A stretch of DNA of 64,000 bases, taken from NCBI RefSeq assembly GCF_013342985.1, contig NZ_CP054490.1:806001-870000 (forward strand), written 5' to 3'. Shown piece by piece: positions 1-64,000 of this stretch. Position numbers and translations under genes: made by a program. Each line of letters begins with the position of its first letter. Within the stretch, counting starts at the first letter, position 1. The notes below the pieces were generated by a model that ran no database searches, was not told where the DNA came from, and was given only the letters and a program-made list of their open reading frames with translations. This DNA is from Candidatus Ruthia endofausta (GTDB taxonomy: Bacteria > Pseudomonadota > Gammaproteobacteria > PS1 > Pseudothioglobaceae).

Positions 1-10
1 TTTCAATCAT
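1..10 (-). CDS. clpA: Probable start of clpA (partial)
   Basis: Only the first three codons (Met-Ile-Glu) of a minus-strand frame are visible before the window edge. The ATG lies 8 bases beyond the clpS stop. In most proteobacteria clpA, the AAA+ unfoldase of the ClpAP protease, directly follows clpS, so this is most likely its start. A GGAG inside the last clpS codons could serve as ribosome binding site, although the spacing is long. The identity rests on gene order only. Confidence 0.4.
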
Positions 11-17
11 GGTTTTA

Positions 18-317
18 TTATATCTCCAACTCGCGCAATACGCACATTAATGGTTGTTCATTTCTACGCGCAAACTCTATTACCTGTGTTACTTTAGTTT
101 GTGCAATGTCATGCGAAAAAATACCACAAATTCCCTCTCCCTCTATATGAATTTTAAGCATAATTTCTTGAGCCGCCTTGTCACTTTTGGAAAAAAATTG
201 CACAAGCACATCAATCACAAATTCCATGGTTGTGTAATCATCGTTTAGCAATAATACTTGAAATTTATTTGGTTTTTTTAGCTTTGGTTTTGAAGTTTTT
301 GTTAGTGCCTTTGTCAT
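18..317 (-). CDS. clpS: ClpS, adaptor of the ClpAP protease
   Basis: ClpS binds the N-domain of ClpA and delivers N-degron substrates (N-terminal Leu, Phe, Tyr or Trp) to ClpAP in the cytosol. The 99-residue protein has the family's usual length, a disordered Lys-rich N-terminus, the NDDYT signature near residue 25, and the substrate-pocket His near residue 57 within [11 protein letters not shown]. It starts one base after the lptG stop, so it is co-transcribed behind lptG, and the probable clpA start follows within 10 bases. Confidence 0.95.
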
Positions 318-318
318 T

Positions 319-1401
319 CTAAGTCGCTGATTTTTTCTTTAACAATACCCATACAAAAACTAACACCACCAATGTTGGTATTGAGGCACTCAAGAAGTGA
401 TTATAGTCAAACCTAAGTGACAATACACCGCCAATACGCGAGGCTAACTCAAAAAACAAGCTCATCATCAAACCTAAGAAAATCTTCTTGCCAAGTGATG
501 CATCACGAAGTGAGCCAAAAATAAACAGCATTGAAAATAATATCATCGCAATCAAAGTAATGGGCTTCATAAGACGTTTATATATTTCTACTTCAGAAAC
601 ATCAGCGGCAAGATGGTTAATTGTTAAAAAACGTATTTGTTGATAAAGATGCCAAGTGGATAGTTCACGTGGGTCTTTTTTAAGGCTTTCTATCAATTTT
701 TGATTAAACGACACTTGGACACTGTATTTCTCAAAATTATTTTCAGAAAATGTTGTCAACTGACTATTTTTACCTAACTGATAATGGATTGACTGACCAA
801 GCTCTAAATTATCCCCATTAGAAATAGCACTATCAGAATGCGTTATAGAGTCTAATCTATTTGATTCTCGCAACTTAATAAGAGTGACATCTTGAAATGA
901 TTTACCATCAAAGTTCTTTTTAACATGAATAAAGAATCCACTATCTTTAAGCCAAAAACCTTGCTGATTCTTAAACGTTATGTTTTGTCCTAGCGCTCTA
1001 GCACGTGAACCTTCTGCATACTCAGTGGTTATTGGTGCAATCAATTCACCTATAAAAATAACAATCGCAATAAACGTAAGCGCAGCTCTAACAACAATAT
1101 GTGAAATTTGCATAATTGAAACACCTGCGCTTCTAATAACAACTAGTTGAGATGTGGACGCTAAATGACCCAATGCCAAAAGCGAGCCTAATAAAATAAT
1201 CACCGATGAGTGCGAATACATAACTGCAGGAATATCTGAGATTACATATTTTGTTGCTTCAAATACCGTGTAATCAGCTTGCCCTATAAATTTAACTTCT
1301 TCAAGAAAGTTAAAAAATGCATAAATACCTAGCCAAACTAACATAACAGCTAATGTGTAAAAGGTCATGCTTTTAACAATGTAGCGGTCTAAAATTTTCA
1401 T
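319..1401 (-). CDS. lptG: LptG, LPS export ABC transporter permease
   Basis: Inner-membrane permease of the LptB2FG complex, which extracts lipopolysaccharide and passes it to the LptC/LptA bridge. It has six predicted membrane segments, three N-terminal and three C-terminal, around a large periplasmic beta-jellyroll. The N-terminus (LDRYIVKS), the [10 protein letters not shown] coupling segment and QGFWLKD match LptG rather than LptF. I chose the ATG at 1401, giving MKILDRY as in E. coli LptG; an in-frame ATG at 1446 would add 15 atypical residues and overlap the divergent guaA start. lptF is usually adjacent but is not here. Confidence 0.9.
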
Positions 1402-1444
1402 TAAAATATGAGTCTTAAAAATAGAATTATTTAACTTTGGCGCC

Positions 1445-3022
1445 ATGATGAAAAATATTCACCTTGATAAAATCCTTATTCTTGATTTCGGCTCTCAATA
1501 TACCCAACTTATTGCTCGCCGTGTGCGTGAAATTGGTGTTTATTGTGAATTATTTCCCTATGATGTAGATAATGCTTTTATTAAAAATTTTAACCCTAAA
1601 GGCATTATCCTTTCAGGTGGACCTGACACCGTAACACTTGATAATTCTGCTAGAGCGCCAAGTATTATATTTGATCTTAATGTGCCAATACTAGGTATTT
1701 GTTATGGTATGCAAACCATGGCCATACAGCTTGGTGGCCATGCTACTTCAGCCGATAAGCATGAATATGGTTTTTCTAAAGTTCATGTTCGCAATCACTC
1801 ACCACTACTTAGTAACATTAGTGACGAAATTAATCATGAAGGTCATAGTTTATTAGATGTATGGATGAGTCATGGTATTGAGGTAGAACAATTACCAGAT
1901 GGATTTAAATTGATTGCCTCTACAGACAACTGTGATATAGCTGGATTTGCCAATGTAAAAAAGCATTATTACGGCTTACAATTTCATCCAGAAGTAACTC
2001 ATACTAAACAGGGAAAACATATTCTAGATCATTTTATTAGTGGCATTTGTCAATGCGAAAAAAACTGGACAACGGATAATATCATCACTGAGTTAGTAGA
2101 GAATCTTAAAGGCCAAATTGGTGATAGCAATGTATTACTTGGACTTTCAGGAGGTGTTGATTCATCAGTCGTAGCTGTATTATTACACCAAGCTATCGGC
2201 AAACAACTCACCTGTGTATTTGTTGATAATGGTCTTTTACGTTTAAATGAAGGCGATGAAGTCATGCAAACCTTTGCGCAAAATATGGGTGTGACAGTTA
2301 TCCGCGCTGATGCACAACAAAAATTTTATAATGCACTAGCTGATGAAAGCGACCCTGAGAAAAAACGCAAAATTATCGGTCATGCTTTCATCGAAGTATT
2401 TGAAGAAGAGGCTAAAAAACTCAACAATATTCAATTTCTAGCCCAAGGCACAATTTATCCTGATGTGATTGAATCGGCAGGCGCTAAATCAGGTAAAGCC
2501 AAAGTGATTAAATCACATCACAATGTAGGTGGATTGCCAGAAGATTTAAAGTTTAGACTGGTAGAACCCTTGAAAGAATTATTTAAAGACGAGATTCGTC
2601 AAATTGGTATAAAACTTGGTATTCCAGCACACATGTTATATCGTCACCCTTTCCCAGGTCCTGGACTGGGTGTGCGTATTTTAGGCCAAGTCAAACAAGA
2701 ATATGTTGATATTCTTAGACAAGCCGATGCCATCTTTATGGATGAATTGCATAAAAACGATTTATATGACGCAGTCAACCAAGCCTTTGCTGTATTTTTA
2801 CCCATTAAATCAGTCGGTGTTACAGGTGATGAGCGTCGTTATGACTACGTTATTGCACTACGTGCTGTTGAAACCATTGACTTTATGACAGCCCGCTGGG
2901 CAAGATTACCGTATGATTTTTTAGATTTGGTGTCTAATCAAATCATGAATGAAATCTCTCGTATTTCACGCGTGGTTTATGATGTTTCTGGCAAACCACC
3001 AGCAACCATTGAATGGGAGTAG
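1445..3022 (+). CDS. guaA: GMP synthase (glutamine-hydrolysing)
   Basis: Converts XMP, ATP and glutamine to GMP, the last step of de novo guanine nucleotide synthesis. Domains in order: a class I glutamine amidotransferase with nucleophile Cys86 (GICYGMQ) and the His/Glu pair in FHPEV; an N-type ATP pyrophosphatase with the PP-loop LSGGVDSS near residue 235; and the GMP synthase dimerisation domain ending in IEWE. The 525 residues match the family. Two ATGs are in tandem at 1445 and 1448; the first aligns with E. coli GuaA. Divergent from lptG; the downstream tadA overlaps its end by 10 bases. Confidence 0.97.
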
Positions 3023-3489
3023 ACCCTTTAATTGATGAAAAGTGGATGGCACTTGCCATTGAACAAGCCAAACAAGCACAAGAGGTAGATGAAATGCCTG
3101 TTGGTGCAATTTTGGTGCAAAATAATCAACTAATTAGCAGTGCGCACAATCAACCCATCTCAAACAATGATCCAACTGCACATGCAGAAATACAGTTATT
3201 ACGTGCTGCAGGTAAACAATTAAACAACTATCGACTGTCTGGCACAGTCTTATATGTCACTTTAGAGCCTTGCGCTATGTGTCTAGGCGCTATAGTTCAT
3301 GCACGAATATCATGTGTAGTATTTGGTGCTTATGATCAAAAATCAGGAGTTTGTGGGTCGTGTATAGATTTACCAAACAGTCAATGTTTTAACCATTCAA
3401 TTAATATTCAAGGTGGTATTCTAGCCAACAAATGCAAAGAGTTATTACAGAAATTTTTTAAAAAAAAACGGAAAAAAACGGAAAAATAA
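3013..3489 (+). CDS. tadA: tRNA-specific adenosine deaminase TadA
   Basis: Deaminates adenosine 34 to inosine in the anticodon of tRNA-Arg(ACG), which is essential for decoding. A zinc-dependent cytidine-deaminase fold is evident: HAE at residues 57-59 supplies the zinc ligand His and the proton-shuttle Glu, and PCAMC supplies Cys87 and Cys90. The C-terminus is a very Lys-rich tail encoded by an A-homopolymer stretch. The ATG at 3013 overlaps the end of guaA and keeps the family's N-terminal helix; an internal ATG at 3046 is possible but would trim that helix. Confidence 0.94.
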
Positions 3490-3497
3490 CCTAAATT

Positions 3498-4244
3498 TTA
3501 GACTGTGTACACGCCACCATTCACATGCAATGTCTGTGCTGTGATATAGGCACCACCCTCACCTGCTAAAAATAATACTGCATTAGCAACTTCATCAACC
3601 GTGCCTAAACGACTCATTGGAATTTGCTGGGATAAGGCTATTCTTTGTTCTTCAGGTAGTGCATGAGTCATATCTGTTTCAATAAAACCAGGAGCAACTG
3701 CATTAACAGTAATACCACGAGAACCAACTTCACGTGCGAGTGACTTACTAAAACCCATAATACCCGCCTTAGCAGCAGCGTAATTAGTTTGACCTGCATT
3801 GCCCATAGCACCCACAACAGAAGCAATAGAAATAATGCGACCTGCTTTTTTCTTCATCATGCCACGCAATACGGCTTTTGACATTTTATAAACAGAAGTC
3901 AAGTTGGTATTCATAATATCATCCCATTCATCTTCTTTCATCCGAATCAACAAATTATCACGAGTAATACCTGCATTATTAACCAAGATATCAATAGTGC
4001 CATAAGTGTCAACAATAGACTTTATCACCTTAGCAATTTGATTATTATTAGTCACATTAAGTGTCATGCCTATACCTGTAACGTTATTGTCTTTGAATAT
4101 AGCGCTAATTGCACTTGCGCCTTTATCACTCGTTGCTGTACCAGTAACAGTTGCACCTGCCACGCCTAAAGTCAAAGCGATTGCCTGACCAATACCACGA
4201 CTTGCGCCTGTTACTAATACGATTTTTCCATCCAAATTGTTCAT
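3498..4244 (-). CDS. fabG: 3-oxoacyl-ACP reductase FabG
   Basis: NADPH-dependent short-chain dehydrogenase that reduces beta-ketoacyl-ACP in type II fatty acid synthesis. Visible are the Rossmann motif TGASRGIG at residues 12-19, the NNAG motif near residue 90, and the catalytic Ser plus YAAAK (Tyr/Lys) around residues 140-157. The 248 residues are standard. The start overlaps the fabD stop by 4 bases, indicating translational coupling. acpP, often next to fabG, does not follow; the convergent tadA ends 8 bases away. Confidence 0.95.
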   Translation of the reverse strand: MNNLDGKIVLVTGASRGIGQAIALTLGVAGATVTGTATSDKGASAISAIFKDNNVTGIGMTLNVTNNNQIAKVIKSIVDTYGTIDILVNNAGITRDNLLIRMKEDEWDDIMNTNLTSVYKMSKAVLRGMMKKKAGRIISIASVVGAMGNAGQTNYAAAKAGIMGFSKSLAREVGSRGITVNAVAPGFIETDMTHALPEEQRIALSQQIPMSRLGTVDEVANAVLFLAGEGGAYITAQTLHVNGGVYTV

Positions 4245-5173
4245 GATAAAATTTCCTCTAAAGTTGTTTCTATACTCGCTAAATCTAAGATGGCCTTAGC
4301 CGTTAAAGATTTTTCGATTCTTTTGGTCAAATCTGTAAGTACTTTACCTGGACCAGATTCAATTAACATTGAAGCGCCCATATTATGCATCGCTTGGACA
4401 GTGTTTGTCCATAATACTGGTTTGTGTAATTGTGCAACTAGTTTGACTTTTATATCGTTAATATCTGTTGCTTTAAGTGCATCAAAATTATGTAATACGC
4501 CAACACTACCTTGATTGAACTTAACTGTATCTACAAAAATTTTAAACTCGGCTGCTACATCATTCATTAATGAGCAATGTGATGGCACGCTCACTGGTAA
4601 CACCACTGCACGCTTAGCACCTGCATCTTTCATTGCTTGACAGGTAATCTCCACAGCTTCTTTATTGCCTGCAATAACCACCTGCCCTAATGAATTAAAG
4701 TTAGCCACTTCAACAACCCCACTGCCCGTATAATTTGCACACAACTTGATGACAGTTTGATCCTCTAAACCTAGAATTGCCGCCATTACACCCACCCCTT
4801 CAGGCACTGCCGATTGCATTAATTTTGCACGCTGTTTGACCAATTTAATACCATCACTAAACCCTAAAGTGCCTGATGCTACCAATGCTGTATATTCGCC
4901 CAAACTATGGCCTGCCATACAAATAGGTGATAAATCATATTCACTAGTCAGTGCCAAATAAGTTGCATAACCTGCAGCCAACATCGCTGGCTGGGTATTT
5001 TGTGTTTGATTAAGAGCATCTTGGTCTTGCTGTATCAATACCCAAAGATCGAGCCCCAGTACATTGCTCGCCTCAGAAAATGTCTCTTTTACGATTGAAA
5101 AATGATCAGCAAGTTCTGATAACATGCCTAAAGATTGCGACCCTTGACCTGGAAATATAATAGCGTATTTCAT
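4241..5173 (-). CDS. fabD: Malonyl-CoA:ACP transacylase FabD
   Basis: Transfers malonyl from CoA to acyl carrier protein to supply the elongation unit for fatty acids. It shows the N-terminal GQGSQ oxyanion motif, the nucleophile elbow GHSLGE with Ser90, and the catalytic His in VPSHCSLM near residue 199. At 310 residues it is full length. It begins the fabD-fabG pair, lies downstream of rplU-rpmA on the same strand, and is separated from them by a hairpin terminator. Confidence 0.95.
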   Translation of the reverse strand: MKYAIIFPGQGSQSLGMLSELADHFSIVKETFSEASNVLGLDLWVLIQQDQDALNQTQNTQPAMLAAGYATYLALTSEYDLSPICMAGHSLGEYTALVASGTLGFSDGIKLVKQRAKLMQSAVPEGVGVMAAILGLEDQTVIKLCANYTGSGVVEVANFNSLGQVVIAGNKEAVEITCQAMKDAGAKRAVVLPVSVPSHCSLMNDVAAEFKIFVDTVKFNQGSVGVLHNFDALKATDINDIKVKLVAQLHKPVLWTNTVQAMHNMGASMLIESGPGKVLTDLTKRIEKSLTAKAILDLASIETTLEEILS

Positions 5174-5212
5174 AAAATTTTAAACAAATGGAATGGACAT
5201 ATTTTAATCAAT

Positions 5213-5239
5213 AAAAAAAGCGCCTGAAAAGCGCTTTTT
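5213..5239 (-). terminator. Rho-independent terminator after rpmA
   Basis: A perfect 9-bp inverted repeat (AAAAAGCGC / GCGCTTTTT, arms 5215-5223 and 5231-5239) with a 7-base loop lies 24 bases beyond the rpmA stop. Read on the minus strand the hairpin is followed by a run of T, so it should terminate rplU-rpmA before fabD. Confidence 0.8.
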
Positions 5240-5262
5240 AAAAATAATATTGGTACGAAAAA

Positions 5263-5520
5263 TTACGCGGTTTCAATCGAAACATATTGACGCATAAACT
5301 TGCCTTTTTTAGCAAATACAACTCTGCCATCTATTGTAGCAAATAACGTATCGTCTTTACCCTTGCGAACATTAGTGCCTGAGTGAAATTTTGTGCCTCT
5401 TTGACGCACTAAAATGTTGCCTGCCAATACAACTTGACCACCAAATCTTTTAACACCTAGGCGTTTCGATACGGAGTCCCTACCGTTATTAGTACTACCG
5501 CCTGCTTTTTTATGTGCCAT
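5263..5520 (-). CDS. rpmA: 50S ribosomal protein L27
   Basis: L27 sits near the peptidyl-transferase centre of the large subunit. The 85-residue protein begins [16 protein letters not shown] and continues with KRFGGQ and GTKFHSG, the family hallmarks. There is no N-terminal extension of the kind cleaved in Firmicutes. It lies 10 bases after rplU in the conserved rplU-rpmA pair. The usual third member, obgE, is absent here; fabD follows instead. Confidence 0.98.
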
Positions 5521-5530
5521 AAATTATTCC

Positions 5531-5842
5531 TTATGCCTTAATCTTAACAATTTCAATTTCAGTAAACAATTGGCGATGACCTTGTTGTTTCATTGAATGC
5601 TTACGACGACGGAATTTAAGAATATGTACTTTTTTTCCTTTGCCTTGTGAAATAATTTTCGCCTCAACAGTTGCTTTAGGTATAGAAGGTGTGCCTACTT
5701 GAACATTGTCACCATCGGCAACCATTAATACTTCTTCAAAAGTGACTGTCTTACCTAGTTCAATTTCTAATTTTTCAATCTTTAAAGTCGTGCCTTGTTC
5801 AACTCTAAATTGTTGACCACCTGTCTTGATAACTGCGTACAT
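5531..5842 (-). CDS. rplU: 50S ribosomal protein L21
   Basis: L21 binds 23S rRNA and helps early assembly of the large subunit. The 103-residue protein starts MYAVIKTGGQQFRVEQG and carries the basic KFRRRKHSMKQQGHRQ signature near its C-terminus. First gene of the rplU-rpmA operon, with a good sigma-70 type promoter about 35 to 65 bases upstream of its start. Confidence 0.98.
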   Translation of the reverse strand: MYAVIKTGGQQFRVEQGTTLKIEKLEIELGKTVTFEEVLMVADGDNVQVGTPSIPKATVEAKIISQGKGKKVHILKFRRRKHSMKQQGHRQLFTEIEIVKIKA

Positions 5843-5878
5843 AACTAATCCTAAATATGCTAGTCAAAAAAAGACGTA

Positions 5879-5906
5879 ATTATACTTGAACGTTTAGGTT
5901 TGTGAA
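5879..5906 (-). promoter_or_regulatory. Promoter for rplU-rpmA
   Basis: On the minus strand a TTCACA -35 element (5906-5901) is separated by 16 bases from a perfect TATAAT -10 element (5884-5879). The start of transcription would fall about 30 bases upstream of the rplU ATG. Confidence 0.6.
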
Positions 5907-5929
5907 GTTTGTTTAATAAAATTCTAATG

Positions 5930-5935
5930 TATAAT
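5930..5935 (+). promoter_or_regulatory. -10 element for ppiB-lpxH
   Basis: A perfect TATAAT lies 30 bases before the ppiB start, divergent from the rplU promoter. No strong -35 element is visible at the usual distance. Confidence 0.4.
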
Positions 5936-5965
5936 TACATTTTTTCTTCAAATAGATCTTAATAC

Positions 5966-7174
5966 ATGATTATTTTTGAAACCAACATGGGCAATATTCA
6001 CATTCACGTTGACACTAAAAACGCATCAATCAGCGCGAAAAACTTTATTGATTACGTGAATGATGGCTTTTATGATGATACTATTTTTCATCGTGTGATT
6101 AAAAATTTTATGATTCAAGGTGGTGGTTTTACAAAAAACATGAGTGAAAAAATCACTAAAGCTAATATTGAAAATGAAGCCAAGAATGGTTTAAAAAATA
6201 CCAAATATTCACTGGCCATGGCTAGAACTTCTGCACCACACTCTGCCAGCTCACAATTCTTTATCAACACATCTGATAATTCATTCTTAGATTGTCCCGG
6301 AGAAAATGGTTGGGGCTATTGCGTATTTGGTGAAGTCGTTGAAGGCTTTGAGATAGTTGACAAAATCAATCAAGTCTCTACTGGCAATAAGGGTGGACAT
6401 GGTGATGTACCAAATAACCCTGTTATTATCAACAAGGCATACAGCCGATTCATAATGAGCCAAACGCTCATCGTAGCAGATTTACACCTTACTACTGATG
6501 AGACGAACAAAACCCATCTTTTTATTAAGTTTTGCCAAGAGCAGGCGGTTATGGCCGATCAGCTTTTTATTCTTGGAGATTTGTTTAATATTTGGTTAGG
6601 TGATGACTTGTCAATTGATCATTATCAGAAAGTTGTCTTAGCACTAAAAACACTAAGTCTTAAAACTAAAATTTTTATCATAGCTGGCAATCGTGATTTT
6701 TTATTAGGTGATGACTTTGCCAAACAAACTAATTGTATTTTGATTGATGCGCCTTATTTACTTGAAGTCAATAACCAACAATATGTGCTCACACATGGCG
6801 ATGAGTTATGCACTAAGGACAAAGGCTACCAGCGTTTAAAGGACATACTACAATACCCAATTACAAAATTTATTTTTCTGCATTTAGGAGTAGAACTACG
6901 CTTAAGAATTAGCGCTCAATTACGCCAAAAGAGCATCAAAGCTCAACAACATAAATCATACGAGATTATGGATGTCGATATAACAACCGTCAATCAATTA
7001 ATGAAAAAATACCCTGGTGCAAATCTTATTCACGGACATACACACCGATTAAACACTCATGTTAATAATGACTTTACTAGATACGTATTGGGAGACTGGT
7101 CAAATAACCAAGGCAATGCAATTGAAATTAGTCGTCAGCTAAATCGTCTTGAAATTAGCACGGCAGTCAACTAA
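5966..7174 (+). CDS. PpiB-LpxH fusion: cyclophilin + UDP-diacylglucosamine hydrolase
   Basis: One open frame of 402 codons joins two enzymes. Residues 1-163 are a cytosolic cyclophilin-type peptidyl-prolyl isomerase (PpiB), with IFHRVIKNFMIQGG, MARTSAPHSASSQFFIN and WGYCVFGEV. Residues 164-402 are LpxH, which cleaves UDP-2,3-diacylglucosamine to lipid X in lipid A synthesis. Its metallophosphatase motifs are all present: ADLHL, GDLFNIWLGDD, GNRDF, HGDELC and HGHTH. In E. coli ppiB and lpxH are adjacent genes, and here the ppiB stop appears to be lost. An internal ATG at 6455 fits the normal LpxH start, so LpxH could also be made alone. The 3' end overlaps the convergent RNase gene by 36 bases. 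Confidence 0.9.
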   Translation: MIIFETNMGNIHIHVDTKNASISAKNFIDYVNDGFYDDTIFHRVIKNFMIQGGGFTKNMSEKITKANIENEAKNGLKNTKYSLAMARTSAPHSASSQFFINTSDNSFLDCPGENGWGYCVFGEVVEGFEIVDKINQVSTGNKGGHGDVPNNPVIINKAYSRFIMSQTLIVADLHLTTDETNKTHLFIKFCQEQAVMADQLFILGDLFNIWLGDDLSIDHYQKVVLALKTLSLKTKIFIIAGNRDFLLGDDFAKQTNCILIDAPYLLEVNNQQYVLTHGDELCTKDKGYQRLKDILQYPITKFIFLHLGVELRLRISAQLRQKSIKAQQHKSYEIMDVDITTVNQLMKKYPGANLIHGHTHRLNTHVNNDFTRYVLGDWSNNQGNAIEISRQLNRLEISTAVN

Positions 7175-8944
7175 ATCAACGGTTGTTACCTTTAGCGCTA
7201 TCTTTTCATCTAGCTTAGGCAAAATTTTAAACTTAATCTGCGTCATCATACCCAATTCAGGAATCATAAACAACACTTTGTCACCACGTGTATCCACCAC
7301 AACACCTTCACCTTGCCATGATGGATTATCAAGCAGATAAACGCATTTATAATGGTCATTACTAAAACGCACCGTTCTACCAACACTGGACATGTTGACA
7401 TTATGAATGCCGATAATATTTTTAACATCTTCCTTGTTTAGTGTATCTTCACCTTTAATAAAATGGCTGAGTTGCTGATGTGCAAGCAGATCAAGATACC
7501 TTCTAAGTGGACTGGTAATACGTAAATACGCTTTAAGTCCTAGTCCAAAATGTGGTAAATTCTTGGTGGATGTGGTTGAACGTTTAAAAAACTTTGTGGC
7601 TTTGAATGACTCAGATAAAGACAATGCATCTTTATTATCCAGTGCTCCTTGTGGAAACTTCCCTTCATCTTGAATTGCATAAGGCATAACAATGTCATTA
7701 TCAACAGAAAATTGTGCAACAACACGACCCGCCATTACCATCATTTCAGCCACCAATTCACGACTTTGACTTGAGCTTTGTGGCGTAATTGACACTTGAC
7801 CTTGCTTAAATCTAACATCAACATTGGGCAAATTTAAACTGATTGCACCACAATTATCTCTATATTGTTTGTGCGTCTTTGTAATGCCTTGTAATTTGGA
7901 TAAATGTTCATTAGACACTAACATTCCATCTGCATCATCATAGCTGATATTAGTCACTTTGATCAAACTATGAACTACTTCAATATTATCAATCTCACCT
8001 GATTCTAAAGTAAACCCTATCGATAAAGCACTTGATGTTTCAGCCAACCCCAATGCGCACATTTTTGTTGCAGAAACAGGCAACATGTGAATAATCTGTT
8101 CAGGCAAATATAAATTAGAAACACGTTCTTGTGCGTAAGTATCCAACTCAGAGCCAGCAGTAGCAATCAAAGATACATCAGCAACATGGATCCAAATCTT
8201 ATCACCATCAATACTAATTGCATCATCAGCATCGTTTGAATCAGCATTGTCTATTGCATAACTGGATAAATGCGTTAAATCAACGCGCTCAACTTGAACC
8301 ATACTAACATCAATTTGCTCATCCTTAGAAATGTCATGACGCGCTGGATAGGGATTAAAGCTTGGCTTGAAATAGTCAAGTCTTAATAACAATTTATGAG
8401 CAGACTCGGGTGTATTTTCTATACCAATATTGGCCAAAATCTTAGCGTGCTTAGATTGATTTAGTGCAACTTTTTCAATCTCTTCAATATAAGACAAATC
8501 TTGCTTATCAAAGGTATTATTGGAAAGATTATCCACACAGTGTTTAAGATTTTCAGCCTCAAGAATTTGGGCGTCACGCTTAGTTTGGATGCTTTCAACT
8601 TGAGCAGTTGGACGTATAAAAACTTTGTCTTTTTGCCAAAAAAGATACAAACCATCTTCAATTAAAATACGACTACACCAAGCGTTTTTGGCACTGTATT
8701 CGTCAAACAACCATTGCGTTATTTCTTCTAATGTTAGTGTCTCTTCTTGAAAATCTTCAAGAACAGCAATATCTGCATGTGCACAAGCATCATCTACTTG
8801 AACAAATTCAGGGTGAATAAAACGGAAATCTTTTTCCCGTACCGAACGCGAAGAACCATCAGCAAACTCTAATGCAAATTTATGCATCGTTTGCTTAACA
8901 ATACGCGCAGGTTTGCCTTTGTAGGCAACTAAAGCGTTAATCAA
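7139..8944 (-). CDS. RNase II/VacB-family 3'-5' exoribonuclease
   Basis: Hydrolytic 3'-5' exoribonuclease of the RNase II/RNase R family, probably for mRNA turnover. The central RNB domain shows the metal-binding Asp cluster in SNDADDAISID, followed by IHVADVS, and the later RITSPLRRYLDL signature containing the catalytic Arg. The N-terminus (MINALVAYKGKPARIV) is that of the VacB-like proteins rather than of E. coli RNase II, and the C-terminal S1 part is short; at 601 residues it is somewhat shorter than E. coli Rnb. It starts 8 bases after gcvH, so it is likely in the gcvT-gcvH transcript. Confidence 0.85.
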   Translation of the reverse strand: MINALVAYKGKPARIVKQTMHKFALEFADGSSRSVREKDFRFIHPEFVQVDDACAHADIAVLEDFQEETLTLEEITQWLFDEYSAKNAWCSRILIEDGLYLFWQKDKVFIRPTAQVESIQTKRDAQILEAENLKHCVDNLSNNTFDKQDLSYIEEIEKVALNQSKHAKILANIGIENTPESAHKLLLRLDYFKPSFNPYPARHDISKDEQIDVSMVQVERVDLTHLSSYAIDNADSNDADDAISIDGDKIWIHVADVSLIATAGSELDTYAQERVSNLYLPEQIIHMLPVSATKMCALGLAETSSALSIGFTLESGEIDNIEVVHSLIKVTNISYDDADGMLVSNEHLSKLQGITKTHKQYRDNCGAISLNLPNVDVRFKQGQVSITPQSSSQSRELVAEMMVMAGRVVAQFSVDNDIVMPYAIQDEGKFPQGALDNKDALSLSESFKATKFFKRSTTSTKNLPHFGLGLKAYLRITSPLRRYLDLLAHQQLSHFIKGEDTLNKEDVKNIIGIHNVNMSSVGRTVRFSNDHYKCVYLLDNPSWQGEGVVVDTRGDKVLFMIPELGMMTQIKFKILPKLDEKIALKVTTVDLVDCRANFKTI

Positions 8945-8952
8945 TTTAAATT

Positions 8953-9327
8953 TTAGTCTAGTGTTTGCGCATAAGTAGCAGCATCCATTAAGTCACTAAC
9001 TGAATGAGACTTAAATTTAACCAACCAGCCATCATCATAACAACTAGAATTAACCAGTTCTGGTTCGTCATCAAGCGCTTCGTTGACTTTAATAATTTGC
9101 AAATCAGCAGGAGCATAAACGCCACTAGCCGCTTTGACAGATTCAACCACACAAAATTCATCCTCGATAGAGACTTCATCATCAACGTTGGATAATTCTA
9201 CAAATACCGCATCACCTAATAATGCTTGTGCATAATCAGTAATACCCATGGTATAAGTACCGTCGCCATGATCTAAAATCCACTCGTGGGTTTGTGTGTA
9301 TTGTCTATCCTCTCTTATTTCGCTCAT
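8953..9327 (-). CDS. gcvH: Glycine cleavage system H protein
   Basis: Lipoyl carrier that shuttles the aminomethyl group between the P, T and L proteins of the glycine cleavage system. The lipoyl-lysine is Lys65 in [10 protein letters not shown]; the N-terminal THEW and the GITDYAQ segment are typical. The 124 residues match the family. It follows gcvT by 43 bases. gcvP is not in the window; lpdA at 43743 may supply the L protein. An AGGAG-like site precedes the ATG. Confidence 0.96.
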
Positions 9328-9370
9328 GTTCTTCTCCTGAATTTCTCAAGCAGGACTTTGCCCTACTTAT

Positions 9371-10447
9371 TTAAACCAATACTTTACCATTACGCACGAA
9401 TGGTGGTTTGACTATTTTAGCGCAAACTTTCTTTTTTCGTATCTCAATTTCACACTTGCCAGTACTACCCTTAGGTACACTTGCCAGTGCAATTGCCTTG
9501 CCCATAGTGGGTGAAAATGTGCCTGAAGTAACTTCACCTTCACTCAGGCTGGTGATTACTTTTTGATGATCTCGAATTACACCTTTGCCTTCTAAAACTA
9601 ATCCAACAATAGTCCTTTCAACGCCTTTTTCTTTTAATGCTTCTAATGCATCACGACCTATAAATGCACGATTTTCATTGACCAGATCAACCGTCCAAGT
9701 GAGTGCCGCTTCAAGTGGTGAAACCTCATCACTCATCTCTGAACCATATAAACTCATACCTGCTTCTAGGCGCAAAGTGTCACGCGCGCCTAAACCACAA
9801 GGCTTAACGCCAGCCTCAAATAACATTTGCCAAGTAAATTTGGCCGAACTTGAAGGCAGCATAATCTCAAACCCATCTTCACCTGTATAGCCTGTACGTG
9901 CAATGAATAACCCGCCTAAACTAGCCGCATTAAATGGCTTTAACTCACCACAAACCTCTTCAAGGCCTGGCATGGCTGTAAATACTTTTGCCCTTGCATT
10001 TGGACCTTGTACAGCAATCATTGCTAAATCAGACATCCGCTCAACCGATACATCAAAATCATTTACTTGGACCTTAATCCAGAGCATATCCTTTTCAGCA
10101 GTACCCGCATTAATTACCATGCGATAATATTCGTCATTTTGGTAATAAACAATCAAATCATCCACCACTCCACCTGATTTATTTAGCATGCAACTATATA
10201 ACGCCTTGCCTTGTGTTTTCAGCTTATCAACATCATTAGCAATCAAAACTTGCAAAAATGCTTTTGCTTCAGCACCTTTAAAATCAACCACACTCATGTG
10301 CGAAACATCAAACATACCTGCATCACGGCGCACTTGATGATGCTCCTCAATTTGAGAGCCATAATTAAGCGGCATTTCCCAACCTCCAAAATCAACCATC
10401 TTCCCTTGCGACTCTATGTGTGTTTGATACAAAGGCGTTTGTTTCAT
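9371..10447 (-). CDS. gcvT: Aminomethyltransferase (glycine cleavage T protein)
   Basis: Transfers the one-carbon unit from the lipoyl-bound aminomethyl group to tetrahydrofolate, releasing ammonia. Visible are the N-terminal [21 protein letters not shown], the folate-binding region around DVSHM, the [11 protein letters not shown] motif near residue 195, and the C-terminal GCV_T barrel with [12 protein letters not shown]. Length 358 is normal. The upstream gene yciB ends only 6 bases before it, so no leader is available for a glycine riboswitch. Confidence 0.96.
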
Positions 10448-10453
10448 TATTTT

Positions 10454-11101
10454 TTATCCTTTTTTAATGTATTTATTGATAAAAATTATCGTGATAACAA
10501 TCAATATAAATGTTAGCCCTATGGTGCCAAATAGCTTGAAATTAACCCAAGATTCCTCAGTCTGCTGGGCAATAATACAAAGTTGCTCCATTGTTGTATT
10601 TGCACAATCTAGCTCTGTCAATTCAATTTTAGAATCAAGTTCAGTAGCGGTAAATAACTTCTCTCTAGCACCCAAAGCAAGATTAACATAATAAGCATTA
10701 ACAATAGAAATGCCTGTAAAACCAAGCCCCCACAACCAACTAAGTTGATGCCACACATTTTCTGACAATTCTAATTCTTTACCCAACATCCTTTGCAATA
10801 AAGTTTTCTTGCCAATCCACATACTCAACACTAGCGCAAAAGCAAACACCACATACAACACACTAACTTTCCACATTAAAAATGCAGGATTTCTAAGGGC
10901 AAGTGTTGCACCACCTAAAATCACCAATAAACCAAATGTTATTAAATGGATGTTTTCAAACTTGTCCGTTCGGTAACGTGCAATCATCATCTGCAAAAAA
11001 GTTGCACCAATCATGGCATAAATTGCCATGTATAAACCCATCGTCTTATAAATAACAAAAAATAGGACAATAGGAAAAAAATCAAGTAAAAATTTCATCA
11101 C
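10454..11101 (-). CDS. yciB: YciB, inner-membrane spanning protein
   Basis: YciB (also called intracellular septation protein A) is a polytopic inner-membrane protein linked to cell-envelope synthesis and division. The start (MKFLLDFFPIVLFF) and the RNPAFLMWKVSVLY and NAYYVNLALG segments are diagnostic. I count five to six hydrophobic segments. A loop of about 30 residues rich in Glu, Asp and Thr (roughly residues 148-178) is an insertion relative to E. coli YciB. Two ATGs in tandem begin the frame. It sits directly upstream of gcvT and one base after the small PP0621-like gene. Confidence 0.88.
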   Translation of the reverse strand: MMKFLLDFFPIVLFFVIYKTMGLYMAIYAMIGATFLQMMIARYRTDKFENIHLITFGLLVILGGATLALRNPAFLMWKVSVLYVVFAFALVLSMWIGKKTLLQRMLGKELELSENVWHQLSWLWGLGFTGISIVNAYYVNLALGAREKLFTATELDSKIELTELDCANTTMEQLCIIAQQTEESWVNFKLFGTIGLTFILIVITIIFINKYIKKG

Positions 11102-11311
11102 TTATTCCAAATGCTCTTTTGAGCAATACACCTTATTATTTTGAATGATTGCCTCATTTTCAGGAACATGAACCTTGCAAACACTACAAGCGAGCATTTT
11201 ATTAACCGATGATTCTTGGTCAAGATGATTAGCTGGTTTTTTAATTTTTTTTAAAAGCCAAAAGCCTGTCCACACAAGTAAAACAATAATAATTAACTTA
11301 ACAATCCCCAT
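11102..11311 (-). CDS. PP0621-family small membrane-anchored zinc-ribbon protein
   Basis: A 69-residue protein with one N-terminal membrane helix (MGIVKLIIIVLLVWTGFWLL), a basic linker, and a C-terminal CSVCKVHVPENEA...YCSKEH segment whose three Cys and one His could bind zinc. This layout is that of the uncharacterised PP0621 family, often found near the cell-envelope gene yciB or mltB. I chose the ATG at 11311, which has AGGA 9 bases upstream, over an in-frame codon at 11329. Function unknown. Confidence 0.75.
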   Translation of the reverse strand: MGIVKLIIIVLLVWTGFWLLKKIKKPANHLDQESSVNKMLACSVCKVHVPENEAIIQNNKVYCSKEHLE

Positions 11312-11357
11312 ACAATTCAATCCTGACAATAAAGTGAAATTTTACCAATGCTTAGTA

Positions 11358-11363
11358 TATAAT
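11358..11363 (+). promoter_or_regulatory. -10 element for tRNA-Leu
   Basis: A perfect TATAAT lies 34 bases before the tRNA 5' end. A weak GTGAAA 18 bases upstream could be the -35 element. Confidence 0.4.
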
Positions 11364-11397
11364 TGCCTATTTTTATGTGTCGATAAATTCACAAACT

Positions 11398-11484
11398 GCC
11401 CGGGTGGTGAAATTGGTAGACACACAGGACTTAAAATCCTGCGGCTTCACGGCTGTGCCGGTTCGATTCCGGCCCCGGGCACCA
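11398..11484 (+). tRNA. tRNA-Leu (anticodon UAA)
   Basis: An 87-base class II tRNA. The acceptor arms GCCCGGG (11398-11404) and CCCGGGC pair perfectly, the 3' CCA is encoded (11482-11484), the D-arm holds GGTAGACAC, the anticodon stem CAGGA/TCCTG encloses the loop CTTAAAA giving anticodon TAA, a long variable arm follows, and the T-arm holds GTTCGATTC. It reads UUA/UUG codons, which are abundant in this AT-rich sequence. Confidence 0.97.
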
Positions 11485-11531
11485 CTCTTAAATTCGCCTC
11501 TTATTGCAATTTAAAATAATTACACAACTGC

Positions 11532-11557
11532 CTTTCAATATCTTCTTTCAATATCTT
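11532..11557. repeat. Tandem 13-bp direct repeat
   Basis: Two perfect adjacent copies of CTTTCAATATCTT (11532-11544 and 11545-11557) lie between the tRNA and ridA. Probably replication slippage; no function evident. Confidence 0.7.
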
Positions 11558-11679
11558 ACTGATTAGATTGATCATATAAATTAGAATCTCATAAACCTCG
11601 GTATTTATCAAAAAAGTCCGCCTTAATCCATCAAAGATTTCGTATAATTAATATATTTTCTAACTTAGGCACTTTAATC

Positions 11680-12087
11680 ATGCAAAAACATATTATTTCA
11701 ACTAGTAAAGCCCCTAAAGCAATTGGCACTTACTCTCAAGCAGTGTGCATTACTGGTGGCTCTAGCGTTTATTTATCCGGCCAAATCCCCCTAATACCAG
11801 AAACAATGGAAATAATCAGTGGCGGTATTAACGAACAAATTAATCAAGTTTTTAAAAATCTAATGGCTGTTTGTCAAAAATCTAATGGCAACTTAAAAGA
11901 TATTGTTAAGCTTAATATCTATCTCACTGACCTTAACAATTTCCCAAAAGTTAATGAAGTTATGTCCACCTATTTTGATGAGTCCTATCCTGCACGTGCA
12001 GTAGTTGGTGTTAGTGAACTGCCCAAAGGCTCAATGGTGGAAATGGATGGAATTATGATAATAGAACCCTGCGATTATACCTACTAA
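11680..12087 (+). CDS. ridA: RidA-family enamine/imine deaminase
   Basis: RidA hydrolyses reactive 2-aminoacrylate and related enamines released by PLP enzymes, protecting the cell. The 135-residue protein carries the GTYSQAV start, LSGQIPL, and the invariant Arg106 in YPARAVVGV that holds the substrate carboxylate; the C-terminal segment GSMVEMDGIMI matches. A TATAAT at 11643-11648 precedes the ATG. It lies upstream of recG on the same strand, 77 bases apart. In gammaproteobacteria ridA often lies by spoT and recG. Confidence 0.9.
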   Translation: MQKHIISTSKAPKAIGTYSQAVCITGGSSVYLSGQIPLIPETMEIISGGINEQINQVFKNLMAVCQKSNGNLKDIVKLNIYLTDLNNFPKVNEVMSTYFDESYPARAVVGVSELPKGSMVEMDGIMIIEPCDYTY

Positions 12088-12164
12088 ATGTTGCATAAAA
12101 TACAATCTCTTCAAATAACTTAATGCAATCTTAATGGTTTGTTTAGATAAAACTTCTCCCATCT

Positions 12165-14231
12165 ATGTATCAATTATCTGACCCAATCATTGCATTAAAT
12201 GGCCTAGGTCCAAAAACACAACAAAAACTAAATGCCATTGGTGTTTTTAATTTGGAACATTTACTGTTTCACCTGCCAATACGTTATCAAGATAAGACCA
12301 AACTAATTAAACTAAATCAAGCTCGAGTGGGCGATGAAGTGTTAGTTCAACTGAATATCGAGCGTATCGAAGAAACATCAACCCGTCAACGACAATTATT
12401 ATGCTACTTGTCTGATTCTAATCATCAAAATTTATTGCTTAGATTTTTTCATTTTAATCAATACCAAAAACAAAACTTTATTCGTGGCGATATTGTTCAA
12501 TGTTTTGGTGAGGTAAAGATTAGCAGAAATGGTTTAGAAATGCACCATCCTGAATATCGATTAATTTCCAAAGGTCAGGATAATTTACTAGAAAAAACAC
12601 TCAGCCCCATCTATCCATTAACTGCCAATATTCACCAAGCACAAATGAAAAGATGGATTGATATTGCATTAAAAACTTTGCAACAATCAGACTTGTCTGA
12701 TAATTTTAAAAACCTAGCAAACAATTCTATACCCACCCTTAAGCAGGCTTTGAATACGCTACATCACCCTAAAGTTGATGATAATATTGAACAAATCTCT
12801 AATTTTAAACACCCTTCACAGCAGCGTCTGATTATTGAAGAATTATGTGCACAACGACTTAGTTTGCTCCAACTCAAAGATAAGCGTAAATCCAAAAAAT
12901 CCAATACATTTAAAATTAAAAGCACTTTAACCAAAAAAGTATTAAACGTCTTAGGATTTCAACTAACAAAGGTACAACAGCGTAGCATTGATGACATTAA
13001 TTCAGACCTTGCATCGAATCATCCAATGCTTAGACTATTGCAAGGCGACGTAGGCTCAGGAAAGACCATTGTGGCTGTATTTGCTTGTTTGCAGGCAATC
13101 GAAAATGGCTTCCAAGCAACCATTATGGCGCCCACTGAAATACTCGCTGCACAGCATTTACAAGAATTCTTAAATTATCTAACCCCTTTAGGTGTTGACA
13201 TTGCGTTTTTAACTGGCTCACAGAGCGCAACACAAAAAACCAAACAACTTGAAAAAATCAACTCAGGCAAAGCACAAATTATTATTGGCACTCATGCACT
13301 ATTTCAAACCCAAGTTGTTTTTAATAAATTGGGTTTGGTGATTATTGACGAACAGCACAAATTCGGCGTACATCAGCGTTTATCTCTTGTGCAAAAAGCA
13401 CATAGCATCCCCCATCAACTGGTCATGACTGCCACCCCTATTCCAAGATCATTAACCATGAGTGCCTACGCAGATTTAGATTGTTCAGTGATTGATGAAT
13501 TACCCCCTGATAGAAAACCTACTAAAACTATTGCACTTGGCAATGATAAAAAAGACAAAGTGATTAAAAAAATCAAACAAGTTTGTAGTACTGGTAATCA
13601 AGTGTATTGGGTATGTACACTGATTGAAGAATCTGAAGCACTCCGTGCTGAATCTGTCACCAATACCTGCCATTATCTACAGGAAAATTTAGAAGAATTA
13701 ACCGTGGTATTGATTCATGGAAAGATACACAAAGATGAGAAATCTGCCATTATGGCACAATTTTTCAAAGGTGAGATTGATGTTTTAGTTACCACCACAG
13801 TCATTGAAGTGGGTGTTAATGTCACCAATGCATCACTCATGGTCATTGAAAATTCTGAAAGGCTAGGACTTGCACAATTACACCAATTACGTGGCCGTGT
13901 AGGGCGAGGTATTGATGCTAGTATATGTATTTTAATGTATCAGGCACCACTCAGTCACAGTGCATTTGCACGACTTGATATCTTAAGGCAAACAAATGAC
14001 GGCTTTAAAATTGCACAAAAAGACTTAGAACTTCGTGGCCCTGGCGAGATTTTAGGCACGCAGCAAACAGGCATCGCCAATATGAAAATTGCCAATATTG
14101 TGCGTGATAAGTATTTACTCAAACAAGTACATTTTTACTCAGAGCAATTCTTAAAATTAGGCAAAGACAAGCAACAAGCACTTATTACTCGTTGGACTAC
14201 TGATGATAAAAACCAATATGGCAATACTTAA
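12165..14231 (+). CDS. recG: ATP-dependent DNA helicase RecG
   Basis: RecG remodels stalled replication forks and branch-migrates Holliday junctions. Domains in order: a wedge/OB domain (residues about 1-250) beginning LNGLGPKTQQKLNAIGV; helicase domain 1 with Walker A GDVGSGKT near residue 293 and DEQHKFGVHQR near 394; helicase domain 2 with VIEVGVNV and QLRGRVGRG; and the RecG C-terminal motif around DLELRGPGEILGTQQTG. Full length at 688 residues. Confidence 0.97.
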   Translation: MYQLSDPIIALNGLGPKTQQKLNAIGVFNLEHLLFHLPIRYQDKTKLIKLNQARVGDEVLVQLNIERIEETSTRQRQLLCYLSDSNHQNLLLRFFHFNQYQKQNFIRGDIVQCFGEVKISRNGLEMHHPEYRLISKGQDNLLEKTLSPIYPLTANIHQAQMKRWIDIALKTLQQSDLSDNFKNLANNSIPTLKQALNTLHHPKVDDNIEQISNFKHPSQQRLIIEELCAQRLSLLQLKDKRKSKKSNTFKIKSTLTKKVLNVLGFQLTKVQQRSIDDINSDLASNHPMLRLLQGDVGSGKTIVAVFACLQAIENGFQATIMAPTEILAAQHLQEFLNYLTPLGVDIAFLTGSQSATQKTKQLEKINSGKAQIIIGTHALFQTQVVFNKLGLVIIDEQHKFGVHQRLSLVQKAHSIPHQLVMTATPIPRSLTMSAYADLDCSVIDELPPDRKPTKTIALGNDKKDKVIKKIKQVCSTGNQVYWVCTLIEESEALRAESVTNTCHYLQENLEELTVVLIHGKIHKDEKSAIMAQFFKGEIDVLVTTTVIEVGVNVTNASLMVIENSERLGLAQLHQLRGRVGRGIDASICILMYQAPLSHSAFARLDILRQTNDGFKIAQKDLELRGPGEILGTQQTGIANMKIANIVRDKYLLKQVHFYSEQFLKLGKDKQQALITRWTTDDKNQYGNT

Positions 14232-14264
14232 AAGCATTTGATTGACGTAAAATGACCCGACTAT

Positions 14265-14738
14265 ATGATTAACACAAAAAACTTGATATGGACAAACTTA
14301 AATCAAGTGAACAATATACCTGATCAAGTTCTTACTTGGCTTGATGACCATCAATCCTTAACCGTTAAATTAAAGCAAAAATTTAATCGTTTTTCAATCA
14401 ATGTTCTATCACAAGCAGAATCTCTTATACATGCTGATGAAACAGGTTTGCTTGATTGGCAAGGTCAATCTATTGTGCGTGAAGTAGAACTTTTAGGAAA
14501 TGGCCAAGTTGTTGTATTTGCCAGATCAATCATTCCCATCACTAACGACACACAAAACTTATTAAAAATTGGCAGTAGGCCTCTAGGTGAGGTGTTGTTT
14601 AATGATAAAAATATTAAACGTAGTCAACTACAAATCACCCACACACATGACGCTTGGGGTAGGCGGTCTATTTTTACCATTGGCTCAACTCAAGTACTGG
14701 TAAGTGAATTTTTTATAAAAAATTTATATGCCTTATAA
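14265..14738 (+). CDS. ubiC: Chorismate lyase UbiC
   Basis: Cleaves chorismate to 4-hydroxybenzoate and pyruvate, the first committed step of ubiquinone synthesis. The 157-residue protein has the family's key segments: VREVELLGNGQVVVFARS with the active-site Arg, IGSRPLGEVLF, WGRRSIF, and the terminal VSEFFI that contributes the catalytic Glu. ubiA, its usual partner, is not adjacent here. It sits 33 bases downstream of recG. The ubiquinone hydroxylase at 56976 belongs to the same pathway. Confidence 0.9.
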   Translation: MINTKNLIWTNLNQVNNIPDQVLTWLDDHQSLTVKLKQKFNRFSINVLSQAESLIHADETGLLDWQGQSIVREVELLGNGQVVVFARSIIPITNDTQNLLKIGSRPLGEVLFNDKNIKRSQLQITHTHDAWGRRSIFTIGSTQVLVSEFFIKNLYAL

Positions 14739-14774
14739 ATCTTATAAAAATAAGCAAATTAGTCAGCCTAACTA

Positions 14775-15488
14775 ATGCACGATACTATCTTCACTAAAGA
14801 AAATAACTTAGTTGATTTCACTTTTGATGCACAAGTGGCCGATGTATTTGATGACATGGTTAAACGCTCAGTACCAGGTTATCAATCCATGATTGAGATG
14901 ATTAGTTTAAGTATTAAAACTTATGGTCAGGACAATACTAATTATTATGACCTTGGTGCTTCAACAGGTACCACTTCCATTGCGTTAGGCATCAATAACC
15001 CACACTCAAATAATCAAATTATTGCCCTTGATAATTCACCAGACATGGTTAAAAAATGTCAGCAAAATTTAACAGGTAAAATTGATAATATTGACGTGGT
15101 TTGTGGCGATATCCTTGATATAAAATTTGAGAATGCATCTATTATTGTGCTTAATCTCACCTTGCAGTTTATTACACCAAGCAATAGACAGACTTTAATT
15201 AACAAGATTTACAAGGGTCTAAATACGAATGGCGCGCTTATTGTCTCTGAAAAAATTCATTTTGATAATAAGAAAAAACAAAAACAGATAACTAAGTTAC
15301 ACTTAGATTTTAAACGCGCCAATGGTTATAGCGAACTTGAGATTGCAAATAAACGTCAATCGATTGAAAATGTGCTAATAACGGACAGCAAACAAACCCA
15401 CTTTAAGCGATTTAACACAGCAGGCTTTAAGAACAGTATTTGTCATTTTCAGTGTCTTAACTTTGCCTCCTTTTTAGCGGTAAAATAA
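14775..15488 (+). CDS. cmoA: Carboxy-S-adenosyl-L-methionine synthase CmoA
   Basis: Makes carboxy-SAM from SAM and prephenate, the cofactor used by CmoB to modify uridine 34 of several tRNAs. The motifs [16 protein letters not shown], the SAM-binding [15 protein letters not shown] and [16 protein letters not shown] match CmoA specifically. The common glycine-rich motif DLGCSLG reads DLGASTG here. 237 residues, normal. cmoB usually follows cmoA but is not next door; the amidotransferase gene follows after 8 bases. Confidence 0.92.
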
Positions 15489-15496
15489 CGCACAGT

Positions 15497-16084
15497 ATGT
15501 TACTGATGATTGACAATTACGACTCATTTACCTATAACTTGGTGCAATATTTTGGCAAGTTGGGGCAAACCGTTGAAGTATATCGTAACGATGAAATTAC
15601 AATAGAAGGCATTGGAAAACTTGCACCTGAATTTTTAGTCATTTCACCAGGTCCTTGTACACCAAACGAGGCAGGAATTTCAATTGAGGCTATTAAGCAT
15701 TTTTCTAAGAAAATGCCAATTTTAGGAATTTGCTTAGGGTTTCAGGTTATGGTTCAGGCTTTTGGTGGGTATATTATTGGTGCAAAAAAAATTATGCACG
15801 GCAAAGTGTCCAGCATTCATCACACCAAGAAAGGTATATTTACAAACCTTAAAAATCCACTCAATGCAACACGCTATCACTCGTTGGTAGCACAGCAATC
15901 AACCCTACCAAACTGCTTTGAGATTACCTCATGGACTCAGAACAGTAAAGGGGAGATAGACGAAATCATGGGCATTAGACACAAAGAACTTGCCATTGAA
16001 GGCGTGCAATTTCACCCAGAATCAATTTTGACTGAACAAGGTCATGAAATGTTGGACAATTTTTTAACAGGGAAAACTTTATAG
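15497..16084 (+). CDS. Anthranilate/4-amino-4-deoxychorismate synthase glutaminase (TrpG/PabA)
   Basis: Class I glutamine amidotransferase subunit that supplies ammonia to TrpE or PabB. It begins with the hallmark [19 protein letters not shown]. The nucleophile is Cys79 in GICLGF, and the His/Glu pair is in VQFHPES. Most members read GHQ after the Cys motif; here it is GFQ. In organisms with one copy the subunit often serves both tryptophan and folate synthesis. trpD and trpC, the usual neighbours of trpG, are not here, so which synthase it serves is open. Confidence 0.88.
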
Positions 16085-16087
16085 ATC

Positions 16088-16507
16088 ATGGAAATACTTG
16101 GATTTTTATTTGCTGATGAACAAATGTTTACAACCATTACACTCATATTATTAATTGCTTTGCTTGTTGGTAATATTGTTTTTGATAAATTAAAAAAATA
16201 TGAAGATATTGATACCAATGGAGCAGTCACACTCATGGATAGTAGCGACCTTATCCTGTTAGATGTTAGGGAAGAGAAGGAGAGAAAGACGGGGTATATT
16301 GATGATGATATTCATATTCCACTTGCTAGTGTAAAGGGTAAATTGTCTTCATTGGATAAACGTAAAAAAATACTAGTATATTGTCGTAATGGCTCTCGTT
16401 CAGCACATATTGCTGGATTATTAACACGCAATGAGTTTGAAAATGTATATAGTTTAAAAGGTGGTTTTCAGGCATGGAAAAAAGCTAAACTACCCATTAA
16501 AACTTAA
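16088..16507 (+). CDS. Membrane-anchored rhodanese-like protein (YibN-type)
   Basis: A 139-residue protein with one N-terminal membrane helix (residues about 14-33) followed by a single rhodanese domain. The active-site loop is CRNGSRS with Cys99, preceded by LLDVREEKE and followed by LKGGFQAWK. It should carry persulfide sulfur on the cysteine at the membrane surface; substrate unknown. The E. coli order yibN-grxC-secB-gpsA is kept here except that secB is missing. It starts 3 bases after the preceding stop. Confidence 0.88.
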   Translation: MEILGFLFADEQMFTTITLILLIALLVGNIVFDKLKKYEDIDTNGAVTLMDSSDLILLDVREEKERKTGYIDDDIHIPLASVKGKLSSLDKRKKILVYCRNGSRSAHIAGLLTRNEFENVYSLKGGFQAWKKAKLPIKT

Positions 16508-16513
16508 TTAGTT

Positions 16514-16768
16514 ATGAAAAAAAAAATTATTTATTGCTCAGATTCTTGTCCTTTTTGCCAAAGAGCTTATCAATTGTTTGAAAAAAGAGGCATTCCTTTC
16601 AAAAAATACCACGTTAAAAGCCAAAATGATTGGAATAAAGTCAAGGAAAAGATAGGTAGAGAAACCGTACCACAAGTATTTATTAACGGCTTTTATATAG
16701 GTGGATTTAATGGTTTATCAGCTGCGGATCAATCTGAGAAGTTAGATGAAATTCTAAATCAGCCATGA
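16514..16768 (+). CDS. grxC: Glutaredoxin 3
   Basis: Small cytosolic thiol-disulfide oxidoreductase that uses glutathione to reduce protein disulfides and mixed disulfides. The 84-residue protein has the dithiol active site CPFC (Cys12, Cys15), the cis-proline loop ETVPQVFI and the glutathione-binding GGFNGL segment. It lies 6 bases after the rhodanese gene and overlaps gpsA by 4 bases. An A-homopolymer lies right at the start (MKKKI). Confidence 0.94.
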   Translation: MKKKIIYCSDSCPFCQRAYQLFEKRGIPFKKYHVKSQNDWNKVKEKIGRETVPQVFINGFYIGGFNGLSAADQSEKLDEILNQP

Positions 16769-17742
16769 GCAAAAGCCTCAGCATTATTGGTGCTGGCGCT
16801 TGGGGAAGTGCTTTAGCCATTGCCCTTTATGATAATTTTGACACAATTTATCTACATGCCCACACTCAAGACGAAGTCAAAACACTAAAGCCAAAACATC
16901 CAGTATTGTCTACGTGCTATCCTCACAATATAAAAATTACTTGTGATTTTTCTAAATTACAAGACTCTAAAAACATATTGATTGTTACACCTAGTTATGC
17001 GTTTTCTGAAGTATTAGAAAAAATCAAACCACTCATTAACGATACCCATCAGATTGCTTGGGGCACTAAAGGTTTTGACACCACCAAAAAATGTTTTTTA
17101 TATGAAAGTTTTGAGCATATATTCCCCAATCGCAATGGTTGTGTTATCTCTGGACCAAGTTTTGCTTTTGAAGTAGCAACGAATAAGCCTACTGCATTAG
17201 TCGTGGCATCTGTTGATAAAAATACCAGAAACCACTTTGCAAAATTAATACAAACAAGTACCCTGCGTGCTTATACCAATGCTGACATTGTTGGTGTAGA
17301 GATTGGCGGGTCAGTTAAAAATATCTTAGCCATCGCTGCGGGTATCGCTGCGGGATTAGGTTATGGTATTAACACCCAAGCAGCATTGATTACTAGAGGC
17401 TTAACAGAAATGTCACGCCTAGGAATAAGCCTTGGTGCAAAAAATTCTACCTTTGTTGGTTTGTCTGGTTTGGGAGATTTAGTACTTACTTGTTCAGATG
17501 ATTTATCTAGAAATAGGAGGTTCGGCAAAGAATTGGCCTTTAATCATAGTATTAAAGATGCGTTGGCTAATGTAGGAAGCACTGTTGAAGGTCTTAATAC
17601 ACTTGAGCTTATTTTATCTATTGCCAATAAAGAGCAAGTGGAAATGCCAATTTGTGAACAAGTTTATCAGGTTACTCAAGGAAAGCTAACACCTACTGAA
17701 GCGGTTAACTATCTAATGTCTAGAGAACAAACTAACGAATGA
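16765..17742 (+). CDS. gpsA: Glycerol-3-phosphate dehydrogenase [NAD(P)+]
   Basis: Reduces dihydroxyacetone phosphate to sn-glycerol 3-phosphate, the backbone for phospholipids and the substrate route to PlsY at 39127. It has the N-terminal dinucleotide-binding GAGAWGSALA, the SGPSFAFEVA motif, and the catalytic Lys in VEIGGSVKNILAIAAGI. Length 325 is standard. It overlaps both grxC upstream and the phosphatase gene downstream by 4 bases. Confidence 0.96.
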   Translation: MSKSLSIIGAGAWGSALAIALYDNFDTIYLHAHTQDEVKTLKPKHPVLSTCYPHNIKITCDFSKLQDSKNILIVTPSYAFSEVLEKIKPLINDTHQIAWGTKGFDTTKKCFLYESFEHIFPNRNGCVISGPSFAFEVATNKPTALVVASVDKNTRNHFAKLIQTSTLRAYTNADIVGVEIGGSVKNILAIAAGIAAGLGYGINTQAALITRGLTEMSRLGISLGAKNSTFVGLSGLGDLVLTCSDDLSRNRRFGKELAFNHSIKDALANVGSTVEGLNTLELILSIANKEQVEMPICEQVYQVTQGKLTPTEAVNYLMSREQTNE

Positions 17743-18266
17743 AACTAGACTTGCTTAGGCATGGAGTGCCTATTGGTGGTCGTATTTATCGTGGTAATCG
17801 AGATGACCCCCTTAGCAAAAAGGGCTGGCAGCAAATGCTTGACTCTATCCAAGGAAAATCATGGGATTATATTGCCAGTTCACCCTTGATACGTTGTGCT
17901 AAGTTTGCTAAGTATTTGTCTAAAAATCAAACTACGCGTTGTGAAATCTTTAATAACTTTAAAGAGCTAGATTTTGGAGATTGGCAGGGAAAAAGTGTTG
18001 ATTCTATTGGTCAGACATTGATTGATAATTTTAAACTAGACCCTGTTAATCATCGACCACTTAATGCAGAAAACCTTTATGCTTTTCAAGCGCGAGTTTT
18101 ATCCTCTTTTAAAGAGATTGAGCTTCATCATACTAATGAATTGGTCTTAATTGTAGCGCACGCTGGCGTTATTCGGGTAATTAAATCCTATTTATTAAAT
18201 CTACCCATTGAAAAAATGTTTACGATAGAAGTCATTTGTGCATCCAGTGAGCACTTTGACTTTTAA
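17739..18266 (+). CDS. Histidine phosphatase family protein
   Basis: Member of the phosphoglycerate-mutase-like superfamily. The phosphohistidine is in the N-terminal LLRHG motif; the Glu in FKELDFGDWQG and the second His in VAHAGVIR complete the active site. Sequence around these motifs resembles alpha-ribazole phosphatase (CobC), but no cobalamin genes are nearby, so the substrate is uncertain. At 175 residues it is at the short end. It overlaps gpsA by 4 bases. Confidence 0.75.
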   Translation: MKLDLLRHGVPIGGRIYRGNRDDPLSKKGWQQMLDSIQGKSWDYIASSPLIRCAKFAKYLSKNQTTRCEIFNNFKELDFGDWQGKSVDSIGQTLIDNFKLDPVNHRPLNAENLYAFQARVLSSFKEIELHHTNELVLIVAHAGVIRVIKSYLLNLPIEKMFTIEVICASSEHFDF

Positions 18267-18939
18267 GGATTTTAATCCTTAGCATAACATTTTTAATCGT
18301 CCCAATTCAAGCAAATGAATTTCGGGGTTTAAAATCATGGATAAATTCTTTTAAAACACCAGACTTTGATCAAATCAAAGATACTAATCAAAGAAAAATT
18401 GCATTTTTAAATTATCCACTGCTTATTATCGAAAAAGAAAATAAAAAAATCAGACTACTAAGAGTGTTGATTAAGAACAATAAACTCAATAAAATACAAA
18501 TTAATAAAGAAATATCGACTGAAAGAAAGCACTGTTGAACGTTATTGATATTATCCCAAGCTCCATGATATTGGCACAAACAGCGATAGAATCAAACTGG
18601 GGACGTTCACGATTTTCTAAACACTGGCATAATTATTTTGGCATTTAGTGTTTCAAGCCTGGTTGTGGTGTTGTACCTAAACAACGCCCTAAGAGTGCTG
18701 CGCATGAAATTTCAATATTTTCTTCAGCATCCAAATCTGTAGAATATTATATACTTAATATTAATCGACACTTTGCCTACACGCTACTTAGAAAAATTAG
18801 GAAATATAAACGTAATAACCACCTACTGCTTATTACCGGCATTGCTTTATCAGAAGGGCTGAGGCTGGGGTACTCTGAAATTGGCTTTGATTATGTTGAA
18901 CAAGTGCAAAGCATTATTAGATACAATGAACTTGAATAG
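18266..18939 (+). pseudogene. Bax-like glucosaminidase pseudogene
   Basis: Remains of a secreted Bax/FlgJ-type peptidoglycan glucosaminidase. One frame (18266 to about 18536) gives a signal-peptide-like SITFLIVPIQANE followed by FDQIKDTNQRKIAF, with no ATG start, and ends at a TGA. A shifted frame continues with LAQTAIESNWGRSRFSKH, NYFGI, a TAG at 18646-18648 where Trp is expected, then CFKPGCGVVPKQRP and HFAYTLLRKIR to 18939. The catalytic Glu context IES is visible. At least one frameshift, one nonsense codon and a lost start make it non-functional. Confidence 0.8.
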
Positions 18940-18968
18940 TACGATTTTCTAATTTAAAAAATCGTACT
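18938..18968. terminator. Perfect 11-bp hairpin after the bax pseudogene
   Basis: Arms AGTACGATTTT (18938-18948) and AAAATCGTACT (18958-18968) are perfectly complementary with a 9-base loop. There is no T-run outside the stem, so it may be a weak bidirectional terminator or a processing hairpin. It overlaps the last bases of the pseudogene. Confidence 0.45.
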
Positions 18969-18982
18969 ATTAATGAAGCAAT

Positions 18983-19022
18983 AAAAAGCTCACATCTATT
19001 CAAAATAAATACGGGCTTTTAT
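18983..19022 (-). terminator. Possible terminator after rpsI
   Basis: An imperfect inverted repeat (AAAAGCTC on one side, GGGCTTTT on the other, one G-U pair) with a long loop lies 18 bases beyond the rpsI stop on the minus strand and is followed there by T-rich sequence. Confidence 0.3.
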
Positions 19023-19039
19023 GAGCGTTTGAAAGTGAT

Positions 19040-19435
19040 TTAACGCTTGGAGAACTGCTCGCTCTTACGTGCTTTCTTGCGACCGACTTTTTTACGCTCT
19101 ACAATTCTAGCATCACGTGTCACAAAGCCTGCTTTACGTAACTCGCTTCGTAGATCGTTGTTATATGCCATTAATGCACGAGTCACACCCAGTCTAATTG
19201 CACCGGCTTGGCCAGTGTCACCGCCACCTTTGACCATGATATTAAAATCAAACTTATCTCTCATTTCAACTGTATCTAATGGTTGATTGATGATCATTGA
19301 AGAGGTTTCACGTCCGAAGTATTCATTCATTGGGCGCCTGTTAACTGTGAAAACACCTTTGCCTTTAGTCATATAAACACGGGCTACTGATGTCTTTCTT
19401 CTGCCTGTTGCGTAATAAGTTTCTGTCTTTGCCAT
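19040..19435 (-). CDS. rpsI: 30S ribosomal protein S9
   Basis: S9 contacts the P-site tRNA through its C-terminal tail. The 131-residue protein starts [20 protein letters not shown], has [14 protein letters not shown], and ends in the invariant basic tail [12 protein letters not shown]. It follows rplM by 13 bases in the universally conserved rplM-rpsI operon. Confidence 0.98.
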
Positions 19436-19448
19436 AATATTTTTTACC

Positions 19449-19877
19449 TTAAATATCTAAAATTTGAGGTTGTTGCGCACCATGTGTGTGCTCGCTACCT
19501 GCAAATACTTTCATTTTTCTAAACATGTCTCTACCTAGAGGGCCTTTTGGCAACATGCCTTTTACCGCTTTATTGATAATTTCCTCTGGCTTTTTGGCTT
19601 GTAAGTCTTTAAATGCAATTGATTCTAAGCTACCAACATAACCTGTGTGATGATGATACATTTTGTCTTCAAATTTATTGCCCGTTACTTTAACCTTTGA
19701 AGCGTTAATAACAACAATATAATCGCCCGTATCCGTGTGTGGTGTATATTCAGGTTTGTGCTTACCACGAAGACGGGAGGCAATTTGCGTTGCTAAACGA
19801 CCTAAGGTTTTACCGTCAGCGTCAACGAGTAACCAGTCTCTTTTGACTTCATGTGTTTTAGCGCTAAATGTTTTCAT
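19449..19877 (-). CDS. rplM: 50S ribosomal protein L13
   Basis: L13 is an early assembly protein of the large subunit. I start at the ATG at 19877, giving [20 protein letters not shown] and the normal 142 residues; an upstream in-frame codon at 19922 would add 15 residues not found in the family. [30 protein letters not shown] and the C-terminal [15 protein letters not shown] are hallmark segments. First gene of rplM-rpsI. Confidence 0.97.
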
Positions 19878-19999
19878 AATCCAATCTATCTTTATGCAGA
19901 ATAATCGGACCATTATAATCACTTTTAACTTTGAATATTAAATTATATTCCAATATCAGCATCGCCAATACACTTTGAAAAATAGCCAATACCATTAAT

Positions 20000-21595
20000 T
20001 TATTTGATATAACGAATGTAATCCAACTCTTTTTTGTAAAGAAGGGTATCTACATTCACCAGTCCTAACAATGTGTGAAACATGCCATCATGAGAAAGTT
20101 TAGTATTTGCTTTTTTATTTAACAATTCTGTATCAACATCCTTAGAAAATTCATCACCAAACCACAAAATTGAGCCAACATGAGTTTGCTCTTTAGGAGC
20201 AATAAAATAAGGCATTCCATGCAGATATAATCCATTCTCACCCAGAGATTCCCCATGATCACTCATATAAAACATAGCGGTTTTAAATTGATTTTGGTTA
20301 CTTTTTAAAAAATTGATTGTTTTGGATAAAAAATAATCTGTGTAAACAATGGTATTATCATATGCATTGTTAATCTGATTATTGGTGCATTTATTAAGTT
20401 GATTGGTTTCACATATGGGGGTAAATATTTTAAACTTTCCAGGATAGCGCTTGTAATATGCCGGGCCATGGCTGCCCATCATATGTAAAACAATAAGCAT
20501 GTCTTTGTCATAATGAGCGTTAACATATTGTTGTAAATCAACCAGCATGCCTTCATCTCTGCATTCAATATTACAAATCGTATTCAAACGCTTTGATTTA
20601 AAATCTTGATAAGTGAGACGATCTGCCACACCCTTTGAGCTAGAATTGTTATCCCTCCACAAGATCTCCACACCCGCATGGCTTAAAATATCAAGTACAT
20701 TACTCATGTTCTTACCTTGAACATGCGTATAGTCACTTCGACCTAAGTTTGAAAACATACATGGCAATGAATAGGCAGTATCCGTACCGCAAGAATACAC
20801 CTGGCTTAAACTAATCACATTTTCATTTGTAAGCAAAGGATTGGTCATTCTTTGATATCCATTCAAAGAAAAACGATCTGCTCTAGCTGTTTCACCAACA
20901 ACCATAATAATTAATTTTTTTTTATTATCAGCTCGATTGATTAATGCATCTTGGGCAATTATCTTAAAAGAAATGGTAGTAGTTTCAAATTTTGAATTAA
21001 TATGTTTACCAATGGCATATAAATAATAAGTTGGATTAATATATAGGCGAAGTTGCTTGTTTTCTCGAAAAAGAAAAGTGTACGATTTAGAAAACATCAA
21101 AGTTATTAGAACAAACATAACCAACAAAATAACAATCACTTTTAATTTAGACCACAATTGTTGTAGAAAATTTTCTTTAACAATTTGAACTTTATAAACC
21201 CAATAACTAGGCATTAGTCCTAACAAAATGACATATACAATTAATTCAAAACTAAACAAGTCCACTGACTCTGCTACATTGGTTTCTAGGCTATTAGCAA
21301 TCATATTGTCGTCAAAGACAATACTATAATTATTAGTAAAATAATCGACAATAGCCGACACAATAAGTAACAGAATTAATATAGGCCTAGCACTATATCG
21401 ATAACAAACCAAAAGTAATCCTATCACTAAAAATACAAGTAACCAGACTAGTAAGGAAGCTAAAAACGCAACATTATCAACCAAAGGATAAATCTCAATC
21501 ACCTTTGAGAAAAATTTAAGATTGCCTGTCGTGGTCAAAAATATCGCAACAATAAACACCAAACTGGTTGTCGTTACTCTTTGGAAAAACTTCAT
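20000..21595 (-). CDS. eptA: EptA-like phosphoethanolamine transferase
   Basis: Inner-membrane enzyme of the sulfatase superfamily that adds phosphoethanolamine to lipid A, lowering surface charge. Five N-terminal membrane segments (residues about 10-190) precede a periplasmic catalytic domain. The metal-binding VVGETARADRFSLNGY, the nucleophile Thr within SCGTDTAYSLPCMFS, GSHGPAYYKRYP and SDHGESLGENGLYLHG are all present, and paired Cys residues suggest periplasmic disulfides. I use the ATG at 21595, which aligns with E. coli EptA; an upstream in-frame start at 21652 would add 19 residues. Monocistronic, convergent with no partner. Confidence 0.88.
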   Translation of the reverse strand: MKFFQRVTTTSLVFIVAIFLTTTGNLKFFSKVIEIYPLVDNVAFLASLLVWLLVFLVIGLLLVCYRYSARPILILLLIVSAIVDYFTNNYSIVFDDNMIANSLETNVAESVDLFSFELIVYVILLGLMPSYWVYKVQIVKENFLQQLWSKLKVIVILLVMFVLITLMFSKSYTFLFRENKQLRLYINPTYYLYAIGKHINSKFETTTISFKIIAQDALINRADNKKKLIIMVVGETARADRFSLNGYQRMTNPLLTNENVISLSQVYSCGTDTAYSLPCMFSNLGRSDYTHVQGKNMSNVLDILSHAGVEILWRDNNSSSKGVADRLTYQDFKSKRLNTICNIECRDEGMLVDLQQYVNAHYDKDMLIVLHMMGSHGPAYYKRYPGKFKIFTPICETNQLNKCTNNQINNAYDNTIVYTDYFLSKTINFLKSNQNQFKTAMFYMSDHGESLGENGLYLHGMPYFIAPKEQTHVGSILWFGDEFSKDVDTELLNKKANTKLSHDGMFHTLLGLVNVDTLLYKKELDYIRYIK

Positions 21596-21658
21596 TAATA
21601 AATAAGTTACATGTAAATAATGGTTATTATATTGTCTAAACCATAACGACACAAAGCA

Positions 21659-22333
21659 ATGATTAACTCACATGCCCATTTGGATTTTGACCATATTCAC
21701 ACAATCGCTGAAAATACAGTGGCAATTGTGCCTAGTATAGGCAAGCAAAACTGGCAACAGGTGCAAATGTATCCATATTTTGCGCTGGGCATTCACCCTT
21801 GGTCGGTTGAATCACACGCTCAACAAGATTTAGGTACTTTGGAATATTTGATTAAATGTAACAATCCTATTGCCATCGGTGAGTGCGGGTTAGATTTTTC
21901 TAAAAACATTGATAAGTATAAGCAGTTTTATATCTTTGAATGTCAATTACAATTGGCCGAAACTTACAAATTACCAGTGATTATTCACGCAGTAAAGGCA
22001 ACTGAAGAGGTTATATTGTTGTTAAAAAAATACCCAAAAGTCACTGGGGAAGTTCACAGCTTTTCAGGTAGTGAAGCACAGGCTAATACTTTGGTAAATA
22101 TGGGGTTTTGTTTAGGATTTGGACTGCGAATCTTAAATGATAAACCTTTAAGATTAAGAAAGACCGTGCAAAACTTACCACTTGAATCACTACTAATTGA
22201 AACAGATGACCATGTTAATCCGAATGACTTAATACTGGTTGCTGAAAATATCGCTCAACTAAAACAAATATCAGTAGGAGACTTGAGTAGGCAATGTGAT
22301 AATAATGCTATTTTACTATTTGGATTGCAATAA
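21659..22333 (+). CDS. TatD-family metal-dependent hydrolase
   Basis: TIM-barrel metallohydrolase of the TatD/YcfH/YjjV group; E. coli members have DNase activity. The metal-binding SHAHLD at the start, GIHPW, GECGLD, the Lys/His segment PVIIHAV, GEVHSFSG and LIETDD are visible. At 224 residues it is shorter than TatD and closer to YjjV. It abuts the dehydratase gene with a TAATG junction. The neighbouring start is 6 bases from the eptA upstream start, so the two genes share a divergent promoter region. Confidence 0.85.
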   Translation: MINSHAHLDFDHIHTIAENTVAIVPSIGKQNWQQVQMYPYFALGIHPWSVESHAQQDLGTLEYLIKCNNPIAIGECGLDFSKNIDKYKQFYIFECQLQLAETYKLPVIIHAVKATEEVILLLKKYPKVTGEVHSFSGSEAQANTLVNMGFCLGFGLRILNDKPLRLRKTVQNLPLESLLIETDDHVNPNDLILVAENIAQLKQISVGDLSRQCDNNAILLFGLQ

Positions 22334-23070
22334 TGAGTAGCAGCTGCGCACGAACTGAAATATTATTAGGTCAACAAGGATTAGCACGATTAGCAGAATC
22401 TCATGTGTTAGTTGGTGGTGTTGGTGGTGTTGGTGGCGCTTGTGCAGAAGCGCTTTGCAGAGCTGGCATTGGCACATTAACCTTGGTTGATTTTGACATT
22501 GTAGAAAAAACGGATCTTAATCGTCAAATTATTGCACTTAATTCAACACTTGGACTACCCAAAGTAGGTGTGTTAGCCGATAGATTGTGTGATATCAACC
22601 CTGACACTATGATCATTAAACGTCATGAATTTATAGACCGAGACAAAGCCCAAGCCATTGCGCTTGATGCTAGTCTAGACTTTATTGCAGATTGTATTGA
22701 TGCTATTGCTTATAAAACTATACTCATTGACAGTTGTAATCAATCTAAAAAACCCATCATTTCAAGTATGGGTGTAGGTGGAAGGCTTGACCCTACTCAA
22801 GTTAAAATTTCACGCATGGATAAAACACAAAATTGTGCCTTAGCACGTGAAATGCGCAAGCAACTTAGGCGCATTCACGCCTCGCTTAAATTCCCTGTAG
22901 TGTATTCAACTGAAATACCAATCAAAGCACTGCCACATCAAGCAGTACGTGCAACTGATGTTGCACCTGCAGGTAGACCTAGAGCAGTGAATGGTGCAAT
23001 CTCGTACATGCCTAATATTTTTGGGTTAATGATGGCAGGACACATCATCCAAACTCTATTAAAATTGTGA
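22333..23070 (+). CDS. tcdA: tRNA threonylcarbamoyladenosine dehydratase TcdA
   Basis: E1-like (ThiF/MoeB superfamily) ATP-dependent enzyme that cyclises t6A37 of tRNA to ct6A. The ATP-binding glycine-rich segment VGGVGGVGGACAEAL, the DFDIVEKTDLNRQI motif and GVGGRLDPT are typical of TcdA/CsdL. The protein has 245 residues and lacks the zinc Cys pairs of MoeB. It overlaps tatD by one base, indicating coupling. It needs the CsdA/CsdE or a similar sulfur-transfer system in E. coli; those genes are not here. Confidence 0.9.
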   Translation: MSSSCARTEILLGQQGLARLAESHVLVGGVGGVGGACAEALCRAGIGTLTLVDFDIVEKTDLNRQIIALNSTLGLPKVGVLADRLCDINPDTMIIKRHEFIDRDKAQAIALDASLDFIADCIDAIAYKTILIDSCNQSKKPIISSMGVGGRLDPTQVKISRMDKTQNCALAREMRKQLRRIHASLKFPVVYSTEIPIKALPHQAVRATDVAPAGRPRAVNGAISYMPNIFGLMMAGHIIQTLLKL

Positions 23071-23197
23071 TTTCCAAACAAGCTTTCGCCCGTTTATATC
23101 AAGAATGAATCGTATTTTAACTGATAAATATAATATAGTTCGCTAAGGAATTATCTAAATAGGTATAATTTTGGTCTTCATTTATCCCAAAAATCAC

Positions 23198-25021
23198 ATG
23201 TCTGAAAATAAATCTGACCAAAAGCCATTATCCAAATTTGAATGTTTAGGACTGTCTAATACCATCTTGAAAATATTGGATGTCATTGGCTATGAAACCC
23301 CTTCTCCCATTCAAGAGCAATGCATCACTCATTTATTAAATGGCGAAGATATTATCGGTCAAGCCCAAACAGGCACAGGAAAAACAGCAGCATTCGCCCT
23401 GCCACTGCTTGACAAAATTGACTTAAACATTAACGCACCACAATTACTAATCTTAACACCCACCCGTGAACTTGCTATTCAGGTATCAGAAGCAGTACAA
23501 ACCTATGCACGAGGCATGAAGGGCTTTCACGTGCTACCCATTTATGGTGGGCAATCTTATGATATTCAACTACGCCCTCTAAAGCGTGGTGTACACGCTA
23601 TTGTTGGTACGCCTGGTCGAGTGATGGATCACATTAAAAAAGGCACCTTAAAACTAGACAAACTTAAGTCATTCGTTTTAGATGAAGCCGATGAGATGCT
23701 TAAAATGGGTTTTATTAATGATATTAAATGGGTAATGGAGCGCATTCCAGAACAACGTCAAATTGCTTTATTTTCTGCCACCATGCCAAATGTTATCAAA
23801 AAAGTGGCTGAGCAATTTTTAAATCAACCAAAAATTGTTAAAATAAAAACCAAGACAGAAACAGCAACCAGCATTACCCAAAAATACTGCATGGTTGGTG
23901 GCTTATCACAAAAATTAGAAGCCTTAACTCGCATTCTTGAAGTGACTACCTTTGATGCAATGATTATCTTCGTTAGAACCAAAACACTCACAACAGAATT
24001 AGCAGAAAAATTATCCGCCCGTGGCTTTTCAGCAGAATCTATCAACGGCGATATTCAACAAAACCAACGAGAACGCATTATCACTAACTACAAGAAAGGT
24101 AAAATTGACATCCTTATTGCTACCGATGTTGCCGCACGTGGTTTAGATGTAGAACGTATCTCGCACGTAGTCAATTATGACATTCCTCAAGACGCCGAAT
24201 CTTACGTACACCGTATTGGTAGAACAGGACGTGCAGGTCGAAAAGGTGATGCAATTTTATTCGTATCAAACCGTGAAAGACGTATGCTCAATACCATTGA
24301 GCGCGCTACTCGCCAAAAAATCACCCCCATTGAACTACCCAGTGCAAAGATTATTAATGCCAAACGCATCGAAACATTCAAACAAAATATAGCACAAACC
24401 ATCAACAATCAAAACTTAGACACATTTGAAAAATTAGTTAGCGAATTTCAACAAGAAAATCCAGAAATTGAAGTCTCAAAAATCTCTGCCGCCTTAGCAT
24501 TCATTGCACAAGGTAATGAACCATTGCTATTATCAGAAAAAGAGCCAAATTTTAGCGGCAATCGAACACCAAAAGAAGAAGAAATTCCCACCAAGGCCGA
24601 CCCACTAAAAGACTTTCCTAAAATTCCAATGTGTCGCTATAAGATTGAAGTGGGCAATAATAATAATGTCAAGCCAGGTAATATTTTAGGTGCTATTGCC
24701 AATGAGGCTGACATGAACAGTGAATATATTGGCTCAATTCAAATTTTTGATCATTTCTCAACCATTGACTTGCCAGATGAGATGCCAAACGAGGTATTTG
24801 AGGTTTTAAAAAAGACCGTGGTTTGTGGAAAGCGCTTAAACATTGTCGAACTCACTGAGAAAAACAACAAGGCCACTATTGGAGTACGAACGGGAAAACG
24901 TAATTTTGGTCGTGGAAAATTCTCCAAGGAGAAAAGCAACAATCGACGTAACAATAAAGACTATCACGGCAAAAGTAAAAGAGACGACAAACACGGCAGA
25001 AAACCAAAATTTTCACGCTAA
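23198..25021 (+). CDS. deaD: ATP-dependent RNA helicase DeaD
   Basis: DEAD-box RNA helicase acting in ribosome assembly and mRNA decay, especially in the cold. Q motif PSPIQEQC, Walker A AQTGTGKT, DEAD (VLDEADEML), SAT, and the C-terminal helicase motifs YVHRIGRTGRAGR are present. A DbpA-type RNA-binding fold follows (around YKIEVGNNNNVKPGNILGAI), then a basic Arg/Lys/Gly tail. I choose the ATG at 23198; the frame is open upstream to a TTG at 23171, but a TATAAT at 23164-23169 makes that unlikely. Confidence 0.93.
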   Translation: MSENKSDQKPLSKFECLGLSNTILKILDVIGYETPSPIQEQCITHLLNGEDIIGQAQTGTGKTAAFALPLLDKIDLNINAPQLLILTPTRELAIQVSEAVQTYARGMKGFHVLPIYGGQSYDIQLRPLKRGVHAIVGTPGRVMDHIKKGTLKLDKLKSFVLDEADEMLKMGFINDIKWVMERIPEQRQIALFSATMPNVIKKVAEQFLNQPKIVKIKTKTETATSITQKYCMVGGLSQKLEALTRILEVTTFDAMIIFVRTKTLTTELAEKLSARGFSAESINGDIQQNQRERIITNYKKGKIDILIATDVAARGLDVERISHVVNYDIPQDAESYVHRIGRTGRAGRKGDAILFVSNRERRMLNTIERATRQKITPIELPSAKIINAKRIETFKQNIAQTINNQNLDTFEKLVSEFQQENPEIEVSKISAALAFIAQGNEPLLLSEKEPNFSGNRTPKEEEIPTKADPLKDFPKIPMCRYKIEVGNNNNVKPGNILGAIANEADMNSEYIGSIQIFDHFSTIDLPDEMPNEVFEVLKKTVVCGKRLNIVELTEKNNKATIGVRTGKRNFGRGKFSKEKSNNRRNNKDYHGKSKRDDKHGRKPKFSR

Positions 25022-25074
25022 GATTTAAAACACAATGAAGTTCTCACGTTTTTTCCTTTTCTAATCTGATTTAA

Positions 25075-26160
25075 GCTTGTCAACAAAGCCTCTCTTAAAA
25101 ACAGATCTAATCGCAGAATTAACTAGCTCTGTTATTGTCCTACCCCAAGGTGTCGCACATTTGCCACTATCGCTGGATTACCCCCTAAATATGGGCTATA
25201 TACTGCGATGGTTACCCAATTGTTGCTCTGCGCTATTCGGCTTCATCATTGCATCTGGCTTCAGGGCCAACTACAGCCATTTCTATCATGATTTTTTTCC
25301 ACCATTAGTCATCACGTCGAGCTAGACAGTGCTGAATTTTTATCCTTAGTATTCACACTTACTTTTCTTACTGGCATTTGGCTTAGCACGTTTAGATGTA
25401 ATGGTTAATTTTGTTTCGCACACGGTCATTATTGGCTTTACGATAGGTGCAACTATTTTAATTGCCAGTAGCCAATTAAAGCACATTACAGGTATCTTTG
25501 TACCCAAAAGTAAGTCTTTTATTCATACTTTGATAGACCTATATCAAGGTGCTGGAGATGCTAATATGTATTTGATTATTATTGCCTTAGTAACTTTTAA
25601 TTACAACTATTTTGACCAAAAAAATCTTTTCAAAATTGTCTAATTTATTATTAAGGCATGGTTATTGGGAGTCTGCTTGCCCTATATTTCAAAGACTTCA
25701 TCACACAAATTAAGTTAGTGGATGAAATCCCTGCACACTTGCCACCTTTCTAGCAACCCTCTTTCTTGAGCTAGAATTTGCTATTTACTTAGGTGTTTTA
25801 CTTTCATTAGTTTTATTCCTTAACAAAGCCTCCACATTTACCATTCCTACCCTGTCCCTAGACAATGCCCAAGTCAATGGTAAAAAGAAATTCATTGATA
25901 TTAACAAAAAACCCATCAAACAATGCCCCTCAACTCAAAATTATTCGCATTGACATGTCCATTTATTTTGGCTCAGTTAATCACATTCAAAAACGCATTA
26001 ATCATATTTTAATTGCTGCTAGTGGTATTAATTTTATTGACTTGGCAGGCACAGAAGCACTCATTTCAGAGAACAATCGCCTAGTAGAAACAATGGTGGC
26101 TTATATTTTGTTGGGCTTAAAGCCCTCGTTTATGAGTTTACCGCAAAACTAGAACAAAAA
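25075..26160 (+). pseudogene. SulP-family anion transporter pseudogene
   Basis: Scattered frames together spell a SulP sulfate/anion permease. In order: LKTDLIAELTSSVIVLPQGV (N-terminal membrane segment), YGLYTAMV, TTAISIMIFSTISHHVELD, FLLAFGLARLDVMVNFVSH, then VIIGFTIGATILIASSQLKH, IKLVDEIP, and a C-terminal STAS domain with IRIDMSIYFGSVNHIQ and GINFIDLAGTEAL. Each piece is in a different frame or separated by stops, so many frameshifts have accumulated. In sulfur-oxidisers SulP carriers may move sulfate or bicarbonate; which one this was cannot be told. Confidence 0.85.
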
Positions 26161-26355
26161 AAGATGTGTAATCTGCCAAGCACTTATTTTTAACGAATGT
26201 CAACCTTAATGACAAAAAGGTGTGCTAAAATTAAAACCGCTGGTAAAGAATACAGCTGCTATTTATATCTATGTTGTTGATTGATTTATTGTCGGTTTTC
26301 GTACTCTATAAAGGTGGTCTATTTTTTCGGTAATTTTTAACTTATAGGAGACACA
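26161..26355 (+). promoter_or_regulatory. Leader region of the cold-shock gene
   Basis: About 190 bases without a coding frame separate the SulP remnant from the csp start. Cold-shock genes commonly have long structured leaders. A clear ribosome binding site AGGAG (26346-26350) lies 5 bases before the ATG. I could not identify the promoter. Confidence 0.4.
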
Positions 26356-26559
26356 ATGTCTACAACAGGAAAAGTCAAATGGTTTGACGCAAAAAAAGGA
26401 TTTGGTTTTATTGAGCAAGAAAGTGGTGATGATGTATTTGTTCACTTCCGTGCTATTCAAGGCGATGGTTACAAATCATTAGAAGAGGGTCAAGAAGTGG
26501 AGTTTGACCTAGAAGATGGTGAAAAAGGTCCGCAAGCCGCGAACGTTTACCCAAAATAA
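26356..26559 (+). CDS. CspA-family cold-shock protein
   Basis: Single-domain OB-fold protein that binds single-stranded RNA and DNA and acts as an RNA chaperone. The 67 residues contain RNP1 KGFGFI (about residues 15-20) and RNP2 DVFVHF (26-31). It stands alone between decayed regions with its own ribosome binding site and terminator. Which paralogue (CspA, CspC, CspE type) cannot be said. Confidence 0.95.
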
Positions 26560-26581
26560 TTTTCTAATTATTTAAATAAAT

Positions 26582-26608
26582 AAACCCAGTTTAATCGCTG
26601 GGTTTTTT
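26582..26608 (+). terminator. Rho-independent terminator of the csp gene
   Basis: AAACCCAG (26582-26589) pairs with CTGGGTTT (26598-26605) across an 8-base loop, and six T follow the stem core. It lies 22 bases beyond the csp stop. Confidence 0.88.
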
Positions 26609-26609
26609 A

Positions 26610-27039
26610 TTGTCTACAATAATATACCTTGTTCTAAGAGTTTCTTATACCATAACCTGCTTGGTGTAGTTATTGCATTTTTTGTATTGCCATTTATATT
26701 CTATAGCAAATAGGCTATTATCTAAATTTAACTCTATTTTTATTATTTGTTGTTATAGAATGTGGGCTAAACTGTATTAGCTGGACGAAAACACCCCCCT
26801 ACAGTTTCAAGATATTGATTGATAGCAATAGTTTTTTCTTGGTCTGAGCACATAACAATAAGTCAAGAAATAACACAACTCTTACCAGTCATTAATAATC
26901 TGTTTTAAATAAAATCAAATTTATACTACTTGTACATTCTGATTGGTCAAAATCAGCCAAAAGATGTAGCTAAAATTAATCACAAGCTGCAAAATAATCC
27001 GAAAAATCGAAAGACGGAGAGTTTGTTGTAAATCTAACA
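26610..27039. other. Non-coding, probably decayed sequence
   Basis: No frame of useful length or recognisable motif was found on either strand. A short minus-strand stretch around 26780-26900 reads DQEKTIAINQYLETVGG, which may be a coding relic, but I do not recognise it. Confidence 0.4.
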
Positions 27040-28836
27040 TATTTAATATTATTATTCTCATTGATCTCGCTAAATTTATTATCATAATCTGCTATAAATA
27101 ATAGATACTGGGTATCTTAAGATGATAAGTTACTTGGCATATTTAATGTTTGATATTCTCTATTTGATGTATCATCAGAGGCTATAACTGGAGTCGTCAG
27201 TATCTAGGAGCTCGTCTGAGCTATCAAGGCGTGTATTCTCCGATAAATAATACCCAGTTTTAACACTGTTCATATCACTATTTAAAACATTGCCTGAATA
27301 ATTAATATCAACATAAGAAGTTATTTCTCCACCAACTTCAACATTATATTTGTCAGCACCATCAACCTCTTACCAAGCCATTATTGCTTTTGATCCCTCT
27401 ACTTTAACTGATACTTGGTCGCGCCCATCAATAGCATCCTAATATATTACAATCGCTTCATGTGTTATATACTCACCAGTTGTGTTTAGAGTGCTGGGCG
27501 TATCTTGGATTTACTCAATTTTAAAATATAATGGCTCTGCCCATGTACTACATCCAGCATCATTACACGCTGTAATATTCCAGTAATACTTATATCTAGC
27601 AGTTAAGTCGCTTGACACACTTAAAGATGTACCAACTACATTGGTTTTATTCAGCACTAAACCACCCGTATCCAAATCTTTAACAGAAACGGTGTAATAC
27701 TTCAGCACCATCAGTTGTATTTCAAGATAAAACTGGATTGAGGCTTGTTAGTATCAACCCTGAAGATCTTGAGCTACCAGGAGATACAAGTATTGGTTTC
27801 TTAGGTATAGAAGTGCTATCACCAGTTACACTAATATATATACGTTCTTTATTTATTTTTACACCTTTAATTAAAACAATTTCACACTCTATATTAAAGT
27901 TTCCAGTTTGATTAAAAAAAGTACTGCCATTCTTATTACATGTTAAATTAACAGACCTGTCTTTAAACTTATCAAACAAAGATGGAAATGTCCGATAAAC
28001 GACCTTAAATTCAATTACTTCATTGCTTTTAAAATCTTGTGAGAATTTTTTATAAAATCATAAGCCGAGCTAACAACTTTACTGTTACGAAAATCTTTTA
28101 GCGCTTTCTTCAGATTGAAAAAAATCCACAACAGGAGTGATAAAATAATTGTATATAGATTTGCTATCCAATTCTACTGAGCTTATATTATTACTTTCTA
28201 TTGCTTGGTTTATTATTGATAGCATTTTATTTTCGCTATAACCATCTTTACCCCCATATTTTCATTTATCATTTAAATTAATAGTGTATAAATAGTATGG
28301 TTTTTTGTAACCTCAATAAGCGTTTTCTCTTTAGATAAAAAGTCAGTGCTTGCGTATATATCATGAATTGTAGTTGCTAAACTAGTTTCAACAGCAGACA
28401 CGCATTGAGAAGATTTTTGAGACAGGTCTACATCTTTCCCGCATTTTGCTAACGCAATTGTGTTAAATAATATTTTTACAGTATGCTCATCTGCAAACGC
28501 CATTGCGATGAGAAAAACAAGGAGCCCCTATTACTTCCTGCTAAAAAATGAATTTCTGTGCCATATTTTAATAATTCACTGTATTTCAAAAATACTTTTA
28601 CAGATTCTTCAACACTGTGCTCTGATATTTTGTATATATTCCCAACTGCAGATAGCGTTATATACAAGCTTTAGAACACGAGTCTATATTCACACACACC
28701 TCTATCTGAACTACCCCAATAGAACCAAATAGTAAATTGCCAAGTTTAAATGTAACAATATCGTTGTTTACGTAATTAAATTCACCCTTATTGTTAGTTA
28801 ATCTAATAACACCACTAGCTGTGTTTTTATTACTGA
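27040..28836 (-). pseudogene. Decayed fibronectin-III surface protein
   Basis: Many short minus-strand pieces, each cut by stops or frameshifts, read in order as one large extracellular protein. Near 28830-28700 is SGVIRLTNNKGEFNY followed by NDIVTFKLGNLLFGS, resembling a repeat common in bacterial secreted proteins. Near 27730-27980 is KNGSTFFNQTGNF followed by a Pro/Ser linker KKPILVSPGSSRSS. From 27510 to 27711 is a fibronectin type III strand pattern with YYWNITACNDAGCSTWAEP. From 27200 to 27430 is a further such module with VEVGGEITSYVDI. Role before decay unknown, probably surface adhesion or binding. Confidence 0.65.
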
Positions 28837-29254
28837 CTAATTTTCCAGTTGATGCAGTACCCTTTCTCTTTCTAATGCTTTAGATGCTGCCCCTCTATCT
28901 ACCCACTTGAAAACAATTATTTTTTACCATCATTGGTTCTGGTTCTATCATTGGAATGGAGCCAGGTAAATTATGTTGCATTAAGACAGCATAGGGGTTT
29001 TTAGAAGACTCTAACTCAACTAAAGCTGCAACACCAAGAGGCTTGAACATTTTTTCTCCTTGATTGTGTTTCTCTATTAATTCAAGCGAACCAACATGTT
29101 TTCCAGAATAATCTCCTTCAATAACTAGCTTATTGGGTTTTCTTCTAACAAGTCTCCAGTGATGGTCTGTTCCATTGTCAGCTTCTAAAAAAAATTCTTT
29201 ACCTTTGTAGTAATCAATTTAATTAAATTAAATTTCCACATCTCCTTTCTTCAT
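28837..29254 (-). pseudogene. Unrecognised decayed gene
   Basis: A minus-strand frame begins MKKGDVEI at 29254, hits two TAA codons in frame, then runs on as DYYKGKEFFLEADNGTDHHW and through IEGDYSGKHVGSLELIEKHN to an internal ATG at 29050 that has its own AGGAG, then NPYAVLMQHNLPGSIPMIEP. After a one-base shift it ends KWVDRGAASKALERERVL and a TAG at 28839. The product would be about 135 residues with no signal peptide or membrane helix. I do not recognise the family. Confidence 0.5.
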
Positions 29255-29312
29255 CTTTCCTTGTTGTAAAATCTATTATAAAATTTTCAGTTACCTCTCA
29301 ATATGAGACTAA

Positions 29313-29559
29313 AACAGCCTCATTATACATTTCAAAGAACATGTCATCAGCCTTCGCAAATTTTGGAAAAACAAGCGAAAAGCGCTTGATTTATCTCAAC
29401 GAGCATTTGCTAGAAAGCATAATTACGACTATTTACTTATTAGTAAGATTGAGCGTGGTGATAGAAGGCTTGACAGCATCAAAACTGTTCAATATTGTAA
29501 AAACTTAAAGGTTAATTCCTTATGAGTTAATTGATATTATTTTAGAAAGCCTGAATTGA
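29313..29559 (+). pseudogene. XRE-type HTH regulator pseudogene
   Basis: A plus-strand frame reads LRKFWKNKRKALDLSQRAFA then LLISKIERGDRRLDSIKTV, the classic Cro/CI-type helix-turn-helix with the SKIERG recognition region. It breaks at a TGA near 29522; a shifted frame completes PYELIDIILESLN. No ATG start remains upstream; the frame opens only at 29313. Such small regulators usually accompany mobile or toxin-antitoxin genes; no partner is visible. Confidence 0.65.
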
Positions 29560-29637
29560 AGGATGTAAATGATTTTTGCTTAAATTTAGACACAGTGAGC
29601 ATATTCTCAAAAAAGTAATACATTAAACTAACTACCT

Positions 29638-31053
29638 ATGAAAACATTTTATTGGTATGACTATGAAACTTTTGGCATTTCGCCAAGAATAGATAGAATC
29701 TCTCAATTTGCTGGTATCAGGACTGATGAGAATTTTAATATTTTAGATGAGCAGATGTTTTACTGCAAGCCAACTCATGATTGTTTGCCATCACCTGAGG
29801 CTTGTTTTATAACTGGTATTAGCCCACAATTGTGTGAACAAAAAGGCATGATTGAACATGAATTTATTAAAAAAATTCATGTTCAATTCTCAACGCCAAA
29901 TACCTGTGTTGTGGGTTACAATTCAATTCGTTTTGATGATGAATTTACTCGTCACACGCTGTATCGTAATTTTATAGACCCTTATACTTGGCATTGGCAA
30001 AATAGCAATACTCGCTGGGATATATTAGACGTTGTGCGACTGTGCTACGCACTTAAAAAAGATACAAGCCTTAAATGGGTTCATGATGAACAAGGCAAAC
30101 CAGTCTTTAAACTTGATAAATTGTCACTTACTAATGACATTGAACATGCAAATGCACATGATGCTTTGGCTGATGTGCACGCCACTATTGCCATTGCTAA
30201 AATTATCAAGCAAACACAACCTCAATTGTTTGACTATAGCTTTAGTTTAAGAGAGAAGAAAACAGTCGCCTCTAAAATTAGTCTACTTGAGCCAATGTTA
30301 CATACAACTGGTATGTATCCAGCACAACTGTCTTGTACTCGATTATCCGTTGCACTGGCTTATCATCCTGAGCATAACGACCGAGCGCTGGTGTTTAACC
30401 TGGATCAAGATCCTTGTATTTTGCTAGAACTTGGCATTGAAGCACTTAAAACTTTGATATTTACCAAGCAATCTGAACTACCAAAAGAGCAAGAAAGATT
30501 ACAAATTAAAGAGTTAATTTTTAATAAAAGTCCGATGTTTGTCCCTAATGTTTATAAACTTGAGCCAAAAATTATTAAGCAGTTAAATATTGATACGAAT
30601 CAATGTATGCGGCATCTCACTTTTATCAAAGACAACCAACTCAAGATTAGTAAAGTCGTACAAGATTTATACAAAAACGATCAAAAACGCATTGCAGCAA
30701 AAGATATAGACCAATCGCTTTATGATGGTTTTATTGACAATGCTGATAAGCGTATTTGCAACCAAATTCAAGTCTTATCTGTTAAAGAATTAGGCGTGTT
30801 TCATCCAAAATTTAAGGACAAAAAGCTCTCAACATTACTCATGCACTTTAAAGCTAGAAATTATCCCAACACTTTAACCGAAGAGGAAAAAGAAGACTGG
30901 TTTGAAACTGTACAAGGGCGAGTCCAAACAGGTGAAAATGGCTATACAGCTATTGATGATTACCTAGCAAGAATTAACGCAATGAGGCAACAACACCCAG
31001 AACAAGAAGAATTATGGCAACAACTTGAAACTTATAGTAAATCGTTCTTTTAG
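29638..31053 (+). CDS. sbcB: Exodeoxyribonuclease I
   Basis: Processive 3'-5' exonuclease on single-stranded DNA, acting in recombination and mismatch repair. N-terminal DEDDh nuclease domain: DYETFG holds the first Asp/Glu pair, VVGYNSIRFDDEF the second motif, and NAHDALADVHAT the final His/Asp. The SH3-like and helical ExoI C-terminal domains follow, ending in ARINAMRQQHPEQEEL. 471 residues, standard. It stands alone, downstream of the decayed 26.6-29.6 kb region. Confidence 0.95.
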   Translation: MKTFYWYDYETFGISPRIDRISQFAGIRTDENFNILDEQMFYCKPTHDCLPSPEACFITGISPQLCEQKGMIEHEFIKKIHVQFSTPNTCVVGYNSIRFDDEFTRHTLYRNFIDPYTWHWQNSNTRWDILDVVRLCYALKKDTSLKWVHDEQGKPVFKLDKLSLTNDIEHANAHDALADVHATIAIAKIIKQTQPQLFDYSFSLREKKTVASKISLLEPMLHTTGMYPAQLSCTRLSVALAYHPEHNDRALVFNLDQDPCILLELGIEALKTLIFTKQSELPKEQERLQIKELIFNKSPMFVPNVYKLEPKIIKQLNIDTNQCMRHLTFIKDNQLKISKVVQDLYKNDQKRIAAKDIDQSLYDGFIDNADKRICNQIQVLSVKELGVFHPKFKDKKLSTLLMHFKARNYPNTLTEEEKEDWFETVQGRVQTGENGYTAIDDYLARINAMRQQHPEQEELWQQLETYSKSFF

Positions 31054-31059
31054 GGTATT

Positions 31060-31088
31060 TTGCCTTAAATTTAAATATAAGGTATAAT
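31060..31088 (+). promoter_or_regulatory. Promoter for nth
   Basis: TTGCCT (31060-31065) and a perfect TATAAT (31083-31088) are 17 bases apart, placing the transcription start about 30 bases upstream of the nth ATG. Confidence 0.65.
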
Positions 31089-31123
31089 ATTCGGCATTGA
31101 GAAAAAAAATAGGCAAAGAAAAA

Positions 31124-31756
31124 ATGAACGCCGAGACACGTACAGAAATGTTTGGAAGGTTGCTTAAAAAGATACCAAATCCAACCACAGAATTAAACTA
31201 TTCAACACCATTTGAACTATTGGTGGCCGTGACATTATCCGCCCAAGCGACTGATAAAAGTGTTAACAAGGTCACTGATAAATTGTTTCCAATTGCCAAT
31301 ACACCTAAAGCTATTTTTAAATTAGGCGAAGACACACTCCGAGACACCATAAGAAGCATTGGTCTGTTCAACTCAAAAGCCAAACACATTATTCAAGCTT
31401 GTAAAATTTTGATTGAGAAATACAACTCAGGTGTGCCCGAAACTCGTAAAGAGTTAGAAGCACTACCTGGTGTTGGTCGTAAAACTGCCAATGTTGTGCT
31501 TAATACTGCCTTTGGTCATCCAACGATTGCGGTTGATACGCATATTTATCGTGTGGCAAACCGCACCGCTATTGCGAGTGGCAAAACTGTATTAGAGGTA
31601 GAGAAAAAATTGGTTAAATTCATCCCTGATGAGTACCGAGTGCCTGCGCACCACTTAATGATTCTACATGGTCGCTATACCTGTAAAGCCCGCTCTCCAT
31701 TATGTACAGAGTGTATTTTGCTTGACCTTTGTGAATACGAAGAGAAAAACTTATAA
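31124..31756 (+). CDS. nth: Endonuclease III
   Basis: DNA glycosylase/AP lyase removing oxidised pyrimidines. The helix-hairpin-helix LPGVGRKTANVV contains the catalytic Lys, AVDTHIYRV holds the catalytic Asp, and the C-terminal [4Fe-4S] site is Cys-X6-Cys-X2-Cys-X5-Cys (CKARSPLCTECILLDLC). I start at the ATG at 31124, giving MNAETRTEMFGRLL and 210 residues; the frame is open to a TTG at 31097 but that lies at the probable transcription start. rnf genes, often adjacent, are absent. Confidence 0.95.
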   Translation: MNAETRTEMFGRLLKKIPNPTTELNYSTPFELLVAVTLSAQATDKSVNKVTDKLFPIANTPKAIFKLGEDTLRDTIRSIGLFNSKAKHIIQACKILIEKYNSGVPETRKELEALPGVGRKTANVVLNTAFGHPTIAVDTHIYRVANRTAIASGKTVLEVEKKLVKFIPDEYRVPAHHLMILHGRYTCKARSPLCTECILLDLCEYEEKNL

Positions 31757-31760
31757 ACCT

Positions 31761-31779
31761 TTAAGTGTTTTACACTTAA
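31761..31779. repeat. 8-bp palindromic hairpin after nth
   Basis: TTAAGTGT (31761-31768) and ACACTTAA (31772-31779) form a perfect stem with a 3-base loop, 4 bases beyond the nth stop. No T-run follows; possible weak terminator. Confidence 0.35.
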
Positions 31780-32105
31780 GATAGAGCACAACAACGACAA
31801 TTCCTTGCTAATGCTTAGCAAAAGTTCTTAAACAAGTAATCACTTGATTTGTTGAAAACTCAACTCACTCAGGTGATTGAAATACATCCTGGATATCACA
31901 AACTGATTAGTGGCATTGAGTCTGACTATTTTCTAGAAAGTGGTGGGATTAATCCTTATTTATACATTTATCCCCAAGGAAGCAAATGTCCATTAATCAG
32001 CCATAAGGTATTAATACCTATTATCAAACAATTCTGCGCAAGGTTAAAGATCCACACCAAGCTAAACATTTAATGATGGGTTGTAGCACAAAATGACAAA
32101 ACTCG
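31780..32105 (+). pseudogene. DUF1841-family pseudogene
   Basis: The frame from 31780 reads DRAQQRQFLANA, a TAG (31816-31818, Trp expected), QKFLNK, a TAA (31837-31839), then LLKTQLTQVIEIHPGYHKLI, DYFLESGGINPYLYI, and after a frameshift near 32045 KDPHQAKHLMMGC. This is the layout of the uncharacterised DUF1841 family (about 140 residues). Two nonsense codons, one frameshift and loss of the start make it dead. In gammaproteobacteria this family often sits beside nth, as here. Confidence 0.75.
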
Positions 32106-32154
32106 ACTTATTATCGAGCTGGATAATTATAAAACCAAATAAGGAAAATCTTTG

Positions 32155-32772
32155 TTAAATCTGCCAACTAACAAAATTACTAAGCAATTGCAAACCATCG
32201 TGCTGTGATTTTTCAGGATGAAATTGCACTGCAAATAGTTTATCTTGAGTAATGGCACAAGTGAAATCAATACCATAATTGGTTGAACCAGCAATCACAT
32301 CTGCATGACTGGCTTCTATATAATAACTATGCACACTATAAAAACGTGCATAGTTATTAATATTATGCCAAAGCGGATGCTCTATTGTTTGTTTCACCGT
32401 ATTCCAGCCCATATGTGGTACTTTGAGGTTATTTTTAGCGAATTTAACAACATTACCTGAAATGATGGACAAACCATCAATGCCGTTATTTTCCTCGCTA
32501 TGATCAAATAAAAGTTGCAACCCTAAGCAGATGCCCAAAAATGGTTTTTCATCAACACAACGCTTGATAACATCTACTAATCCATGTTGTGTTAATGCTT
32601 TCATACATGCACCCATTGCGCCTTGTCCTGGAAAAACAATACGATCAACGTTTGTGATTAAATCAGCATTATCAGTCAAAAAAACTTTATCATTCGGAGC
32701 GACATGCTCAAGTGCTTTTTGCACGCTACGCACATTGCCCATGCCATAATCAATAATTGCAATACTTTGCAC
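32155..32772 (-). CDS. hisH: Imidazole glycerol phosphate synthase subunit HisH
   Basis: Glutaminase subunit that feeds ammonia to HisF in histidine synthesis. Class I amidotransferase with PGQGAMG, the nucleophile Cys in GICLGLQLLF near residue 85, and the His/Glu pair in VQFHPEKS. 205 residues. It follows hisB by 6 bases. hisA is far away at 61415 and hisF is not in the window, so the pathway is split into several loci. Confidence 0.96.
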   Translation of the reverse strand: MQSIAIIDYGMGNVRSVQKALEHVAPNDKVFLTDNADLITNVDRIVFPGQGAMGACMKALTQHGLVDVIKRCVDEKPFLGICLGLQLLFDHSEENNGIDGLSIISGNVVKFAKNNLKVPHMGWNTVKQTIEHPLWHNINNYARFYSVHSYYIEASHADVIAGSTNYGIDFTCAITQDKLFAVQFHPEKSQHDGLQLLSNFVSWQI

Positions 32773-32778
32773 GAATGT

Positions 32779-33360
32779 TTAAAGCAAGCCTTTGGTGGAA
32801 GGAATCATGCCTTTTTGACGTTCGTCTTTAGTTATTGCCATACGTAATGCTCTGCCAAATGCCTTGAAGATAGTTTCAGCCTGATGATGAGAATTAACGC
32901 CTTTAAGATTGTCAATATGCAGTGTAATCAACGCATGGTTCACAAAGCCTTGGAAAAATTCTGAAATCAAATCAACATCGAAAGTGCCAATCATAGCGCG
33001 CATAAAACTCACATTTAAATCCAAACTAGGGCGGCCAGAAAGATCTAACACAACACGTGATAGCGCTTCATCCAGTGGCACATAAGAATAACCATAACGG
33101 GTAAAGCCTTTTTTATCACCGACTGCTTGAACAAAGGCTTTACCCAATGTAATTCCAATATCTTCAACACTGTGGTGATCATCAATTTGTGTATCACCAT
33201 CGCATTTAATGGTTAAATCCATTAAACCGTGCCGTGCAACTTGATCCAGCATATGATCCAAAAATGGCACACCGGTGTCTATATTTGCTTGACCTGTGCC
33301 ATATAAATTGAGTTCAACACTAATATCAGTTTCATTGGTTTTTCTAGATACTTTAATCAT
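32779..33360 (-). CDS. hisB: Imidazoleglycerol-phosphate dehydratase HisB
   Basis: Manganese enzyme that dehydrates IGP to imidazole-acetol phosphate in histidine synthesis. The 193-residue domain contains [24 protein letters not shown] and [18 protein letters not shown], with all metal-binding His. It lacks the phosphatase domain that E. coli HisB carries. I start at the ATG at 33360 ([11 protein letters not shown]); another ATG lies at 33366. Oddly, the frame stays open 81 codons further upstream through a membrane-protein-like stretch, so a longer fused product is possible. Confidence 0.92.
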
Positions 33361-33603
33361 ATTCATTCTGCAAGTATTGACAGCAATAATCGCCCATATA
33401 ATACAAATTATATAAGGGATAAATAGCCCAAACCCAAAGGTGATAGAACCAATAATTGCGGTAATAGCCAGCATAATCAAAGCGCCAATAACACTTGCAT
33501 AAAACAGCCCGATTGGCCCTAAAAATATGGCTAAAAGAATGGCAAACAACAAGGCTTTTAGTGGGTAGTTTTTGTGATGACACGATTTATAAATACTCCT
33601 CAA
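33361..33603 (-). other. Small membrane-protein frame joined in-frame to hisB
   Basis: These 81 codons continue the hisB frame upstream and encode [19 protein letters not shown] followed by [17 protein letters not shown] and [18 protein letters not shown]: a short basic Cys-containing head and two to three membrane helices. This resembles small stand-alone bacterial membrane proteins of unknown function. The first codon available is a TTG at 33603 inside the end of asd; a GAGGAG lies within the asd terminus, but no ATG follows it. Either a fused membrane-anchored HisB, a separate protein that lost start and stop, or a relic. Confidence 0.55.
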
Positions 33604-34612
33604 TTAGAATCTCAGCAATTTGTACCGTATTGAGTGCTGCACCTTTGCGAATATTATCAGAAACCACCCATAGATTTAAGCCTTTTTCATGGGAAATATC
33701 CTCACGGATACGGCTCACAAACGTATCATCATGGCTAATTGCTTCAACAAATGGTGTGGCATAACCACCATCGTCGCGTTTATCCATAACCGTAACACCA
33801 TTCGCTTTTGACAAAATATTAGTGGCTTCAGCCGCAGTAATTTTTCTTATAGTTTCGATATTAATCGCTTCAGAATGCCCATAAATAACAGGCACACGTA
33901 CCGCTGTTGGATTAACTGAAATGTCTTCATCCTCAAAAATCTTTTTCGTCTCCCATACCATTTTCATCTCCTCCTTGGTATAGCCATTATCTTGAAAAAC
34001 ATCAATATGTGGGATGACATTAAACGCAATCTGCTTTGGATAGACCTCAACATCAACCTTAGTATTACCACTTAATAATTTAGTTGTTTGGTCGATTAAT
34101 TCACTAATCGCCTCCTTGCCAGAACCCGACACCGCTTGATAAGTCGCCACATTAATGCGCTTAATCCCCACCGCATCATAAATCGGTTTGAGTGCCACCA
34201 GCATTTGAATGGTTGAACAATTTGGATTAGCAATAATATTGCGCTTTGTATAATCTGCAATTACATGTGGATTTACCTCTGGCACAACCAAAGGAATATC
34301 CTTATCACGACGAAAATATGCCGTATTATCAATCACCACACACCCTGCCTTAGCCGCAATCGGTGCATATTTCTCAGAAATACTGCCACCTGCTGAAAAC
34401 AACCCTATTTGCACTTTCGAAAAATCAAAGGCACTTAAGTCTTGTACCATCCAACTTTTATCCTGACAAAATACTTTCTTACCAGAAGAATTGACACTCG
34501 CTAAAGGATATAAATTATTAATTGGAAAATCGCGCTGCTCTAAAATAGAAAGAATCGCTTCACCCACCACGCCTGTTGCGCCCACAACACAAACATCAAA
34601 CTTCTTGCTCAT
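33587..34612 (-). CDS. asd: Aspartate-semialdehyde dehydrogenase
   Basis: NADPH-dependent reduction of aspartyl phosphate to aspartate semialdehyde, the branch point to lysine/diaminopimelate, threonine and methionine. NADP-binding [13 protein letters not shown] at the start, catalytic Cys in [10 protein letters not shown] near residue 130, [12 protein letters not shown], and the substrate Arg/His in [13 protein letters not shown]. 341 residues, the form found in many gammaproteobacteria and Gram-positives rather than the E. coli Asd. Its end overlaps the membrane-protein frame by 17 bases. Confidence 0.95.
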
Positions 34613-35088
34613 AGTATAAAAATGTAAGACTTAAAAAAGGAGTATTATACTTAAATTTTAATCGGTATTTTCTTTGTCAAAATCTGACTATTATTGGGCT
34701 GTTTAGCTTTTGTCCAAATGTTGCTTAATTTTTCTTGCGCCGTATACCAAAGACAAGCAAAACAAGATAAAAGAATACTAACAAACTAACAAGCAGTAAT
34801 TCCTCATAACACAAAATTTTATCGATGAGTATAACTTTATCGCTATGTTTGTTTTGTTGTAATTTTTAGCCTGTTTAAAATCTGAGTAAAAGATATCATT
34901 ATCAATATCTTCATGTATCTCAATAATTTTTTCAATATTGCTAATATTGGTTGAAATGTCAAATATGTAATAAAAAATATTACCAAACCAATAACAATGC
35001 CGATAAAAATCCAAATAACAATAATAGGTTGCCATGTTTCAGGCAAGCCGTTCAAGTATGGGTAGAGCTTCTAATTGGTATGCCTAAG
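34613..35088 (-). other. Gap with a possible membrane-protein relic
   Basis: No intact gene. On the minus strand around 35055-34843 a frame reads MNGLPETWQPIIVIWIFIGI followed by another hydrophobic run, and a second frame from 34980 to 34780 continues with charged residues (KIIEIHEDIDNDIFYSDFKQ) and a hydrophobic end. Together they could be a frameshifted membrane protein of about 90 residues. I do not recognise it. Confidence 0.4.
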
Positions 35089-35829
35089 TTAAACATGATT
35101 ATCAATATCAATAAATTGGTGTTTAAACCTAAATTTATCGCTTAGGTATTGGCATAAGGCTTGTACGCCATAGCGCTCAGTGGCGTGGTGTCCTGCAGAG
35201 ATAAAGGCAATATTGTTTTCTTTAGCAATCGCCGGGATTTTCTCAGAGACTTCACCCGTAATAAAACAATCGGCATCAATGTTAATGGCATGTTCAATGT
35301 AGGTTTGTGCACTGCCACTATACCATGCGATACGTTTTAATATTTTATCATCCGCACCAAAAACTAACGGCGTGCGACTCAAGACTTGTTTTATGGTATT
35401 GGAAAAACTGCCTAGCGTAGTGTCAACTTCCCCTTGCCAGACTAGCGTATCGCCAATCGACGTGGGGTTTTTAATGTTAAAGCGTTGGGCAAGTTGGGCA
35501 TTGTTGCCTACTTTTGGATGAGCATCGAGTGGTAGGTGGTAGGCGAATAAATTAATATTGTGTTTTAATAGTGCTTTAATGCGGTTTTTTTTGATGCCTA
35601 TTATGGCTGAATTTTCATTTTTCCAAAAAAATCCATGATGGACAAACAGTGCATCTGCCCCTTCATCAATTGCTCTATCAATCAAATCTTGATTGGCACT
35701 CACGCCTGAAATGATTTTAGTAATATTAGGCTTACCTTCAATTTGTAAACCGTTCGGGCAATAATCATGAAATGCATCTACATTAAGATAATCATGGCAA
35801 TACTTAGATAATGTTTTATTGTCAATCAT
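35089..35829 (-). CDS. Nif3-like dinuclear metal-centre protein (YbgI family)
   Basis: Toroid-forming hexameric protein family with a dinuclear metal site; a GTP cyclohydrolase I type 2 role has been proposed for some members but the true function is unsettled. Metal ligands are visible in LFVHHGFFW (near residue 63), FAYHLPLDAHP, and the C-terminal SAGHHATERYG. 246 residues, normal. It overlaps hisC by 8 bases. Confidence 0.9.
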   Translation of the reverse strand: MIDNKTLSKYCHDYLNVDAFHDYCPNGLQIEGKPNITKIISGVSANQDLIDRAIDEGADALFVHHGFFWKNENSAIIGIKKNRIKALLKHNINLFAYHLPLDAHPKVGNNAQLAQRFNIKNPTSIGDTLVWQGEVDTTLGSFSNTIKQVLSRTPLVFGADDKILKRIAWYSGSAQTYIEHAINIDADCFITGEVSEKIPAIAKENNIAFISAGHHATERYGVQALCQYLSDKFRFKHQFIDIDNHV

Positions 35830-36883
35830 AGAAACTTTTTACAATGTTGATAAATTTTTGATTTTGCTCTTCAGTACCAATTGTCACACGTAAACAATCA
35901 GTTAGTTGCTTCGTGGCACTTAAATTTTTAATTAAAATACCATTTTCTTTCAAAAATTCAAATAGTTCGTTTGCATTAAGTGCTTTAAATAAAATAAAAT
36001 TTGCTTGCGATAGATAAACTTTTAAAAAATTTATTTTGACAAGTTTATCAAATAATGTCTGACGCTCAGCAAGAATAATACTAGCATTGGCATTAATCAT
36101 GTTTTTTTCTTGCAAAAGAAAATTAGCGCTCACTTGGGTTAAGGTATTAATGTTGTAAGGTAGGCGTAATTTATCTAATTGGCTGACTGTGTCTTGCGTG
36201 GCAATTAACAAACCTAAGCGCAAACCTGCAAAGCCAATTTTAGAAACCGTTCTAAGCAAAACTAAGTTTGGATACTGAGCAATATCGGCTAAAAAACTGT
36301 CCGTTGCATACGTATAATAAGCCTCATCAAGCACCACCATTGCCTTGGTTGAAGTGATGATACGCTCAATAACTATGCGATTAAATACATTGCCTGTTGG
36401 ATTATTTGGATAAGAAATAAAAATTAATTTAGGATTGTGGGTTTCTATCGCCTTTTGCATGACATCAGCGTCAATCTCAAAATCATTCGTCAATGGAACG
36501 CTTTGATAATTAAGACGTGCAAATTTTGCAATCATCTCATACATCACAAAACTTGGCTCAACGCTTAAAACGGTGTCTTGTGCATCACATGCCAATGCTA
36601 ATAGTTGAATCAGCTCATCCGAGCCATTGCCCAATAGCACGCCAAATTCATCAGGAATATCCATCAACTTACGCAAAGTTTGTTGTGTCTCGTTAGCACT
36701 GGCACTTGGATAGCGATTAAGTTGTGCATCGACTAGATAGGTCAAATACTGACCTGTTAACTCATCAGATAAAAGAAATGGCGACTCCATCGCATCCAAC
36801 TTCACCATATTGGTAGAAGGAGGTATATGATAAGCATTAATTGCTTTAATGTCAGGGCGTAGCCAGTTGTTAATAAAACTCAT
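35822..36883 (-). CDS. hisC: Histidinol-phosphate aminotransferase
   Basis: PLP enzyme (fold type I) that transaminates imidazole-acetol phosphate with glutamate in histidine synthesis. It shows LLGNGSDELIQ, SYPNNPTGN, the VVLDEAYYTY Asp/Tyr pair, and the Schiff-base Lys in RTVSKIGFAGLRLG near residue 215. 353 residues. It overlaps thiD by 4 bases upstream and the Nif3-like gene by 8 downstream. Confidence 0.95.
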   Translation of the reverse strand: MSFINNWLRPDIKAINAYHIPPSTNMVKLDAMESPFLLSDELTGQYLTYLVDAQLNRYPSASANETQQTLRKLMDIPDEFGVLLGNGSDELIQLLALACDAQDTVLSVEPSFVMYEMIAKFARLNYQSVPLTNDFEIDADVMQKAIETHNPKLIFISYPNNPTGNVFNRIVIERIITSTKAMVVLDEAYYTYATDSFLADIAQYPNLVLLRTVSKIGFAGLRLGLLIATQDTVSQLDKLRLPYNINTLTQVSANFLLQEKNMINANASIILAERQTLFDKLVKINFLKVYLSQANFILFKALNANELFEFLKENGILIKNLSATKQLTDCLRVTIGTEEQNQKFINIVKSFYD

Positions 36884-37632
36884 GATGGTTTTTGTCTATT
36901 AGGATGAAACTGCATTTTACCAATACTCTTGGCGTTTAACAAAGTTTGATAAGTATACTCCAGAGCGCACTTGCAAGCAATTTCAACACCCAAGCCTGAT
37001 GCAATTAATGCACTGATTGCACTAGAGAGTGTACAACCAGAGCCATGATAATCACCAGGTAACTTTTGATAAATAAAATTCTGAACTAGTGTTTCGTGGT
37101 GATACAACCGATGTTCAATGACATCGTCAGATACATCAGTTTTAGTGAGTAAAATCCAATTACAAAAGAGTTTTTTAATGGCCTTTTGTTCATCTTGCTC
37201 ATCTGCCAAAATTTGTAATTCTGCTAAATTAGGCGTGATAATTTTTGCTAATGGTAACAATTGTTGTTTTAAAACATCAATTAAAACAACATCTAAAAAA
37301 CCACAATCACTACTAGATTTCACAATTGGATCAAGGATGATAGTTTTATTTTTAACCAACTTGGCAATGGTTTTAATTTGCTTAATTGAAGATAACAAGC
37401 CAATTTTCACCACTTCAAAATTAACATCGGCTTGCAAATGTTTAAACTGCCTAATAAGTAAATCGCAATCCACTTTATTCAAGCTTTTAATTGATGCTGT
37501 ATTTTGTACCGTAAGGTTAGTAATAATAGGTAACGGTGTTACACCAAATTGATTAATAGTTTCAATATCAGCAACCAATCCTGCGCCGCCACAAGGGTCA
37601 AGTCCTGATAAGACTAAAACTGTATCATTCAA
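36880..37632 (-). CDS. thiD: Hydroxymethylpyrimidine/phosphomethylpyrimidine kinase
   Basis: Ribokinase-like enzyme that phosphorylates HMP and HMP-P for thiamine synthesis. [15 protein letters not shown] at the start and [16 protein letters not shown] near the C-terminus (anion hole and catalytic region) are diagnostic. 250 residues. It is embedded between dsbA and hisC with overlapping ends, so no room exists for a thiamine riboswitch of its own. Confidence 0.92.
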
Positions 37633-38245
37633 GTTTGCTTTCTTTCTTAATTAAGAAATCCACCACTTTTAGCATATTAGTATGCGAGCCTGCATGCGTG
37701 GCATCGGTTAAATATTTACCATTAATAACCATAACTGGCACACCAGTAATCTTATATTTAAGTGTGTTTAGCTTAGATTTATTCACTTTAATTTTTACAC
37801 TAAAGGAGTCAAATGCTTTTTCGACCTTATTTTTATCAACACCAAAACTTGCCACCCAGTCAACAAAACTCTCTTTAGAGTTAAAGCGTCTATTCTTTGT
37901 GTGAATTGCATCAAATAACGCCTCGTGCAATTTTTCAACTAGGTTTAATTCTTCTAATACAAAGTAAAAAATCGCCCCATTTAACCAACGCTTAGAAAAC
38001 ATTGCTGATTGGCGCACAAACTCAACATTACTAGGCTTAGTTTTAAGCCAACCGTTTATTAGCGGCTCAAGATTATAACAATGTGGGCAATAGTACCAAA
38101 ATAACTCACGCACCTCAATTTTATCGCCTGTTGTCGTTTTAACTGGCTTATCAAGTACTATATAATCTATGCCAGCCTCATAATCTTGTGAAAATGCAAA
38201 ACTAGAAAGCGAAATTAGCAGGACAAATAGTGTCTTTTTTATCAT
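37625..38245 (-). CDS. dsbA: Thiol:disulfide interchange protein DsbA
   Basis: Periplasmic oxidase introducing disulfides into exported proteins. A signal peptide (residues 1-19, cleavage near FAFSQ) precedes a thioredoxin fold with active site CPHC (Cys53, Cys56) in [13 protein letters not shown] and the cis-Pro loop TGVPVMVI. 206 residues. AAGGA precedes the start, which overlaps the folK stop in a TAATG junction. dsbB was not found in the window. Confidence 0.94.
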
Positions 38246-38727
38246 TATTCCTTGTTTAAGATTCTAATATTATACGATTTTAACTCATTCATAGTTGCAC
38301 GTAACTGATCATAGGTCTTATGTTGTTGCGGGTGGATTAAATTTGGACTTAATTCTGCCAATGGCATAAGTACAAAGTTATACTTCAGAATATCGCCTCT
38401 TGGCAGGTTGTGACGTTGATTAATAACTTCATCATATAAAGTTAAGTCAAGGTCAATTGAGCGTGATGAAAATTTTGGCACTTCTCTATCTCTACCAAGA
38501 TTATCCTCAATGTCATGTAAAACACTGACCACTTTAGAAATTGTTAAATGAGTGGTTGCATTAATACCAATGTTATAAAAATTATCACCTTTAAACCCAA
38601 AGGCTTTAGACTCATAAACCCTAGAAAAAACTGTATTTTCAAATACTGTTTGAATGGCGCCAATAGCCTTAGACAAATTTTCCCTACGGTTTTGATTTGA
38701 GCCGATATTGATGTGGATATTAGCCAT
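38245..38727 (-). CDS. folK: HPPK, dihydropterin pyrophosphokinase
   Basis: Transfers pyrophosphate from ATP to 6-hydroxymethyl-7,8-dihydropterin in folate synthesis. [13 protein letters not shown] at the start, [22 protein letters not shown] with the Mg-binding Asp pair, and [11 protein letters not shown] are family signatures. I start at the ATG at 38727 ([10 protein letters not shown], 160 residues); the frame extends to 38763, but that part lies inside folB. It overlaps folB by 8 bases, keeping two consecutive folate steps together. Confidence 0.93.
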
Positions 38728-39073
38728 TACTACGCTCAATAATGACACCCACTCCGCGTGCACCTGTCAATACTTTTCCTTTATTCAAAGTGAGTTTTAT
38801 CCAAGTAACTTCAAATTCTTTCAATACAGTTTGGGTGATCTTTTCTGCCAAGGTCTCGACCAACTGACACTCACTATTTTGCACAAAATTAATCAAACGC
38901 TTTGACACCGCCTTATAATCCAAGGCTTGGTCAATATGATCAGTTTTACTAGCCGCTTTAATATCAGTTGACATCTCAATATCTAGCACAATATCTTGAC
39001 GAATTTTTCGCTCCCAATCGTAAATACCAATAACGGTGTCAATTTTTAATCCTTGTATAAATACAATATCCAT
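38720..39073 (-). CDS. folB: Dihydroneopterin aldolase
   Basis: Cleaves 7,8-dihydroneopterin to 6-hydroxymethyl-7,8-dihydropterin, the substrate of FolK encoded next. VIGIYDWERKIRQDIVLD with the substrate Glu/Tyr region, LDYKAVSKRL, and the catalytic Lys in LTLNKGKVLTGARGVGV are visible. 117 residues. It is divergent from plsY, the same arrangement as in E. coli. Confidence 0.94.
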   Translation of the reverse strand: MDIVFIQGLKIDTVIGIYDWERKIRQDIVLDIEMSTDIKAASKTDHIDQALDYKAVSKRLINFVQNSECQLVETLAEKITQTVLKEFEVTWIKLTLNKGKVLTGARGVGVIIERSNG

Positions 39074-39126
39074 AGTAACATTTTGAGCAACTAAAATTAC
39101 TCATTCAATTAAACTAAGAAAGCATC

Positions 39127-39720
39127 ATGTTACCTGAGTTACCCTTTGCCATTCTTCTTCTCATTAGTTATCTAATCGGCTCAATTTCAACAGCAATTAT
39201 TATTTGTAAAATGCTTAATCTACCCGATCCTAGAACTCAAGGGTCAAACAACCCAGGCGCAACTAATGTATTACGCATTGGCGGCAAAAAAGCGGCCGCA
39301 ATCACACTCATTGGTGATGGGCTCAAAGGTGCAATCCCAGTATTAATCGCCCACTACCTAGCCTTTAACATGTTTAATATTACTTGGGTTGTTTTGGTGG
39401 TATTTTTAGGCCATGTATATCCCATCCTCTTTGGCTTGAAAGGTGGAAAAGGGGTTGCGACTTTTTTAGGCGCTTTGCTTGCTCTTAGTTATCTTACTGG
39501 GTTTGGCTTTATCATCACTTGGGTTTTTGTGGCAAAAGTACTGAAAATTTCATCACTCTCAGCACTAATCGCTACTGCACTCACGCCAATTTATTTTTAT
39601 CTAATTACTAATAATTTAGCTTCTACTTACGTCATTACCTTAATCTGTTTATGGATTTTTTACACTCATCAAAGTAACATTAAAAGGCTGCTTAACAAGC
39701 AAGAAAATAAAATCAATTAG
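39127..39720 (+). CDS. plsY: Acyl-phosphate:glycerol-3-phosphate acyltransferase PlsY
   Basis: Inner-membrane enzyme acylating glycerol 3-phosphate with acyl phosphate, the first step of phospholipid synthesis. Five to six membrane segments, and the three conserved loops GSNNPGATNVLRIGGKKAA, GHVYPILFGLKGGKGVAT and a Lys-rich C-terminus. 197 residues. GpsA at 16765 makes its substrate; plsX is not in the window. Confidence 0.95.
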   Translation: MLPELPFAILLLISYLIGSISTAIIICKMLNLPDPRTQGSNNPGATNVLRIGGKKAAAITLIGDGLKGAIPVLIAHYLAFNMFNITWVVLVVFLGHVYPILFGLKGGKGVATFLGALLALSYLTGFGFIITWVFVAKVLKISSLSALIATALTPIYFYLITNNLASTYVITLICLWIFYTHQSNIKRLLNKQENKIN

Positions 39721-39843
39721 CGCTCAAAACTCAGCACTTGATCTATCATAAACAAATAAAACAGTGCATTCATTATAAATATATGATAGTATAGATTTCA
39801 TTACAATTCACTTAGTTTTTATTAATTTACACACTACAATAGT

Positions 39844-40755
39844 ATGTCAATAAGAAAAAAATTTAGTAAAAAAGACGCTAAAAATAAGATAAAAAAATTA
39901 CAAAACAATAAGTATGTTATGCATAAAAACAATGTCATGTCTGGCAATACATTGTTAAGCTTATCAAAAATAGCAGGCGATTATCCTTACGCTAAAAAAA
40001 TGAGCGTTGAGGAGTACGAAAATGAAAAATATTTACTTCAAACTGAACTACTAAAAGCGCAAGATTGGATTAAAAATCATAACAAAAGAATTATCTTATT
40101 GTTTGAAGGTCGTGATGCAGCTGGCAAAGGTGGCACAATTAAACGTTTCATGGAACACCTCAATCCACGTGCCGCACGTGTTATTGCACTAGAAAAACCA
40201 TCAAGAGTAGAGTTAGGACAGTGGTATTTTCAGCGCTACATTAAACATTTTCCTACCAATGGGGAAATAGTACTATTTGATCGTTCTTGGTATAATAGGG
40301 CCGGCGTAGAACGTGTTATGGGCTTTTGCAAAAATTCAGAATATCTTGAATTTATGCGGCAAGCACCTTTATTAGAACGCATGTTGGTTAATGACGGTTT
40401 TATGCTCTTCAAATATTGGTTCTCTGTCAGTCGTCAGGAACAGTTAAGGCGTTTTCACTTACGTAAAAATGACCCTTTAAAAAGATGGAAATTAAGTGGA
40501 ATAGATTTACAATCATTAACCAAGTGGGATCAATATACCAAGGCTAGAAAAGACATGTTCTTTTATACTAACACCGCTGACTCACCTTGGATTGTTGTAA
40601 AGTCAGATGATAAAAAACGTGCGAGAATCAATTGTATTAGGCACTTTCTTTATCATCTAAATTATCTTAATAAAGATACTAAAATAATTTTCGAGTCAGA
40701 CTCGAAAATTATTGGAAGTGTAAGTAATTTATATAAAAATAAGGAGGATATTTAA
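39844..40755 (+). CDS. ppk2: Polyphosphate kinase 2 (PPK2)
   Basis: PPK2-family enzyme using polyphosphate to phosphorylate nucleoside diphosphates. Walker A GRDAAGKGG lies at residues 89-97, the lid region around KPSRVELGQWYFQRYI, and Walker B DRSWYNRAGVERVMGFC follows; KYWFSVSRQEQLRRF and the WDQYTKARKDMF segment are typical of one-domain class I PPK2. A basic N-terminal tail of about 45 residues precedes the domain. Its last bases carry AAGGAGG, the binding site for the overlapping Lys-rich gene. Confidence 0.93.
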   Translation: MSIRKKFSKKDAKNKIKKLQNNKYVMHKNNVMSGNTLLSLSKIAGDYPYAKKMSVEEYENEKYLLQTELLKAQDWIKNHNKRIILLFEGRDAAGKGGTIKRFMEHLNPRAARVIALEKPSRVELGQWYFQRYIKHFPTNGEIVLFDRSWYNRAGVERVMGFCKNSEYLEFMRQAPLLERMLVNDGFMLFKYWFSVSRQEQLRRFHLRKNDPLKRWKLSGIDLQSLTKWDQYTKARKDMFFYTNTADSPWIVVKSDDKKRARINCIRHFLYHLNYLNKDTKIIFESDSKIIGSVSNLYKNKEDI

Positions 40756-41006
40756 TGTCAAATAAAAAAAAACAACTAAAAGCCGCTATACAAATCGCCA
40801 GAAAAGCAGAAATTGAAACTTTAATTGCGATTGAAAAAGCTCAAAAAGCTGTTAACAAAATAGCAAAATTAAAAAAAGTGCTGGATGCGCAGAATAAAAA
40901 ATTAGTCAAAAAAATTAAGAAAAATAAAAAAGACAACAATAAGAAAATAGAGCGCTATTCTAAAAAGAAAGTGAAAAAAGCGAGGAAGAAGAAATCTTTA
41001 AAATAA
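40755..41006 (+). CDS. Lysine-rich coiled-coil protein, translationally coupled to ppk2
   Basis: 83 residues, about 40 percent Lys by eye, with an Ala/Ile-rich middle (IEKAQKAVNKIAKL) that should form a coiled coil and a very basic C-terminal tail. The ATG overlaps the ppk2 stop (TAATG) and has a near-perfect AAGGAGG site 8 bases upstream, so it is a real, coupled gene. I recognise no family. Such a polycation could bind polyphosphate or nucleic acid; that is inference from composition and from its partner. Confidence 0.7.
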   Translation: MSNKKKQLKAAIQIARKAEIETLIAIEKAQKAVNKIAKLKKVLDAQNKKLVKKIKKNKKDNNKKIERYSKKKVKKARKKKSLK

Positions 41007-41024
41007 TCCGTTCTTCAACAATTT

Positions 41025-41052
41025 ATAGTGCTAATCTGTAGATTAGCACTAT
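41025..41052 (+). terminator. Perfect 12-bp hairpin after ppk2 operon
   Basis: ATAGTGCTAATC (41025-41036) and GATTAGCACTAT (41041-41052) pair perfectly with a TGTA tetraloop, followed by TCTCTT. It lies 19 bases beyond the Lys-rich gene and separates it from the convergent transporter relics. Terminator, possibly bidirectional. Confidence 0.7.
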
Positions 41053-41089
41053 TCTCTTAATAATCCTCTTTCTAGAGTTAACCTGCTTA

Positions 41090-41570
41090 ACTAAGCCTTG
41101 ATATTTAAGTAGATAAAAAGTAAATATTGCTAATATAGCAATCATACTCAATAAAACTATCAACCATATAATAAATTGGGTTAAATTTAGACATATCTTG
41201 CCAAAATTTTGGCAATATCTTCACACTATAAAACATACCGCCAAGATAAGTCATGGGCATCAAAATGAAAGTCGGAACAATAGAGATGTCATCAAACGAT
41301 TGAGCAAATACGGCATTAATAAACCCTGCCAGTGAAAACAAAACTGAAGTGAGTAAAAAGATAATTAACACGATGAGCATACTGTCTACTATTTCAAAAT
41401 CAATAAAAAACCAAACAACAATAAAAACTCCTCATCCGACTACAAAACAGCGTATGACACCACCAAAAAATCAACAAATATAATGACGCTGTTATGATGG
41501 TGGAAAAATATAATGCACCCAAATGCAAGGTAATCGTAGAACCTTCTTAACAACAATAGTCTTATAAGTA
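41090..41570 (-). pseudogene. ABC-2 permease pseudogene (YadH-like)
   Basis: The best frame (41380-41105) reads LLTSVLFSLAGFINAVFAQS, FDDISIVPTFILMPMTYLGG and FNPIYYMVDSF, the C-terminal half of a YadH-type ABC-2 export permease. Upstream pieces, KTIVVKKVLR and an interrupted IWVHYIFPP, match the family's N-terminus, but the segment between is deleted. Stops lie between the pieces. It follows the ATPase relic as yadH follows yadG in E. coli. Confidence 0.75.
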
Positions 41571-41729
41571 ATTCACATTGCACTCCCTTATTGGTTAGAC
41601 ATAAAAATAAGATTTCTAAACGATTTTATATACTAGGAATATGATTCACATTAACACCCTACATACTCAAGTTTCGCAATATAATTGGTGATGTTAACAT
41701 CTAAGGCTAATGTAACTCGTAATGAATAA

Positions 41730-42083
41730 TCATCTAAGCGTTCACATTTAAAATAGCGATATTACGACAAAGTAACCCGCCTGATTAATCAAAATTTCTT
41801 CAACAGGTTCAAAAAGATTTAAATTAAACTCTTGTGGCATTAATCCAATCATTTTTTTCACCTGATTAGCATGGCTGTTTTGATCAAAGCTCAATATTGC
41901 CTGAAGTTTTATTAGGCAGCAGCCCGAAAATAATACCAATAACTGTTGTTTTTCCTTGCACCATTACTTACCCAATAATATAAAAAAATCACCCTGCTCA
42001 ACGCAAAAATCGAGACCTCTTAGTGCCTCCAATTGATTGGCGTAGGTTTTTTTTAAACCTTGAATGAGTAGTGCAGCCGACAT
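41730..42083 (-). pseudogene. ABC ATPase pseudogene (YadG-like)
   Basis: Starts MSAALLIQGLKKTYANQLEA at 42083 and reaches GDFFILLGK before a TAA; the Walker A Lys/Thr reappear in a shifted frame, and a third frame (41939-41748) gives KKMIGLMPQEFNLNLFEPVE, which is the Q-loop region of YadG-type ATPases. Everything beyond about residue 120, including Walker B and the signature, is gone. Confidence 0.75.
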
Positions 42084-42207
42084 AATAAATATAACCTATA
42101 AAAAAATATAGAATAAAAAATCAAAACATTTTAACATTTATCCCCTTTTATTAGCTATTTTTGCGATAATTACCCACTTTAAATTGTTTTCTAAACATGC
42201 AAAACTT

Positions 42208-43746
42208 ATGACGAGCATAAAAAATATAGCATTGCCTGATATTGGTGATTTTAATGAAGTTGAGATAATTGAGATTTTAGTGAATATTGGCGATAAAATA
42301 AACATTGATGACAGCATAATTACCCTAGAAAGCGATAAAGCCTCGATGGAAATTCCAAGCCCTTTTTCAGGCATTGTCACAAAAATTGAAATCAATATTG
42401 GCGACAAAATTAAACAGGATGATGTCATTCTGAGCGTTGAAAATGAAGATGATGACTTTCAAAATACTAACCAAAGCGCCGAAACCGAACATTTTAAACC
42501 ACAAATCCTACCCGTTGTTGTGCCTGATATTGGTGATTTTAACGAGATTGAAGTGATTGAAATTTTAGTCAATGTAGGTGATGAGCTGTCTGTAGAAGAT
42601 AGCATAATCACTTTAGAAAGCGATAAAGCTTCGATGGAAATCCCAACACCAGTTGCAGGCACGGTCATTGATATTAATGTTGCACTAGGCGATAAAATTT
42701 CTCTAGGTGCATTAATTCTTAATATTGAAAGTATGGATGTAGAAAAAGCACCAAAAACACCTGCCGAAACTAAAACAGAAAGCTTAGTACTGCCCCCACC
42801 GACACCAACCTCTAGCACGCCAATATCCGTAACAACAAACACTAACCAAACAGTTTCAACACTGCCCAAAGGCAATTCACACGCCTCACCTTCTATTCGT
42901 AAACTGGCTAGAGAATTGGGTATTGATTTATCATCTGTCACTGGCACAGGACAAAAAGGGAGGATTTTAGATGTCGACCTTAAAGGCTATGTTAAACAAA
43001 TAATGACCTCTGATAATTTGGGCATTGCCATTCCCAAAACACCACTGATTGATTTTTCTAAATTTGGTGACACTGAAACACTAGTGCTATCTAGAATTAA
43101 TAAACTATCAGGCAAACATTTGACCGTCTGCTGGCTAAACATCCCCCACGTTACCCAATTTGACGAAGTCAATATTAATCAAATGGAAGTGTACCGACAA
43201 AAACAAAAAGCCAACGATGTTAAACTTACTCCTCTAGTTTTTATCATGAAAGCACTGGTTCGAACGCTACAAAACCATCCACGTTTTAATGCCTCACTTG
43301 ATGAATCAGGTGAAAACTTGATTATTAAAAAGTATTTCAACCTAGGTATTGCAATGGATACACCAAAAGGTTTGGTTGTGCCAGTTATTCGTGATGTTGA
43401 ACAAAAATCCTTAATTGATTTAGCTAAAGAACTCTTTGAAATTTCAAAAAACGCACGAGAAGGCAAGCTAGAACCTGCTAGTATGCAAGGTTCAGGTTTA
43501 ACCATTTCCAGTTTAGGTGGTATTGGCGGTACACAATTTACCCCCATTGTTAATGCGCCAGAGGTGGCTATTTTAGGTGTATCACGCTCGTATTTCAAAC
43601 CCATTTGGGATGGTAAAAATTTCATCCCCACTTTAACATTGCCACTGGCATTATCCTACGACCACCGCGTGATTGATGGTGCACAAGGTGGACGATTTAT
43701 GGCAGAACTGAATAATACTTTGCGAGATATGAAGGGAATTGTATGA
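42208..43746 (+). CDS. aceF: Pyruvate dehydrogenase E2, dihydrolipoyl acetyltransferase
   Basis: Core of the pyruvate dehydrogenase complex. Two N-terminal lipoyl domains, each with ESDKASMEIP (Lys44 and Lys140), are followed by a Pro/Thr/Ser linker, an E1/E3-binding domain (SPSIRKLARELGIDLSSVTG), and the acetyltransferase domain with the catalytic DHRVIDGA near residue 485. I start at the ATG at 42208; upstream the frame opens to a TTG at 42184. aceE is not upstream as usual; instead the yadGH relics sit there in the opposite orientation. lpdA overlaps its end by 4 bases. Confidence 0.95.
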   Translation: MTSIKNIALPDIGDFNEVEIIEILVNIGDKINIDDSIITLESDKASMEIPSPFSGIVTKIEINIGDKIKQDDVILSVENEDDDFQNTNQSAETEHFKPQILPVVVPDIGDFNEIEVIEILVNVGDELSVEDSIITLESDKASMEIPTPVAGTVIDINVALGDKISLGALILNIESMDVEKAPKTPAETKTESLVLPPPTPTSSTPISVTTNTNQTVSTLPKGNSHASPSIRKLARELGIDLSSVTGTGQKGRILDVDLKGYVKQIMTSDNLGIAIPKTPLIDFSKFGDTETLVLSRINKLSGKHLTVCWLNIPHVTQFDEVNINQMEVYRQKQKANDVKLTPLVFIMKALVRTLQNHPRFNASLDESGENLIIKKYFNLGIAMDTPKGLVVPVIRDVEQKSLIDLAKELFEISKNAREGKLEPASMQGSGLTISSLGGIGGTQFTPIVNAPEVAILGVSRSYFKPIWDGKNFIPTLTLPLALSYDHRVIDGAQGGRFMAELNNTLRDMKGIV

Positions 43747-45152
43747 TGATAAAAACTCAAGTTGTTGTGATTGGTTCTGGCTCTGGTGGTTATACAGCTG
43801 CATTTCGAGCGGCTGATTTAGGCAAAAAAGTTACGTTAATTGAGCGTTATGACACTTTAGGTGGTGTATGCCTAAATGTTGGCTGTATTCCTTCTAAAGT
43901 ACTTCTTCACACAGCTCAAATCATCAACGAGGCAAAAGAAATCTCACATTCAGGTGTTACATTCAATGAACCAGACATTAACATTGATGACGTACGCACA
44001 AATAAAACCAACATTATCGCCAAATTAACAGGGGGCATTAAAGCCTTGGCAAAGGCAAGAAAGGTTAATATTATAACAGGTTATGGAAAATTTATCTCAG
44101 CCAATCAACTTGCAATCGGACATAGCAACGATATCATTGAATTTGAACAATGTATTATCGCCGCAGGTTCACGTGTTACCAAAATTTCCACCTTTCCATT
44201 TGATGATGATCGCGTAATGGACTCAACAGATGCATTAGACCTAACCAACATACCCAAACGCTTGCTTGTTGTTGGTGGTGGTATTATCGGTCTAGAAATG
44301 GCAACGGTATATCATGCACTAGGTAGTGAAATATCAATTGTTGAATTATCAGATCAACTCATTGCCAGCGCTGACAAAGATATTGTCAATCCACTATTTA
44401 GGCGCATTAAAAAGCAATACGCTGGTATCTTTTTAAACACCAAAGTAACCAGCATGGAAGCACTAGACAAAGGCATCAAAGTCGGCTTTGAAGGCAAAAA
44501 CGCCCCAGAATTTGACACCTTTGATAAAGTGTTAGTCGCCATCGGCCGCACTCCTAATGGTAAATTAATCGATTGCGAAAAAGCAGGCGTTAAAATCAAC
44601 GATTGGGGTTTTATCCCCACAGACAAACAAATGAAAACCAACGTTCAAAACATCTACGCCATTGGTGATATTGTCGGACAACCCATGCTCGCCCACAAAG
44701 CCGTACACGAGGCCAAAGTCGCAGCAGAAGTCATTTGTGGGCATAAATCAGGCTTTGATGCCCTCACCATCCCGTCCGTTGCCTACACCGATCCAGAAGT
44801 CGCTTGGACAGGCAAAACCGAAAAAGAACTCAAAGCTGAAGGCATTGCTTATAAAAAAGGCATATTCCCTTGGGCAGCTTCAGGCCGTAGTTTAAGTATT
44901 GGCAGGTCTGAAGGTATGACCAAAGGATTGTTTGATGCAAAAATAGGTAGAATCTTAGGCATGGGTATTTGCGGTACTAATGCAGGTGAGTTGATTGCTG
45001 AAGCAACACTTGCCATTGAAATGGGCTGTAATATGGATGACATCGCACTCACCATCCACGCCCACCCAACCTTAAGTGAAACCACCGCCTTTGCAACTGA
45101 AATGGCACAGGGTACAATTACAGATTTATTACTGCCGAAAAAGAAAAAATAG
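43743..45152 (+). CDS. lpdA: Dihydrolipoyl dehydrogenase
   Basis: FAD enzyme that reoxidises dihydrolipoyl groups of pyruvate dehydrogenase (E3) and can also serve as the glycine cleavage L protein. FAD-binding VVIGSGSGGYTAAFRAA, redox pair Cys43/Cys48 in GGVCLNVGCIPSK, NAD-binding VVGGGIIGLEMA, AIGDIVGQPMLAHKA, and the active-site His/Glu in HAHPTLSE. 469 residues. Two ATGs in tandem; overlaps aceF by 4 bases. Confidence 0.96.
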   Translation: MMIKTQVVVIGSGSGGYTAAFRAADLGKKVTLIERYDTLGGVCLNVGCIPSKVLLHTAQIINEAKEISHSGVTFNEPDINIDDVRTNKTNIIAKLTGGIKALAKARKVNIITGYGKFISANQLAIGHSNDIIEFEQCIIAAGSRVTKISTFPFDDDRVMDSTDALDLTNIPKRLLVVGGGIIGLEMATVYHALGSEISIVELSDQLIASADKDIVNPLFRRIKKQYAGIFLNTKVTSMEALDKGIKVGFEGKNAPEFDTFDKVLVAIGRTPNGKLIDCEKAGVKINDWGFIPTDKQMKTNVQNIYAIGDIVGQPMLAHKAVHEAKVAAEVICGHKSGFDALTIPSVAYTDPEVAWTGKTEKELKAEGIAYKKGIFPWAASGRSLSIGRSEGMTKGLFDAKIGRILGMGICGTNAGELIAEATLAIEMGCNMDDIALTIHAHPTLSETTAFATEMAQGTITDLLLPKKKK

Positions 45153-45161
45153 GGAGAAGTT

Positions 45162-45815
45162 ATGAATACAAGACAAGCAAGAAAAAACGTCATTGAGCAA
45201 CAAATTCGTCCTTGGGGTGGGTTAAATTATATTGCTAATAATGCACTTAAAGATACGCCAAGAGAAAATTTCGTACCAGAGAAATATAAAAATCTTACAT
45301 TCGCAGATATTGAAATTCCACTGACTGATAAAGCGAAAATGCTTTTTCCGAAGATTGAAGGACGCTTACTAGATGCGCTTAATATTCAAAAACATGAGAC
45401 TGTACTAGAAGTAGGTACGGGTAGTGGCTATTTAACAGCAGTTCTGTCAAAATTATGTAAATCTGTAACCAGTATTGAAATTGATGAGGTGCTTAGTCAT
45501 AGCGCCCAAAGAAAAATCAATGCTTTAGGAGTTGATAATGTTAATTTAAAAGTAGGGGATGCCTCAAAGGGTTGGCATTCTGATGACTTTTTTGATGTGG
45601 TTATTGTTGGTAGTTCGGTGCCTAAGATTACAGGTCGTTACTTTCACTTATTAAATATAGGCGGTAGAATCTTTGTGATTGAAGGTGCTGGCAATATCAT
45701 GAGTGCAAAATTAATTACTCGCATCAGTGAGCATAAATGGGATACAAAATCCTTATTTGAAACACAATTAGATACCATGCAAGGGTTAGAATCATCGGCC
45801 AGTTTTGAGTTTTAA
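45162..45815 (+). CDS. PCMT-family methyltransferase
   Basis: 217-residue SAM-dependent methyltransferase of the protein-L-isoaspartate O-methyltransferase family. SAM motif I is VLEVGTGSGYLTAVLS, preceded by the family-typical RARENFVP-like segment (DTPRENFVPEKYKNL) and followed by VTSIEID. This short version, in which substrate-binding residues of true Pcm are less clear, is common in beta- and gammaproteobacteria, so repair of isoaspartate is not certain. GGGAG precedes the start. Confidence 0.82.
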   Translation: MNTRQARKNVIEQQIRPWGGLNYIANNALKDTPRENFVPEKYKNLTFADIEIPLTDKAKMLFPKIEGRLLDALNIQKHETVLEVGTGSGYLTAVLSKLCKSVTSIEIDEVLSHSAQRKINALGVDNVNLKVGDASKGWHSDDFFDVVIVGSSVPKITGRYFHLLNIGGRIFVIEGAGNIMSAKLITRISEHKWDTKSLFETQLDTMQGLESSASFEF

Positions 45816-45818
45816 ATC

Positions 45819-48200
45819 ATGAATGTGTTTTTTAACTTTGTTCTGAAAAAAGCCTTATTAGGACTGACACTTTTGTTGCTGGTTGCTGTATTTTTTATTG
45901 CTCAAATTCCTGATTTTCAACTAGATGCCTCCTCAGATTCTTTAGTGCTAGAAGGTGATAAAAATCTATCTTACTACCAAAGTATTAAAAAAAATTATGG
46001 GTCTGATGATTATTTAGTCATTTCCTATCAGGTTGAAGACAATTTATTAGCGCCTACGCAACTCAACCATCTTAAAAAATTTAGACAAGATTTAGCCAAA
46101 ATTAATCAAGTCAAATCGGTGACGACTATTTTAGACGTGCCACTCTTTAGATCCCCTCCCTTATCTTTAATAGATTTAACTGGCGAAAGTATTAGTATTG
46201 ATAATGGTAATGCTAATTTGGCTTTAGCCAATGATGAATTTAAAAATTCACCTTTATATGCTAATAATTTAGTCAGCAAAGACGGCAAAACAACTGCTGT
46301 TTTAGTCGCTCTAAGAGACAATCAGAAGTTTAAAGAATTACGTGAAAGTCGTGACAAAATGCGTATTCAAAGGGCTAATAATAAATTGTCAGATGACCAG
46401 CAATTAAAACTTAAAATTATCGAAAAGCAAATTTTAAAGAATGCTACTGCTCAGAGCAAATTACAAGCGCAAACAATTGCCCAAATTCGAACCACTATTA
46501 GCCGATATTCAGACAAAGCCCATTTATTCTTGGGTGGTTTGCCTATGATAACCACTGATATTGTGGCTTATATTAGTAGCGATTTGATTATATTTAGCTT
46601 GGCAGTTATTGGGCTTATGAGTCTAATTTTAGCGATTATTTTCAAAAGCATTCGCTGGGTCATTATGCCAATTGGCATCAGCATTGTCAGTGCACTTATC
46701 ATGACAGGTGTTTTAGCTTATTTAGGCTGGAAAGTTACCGTTATTTCATCTAACTTTTTCTCATTATTACTGGTGATGACACTTTCTGTGGTTATTCATC
46801 TTGTAGTTAGGTATAGAGAAATTGCCCAACTCAATCCAGAACTTGACTCGAATCAGCTTATTAAAGATACTTTGTCACAAATGTTTAAGCCTTGTCTTTT
46901 TACAACTTTAACCACGTTTGTGGCTTTTGGCTCTTTGCTTATTAGTGGCATTAGACCCGTGATTGATTTTGGTTGGATGATGTCAATTGGTGTCACCATT
47001 GCCCTAATATTATCATTTCTTGCTTTTCCGATGATCATGAGTTTATTACCAAAAGCAAAAATTGAAAAACACAAAACCGAACTAAGCGTCACCACTTCAC
47101 TGGCCAAATTTGTGGAAAAATTTGGCCATCACTTGTTAGTGGTATTGATAATATTTGTCATAGGTGCTGGGTTTGGAGTTAGTAAACTTAGTGTTGAGAA
47201 CCGTTTTATTGATTATTTTAAAAAAGACACAGAAATTAATCAAGGGCTAACCTTAATTGATAAAAAATTGGGTGGTACTATTCCACTGGAAATTATTTTT
47301 GATGATTTAGCAGAGGACTATTGGTTTGATGAAGATTTGCGTGATGAGATACATGAAGTTCATCAATATCTTGATTCTTTGCAAGAAACTGGTAAGGTTT
47401 TGTCAATTGACACCCTAATGCAACTCTTAACCCAAGCCAACAATAATGAGGCACTTAATGGATTTTTCTTAAATATTATCCGTTTTCAACTACCTGAAAG
47501 CGCTAAAACGCAAGTGTTATACCCTTATTTGTCTGAGGACAACGGGCAACTCAGAATAGTTATCCGCATTCGAGAAACTAATAAAGAATTAAAACGTGGT
47601 GAATTGATTGATAAAATCCAACGCCATATTTCTACTAATCTTGGATTTAAGCCAGACAGTTTTCATTTAAGTGGCATGTTAATTTTGTATAACAATATGC
47701 TACAAAGTTTATTTGAGTCGCAAATCGAGACCATTGCTGTGGTATTTGTGATGATTTTTATCATGTTTTTGTTTATTTTCAAATCGATTAGTTTATCTAT
47801 TCTTGCACTGATTCCAAACACTTTGCCGTCGCTTTTTATTCTTGGCATTATGGGGTTATTAAATATCCCATTGGATTTAATGACCATCACCATTTCAGCA
47901 ATTGCTATTGGCATTGGTGTTGATAATGCTATTCATTACATTCATCGTTTTAAAGATGAATTTAAAAAAGATAAGGACTATATGGCAACGATGTATCGCT
48001 CTCATGCTAGTATTGGTTTGGCAATGTTTTATACGTCAATTACGGTAACAATGGGCTTTTTAATTTTAGCCTTATCAAACTTTATACCCAGTATTTACTT
48101 TGGCGTATTTACTGCCATTGCAATGCTCAGTGCGCTACTTGCTAATTTAACCCTACTGCCTAAATTAATACTAATGGTAAAACCAAAAATCAACCCATAA
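45819..48200 (+). CDS. RND/MMPL-family exporter
   Basis: 793-residue inner-membrane protein with duplicated halves. Each half has one membrane helix, a large periplasmic domain, and five further helices; the second half starts near residue 435. LDASSDSLVLEGD just after the first helix is typical of the MMPL group found in proteobacteria that export lipids or hopanoids. The GIGVDNAIHYIHRFKDE motif lies in helix 10-11. Substrate unknown. It lies 3 bases after the PCMT gene; no outer-membrane partner is adjacent. Confidence 0.85.
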   Translation: MNVFFNFVLKKALLGLTLLLLVAVFFIAQIPDFQLDASSDSLVLEGDKNLSYYQSIKKNYGSDDYLVISYQVEDNLLAPTQLNHLKKFRQDLAKINQVKSVTTILDVPLFRSPPLSLIDLTGESISIDNGNANLALANDEFKNSPLYANNLVSKDGKTTAVLVALRDNQKFKELRESRDKMRIQRANNKLSDDQQLKLKIIEKQILKNATAQSKLQAQTIAQIRTTISRYSDKAHLFLGGLPMITTDIVAYISSDLIIFSLAVIGLMSLILAIIFKSIRWVIMPIGISIVSALIMTGVLAYLGWKVTVISSNFFSLLLVMTLSVVIHLVVRYREIAQLNPELDSNQLIKDTLSQMFKPCLFTTLTTFVAFGSLLISGIRPVIDFGWMMSIGVTIALILSFLAFPMIMSLLPKAKIEKHKTELSVTTSLAKFVEKFGHHLLVVLIIFVIGAGFGVSKLSVENRFIDYFKKDTEINQGLTLIDKKLGGTIPLEIIFDDLAEDYWFDEDLRDEIHEVHQYLDSLQETGKVLSIDTLMQLLTQANNNEALNGFFLNIIRFQLPESAKTQVLYPYLSEDNGQLRIVIRIRETNKELKRGELIDKIQRHISTNLGFKPDSFHLSGMLILYNNMLQSLFESQIETIAVVFVMIFIMFLFIFKSISLSILALIPNTLPSLFILGIMGLLNIPLDLMTITISAIAIGIGVDNAIHYIHRFKDEFKKDKDYMATMYRSHASIGLAMFYTSITVTMGFLILALSNFIPSIYFGVFTAIAMLSALLANLTLLPKLILMVKPKINP

Positions 48201-48257
48201 GACGCCAACGAATTAAAAAGGGATTATGCCAACAGTATTCATTTATCGTTAATACCT

Positions 48258-49817
48258 ATGCCAAAACAACATCATTTTGACGTTTTAATCATTGGTACAG
48301 GCAGTGCAGGATTAATGAGTGCACTACAGTTATCAGGTGATTTAAGTATTGCATTGATTGCCAAAGACAAACTATTGGAAGGTAGTTCATACTATGCACA
48401 AGGCGGTATATCTGCCGTGCTAGATATAAATGATAATTTCACCACACACGTGCAAGATACCTTATCAACTGCAAAAGGCTTAGGCGATAAAACTGCCATC
48501 CGCTTTATGGTTGAAAATGCACCTAAAGCCATTGCCTCATTAGAACACTCAGGTGTTGAATTTACTAAAGATAAAGATAATTACCACTTAACCACTGAAG
48601 GTGGTCATAGCCATAGAAGAGTAGCGCATGTTGCTGATAAAACAGGACAATCAATCCAAATTAATTTGTTCAAAAGCGTTAAAGCAAAAAATAACATAAC
48701 GCTTTTTGAAAACTATATTGCCATTGATTTATTAATCAAATCCCACGACTGCCATGGCGCTTATATTCTTAATAAAAATACTCACCAAGTTGAAAGTTTT
48801 ATTTCCCATAAAACCATTATTGCCACAGGTGGGGCATCAAAGGCTTATCTTTATACCTCTAATCCAGATACCTCAACAGGTGATGGTATTGCCATGGCGT
48901 ATCGAGCAAAATGTATTATTACCAATATGGAATTTACCCAATTCCACCCTACTTGCCTTTACCATCCACATGCAAAATCTTTTTTAATTACCGAGGCGCT
49001 TCGTGGTGAAGGTGGTAAGCTGGTTTTACCAAATGGTAAAGCTTTTATGCATGAATTTGATGGTCGAGAGGAGCTTGCACCTCGTGATATTGTTGCTCGT
49101 GCAATTGATGCACAAATAAAAATCTATGGGCTTGATTGTGTTTATTTAGACATTTCATTTAAAGACAAAAATTGGATTAAGCAACACTTCCCAACCATTT
49201 ATAAAAAGTGTCAATCACTTGGTATTGATATCGCTATAGATGCCATTCCTGTTGTACCTGCAGCGCATTACACTTGTGGTGGTGTGCAAACTAATCTCAA
49301 TGGTCAAACCAATGTGGACAATCTATATGCCGTTGGCGAGGTGGCATACACAGGTGTGCATGGTGCTAATCGTATGGCGAGTAATTCTTTGTTAGAATGC
49401 GTGGTATTTGCCAAATCTTGTGCCAATCATATCAATCAACAATCAACAACATTAACGCATAAAAAATTTAGCCAGTGGGATGCCTCTAGAGTGGCGCTTT
49501 CAAAAGAAAAAGTGGTGGTATCCCACCTATGGGATGAAATTCGCCGTATTATGTGGAATTTTGTTGGCATTGTGCGCTCTAATAAACGCCTAAAATATGC
49601 ACAGCACCGCCTAGATCAAATTCAAGCAGAAGTAGACGATTACTACAAACTTTATTTAATCTCTAGTGATTTAATTGAGCTAAGAAACCTTGTTCAAACC
49701 GCACAATTAATTGTTCAATCTGCAATTTCCAGAACAGAAAGCAGAGGATTGCATTACAATGAAGACCATCCACAACAAGCACAACAAGCAACTAACACTG
49801 TCATTAAAGAATCATGA
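48258..49817 (+). CDS. nadB: L-aspartate oxidase
   Basis: FAD enzyme that oxidises L-aspartate to iminoaspartate, the first step of de novo NAD synthesis. FAD-binding LIIGTGSAGLMSAL, SSYYAQGGISAV, HRRVAHVADKTG, FTQFHPTCLYHP, ALRGEGGKLV and ASNSLLECVVF are all present. 519 residues. Overlaps def by 4 bases. nadA and nadC are not in the window. Confidence 0.96.
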   Translation: MPKQHHFDVLIIGTGSAGLMSALQLSGDLSIALIAKDKLLEGSSYYAQGGISAVLDINDNFTTHVQDTLSTAKGLGDKTAIRFMVENAPKAIASLEHSGVEFTKDKDNYHLTTEGGHSHRRVAHVADKTGQSIQINLFKSVKAKNNITLFENYIAIDLLIKSHDCHGAYILNKNTHQVESFISHKTIIATGGASKAYLYTSNPDTSTGDGIAMAYRAKCIITNMEFTQFHPTCLYHPHAKSFLITEALRGEGGKLVLPNGKAFMHEFDGREELAPRDIVARAIDAQIKIYGLDCVYLDISFKDKNWIKQHFPTIYKKCQSLGIDIAIDAIPVVPAAHYTCGGVQTNLNGQTNVDNLYAVGEVAYTGVHGANRMASNSLLECVVFAKSCANHINQQSTTLTHKKFSQWDASRVALSKEKVVVSHLWDEIRRIMWNFVGIVRSNKRLKYAQHRLDQIQAEVDDYYKLYLISSDLIELRNLVQTAQLIVQSAISRTESRGLHYNEDHPQQAQQATNTVIKES

Positions 49818-50368
49818 TTCTACCCATTCTAAACTACCCCGATAAACGCCTAAGAATCAAAGCCAAACACGTGGACTCGGTTGATGAAACCATACAAAAT
49901 TTAATCAAAGATATGTTTGAAACCATGTATGCTAAAGATGGTATTGGCTTAGCTGCCACTCAAGTTGACCGACATTTACAAGTAGTGGTAATCGATGTGC
50001 CGGACTCACAAAATGACTATCAATTATTATTAAAAAATCGCCAAAATGACTCATACAAGCAGCCAAAAAGGCAACACCCTTTATATTTTATCAACCCAAA
50101 AATTAAAGAAAAAGATGGGCAAGAAACACACACCGAAGGCTGCCTATCTGTGCCAGATTTTCAAGCAGAAGTACAACGCGCTAATCATATTAAAGTTGAA
50201 GCGCTCAACGAAAAAAGTGAAGTATTTACCTTGCAAGCAACCGGGCTACTTGCTATTTGCATCCAGCATGAACTGGATCATTTAAAGGGTATTTTATTTG
50301 TTGATTATTTATCCAAACTCAAGCAAAAACGCCTACTAGAAAAAACAAAAAAGATGATTAAAGGCTAG
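49814..50368 (+). CDS. def: Peptide deformylase
   Basis: Iron-dependent removal of the N-formyl group from nascent proteins. Motif 1 reads GIGLAATQ (the usual form is GLAAPQ), motif 2 EGCLSVPD with metal ligand Cys110, and motif 3 QHELDHLKG with His152, Glu153 and His156. An insertion of about 20 residues rich in Gln, Asn and Lys (residues about 66-88) sits between motifs 1 and 2 relative to E. coli Def. 184 residues. Confidence 0.93.
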   Translation: MILPILNYPDKRLRIKAKHVDSVDETIQNLIKDMFETMYAKDGIGLAATQVDRHLQVVVIDVPDSQNDYQLLLKNRQNDSYKQPKRQHPLYFINPKIKEKDGQETHTEGCLSVPDFQAEVQRANHIKVEALNEKSEVFTLQATGLLAICIQHELDHLKGILFVDYLSKLKQKRLLEKTKKMIKG

Positions 50369-50465
50369 TCTGTGTCAGTCCAAATTGATTCGTACAAGCT
50401 CAATTCGAAAGTATTAATCGTGGTACATTAAAGAAAAAAATTCAACGATACAAACTCTAACACTT

Positions 50466-50471
50466 TATAAT
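50466..50471 (+). promoter_or_regulatory. -10 element for purH
   Basis: A perfect TATAAT lies 37 bases before the purH ATG; TTCAAC at 50441-50446 could be the -35 element with a long 19-base spacer. AAAGGA 6 bases before the ATG is the ribosome binding site. Confidence 0.45.
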
Positions 50472-50507
50472 TATTTTTAACTACCTGTCAAATTTTAAAG
50501 GAATAAA

Positions 50508-52049
50508 ATGTCTATACAACGCGCCTTAATCAGTGTTTCTGATAAAACTAGATTGATTGATTTTGCCCAATTTTTAGCAGATAAAAATATCGAAATTATT
50601 TCCACAGGCGGCACAGCCAAACTGTTGAATGAGCATCATATTCCAGTCATTGAAGTATCAGACTACACAGGATTTCCTGAGATGATGGCAGGTCGAGTTA
50701 GAACCCTTAATCCTAAAATTCATGGCGGTATTCTAGCGCGCCGTGGGCTTGATGAAGGTGTGATGATAGAAAACGACATTAAGCCAATTGATTTAGTTGT
50801 GGTTAACCTTTATCCATTCCAAGCAACGATTGCTAGGACTGACTGCGCGTTGGAAGATGCGATTGAAAATATTGATATTGGCGGCCCAGCAATGCTAAGA
50901 TCGAGTGCCAAAAATCATGCATCTGTGACAGTCGTGGTAGATGGGGCGGATTATCAAAAAGTCATGAGTGAAATTAGTAAATCAGGCAATACCACGCTTG
51001 AAACTCGAACCAAACTAGCTCTTAAAACATTTGAACATACAGCAGCTTATGACGGTGCTATTGCCAATTATTTAGGCAAAGGCGAAGATGGTTTTTCTAA
51101 TACCATCAATCTGCAATTTAACAAGATTCAATCAATGCGCTATGGGGAAAATCCACACCAAAATGCTGCATTCTATGTTGAGAATAATATCACTGAGGCC
51201 TGCGTAGCATCCTCAACGCAATGCCAAGGTAAGGAGATGTCATACAATAATGTGGCAGATGCAGATGCAGCGCTTGAGTGCGCACGCAGTTTTGATGAGC
51301 CGTGTTGCGTGATTGTTAAGCACGCTAATCCATGTGGTGTTGCCGTACGTGCTGACATTTTTAATGCTTACGATGACGCTTTTAAAACCGATCCAACTTC
51401 GGCATTTGGTGGCACTATTGCTTTTAATCGTAACCTAGACAAAAAGACAGCACAACGTATTATTGAGCGTCAGTTTGTTGAAGTCATTATTGCACCTAAT
51501 GTTGATAATGATGCTAAAGAAGTATTATCAGCCAAACAAAATATACGTGTACTAAAATGTGGCGATTTGAACACAGCAAACCCTTCGCTAGATTATAAGC
51601 GTGTGACTGGTGGCTTGTTAGTACAAGATAAGGACTTGGGTATTATCACAGAAGATGATATTAAATGTGTCAGCAATTTAGTACCCACTAAAAACCAAGT
51701 TAAAGATTTATTATTTGCTTGGAAAGTCGCCAAAGCGGTTAAATCAAACGCCATTGTTTACACTAAAAACCAGATGACCATTGGTGTTGGTGCAGGTCAA
51801 ATGTCTAGAGTCTACTCTGCTAAAATCGCTGGCATTAAGGCGGCTGACGAATCTCTCACTGTTAAAGGTTGTGTAATGGCATCCGATGCCTTTTTCCCAT
51901 TTCGGGATGGTATTGACGCAGCAGCACAAGCTGGCATTAAAGCCATTATTCAACCAGGCGGCTCAATGCGTGATGCCGAAGTTATAAAAGCAGTAAATGA
52001 GTATGGTATTGCAATGGTATTGACAGGCATGCGTCACTTTAAACATTAA
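50508..52049 (+). CDS. purH: Bifunctional AICAR transformylase/IMP cyclohydrolase
   Basis: Catalyses the last two steps of de novo IMP synthesis. The N-terminal MGS-like cyclohydrolase domain (residues about 1-195) has [22 protein letters not shown] and [10 protein letters not shown]; the C-terminal transformylase has [25 protein letters not shown] with the catalytic Lys-His, and [13 protein letters not shown]. 513 residues. IMP made here feeds guaA at 1445. purD, a frequent neighbour, is absent. Confidence 0.96.
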
Positions 52050-52063
52050 CTGGAAAAATAACC

Positions 52064-52477
52064 ATGTCAGTCAAAAAAATTAAGGTCTACCCACAAATAA
52101 ATACAATGTCCATCGTTGGTGGTAAGCTTGATGCGCTTACGCAGGAATATGAAAATACTAAAGATTTAAAGACAGCGCTAGAGGGTTGGGTGAACATGAT
52201 AAAAAAATATGACTCAGTGGGTTATTATCCCTTGGTTAAGCCTGAATTCATTAGTGAAGTGTTGGTAGGTGCATTCTCTAATATCAAACTAACCAAAAAA
52301 GCGGTTATTGCAGACAATAATTATCAAAACATAAGTGACTATCCTCAATGCAATCGAGTGTTTCAATTACCCAATGAAATTAAAACCCAAATATTAAAAC
52401 GCCTTAGCGGGTATTTTGTCAGCTATCAGACAGATAATTGGGAAATACTAAGCGTTGAATCTATTGACAATCCTTAA
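52064..52477 (+). CDS. Hypothetical protein
   Basis: 137 residues, 14 bases after purH on the same strand. No signal peptide, membrane helix or known motif. The beginning (KKIKVYPQINTMSIVGGKLD) is basic, and the body alternates Lys/Asn with hydrophobic residues as in a small globular cytosolic protein. It has no homologue I recognise. Codon use looks like the neighbours, and its open frame among decaying genes suggests it is real. It ends 11 bases before the convergent dbpA end. Confidence 0.6.
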   Translation: MSVKKIKVYPQINTMSIVGGKLDALTQEYENTKDLKTALEGWVNMIKKYDSVGYYPLVKPEFISEVLVGAFSNIKLTKKAVIADNNYQNISDYPQCNRVFQLPNEIKTQILKRLSGYFVSYQTDNWEILSVESIDNP

Positions 52478-52488
52478 ATGCTAAATAT

Positions 52489-53925
52489 TTATGAAAGAAT
52501 TCTTACTTTAAACGACCTGCCTTTTAATTTATCATGACTTATCTTTCTTAATGCAGTTTTAACCAATTCTGAACTGACCGCAACATAAGACCAATGGCTA
52601 AGTATATTAATCTTACCAATCTTCTCAAAAGTAACACCCCCTTTCCCAGTCAATCCACCCACAATGTCACCTGGGCGTAACTTTTGTTTTTTACCGCCAT
52701 CTATCTTTAAGGTTGTCATGGGTGGTTTTTTAATGGGTTTATTTAAGTAATGCTCACTTGGTAGTGAATCAGGAATAATCTCATTCCCAATACCTAACTC
52801 CAACGCATTGAGTTTGTAAGTTTCTCTATCACTATACAAAGTACAAGCAATGCCAGTACGACCTGCTCTGCCAGTACGACCAATGCGGTGTGTATGGACT
52901 TGCTCATCATGAGCAATGTTAAAATTAATCACCATATCGAGTGAGTCAATATCCAAACCACGAGCTGCTACATCAGTTGCCACAAGAACAGATACGCTTT
53001 TATTAGAAAATCTAATCAATGCTTGGCCGCGTTCTCGTTGGTCAAGATCGCCACTCATTGCCAATGCGTAAAATCCATAATAAATTAACTCATCAGTCAC
53101 TTCTTGCGCATCGCGCTTGGTATTACAAAAAACTAAACTAGATTCAGGCTTGTATTTTGCCAATAAAAGCCTCAAAGCTGTCATGCGCTCATCATCCGTA
53201 TTGATTTTGTAAAAATATTGCTTAATAGTCGATTCTTCGTGTATTGATGGTGCTCTAACCATAACGGGGGACTTCATCACGCGTTGCGCAATACTGGCAA
53301 TAGTATCTGGATAAGTCGCACTAAATAATAAAGTTTGTCGATTGACAGATATTGTTTCAATAATACTATCAATGGATTCTTGAAAACCCATATCTAGCAT
53401 ACGATCTGCCTCGTCAAGTACCAATGTACTAACCTGATTCAATTTAAGCGTGCCTTTTCGCAAATGCTCTTCAATGCGCCCAGGCGTACCCACCACGATA
53501 TGAATACCATGTGCTAATGAGCCGATTTGTGGCCCAAAGGGCGTGCCACCACACAGTGATAAAATCTTAATATTATGAATGGCTCTAGCAAGTTTTTGAA
53601 TTTCAACTGCCACCTGATTAGCCAACTCACGAGTTGGACACAAAACAATGGATTGTACTTTAAACGATTTAATATCCAATTTTTGCAACAAACCCAAGCC
53701 AAATGCCGCCGTTTTGCCCGAACCTGTCTTGCCTTGTCCAATTACATCTTTGCCAGATAGAATGGCTGGCAAACTCAACTGCTGAATAGGCATCATTGAA
53801 TCATAGCCCAAGGTGTTTAAATTTTTAAATAAATCTGGATGTAAATCCAATGAAGAAAAATTAGTTGTGTTCAAAATATAATAAAGGTCAATTAGTATAG
53901 GATAAATTTTACGCCAATCTTTCAT
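52489..53925 (-). CDS. dbpA: ATP-dependent RNA helicase DbpA
   Basis: DEAD-box helicase specific for 23S rRNA helix 92 in large-subunit assembly. Q motif, Walker A GKTGSGKTAAFGLGLLQ, VLDEADRMLDMGF, SATYP, ATDVAARGLDI and HTHRIGRTGRAGR are present. The C-terminal DbpA RNA-binding domain contains IDGGKKQKLRPGDIVGGLTG. The ATG at 53925 has GAGGG 7 bases upstream, supporting an N-terminus about 18 residues longer than E. coli DbpA; a TTG at 53871 is the alternative. Confidence 0.92.
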   Translation of the reverse strand: MKDWRKIYPILIDLYYILNTTNFSSLDLHPDLFKNLNTLGYDSMMPIQQLSLPAILSGKDVIGQGKTGSGKTAAFGLGLLQKLDIKSFKVQSIVLCPTRELANQVAVEIQKLARAIHNIKILSLCGGTPFGPQIGSLAHGIHIVVGTPGRIEEHLRKGTLKLNQVSTLVLDEADRMLDMGFQESIDSIIETISVNRQTLLFSATYPDTIASIAQRVMKSPVMVRAPSIHEESTIKQYFYKINTDDERMTALRLLLAKYKPESSLVFCNTKRDAQEVTDELIYYGFYALAMSGDLDQRERGQALIRFSNKSVSVLVATDVAARGLDIDSLDMVINFNIAHDEQVHTHRIGRTGRAGRTGIACTLYSDRETYKLNALELGIGNEIIPDSLPSEHYLNKPIKKPPMTTLKIDGGKKQKLRPGDIVGGLTGKGGVTFEKIGKINILSHWSYVAVSSELVKTALRKISHDKLKGRSFKVRILS

Positions 53926-54033
53926 GTTAAAACCCTCATACTGCTAACCTGAAAATAAAATTTATCCATTCCAGATATGTATTTTTTTATAAAAAATTCA
54001 ATACAGCGTCTGAAAAAAGAGGATAATAATATT

Positions 54034-54203
54034 TATCCGTTGTGTTTGTGATTGGTATACCCTGAGCCGATAAATAAATACATCAGGAAATGCGATAGCT
54101 TACTATTGAGCAAGCCCATCTTGAAATGGGAAGCCTGCGGTAATCTTCAAACTTCCGCCTTGAGCCTTATGGTTCAGGTTTTCTTCAACACGGCACAATG
54201 GAC
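54034..54203 (+). ncRNA. ssrS: 6S RNA
   Basis: 6S RNA mimics an open promoter and sequesters sigma-70 RNA polymerase. The segment ACCCTGAGCCGATA matches the conserved 5' bulge strand, GAAGCCTGCGG and CGCCTTGAGCCTTATGGTTCAGG match the 3' half, and the ends CCGTTGTG (54037-54044) and CACAATGG (54194-54201) pair to close the long hairpin. It lies directly upstream of the 5-formyl-THF cyclo-ligase gene, the arrangement conserved in gammaproteobacteria. Ends are estimates. Confidence 0.9.
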
Positions 54204-54217
54204 TTTTTTTAAAAGTC
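54201..54217 (+). terminator. Hairpin at the 3' end of 6S RNA
   Basis: GACTTTT (54201-54207) and AAAAGTC (54211-54217) pair across three T. It could end 6S RNA or mark its processing from a transcript continuing into the cyclo-ligase gene, whose ATG is 13 bases further. Confidence 0.5.
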
Positions 54218-54229
54218 TTAATTCTTATT

Positions 54230-54781
54230 ATGCAAGCATTAAGACTCACACTCAGACAAAAAAGACGTGCTATTAGTCACAGTAATCGAGAGAAATTCGC
54301 CAAACGCTTATTCTCCCAAATACAAGAATTAACCACTTTTAAACGCGGACAAAAAATTGCCATTTATCTACCAAACGATGGTGAAATTGATACTAAATAT
54401 ATCACTAACTTTTTAAAAAAACAAGATTTTAGTGTCTGTTTACCAATATTAGATAATAAAATCCTTAAATTTTCAAAAGTTAATAGGCATTTCAAAAAAA
54501 ATCGATTTGGCATTAAAGAGCCTATTTCTACCCAAATTTTAAATGCCAAACAAATGAATATTATCTTCATGCCACTGGTAGGCTTTGATAAAAACAAAAA
54601 CCGAATTGGCATGGGTGGCGGCTTTTATGACCGCACACTGGCTTTTACAAAATGCCAACAAAATTATAAAAACCCAAAGCTTTATGGCTTGGCATTTGAT
54701 TGTCAAAGAGTGGATAGAATAAAAACCCAAACATGGGATATACCGCTTGATGCAGTCATTACTCCTAGTGATATTTTTTAG
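54230..54781 (+). CDS. ygfA: 5-formyltetrahydrofolate cyclo-ligase
   Basis: ATP-dependent conversion of 5-formyl-THF to 5,10-methenyl-THF, returning a stored folate to use. The N-terminal basic helix RLTLRQKRRAIS, IAIYLPNDGEIDT, and the phosphate-binding GMGGGFYDRTL near residue 125 are diagnostic, as is the TWDIPLDAVITP end. 183 residues. It sits 13 bases after the 6S RNA hairpin; in E. coli the two are co-transcribed. Confidence 0.94.
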   Translation: MQALRLTLRQKRRAISHSNREKFAKRLFSQIQELTTFKRGQKIAIYLPNDGEIDTKYITNFLKKQDFSVCLPILDNKILKFSKVNRHFKKNRFGIKEPISTQILNAKQMNIIFMPLVGFDKNKNRIGMGGGFYDRTLAFTKCQQNYKNPKLYGLAFDCQRVDRIKTQTWDIPLDAVITPSDIF

Positions 54782-54871
54782 ATAAACCAACTGTCTTTTG
54801 GTGCTACCTAATGCAATATATTAAAAAAAAACAATGCACTAGATTGATAATAACTGTCAAATACTAAATAC

Positions 54872-55203
54872 CTAAAAAATATCTGGTTTAACAAACCTTA
54901 AATCAGTTGAGCCTAAATCAATGCGTTTAATAATCAAACCAGCATTATTGGCAATCAAAGCCGTTGCACCTCTTGCATCAAAATATCGGCATTGCCTAGT
55001 AAAATAATGACTACTTGGTAGCCCCCATCAAAAACATGCTGCTTAACTCTAAATGGCAACTTGCTTGGCAAGATTCTATATTTCGACTTACTACAACAAT
55101 CATTCAGCAGATAGGAATTTTTAATATACCTCTCTGCTTCATTTGCAACAAGAAAATTCGAAACCTTAAAAATTAATAACAATGCTATTACAGATTTTAT
55201 CAT
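54872..55203 (-). pseudogene. Frameshifted small secreted protein
   Basis: Begins MIKSVIALLLIFKVSNFLVA at 55203, a clear signal peptide with cleavage likely after VANEA, then LPSKLPFRVKQHVFDGGYQV and VVIILLGNADIL. The reading then moves to another frame, FDARGATALIANNAGLIIKR and IDLGSTDLRFVKPDIF, ending at a TAG (54874-54872). About 110 residues when joined, with a Cys pair near residue 36. I do not recognise the family; one frameshift separates the halves. Confidence 0.55.
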
Positions 55204-55204
55204 T

Positions 55205-55662
55205 ACATTAAACCTACATTCTGAAAATACATTTCAGCTAAATTGAAACGAGAATAATCGTCTCCTAACTCCATACCCTTCTTGAAATATTTAGTTTTAT
55301 GCAAGATTTTTTATCATTAATTAAAAACTTAAGTTTTTCTTTTGCTTGTGTTAAATAACCTCTATGCGCATTATTGCTATCTAAATAATCAATTTTTTCT
55401 TGATTTAAAAATTCCTGATAACTCTCAATAATATCTAATTTTTCTGCTTTCAACAATTCTGACGGTCTGCTTCTAATATAAGAACTCTATATAGTGCTTC
55501 CTCGCTATAAATACCATCAGGGTATTTTTCTAAATATTCATCATAATAATCTTGCTTGTCTTTTTGTGTTGCTGTATCTCAATCTTTATTATCATAGTTA
55601 TGTTCAATAACTATTAAGTAGTCATTATACGAAGAGATGTCTTTAAGGTTAAATGTTTTCAT
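55205..55662 (-). pseudogene. TPR/Sel1-like protein pseudogene
   Basis: Starts MKTFNLKDISSYNDYLIVIE at 55662 with GAGGG upstream. A TGA interrupts it after about 27 codons, then YYDEYLEKYPDGIYSEEALY (a TPR-like helix pair), a frameshift, YQEFLNQEKIDYLDSNNAHR, another shift, and YFKKGMELGDDYSRFNLAEM, which has the shape of a Sel1-like repeat. At least one nonsense codon and two frameshifts. It sits between the secreted relic and the FtsK-type relic, all on the minus strand, as if once one operon. Confidence 0.5.
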
Positions 55663-55689
55663 GATCGCCCTCAAATGATCCATTCATAA

Positions 55690-56746
55690 AAGACTTTACT
55701 TTATTATCAACCTTCTGTTGAGTTTTGGTTTTTCATCAGTCTTATCGTTTTCTTGCACTACTTGAATAAATTCTGGAACTAAGCACAGACTCTTATCTCT
55801 AGTTTTTAATACTGCTACAATTTCTTGTTTGGTATTAAGTGGCTTGTTACTTCTGAATTTAAGATTGTGACTAATATTACTCGTATCATTATTATAAATT
55901 AACTCATAGTTGTTTAAATATAGTGCCTCTGTATTGCCATAATTTAATATCTTAGATGCTTCACTTTCGCCATTCAATCTAAATGAAACTCTTAGTCTAG
56001 TTTGTGCTCCATAATTGCAGAATTAATCCCTGATGATCCAACTGCTTGAGTTGATAAAATCAGATGAATGCCAAAAGCGCCACCTTCACCTTGCTTAACA
56101 ATGTTTTCTAAAATATCATTAATTTCTTTTTGCTGAGAGTAATCACCTGTAAATAATTTATACACTTCATCAATCACTAATATTGTATGTGGGATTGGTT
56201 TATTAGAGTTTAAAGCGTTGTATTCATCAATACTGGTATATTTTTTAGCAATTTCGGTAATGATGTTTTTAAAAAATACACTTTTACCAGGCCTTGCTGT
56301 ACCAACAATAAATGCATAAAAACTTTCTGATTTATAACCTAGAAAAAAATCAATACTTTGTCTACCATCAGCGCTGATGGCAAGTGGTGCAGCAAGGAAA
56401 TTTTTACTTTGATAAGTATTGCTCATATCAGTTTGCAATAAATCAAACACCTTGTCTAAGATTTTTTGTCGACCATCTTGGGCCAATACTCGACTTGAAT
56501 TGATGTTTTTCCATTAGTGCTAACAATGGTTCTAAGGTTGGGTATTTTTCACGTTTGGATCAGTATTGCATCCATAGCAACAAACATGTTTGCCATTAGA
56601 GAGTTTAAGTTGATTCTTCTCAAGCATAAGATTGATACTACCCAAAAGTTTATCAAATAGATTTTGTTAATGGTGTCTAACTGAGAATCTGGTATGTTGA
56701 TAACACTATCAGCAAAAGCTTGTTCTTGGGTGGTTATAACACGCAT
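55690..56746 (-). pseudogene. FtsK/HerA-type P-loop ATPase pseudogene
   Basis: The longest piece (56486-55992) carries Walker A GTARPGKS, Walker B HTILVIDEVYK, and QGEGGAFGIHLILSTQAVG, the FtsK/SpoIIIE-type translocase pattern. A shifted frame then gives LRVSFRLNGESEASKILNYG, the usual next motif. Upstream relics include SINLMLEKNQLKLSNGKHVC followed by Cys-Tyr-Gly-Cys, a possible zinc site, and at the start MRVITTQEQAFADSVINIPD (56746). At least three breaks. It is not chromosomal FtsK, which has membrane and gamma domains; related ATPases occur in mobile and defence loci. Confidence 0.7.
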
Positions 56747-56975
56747 ATTTTTATAAGTAATTAATAGTTATAGTATATTACTATAATATTGGTATTTAAT
56801 TCATAGGAGTCTTTTGGTTGGTTTAGAGGGTTTTTTCTGGGTTTAATGCAGGGGTGGGTCTTATTTTAGGTAGGATTTTTTACCAAGTAAACTTAACTAC
56901 TTAAAATGACTGAGAAATTTAATAAAATGGATTTAGAATAACAAGAAAAATTAGTGGATTTTTTACAAGTAGCTA

Positions 56976-58157
56976 TTAAATATTAAACGGTGTATTGCCT
57001 GAAGCTTGTTTTTGCAAGAAAGACTTTAAAGTCGAGCTTTCGTTGATTAAATTCATACCAAAACCACGTAACCACCTAAGTGGCTCGTTATTTTCTTTAT
57101 AAATCCAATTGAGTCCAGTCATGGTTTTTGCCATGAGTTCATTGTCCAATCTTCTGGTTCTAGCATATTTTCGTAACACTAAATAATCGCCTAAAGATTT
57201 ATTATTAGATTGTAATTGTTGTGATAATTCTGCAACATCAGAAAATCCTAAATTAACGCCTTGACCTGCAAGGGGGTGGATGTTGTGTGCGGCATCGCCA
57301 ATTAATGCTAAATTATTTTGCACATAATCTTGTGCACTACGCTCAATAAGTGGAAAAGCTTGAATATCGCTAACAACTTTAAATCGACCAAATCTATACT
57401 CAACACCTTGGGAAAGCTTGTCAGCAAACTTCTCAGTTGAAAGTTGCATAAGTTCATTAGCTAAATGATTTTCTGCCGACCAGACAATAGATGCTTGTGT
57501 GTCACTTAAAGGCAGTAAAGCAATAATACTGTCTGACAAAAAGCGTTGCCAGGTTGTATTTTGAAAACTTTGCGATGATTCAATATTGCAAACAATGGCT
57601 TTTTGTTGGTAATTATTCTCAACGTATTCAATGTCTGCCAATTCTCTAACGTTTGATTTAGCACCATCTGCACCAATCAATAAACTACATGCTACCTGCT
57701 GATTATTATCCAAATCAGCTTGATAGCCGTCATCAATTTTATGAATGGCAGTTAGTTTTGTACGAATAAATTCAATATGGGCTTTTTCTAATGCCGCATA
57801 CATTGCAGATTGTATGGCATCATTCTCAATAATATAGCCCAATTGATCAACGCCCCCATCTTCTTTGTGAAAATCTAAACTACCATGAGAATTTTGATCC
57901 CAGACATGAGTATCAGTAAACGTATATTTACGCTTAATTAATCCCCACACGCCAATATTTTTTAAAAGTGCCTCTGATTTAGGCGTAATTGCACTAACGC
58001 GTGTATGGTGCTTATCTTGTAATTCTGGATTGGGGCAGTTAGGCTCAATAATAACAATCTTTAAGCCTTTATTAATCATAGATAAAGCAAATGCTTGTCC
58101 TACCATGCTGCCGCCGATAATGGCAATGTCGTATTGCAAATTGTTTTCAGCGTGCAT
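56976..58157 (-). CDS. UbiH/UbiF/UbiI-family ubiquinone hydroxylase
   Basis: FAD-dependent aromatic hydroxylase of ubiquinone synthesis. FAD-binding IAIIGGSMVGQAFALSM, the DG motif LLIGADGAKSNVREL, and GDAAHNIHPLAGQGVNLGF near residue 285 define the family. Which ring position it hydroxylates (UbiI C5, UbiH C1, UbiF C6) cannot be settled from motifs. 393 residues. It begins at the last base of pmbA. UbiC at 14265 acts earlier in the same pathway. Confidence 0.88.
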   Translation of the reverse strand: MHAENNLQYDIAIIGGSMVGQAFALSMINKGLKIVIIEPNCPNPELQDKHHTRVSAITPKSEALLKNIGVWGLIKRKYTFTDTHVWDQNSHGSLDFHKEDGGVDQLGYIIENDAIQSAMYAALEKAHIEFIRTKLTAIHKIDDGYQADLDNNQQVACSLLIGADGAKSNVRELADIEYVENNYQQKAIVCNIESSQSFQNTTWQRFLSDSIIALLPLSDTQASIVWSAENHLANELMQLSTEKFADKLSQGVEYRFGRFKVVSDIQAFPLIERSAQDYVQNNLALIGDAAHNIHPLAGQGVNLGFSDVAELSQQLQSNNKSLGDYLVLRKYARTRRLDNELMAKTMTGLNWIYKENNEPLRWLRGFGMNLINESSTLKSFLQKQASGNTPFNI

Positions 58158-59476
58158 TAAGCCTCTCCTGCGATGGTCATCTGATTCACTAAAACAGAAC
58201 CAACTTTAATATTACTACGGTGGTCAATATCTGAACCAATGCGCTCAACGCCTAATAGTATTTCTTTAAGGTTGCCAGCAATTGTAATGCCTGACACTGG
58301 ATATTGAATTTTGCCATTATCCACCCAAAAGCCCAAAGCACCACGAGAATAATCACCTGTTATGTCATTTACACCTTGTCCCATCAACTCAGTTACTACT
58401 AGGCCTTGGTGCATGTCTTTAATCATCTCATCAAGACCACCTTCGAATCCGTGCTCAATCATCACATTATTTATCCCACCTGCATTTGCTGTGGTTTTAA
58501 GACCTAGTTGATTGGCTGAATATTGTCCCATAATATAACTTTGCACTTGGCCATCTTTGACAAAATATTGCCGTCTTTTTAACACGCCATCTTGGTCAAA
58601 GGGCTTAGCACCAATAGTTTTTTTAATCAATGGATTTTCTAATAAACTAATGCCACTAGGCATTACCTTTTGCTCAATACTGCCTAATAAAAATGTTGAT
58701 TTTTTATATTGACGAGCGCCACTTAATGCACTCATTAATTGTGCAAATAATCCACCAGACAAGCGTGGTGTGAAGATAACTGAACATTTTTGTGAGATCA
58801 GTGATCTTGCACCAAGTTTATTAATGGCCAACTTTGCCACTTTTTGACCGATAGCCTCTGGTAGTTCTAAATCATTACTATCTAATGCTGATGTATATTC
58901 ATAAGCCGTTTGCATATCTTTGCCTTGTTTGGCGATAATGGAGCAATGAAGCGAATGCTTAGCACCTTTTTGTACTGCCATCATGCCATGCGAGTTTACA
59001 TACAAACCCTTGCCTTGAAAACTTGATAGTTCGGCACCATCTGAGTTGTTAATATATTCTTGTTCTAATGCTTTTGCTTCACAACGCATGGCCAATTCAA
59101 TGCTATCACTTGGATCTAGATTCCATGGATAGTACAAATCTAAATCAGGTGGATTAAATGCCATTAATTCTTTTGGTGCTAAACCATTAAACTCATCATT
59201 TTGTGTATATTTAGCAATTAGACAAGCAGATTCAATAGTTTTGCTAATGCTCTGTCTGCTCAAATCAAGACTGGATGCGTGTCCTTTTTTATTGCCCATA
59301 TAAATATTAATATCAAAACTCTTGTCTAAGTGATATTCTAAAGTTTCAACTTTACCTAATCTGACAGCAGTAGAAATACCAGAGCTCGAACTTAACGAAA
59401 TTTCATAATCAGTAATATCATGCTTTTTTAATAAATCAATAGCAAGTTGCGCGGTGTTTTCTAATGAGGATGACAT
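58157..59476 (-). CDS. pmbA: PmbA (TldE), metalloprotease regulator subunit
   Basis: Partner of TldD in a heterodimeric zinc protease that processes modified peptides and degrades unfolded ones. PmbA lacks the zinc HExxH itself. VETLEYHLDKSFDINIYMG, CSVIFTPRLSGGLF, TANAGGINNVMIE and GDYSRGALGFWVDNGKIQYP are family segments. 439 residues, standard. tldD is not in the window. Coupled to the hydroxylase gene downstream. Confidence 0.94.
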   Translation of the reverse strand: MSSSLENTAQLAIDLLKKHDITDYEISLSSSSGISTAVRLGKVETLEYHLDKSFDINIYMGNKKGHASSLDLSRQSISKTIESACLIAKYTQNDEFNGLAPKELMAFNPPDLDLYYPWNLDPSDSIELAMRCEAKALEQEYINNSDGAELSSFQGKGLYVNSHGMMAVQKGAKHSLHCSIIAKQGKDMQTAYEYTSALDSNDLELPEAIGQKVAKLAINKLGARSLISQKCSVIFTPRLSGGLFAQLMSALSGARQYKKSTFLLGSIEQKVMPSGISLLENPLIKKTIGAKPFDQDGVLKRRQYFVKDGQVQSYIMGQYSANQLGLKTTANAGGINNVMIEHGFEGGLDEMIKDMHQGLVVTELMGQGVNDITGDYSRGALGFWVDNGKIQYPVSGITIAGNLKEILLGVERIGSDIDHRSNIKVGSVLVNQMTIAGEA

Positions 59477-59483
59477 GATAGAA

Positions 59484-60242
59484 TTATACTAAATAATCAA
59501 AATCTGTAGGCTTGAAAAAGCTTATAACACCATGCGAATGATTCATACGCATGGTGTCAAATATCATAGATTTAATCGGCATCCACAATGCCATAATACC
59601 CAATACAATAATCAATAAGCCAGATAAACGCCGAATCCAGGGTTTTTGAATTAAAAGACCCAATTGGGTAGATAGACTTGCCATTAACAACAGGCTTGGT
59701 AATGTCCCTAATCCAAATGCCAGCATAATTAAACCACCTTCAAGCATCGAGCCAGACAAAACAGCAAAACTAAGCGCACCATAAACCAATCCACAGGGAA
59801 TAGCACCCCATAATAAGCCAGTAAAAAATGCACTTCTAAGATTTCTGATTGGCAAAAACTGTTGAGTTAGTGGCTGTAATTTTGCCCAAAGTTTAGTGCC
59901 AAATTTTTCTAATATTTGGATGCTGGATGACCAATTTCCTATATACAGTCCTACCATAACCATCAACACACCTGAAAATATTCGCAAAACCTTATCAAAC
60001 ACATTCATTTGTAATGTTTGTACTAGTAAAGTGCCGATTAAGCCAAAAATAGTCCCCATCAGCATATAGCTTAAAATTCTACCAAGGTTATAATTCAAAT
60101 GAAAGAGTACTACTTTTTTTGGATTGGCTCTCACTTGGGGGTCAAGCCCAGCACTGAGCATACCTACCACACCACCACACATACCTAAGCAGTGCACACC
60201 ACCTAATAATCCCATTAAAAAAACACTAATAAAAATATCCAT
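59484..60242 (-). CDS. TauE/SafE-like membrane protein (cytochrome oxidase/copper type)
   Basis: 252-residue protein with six to seven membrane helices. It has the HCLGMCGG motif in the first helix and GLLWGAIPCGLVYGAL in the middle, the two Cys motifs that mark the DsbD-like/UreH-type group often encoded after ccoGHIS. Such proteins are thought to move metal ions or electrons across the membrane for cytochrome c oxidase maturation. No cco genes are present here, so the role is inferred from motifs only. It touches corC by one base. Confidence 0.8.
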   Translation of the reverse strand: MDIFISVFLMGLLGGVHCLGMCGGVVGMLSAGLDPQVRANPKKVVLFHLNYNLGRILSYMLMGTIFGLIGTLLVQTLQMNVFDKVLRIFSGVLMVMVGLYIGNWSSSIQILEKFGTKLWAKLQPLTQQFLPIRNLRSAFFTGLLWGAIPCGLVYGALSFAVLSGSMLEGGLIMLAFGLGTLPSLLLMASLSTQLGLLIQKPWIRRLSGLLIIVLGIMALWMPIKSMIFDTMRMNHSHGVISFFKPTDFDYLV

Positions 60243-61090
60243 TAAGTATTACCACTACCCAACGAGCGTTCTACTTCAAGCAAATGAATGCGCCTAGAGT
60301 CAGTTTTTAAAATTTTAAAATCAAAGCCTTGTAGTGATATTTCATCCATCTGCTCAGGCAAACGAGTAAAGCCCTTAATGACCAAGCCAGCTACTGTATC
60401 AATATTTTCGACTTGTAATTTCACCCTAAAGAACTCATCAAATTCTTCAATAGGGGTGTTGGCTTTGAGTAAGAATCTACCTTCACCAAAATCAATAATG
60501 TTATCTTCTTCTAAATCGTGCTCATCTTCAATCTCACCCACAATTTGTTCTAATACATCTTCAAGTGTTATCAAACCTGCAATTTCGCCATACTCATCCA
60601 TCACAATTGCCATGTGTGATTTTTTTTGTTGAAAATCTCTTAACAATGCACCAAGAGTTTTGCTTTCTGGCACAAGGATAGAATCTCGCAAATACTCTTT
60701 ATAATTAAACTCAGACTTTTGGTCGCCTGCTAAAAACTCAAGCAAATCCTTAGCTAAAATCACACCTTGAATTTTATTCTTATTGCTATTAATAATTGGA
60801 AACCTAGAGTGTGAAGATTTAATCATAATATCAAGCAATTCTTTAGTGCTTGCTTGATGCTCAATCATCACCATTTTTGATTTTGGCACCATTACATCGC
60901 GCACTTCTAGTTTTTCAAGCTGCATCGTACCTTCAATAATTGAGCGAGAATGGGAATCAATGACATGGTTTTCCTCCGCTTCTTTGAGTACTTGTAAAAG
61001 CTCATCACCTGAGCGTAGCGGCGTATGCAGGCAGCGTTTTTTAAGTCTTTGTAAAAAGGAGAATTTCGATAGGAGTTGTTTTTCGTTCAT
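60242..61090 (-). CDS. corC: CorC-type CBS-domain protein
   Basis: 282-residue cytosolic protein with two CBS domains (VRDVMVPKSKMVMIE and SHMAIVMDEYGEIAGLITLED) and a C-terminal CorC_HlyC domain (around NTPIEEFDEFF, DTVAGLVIKGF). E. coli CorC (YbeX) is linked to Co/Mg resistance and ribosome maturation and lies between ybeY and lnt; here neither neighbour is present. The N-terminal membrane DUF21 domain of larger relatives is absent, as in CorC. Confidence 0.92.
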   Translation of the reverse strand: MNEKQLLSKFSFLQRLKKRCLHTPLRSGDELLQVLKEAEENHVIDSHSRSIIEGTMQLEKLEVRDVMVPKSKMVMIEHQASTKELLDIMIKSSHSRFPIINSNKNKIQGVILAKDLLEFLAGDQKSEFNYKEYLRDSILVPESKTLGALLRDFQQKKSHMAIVMDEYGEIAGLITLEDVLEQIVGEIEDEHDLEEDNIIDFGEGRFLLKANTPIEEFDEFFRVKLQVENIDTVAGLVIKGFTRLPEQMDEISLQGFDFKILKTDSRRIHLLEVERSLGSGNT

Positions 61091-61119
61091 TAACGTTTAT
61101 GTAGATTTAAAACACTATT

Positions 61120-61425
61120 TTAACAAAGTTCAAGTTTCTTACCGCCACGCATCTTTTTACCTTGTGCAGCCCGCTCCTTGCGCACTGCTTTAGGGTCAGC
61201 AATCAGTGGACGATAAATCTCAACTCGGTCTTTGTCTCTAAGTATTGTATCAAGTTTGGCAATTTTACCAAAAATACCAGTTTTGTCTTTAATAAGATCA
61301 ACCTGCGGATAAATATCCAATATGCCAGATACCTCAATCGCTTGCTTTAAAGTCACCCCTTCGTTCACTTCTAGCTCAAGTAAAGTCTGCTTATCTCTTA
61401 AAGCGTAGGCAACCTCAATTTGCAT
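61120..61425 (-). CDS. rnfH: RnfH/RatB-family ubiquitin-like protein
   Basis: 101-residue beta-grasp protein of the UPF0125/RnfH family. [56 protein letters not shown] are typical. I start at the ATG at 61425, inside the last codons of hisA, giving [10 protein letters not shown]; the frame is open to 61515 but that part lies inside hisA. ratA and smpB, its usual neighbours, are absent. Function is unsettled. Confidence 0.88.
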
Positions 61426-62146
61426 CGCAAAATTGTTGTGCTTGTTTAAAATCAAGCGTGCCTTCATAAATCGCCCGTCCAGTAATCGCCCCCATAATGC
61501 CAAAGTGTGCCTCAACTAATAATCCAGAGATGTCTTCCATATTAGTAATTCCGCCCGAGGCAATAATGGGAATTGAGGTTTGCTTAGCAAGATTAACTGT
61601 GGCTTTGACATTCACTCCCTGCATCATGCCATCACACGCAATATCTGTATAAACAATAGAACTCACCCCGTCTTGTTCAAATTTTTTCGATAAATCCACC
61701 ACATTCAAATCCGTTTGCTGCGCCCAACCCTGTGTTGCCACCAAACCATCATTCGCATCCAAACCCACAATCACCTTGCCAGGGAATTCACGACACAACT
61801 CAGATACAAACTCAGGGTTTGTTACTGCCATCGTACCAATAATCAAATAACTAATGCCCACTTCGATATAAGTATTCGCAATCTGCATATTACGAATACC
61901 ACCTCCAATTTGCACTGGCAAATCAGGAAATGCTGATACGATTTCAGTCACACTAACCGCATTGACGGGTTTGCCTTCAAACGCACCATTAAGATCCACC
62001 AAGTGTAATCTGCGCGTACCTTGCTCTACCCACTGCGCCGCCATTTCAACAGGGTTATCAGAAAATACTGTCGTATCGGTCATCAAACCTTGTCTTAAAC
62101 GAACACATTGACCATCTTTTAAATCTATTGCTGGAATAACAACCAT
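61415..62146 (-). CDS. hisA: Phosphoribosylformimino-5-aminoimidazole carboxamide ribotide isomerase
   Basis: Amadori-type isomerisation of ProFAR to PRFAR, the substrate of HisF/HisH, in histidine synthesis. TIM barrel with the catalytic Asp in [15 protein letters not shown] at the start, [11 protein letters not shown], and the second catalytic Asp in [12 protein letters not shown] near residue 170, then IIASGGI. 243 residues. Separate from hisC, hisB and hisH, which lie at 32-37 kb. Confidence 0.96.
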
Positions 62147-62729
62147 ATTTTCTCTTAATTATTGTGTCAACAATATCCAATCATTTCAAGCAAATATTGC
62201 TGATTAGAATTTTCACCACTTTTAAAATCTGACAAAAAATCCTAGTGTATAGGTGCAATTTATTAATCAAACCCTCTAAATAACCACTTATTTTTTCTTA
62301 TCTTTTTAGTTACGTATTATAGCTTTTAGATCCTTACTCACTCTATAAGTTTTACTGCTCAATATCATGATTTCTTTAGCCAAGTAATGCTTCTTTTAGC
62401 AATAGAAGAGTGCATTTAACGTTATGTTCAAGCAATAACCTTAAGAATATAAGTGAAGTTTTATAAAACATTTATAATTTTTAGACATTATCTCCTCCTT
62501 TATCCTTATTTATATCAAGATCAAAGGAAATACTATACCTAAGACTTAATCCAAATAGAAATTACGCTAAAACTAAAGCCTAAATCTATTAAATCCATAA
62601 ATAAAGAAATAAGCTCGGACATGAAAAAGCCATTACTAACGTATAAAAAATACGCTGTGGTTTACTTTCAAACATTTTATACCTCTTATACCTCTTATAC
62701 CTCGCTTAATTAGTAACTATTATGAGTAC
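62147..62729. other. Gene-free stretch
   Basis: 583 bases upstream of hisA and beyond the glyoxalase-family gene end. No frame or motif that I can support on either strand. AT-rich, with a short tandem repeat at 62677-62703. Possibly eroded genes, now unrecognisable. Confidence 0.5.
62677..62703. repeat. Three tandem copies of a 9-mer
   Basis: TTATACCTC is repeated three times without spacers (62677-62703). Slippage-type microsatellite. Confidence 0.75.
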
Positions 62730-63161
62730 TTACCATTCACCAATGATTGGCATGTTAACCCATGATTCTTGTATTTCCAATGCATCACCCTCTTGCAATA
62801 GTTCAATTGATATATTATCAGGTGAGCGCACAAAAGCCATATGCCCATTTTTAGGCGGAAAATTAATAACAACATCCGCATCCATCAATCGCTTACATGT
62901 CTCATATATATTTTTTACTCTAAATGCCAAGTGTCCGAAATTTCTCCCTCCGGTATATTCTTCTTTATTCCAATTGTGAGTAATTTCAATTAATGGTGGA
63001 TTTGCATGGTTGGCATCTTCATCTGCTGCCAAAAAAATAAGCGTGAACTCTTCTTGGGGATAATCTTTCCTGCTAACTTCAATCAAACCCAAAACATCGC
63101 AATAAAACTGCAAGGTTTTATCAAGATCAGTTACTCTAATCATAGTATGTAAGTACTTCAT
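62730..63161 (-). CDS. gloA: VOC-family protein, lactoylglutathione lyase-like
   Basis: 143-residue protein of the vicinal oxygen chelate superfamily with two beta-alpha-beta-beta-beta modules. LHTMIRVTDLDKTLQFYCDV at the start, LIEITHNWNKEEYTGG in the middle and GHLAFRVKNIYETC are as in glyoxalase I, which detoxifies methylglyoxal hemithioacetal. Metal ligands expected are His5, Glu in PPLIEITHNW, His in GHLAF and Glu in NISIELLQEG. AGGAAA precedes the ATG. The C-terminus is slightly extended. Confidence 0.8.
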   Translation of the reverse strand: MKYLHTMIRVTDLDKTLQFYCDVLGLIEVSRKDYPQEEFTLIFLAADEDANHANPPLIEITHNWNKEEYTGGRNFGHLAFRVKNIYETCKRLMDADVVINFPPKNGHMAFVRSPDNISIELLQEGDALEIQESWVNMPIIGEW

Positions 63162-63364
63162 ATTTATTTCCTATTGCTCACAAAATTGAATCTTCTCAAT
63201 TGATTTAAAACTAGTAGGGATTTTCCCCAAAACAATTTTTTAGCATTTTGGCATTTTTTACTTGTGCCAAGCAATCCAAAATACAATAACACCGTCAAAC
63301 ATTCATCCAAAATCTAAACATAAAAACATTTTATCACCTTTTTTAATTGATTAATGAAAGCTAA
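63162..63364. other. Junction between bacterial and phage-like sequence
   Basis: 203 bases between the glyoxalase-family gene and the microvirus Rep fragment. No VP5-like small gene, which normally follows rep in gokushoviruses, and no sequence resembling a dif site was seen. The composition is ordinary AT-rich, like the rest of the window. Confidence 0.4.
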
Positions 63365-64000
63365 TTAAACTATAGAACGAGTAAGAGAGGATATTTGAGA
63401 ACGCTTAACTTCTTCCTTAACAGCAAGACGCTCAGGAGTATTATCATCAGCAAGAGTATAAGCATTATCCTCACGAAGGATCTTAAGATTCATAAAATCC
63501 GCAGGCATATCATGCTCGTATTTACGATCATAATATGTAGGAGGACGCATTTTCTTACCACGAACAACAATAGAGTCAGCAGGATAAACATCAGATTTAA
63601 ATTTATCATACCATCCAGAACCAATACCAGGTTTTAAAGACATAGTACTATATTCAGGTAGAAGAGACCAAACTTCACCAGTAGCATCATCAACACAACG
63701 ATAATGGTCGTCCTTACGACGACCATTAATCTTTTTCATAACATAAGGAGTCACATAAGCAGTGGACTCAAAGGTGACAGACCCAACAGTAGTGAAACCC
63801 TTTCCCCAAAGGGTTTCAAGAATCTCAGAAATATAAAGAAAAGTACCATCTTTATTTTTTTAAAAAGGAACTCGATCTTCGAAATGATGATTAAAGAGAA
63901 TAGCATGATAGTGAGGGCGTTTATGTAAATCGCCATACTCACCACAATGATAGAAACAAATCTTTTTATGAGAATACTTCTTACGAAGAGGTTTCATAAA
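63365..64000 (-). pseudogene. Microvirus (gokushovirus-type) replication initiator Rep/VP4, partial
   Basis: The minus-strand frame is open to the window edge and reads FMKPLRKKYSHKKICFYHCG, then GEYGDLHKRPHYHAILFNHH (HUH-like motif HYH), a TAA at 63862-63860, then KDGTFLYISEILETLWGKGF and TAYVTPYVMKK with the paired tyrosines (63757-63755 and 63745-63743) expected of the nicking site, then LKPGIGSGWYDKFKSDVYP and GKKMRPPTYYDRKYE, all hallmarks of gokushovirus VP4, ending at 63365. The stop does not change the frame. Third codon positions are strongly T-rich, as in ssDNA phages and unlike neighbours. About 100 N-terminal residues lie beyond the window. GTG at 63754 could restart the C-terminal part. 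Confidence 0.9.

Follow-up and report, generated by a model that had tools for sequence, protein, structure and literature searches.

A split replication gene at the end of the window

The window, by which we mean the whole 64,000-nucleotide stretch analysed here, corresponds to C1:806001-870000 of a bacterial genome (G000) assembled as one contig of 1,188,809 bases and listed as 99.97% complete and 0.1% contaminated. Its host is probably a reduced-genome thiotrophic symbiont of the vesicomyid-clam type. Features that run past the end of the window are given in the coordinates of L002 (C1:865500-882500), to which 59499 is added to obtain window positions.

The window ends inside a phage gene. 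A minus-strand frame at 63365-64000, broken by an in-frame TAA, is the C-terminal part of a VP4/rep gene whose start codon lies past the window end at L002 4873. The four segments from which the preliminary description recognised a gokushovirus replication initiator (RPHYHAILF, YVTPYVMKK, GIGSGWYDKFKSDVYP and PPTYYDRKYE) are all present in it. The HUH motif (HYH, VP4 residues 154-156) is encoded at 63905-63913 and the YVTPY motif (residues 206-210) at 63743-63757, both on the minus strand, and together these are features of a two-tyrosine HUH enzyme. An in-frame TAA at 63860-63862, absent from the preliminary description, splits VP4 between the two motifs and leaves an N-terminal piece of 170 residues (L002 4361-4873). 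Both pieces match phrog_942 (replication initiation protein) with E values far beyond chance, 5.1e-61 for the N-terminal and 5.2e-48 for the C-terminal piece, so that the assignment to a microvirus VP4 is secure. The N-terminal piece also matches Pfam REP_ORF2-G2P (PF23343; E 1.3e-13), and tblastn with the C-terminal piece finds matches in 1429 phage records, of which the best among those listed is 55.3% identical across 99% of the query length. In a VP4 tree of 76 rows, the window's copy sits on a long, unplaced branch. Comparison with relatives sets the host/phage boundary at 63373/63374, and the last few codons of the frame and its stop are therefore host sequence.

The insert and its empty site in related genomes

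The gokushovirus DNA occupies the minus strand of the window from 63374 to 64000 and extends ~1.1 kb past its end, as an insert of ~1723 bases (~1.72 kb; G000:C1:869374-871096, L002 3875-5597), compared with ~4-5 kb for a complete gokushovirus circle. Past 64000, the same strand carries the rest of VP4, an origin-like element (half-origin at L002 4960-4982) and VP3, the internal scaffolding protein (149 residues, L002 4977-5426; PF09675 E 1.3e-20, phrog_1642 E 3.3e-22). Ahead of VP3 a short frame, reaching ~L002 5597, reads by eye as the tail of the pilot protein VP2; a stretch of 30 of its residues has no PHROG match. An inverted repeat seen by eye between this VP2-like tail and VP3 (CTCTGGG / CCCAGAG, L002 ~5458-5496) is perhaps a terminator. 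The insert has no frame for the major capsid protein VP1; a PF02305 search of the genome gave no match, but gave none in any control either. The rest of rep, VP3 and, on the far side, bacterial genes are found where the preliminary description had suggested looking for them, and the sequence does not close into the circular 4-6 kb phage genome that it named as a refutation of integration, but continues as ~1.1 kb of phage DNA followed by host genes.

To the left, the insert adjoins a host flank (63205-63373) common to three relatives (G004, G010 and G011), a host glyoxalase-family gene (62730-63161, minus strand; PF00903 E 2.3e-18) and a host gene identified as hisA from its translation (61415-62146, minus strand). 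Three exact copies of the 9-base repeat TTATACCTC lie at 62677-62703, beside the glyoxalase-family gene. The right side has host genes in decay, with a LysR-type HTH, a ChlI piece and a DUF4007-like piece that falls below its cut-off, as well as intact ones, by eye tsaD and others. The decayed genes of L002 5600-10100 (LysR-type, DJ-1-like by eye, DUF4007-like, ChlI/ComM-like) vary in their degree of intactness among congeners.

With hisA as the anchor, L002 was compared with the same place in the 11 other genomes of the genus. Left-flank homology stops at L002 3874 in three genomes (G004, G010 and G011); right-flank homology starts at L002 5598 in three (G002, G010 and G011), further right in others, and is lacking in some. 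Between the flank points G010 and G011 carry 1.6 and 1.9 kb of host DNA, none of which is left in L002: in the window's genome, host DNA has therefore given way to phage DNA. By hisA, the genome closest to it is G002 (97% protein identity; flank blocks 93-96% identical in DNA, 75-79% in decaying stretches). G002 retains ~1.1 kb of this intervening DNA at 83% identity, and the insertion is most simply placed after the split of G000 and G002. The outer ends of the insert look like illegitimate joins. With no capsid gene, one stop in rep and host DNA replaced, the insert is a relic and not a virus.

The preliminary description had offered either an integrated microvirus, or its relic, or a chimeric assembly. 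Relatives keep a phage-free site, with which both flanks align, so that the insert is not an assembly chimera; it lies in a single 1.19 Mb contig with host genes on each side, its phage genes are broken and missing, and gokushovirus-like DNA is found at different insertion points in three genomes. Against these observations, a chimera or contamination by phage DNA is highly improbable.

An origin-like hairpin with a constant loop

The element in the relic recurs in free gokushovirus genomes: it is exact in 83 IMG/VR stretches, or 89 with a looser pattern. Over 97 sites in 96 contigs CTTGATGTAACTGGTCTAGGTGACACC is nearly invariant, to which the design of the search patterns itself contributes. 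One of the 96 contigs, L150, belongs to a tailed phage; L127 and L128 have the appearance of gokushovirus genomes joined together. In folding, the element gives a hairpin whose loop contains CTTGATGT or lies next to it.

An open-stem scan returned at least 120 stretches, which pooled with the earlier contigs make at least 129 distinct sites. Among the matches listed, the stems are GGTCTA (at least 68), GTGCTA (at least 56), GTGCCA (at least 3) and GTTCTA (at least 2). The stem covaries and the loop stays constant: at 61 listed sites with a stem other than GGTCTA, 8.84 of the 10 places in the upstream arm fit the partner at the same site, against 6.87 for the usual partner. Shuffling of partners within these 61 listed variants gave a mean of 8.69 and a highest value of 8.74 against the observed 8.84, a weak control because 56 of the 61 stems are identical. 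Searches of a plasmid collection with one origin stretch, and of Rfam with L002, gave no match. In the phiX174 record the origin is annotated at 4306, within CAACTTG|ATATTAA (bars mark nick or joining points), which places ACTTG|AT at the same point as the opening of the relics described below. By this likeness, the conserved hairpin would be the gokushovirus replication origin.

When 89 free circles are rotated to this origin, 60 run VP4, VP1, (VP2), VP3; a further 7 depart from this only in having no VP3 match, 1 has neither VP2 nor VP3, and 2 have a different order. The element is on the non-coding strand in 19 of the 89 (L069, L085 and L122, for example), which is a point against the insertion by Rep proposed below; its orientation relative to the genes has therefore flipped in gokushovirus evolution.

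In the window's relic the origin is internal and damaged. In alignment, nine bases of the 5' stem arm are missing and CTTG is altered, whereas the sequence on the 3' side of the nick is intact over 23 bases. In the element survey, 97/97 sites have CTTG's C and G, but one of the two search patterns required CTTG. The hairpin DNA energy, with z in brackets, is -11.1 (-4.97) for the typed consensus, -8.7 (-4.92) and -6.2 (-2.41) for the rejoined origins of G005 and G001, and -1.4 (+1.08) for the window's copy. VP3 ends in ..VKDQLPI at the nick in G005, similarly in L086 and L092, and in ..VEPIQM in the window's relic. Failed re-nicking, selection against a live chromosomal origin, or drift alone could account for the damage.

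Further relics in the genus

Gokushovirus-like DNA is present in 3 of the 12 genomes of the genus (G000, G001 and G005), in four unrelated places. PF09675 is found in the same three of 58 genomes, with G005 below the cut-off, and phrog_942 in two, G000 and G005, of the 83 family genomes; among the controls, E. coli gave a match too. The half-origin ATGTAACTGGTCTAGGTGACACC, with at most 3 mismatches allowed, has five matches, spread over 4 of the 83 family genomes. The match in G008 (3 mismatches) was taken as chance: it lies inside a gene that appears conjugation-like by eye, and ~0.17 such matches are expected by arithmetic. Among 398 phylum genomes, the window's own is the only one with a half-origin at no more than 2 mismatches, and the generality of origin-edged insertion is accordingly unsupported. 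A weak rep match at G000:C1:99673 (E 0.12) was rejected as part of a long chromosomal gene, TamB-like by eye, as was the planctomycete stretch L009, a transporter-like gene with no origin match.

The relic in G001 spans ~1.27 kb (L010 ~8652-9916) between genes named by eye as dapF and rseP, and carries in order the half-origin, the VP4 N-terminus, VP2, which is clear (phrog_22637, E 1.7e-21), and VP3. That in G005 spans ~0.67 kb (L011 ~9816-10487) between tsaB and rpsF, also named by eye. The window's genome has a second piece of ~98 bases (L166 6904-7001, G000:C1:728903-729000), in which a half-origin at C1:728911 (1 mismatch) adjoins host sequence. Its left edge is within ~8 bases of the nick point, and is the only one of the piece's edges so placed; the VP3-like stretch SLTHQSF inside the piece carries little weight.

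Relics opened at the predicted nick site

Two insertions only, those of G001 and G005, have both ends readable against empty sites. The point at which each circle was opened is (C/T)TTG|ATGT, within the origin-like hairpin's loop; both relics directly follow a host TTG, a triplet with a frequency of 0.028 in the window, and neither target shows a clear loss. Both also follow the gene order of the free circles. The empty site of G001, seen in G006, reads TTTGATGTCC; with the relic in place, the left junction is TTTG|ATGTAACTGGTC and the right one ATACTTG|ATGTCC. In G005, the minus strand has host GTTACTTG followed by ATGTAACTGGG at one junction and AGACCAGTTACCTATTTG followed by ATTTTACTTTAATA at the other; the same place in G006, which is empty, reads TTACTTGGTTTTACTTTAATA, with one host base different.

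Plain illegitimate capture at random points would make these origin edges a coincidence. The ends of the relic in the window agree with it, but two circles have their openings only a few bases from the same point. If a 4.4 kb circle opens at random, the arithmetic gives p ~0.002 each for falling within 4 bases of the nick; we regard this explanation as quite improbable. The opening of the sister relics exactly at the replication-start site instead suggests that the phage Rep, and not the usual recombination machinery of the host, inserted them.

The usual machinery would be Xer acting at dif, on which the integrated microviruses described in PMC7062461 and PMC3091885 depend or to which they are linked, and the preliminary description had likewise named dif sites as the usual place of integration. 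If this established route had been taken in the symbionts, as in the enterobacterial and Bacteroidetes prophages, the dif sites must have decayed since. Nine junction and empty-site windows score 12-15 of 28 against E. coli dif, the random level (mean 13.8), although the symbiont's own dif may differ from it. By this measure the junctions are not dif-like, and the insertion places are unrelated to one another. The best E. coli dif match in the window, 20 of 28 at 41372 on the plus strand, may be chance.

A partial origin match occurs in 6 of 5426 E. coli genomes, and the two that were opened both hold gokushovirus-like prophages. Each is bounded on both sides by dif-like sites, with 27 and 20 of 28 matches in one prophage and 27 and 25 in the other, and their hairpin is complete and internal, ~1.7 kb from the nearer dif-like site in L182; the stem differs again and the loop has CTTGATGT. 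As the hairpin of dif prophages is internal and that of the sister relics lies at the edge, entry of the symbiont copies through Xer and dif appears very improbable.

Proposed insertion by the phage replication initiator

We think it rather likely that 63374-64000 of the window is part of a 1.72 kb relic of a phage family whose circles, opened at the predicted nick site, were inserted by the phage's own two-tyrosine HUH Rep in the manner of IS91 and then eroded. Rep would nick the phage origin and stay attached to ATGT at its 5' end. The circle would not be closed; Rep would cleave a pseudo-origin in single-stranded host DNA and join the phage and host strands, as an IS91-type rolling-circle transposase does; deletions and point mutations would afterwards have eroded the copies. 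This catalysed joining is proposed by analogy with such enzymes.

The main rival dispenses with Rep in the joining step. Here, nicking by Rep or a host nuclease that attacks hairpins would linearise double-stranded phage DNA at the origin, and host end joining would capture the break through microhomology. The joints do share bases: seven (TTGATGT) are common to host and phage in G001, making microhomology joining possible there, and three in G005. The outer ends of the window's relic, with the ~1.6-1.9 kb of host DNA lost between them, would suit such a process as well. Random break repair does not, however, predict that both resolved insertions follow TTG on the strand that carries the phage TTG|ATGT, in targets without clear loss. 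We therefore consider capture of a broken phage unlikely, but a serious competitor.

Insertion by Rep has its own difficulty in the window's relic, neither end of which lies at the origin: one cuts the end of VP4 and the other, by eye, VP2. Because these ends look like illegitimate joins, its route of entry is taken from the sister relics, and it may have entered as the G001 and G005 copies did. Insertion of a dimer that was later trimmed on both sides would explain why its origin is internal.

A bolder version, to which we give an even chance, is that gokushovirus Rep doubles as a transposase, which moves phage circles from their origin into host pseudo-origins of the form (C)TTG without Xer, a second route of integration for Microviridae. 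The origin of the window's copy would later have been broken only 5' of the nick, as might happen when re-nicking fails or when a live origin in the chromosome is selected against.

Relation to known systems

The nearest counterparts are the Enterogokushovirus prophages of Escherichia (PMC7062461), likewise gokushovirus DNA in a gammaproteobacterial chromosome and with the same origin-like hairpin loop. They are complete and dif-flanked with an internal hairpin, whereas the symbiont copies are relics without dif-like ends, two of them edged at the hairpin. The Bacteroidetes proviruses BMV1-7 (PMC3091885) are likewise integrated microviruses without an integrase gene, but belong to another microvirus group and are tied to dif-like sites, in contrast with the gokushovirus relics and their ends. 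The 2020 survey in PMC7062461 gives gokushovirus prophages as detected only in enterobacteria among sequenced bacterial genomes, and mentions gokushovirus-like genes in Chlamydia.

IS91-type rolling-circle transposons also have a two-tyrosine HUH enzyme, one defined end and insertion beside a short fixed sequence, as outlined in PMC4778049. Their enzyme is a transposase; in the symbionts it would be a phage replication initiator and the insert a phage circle. The IS91 target is CTTG/GTTC. Hairpin-edged ends joined after a short fixed host sequence are seen in G001 and G005, at one edge of the second piece in the window's genome, and not in the window's relic.

The preliminary description called the virus-host link unusual. 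It is less so than claimed, because PMC4164917 reports eight identical complete gokushovirus genomes from SUP05 single cells. These are likewise Gokushovirinae in sulfur-oxidising gammaproteobacteria and are set beside the relics by their description; they are free circular genomes, whereas the symbiont copies are chromosomal. Gokushoviruses of SUP05 bacteria are thus already known, and the chromosomal copies and origin-edged junctions are apparently new: searches of open-licence literature yielded no prior report of chromosomal gokushovirus copies in these symbionts, nor any title that deals with integration of Microviridae by Rep or with origin-edged integration.

For the clam symbionts Candidatus Vesicomyosocius okutanii (1.02 Mb) and Ca. 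Ruthia magnifica (1.16 Mb), PMC3202245 describes recA as absent, with intact recA in some related symbionts, and phage and mobile elements as absent from both genomes. In a table of PMC2642828, the row for mobile element functions is 0 in every column except the first. The relics would record infection of symbionts of the kind described as being without phage and mobile elements (PMC3202245). If the proposed insertion is true, a phage replication initiator can insert its own genome in transposon fashion, joining phage replication to HUH transposition, and origin-edged relics make the insertion sites predictable and testable.
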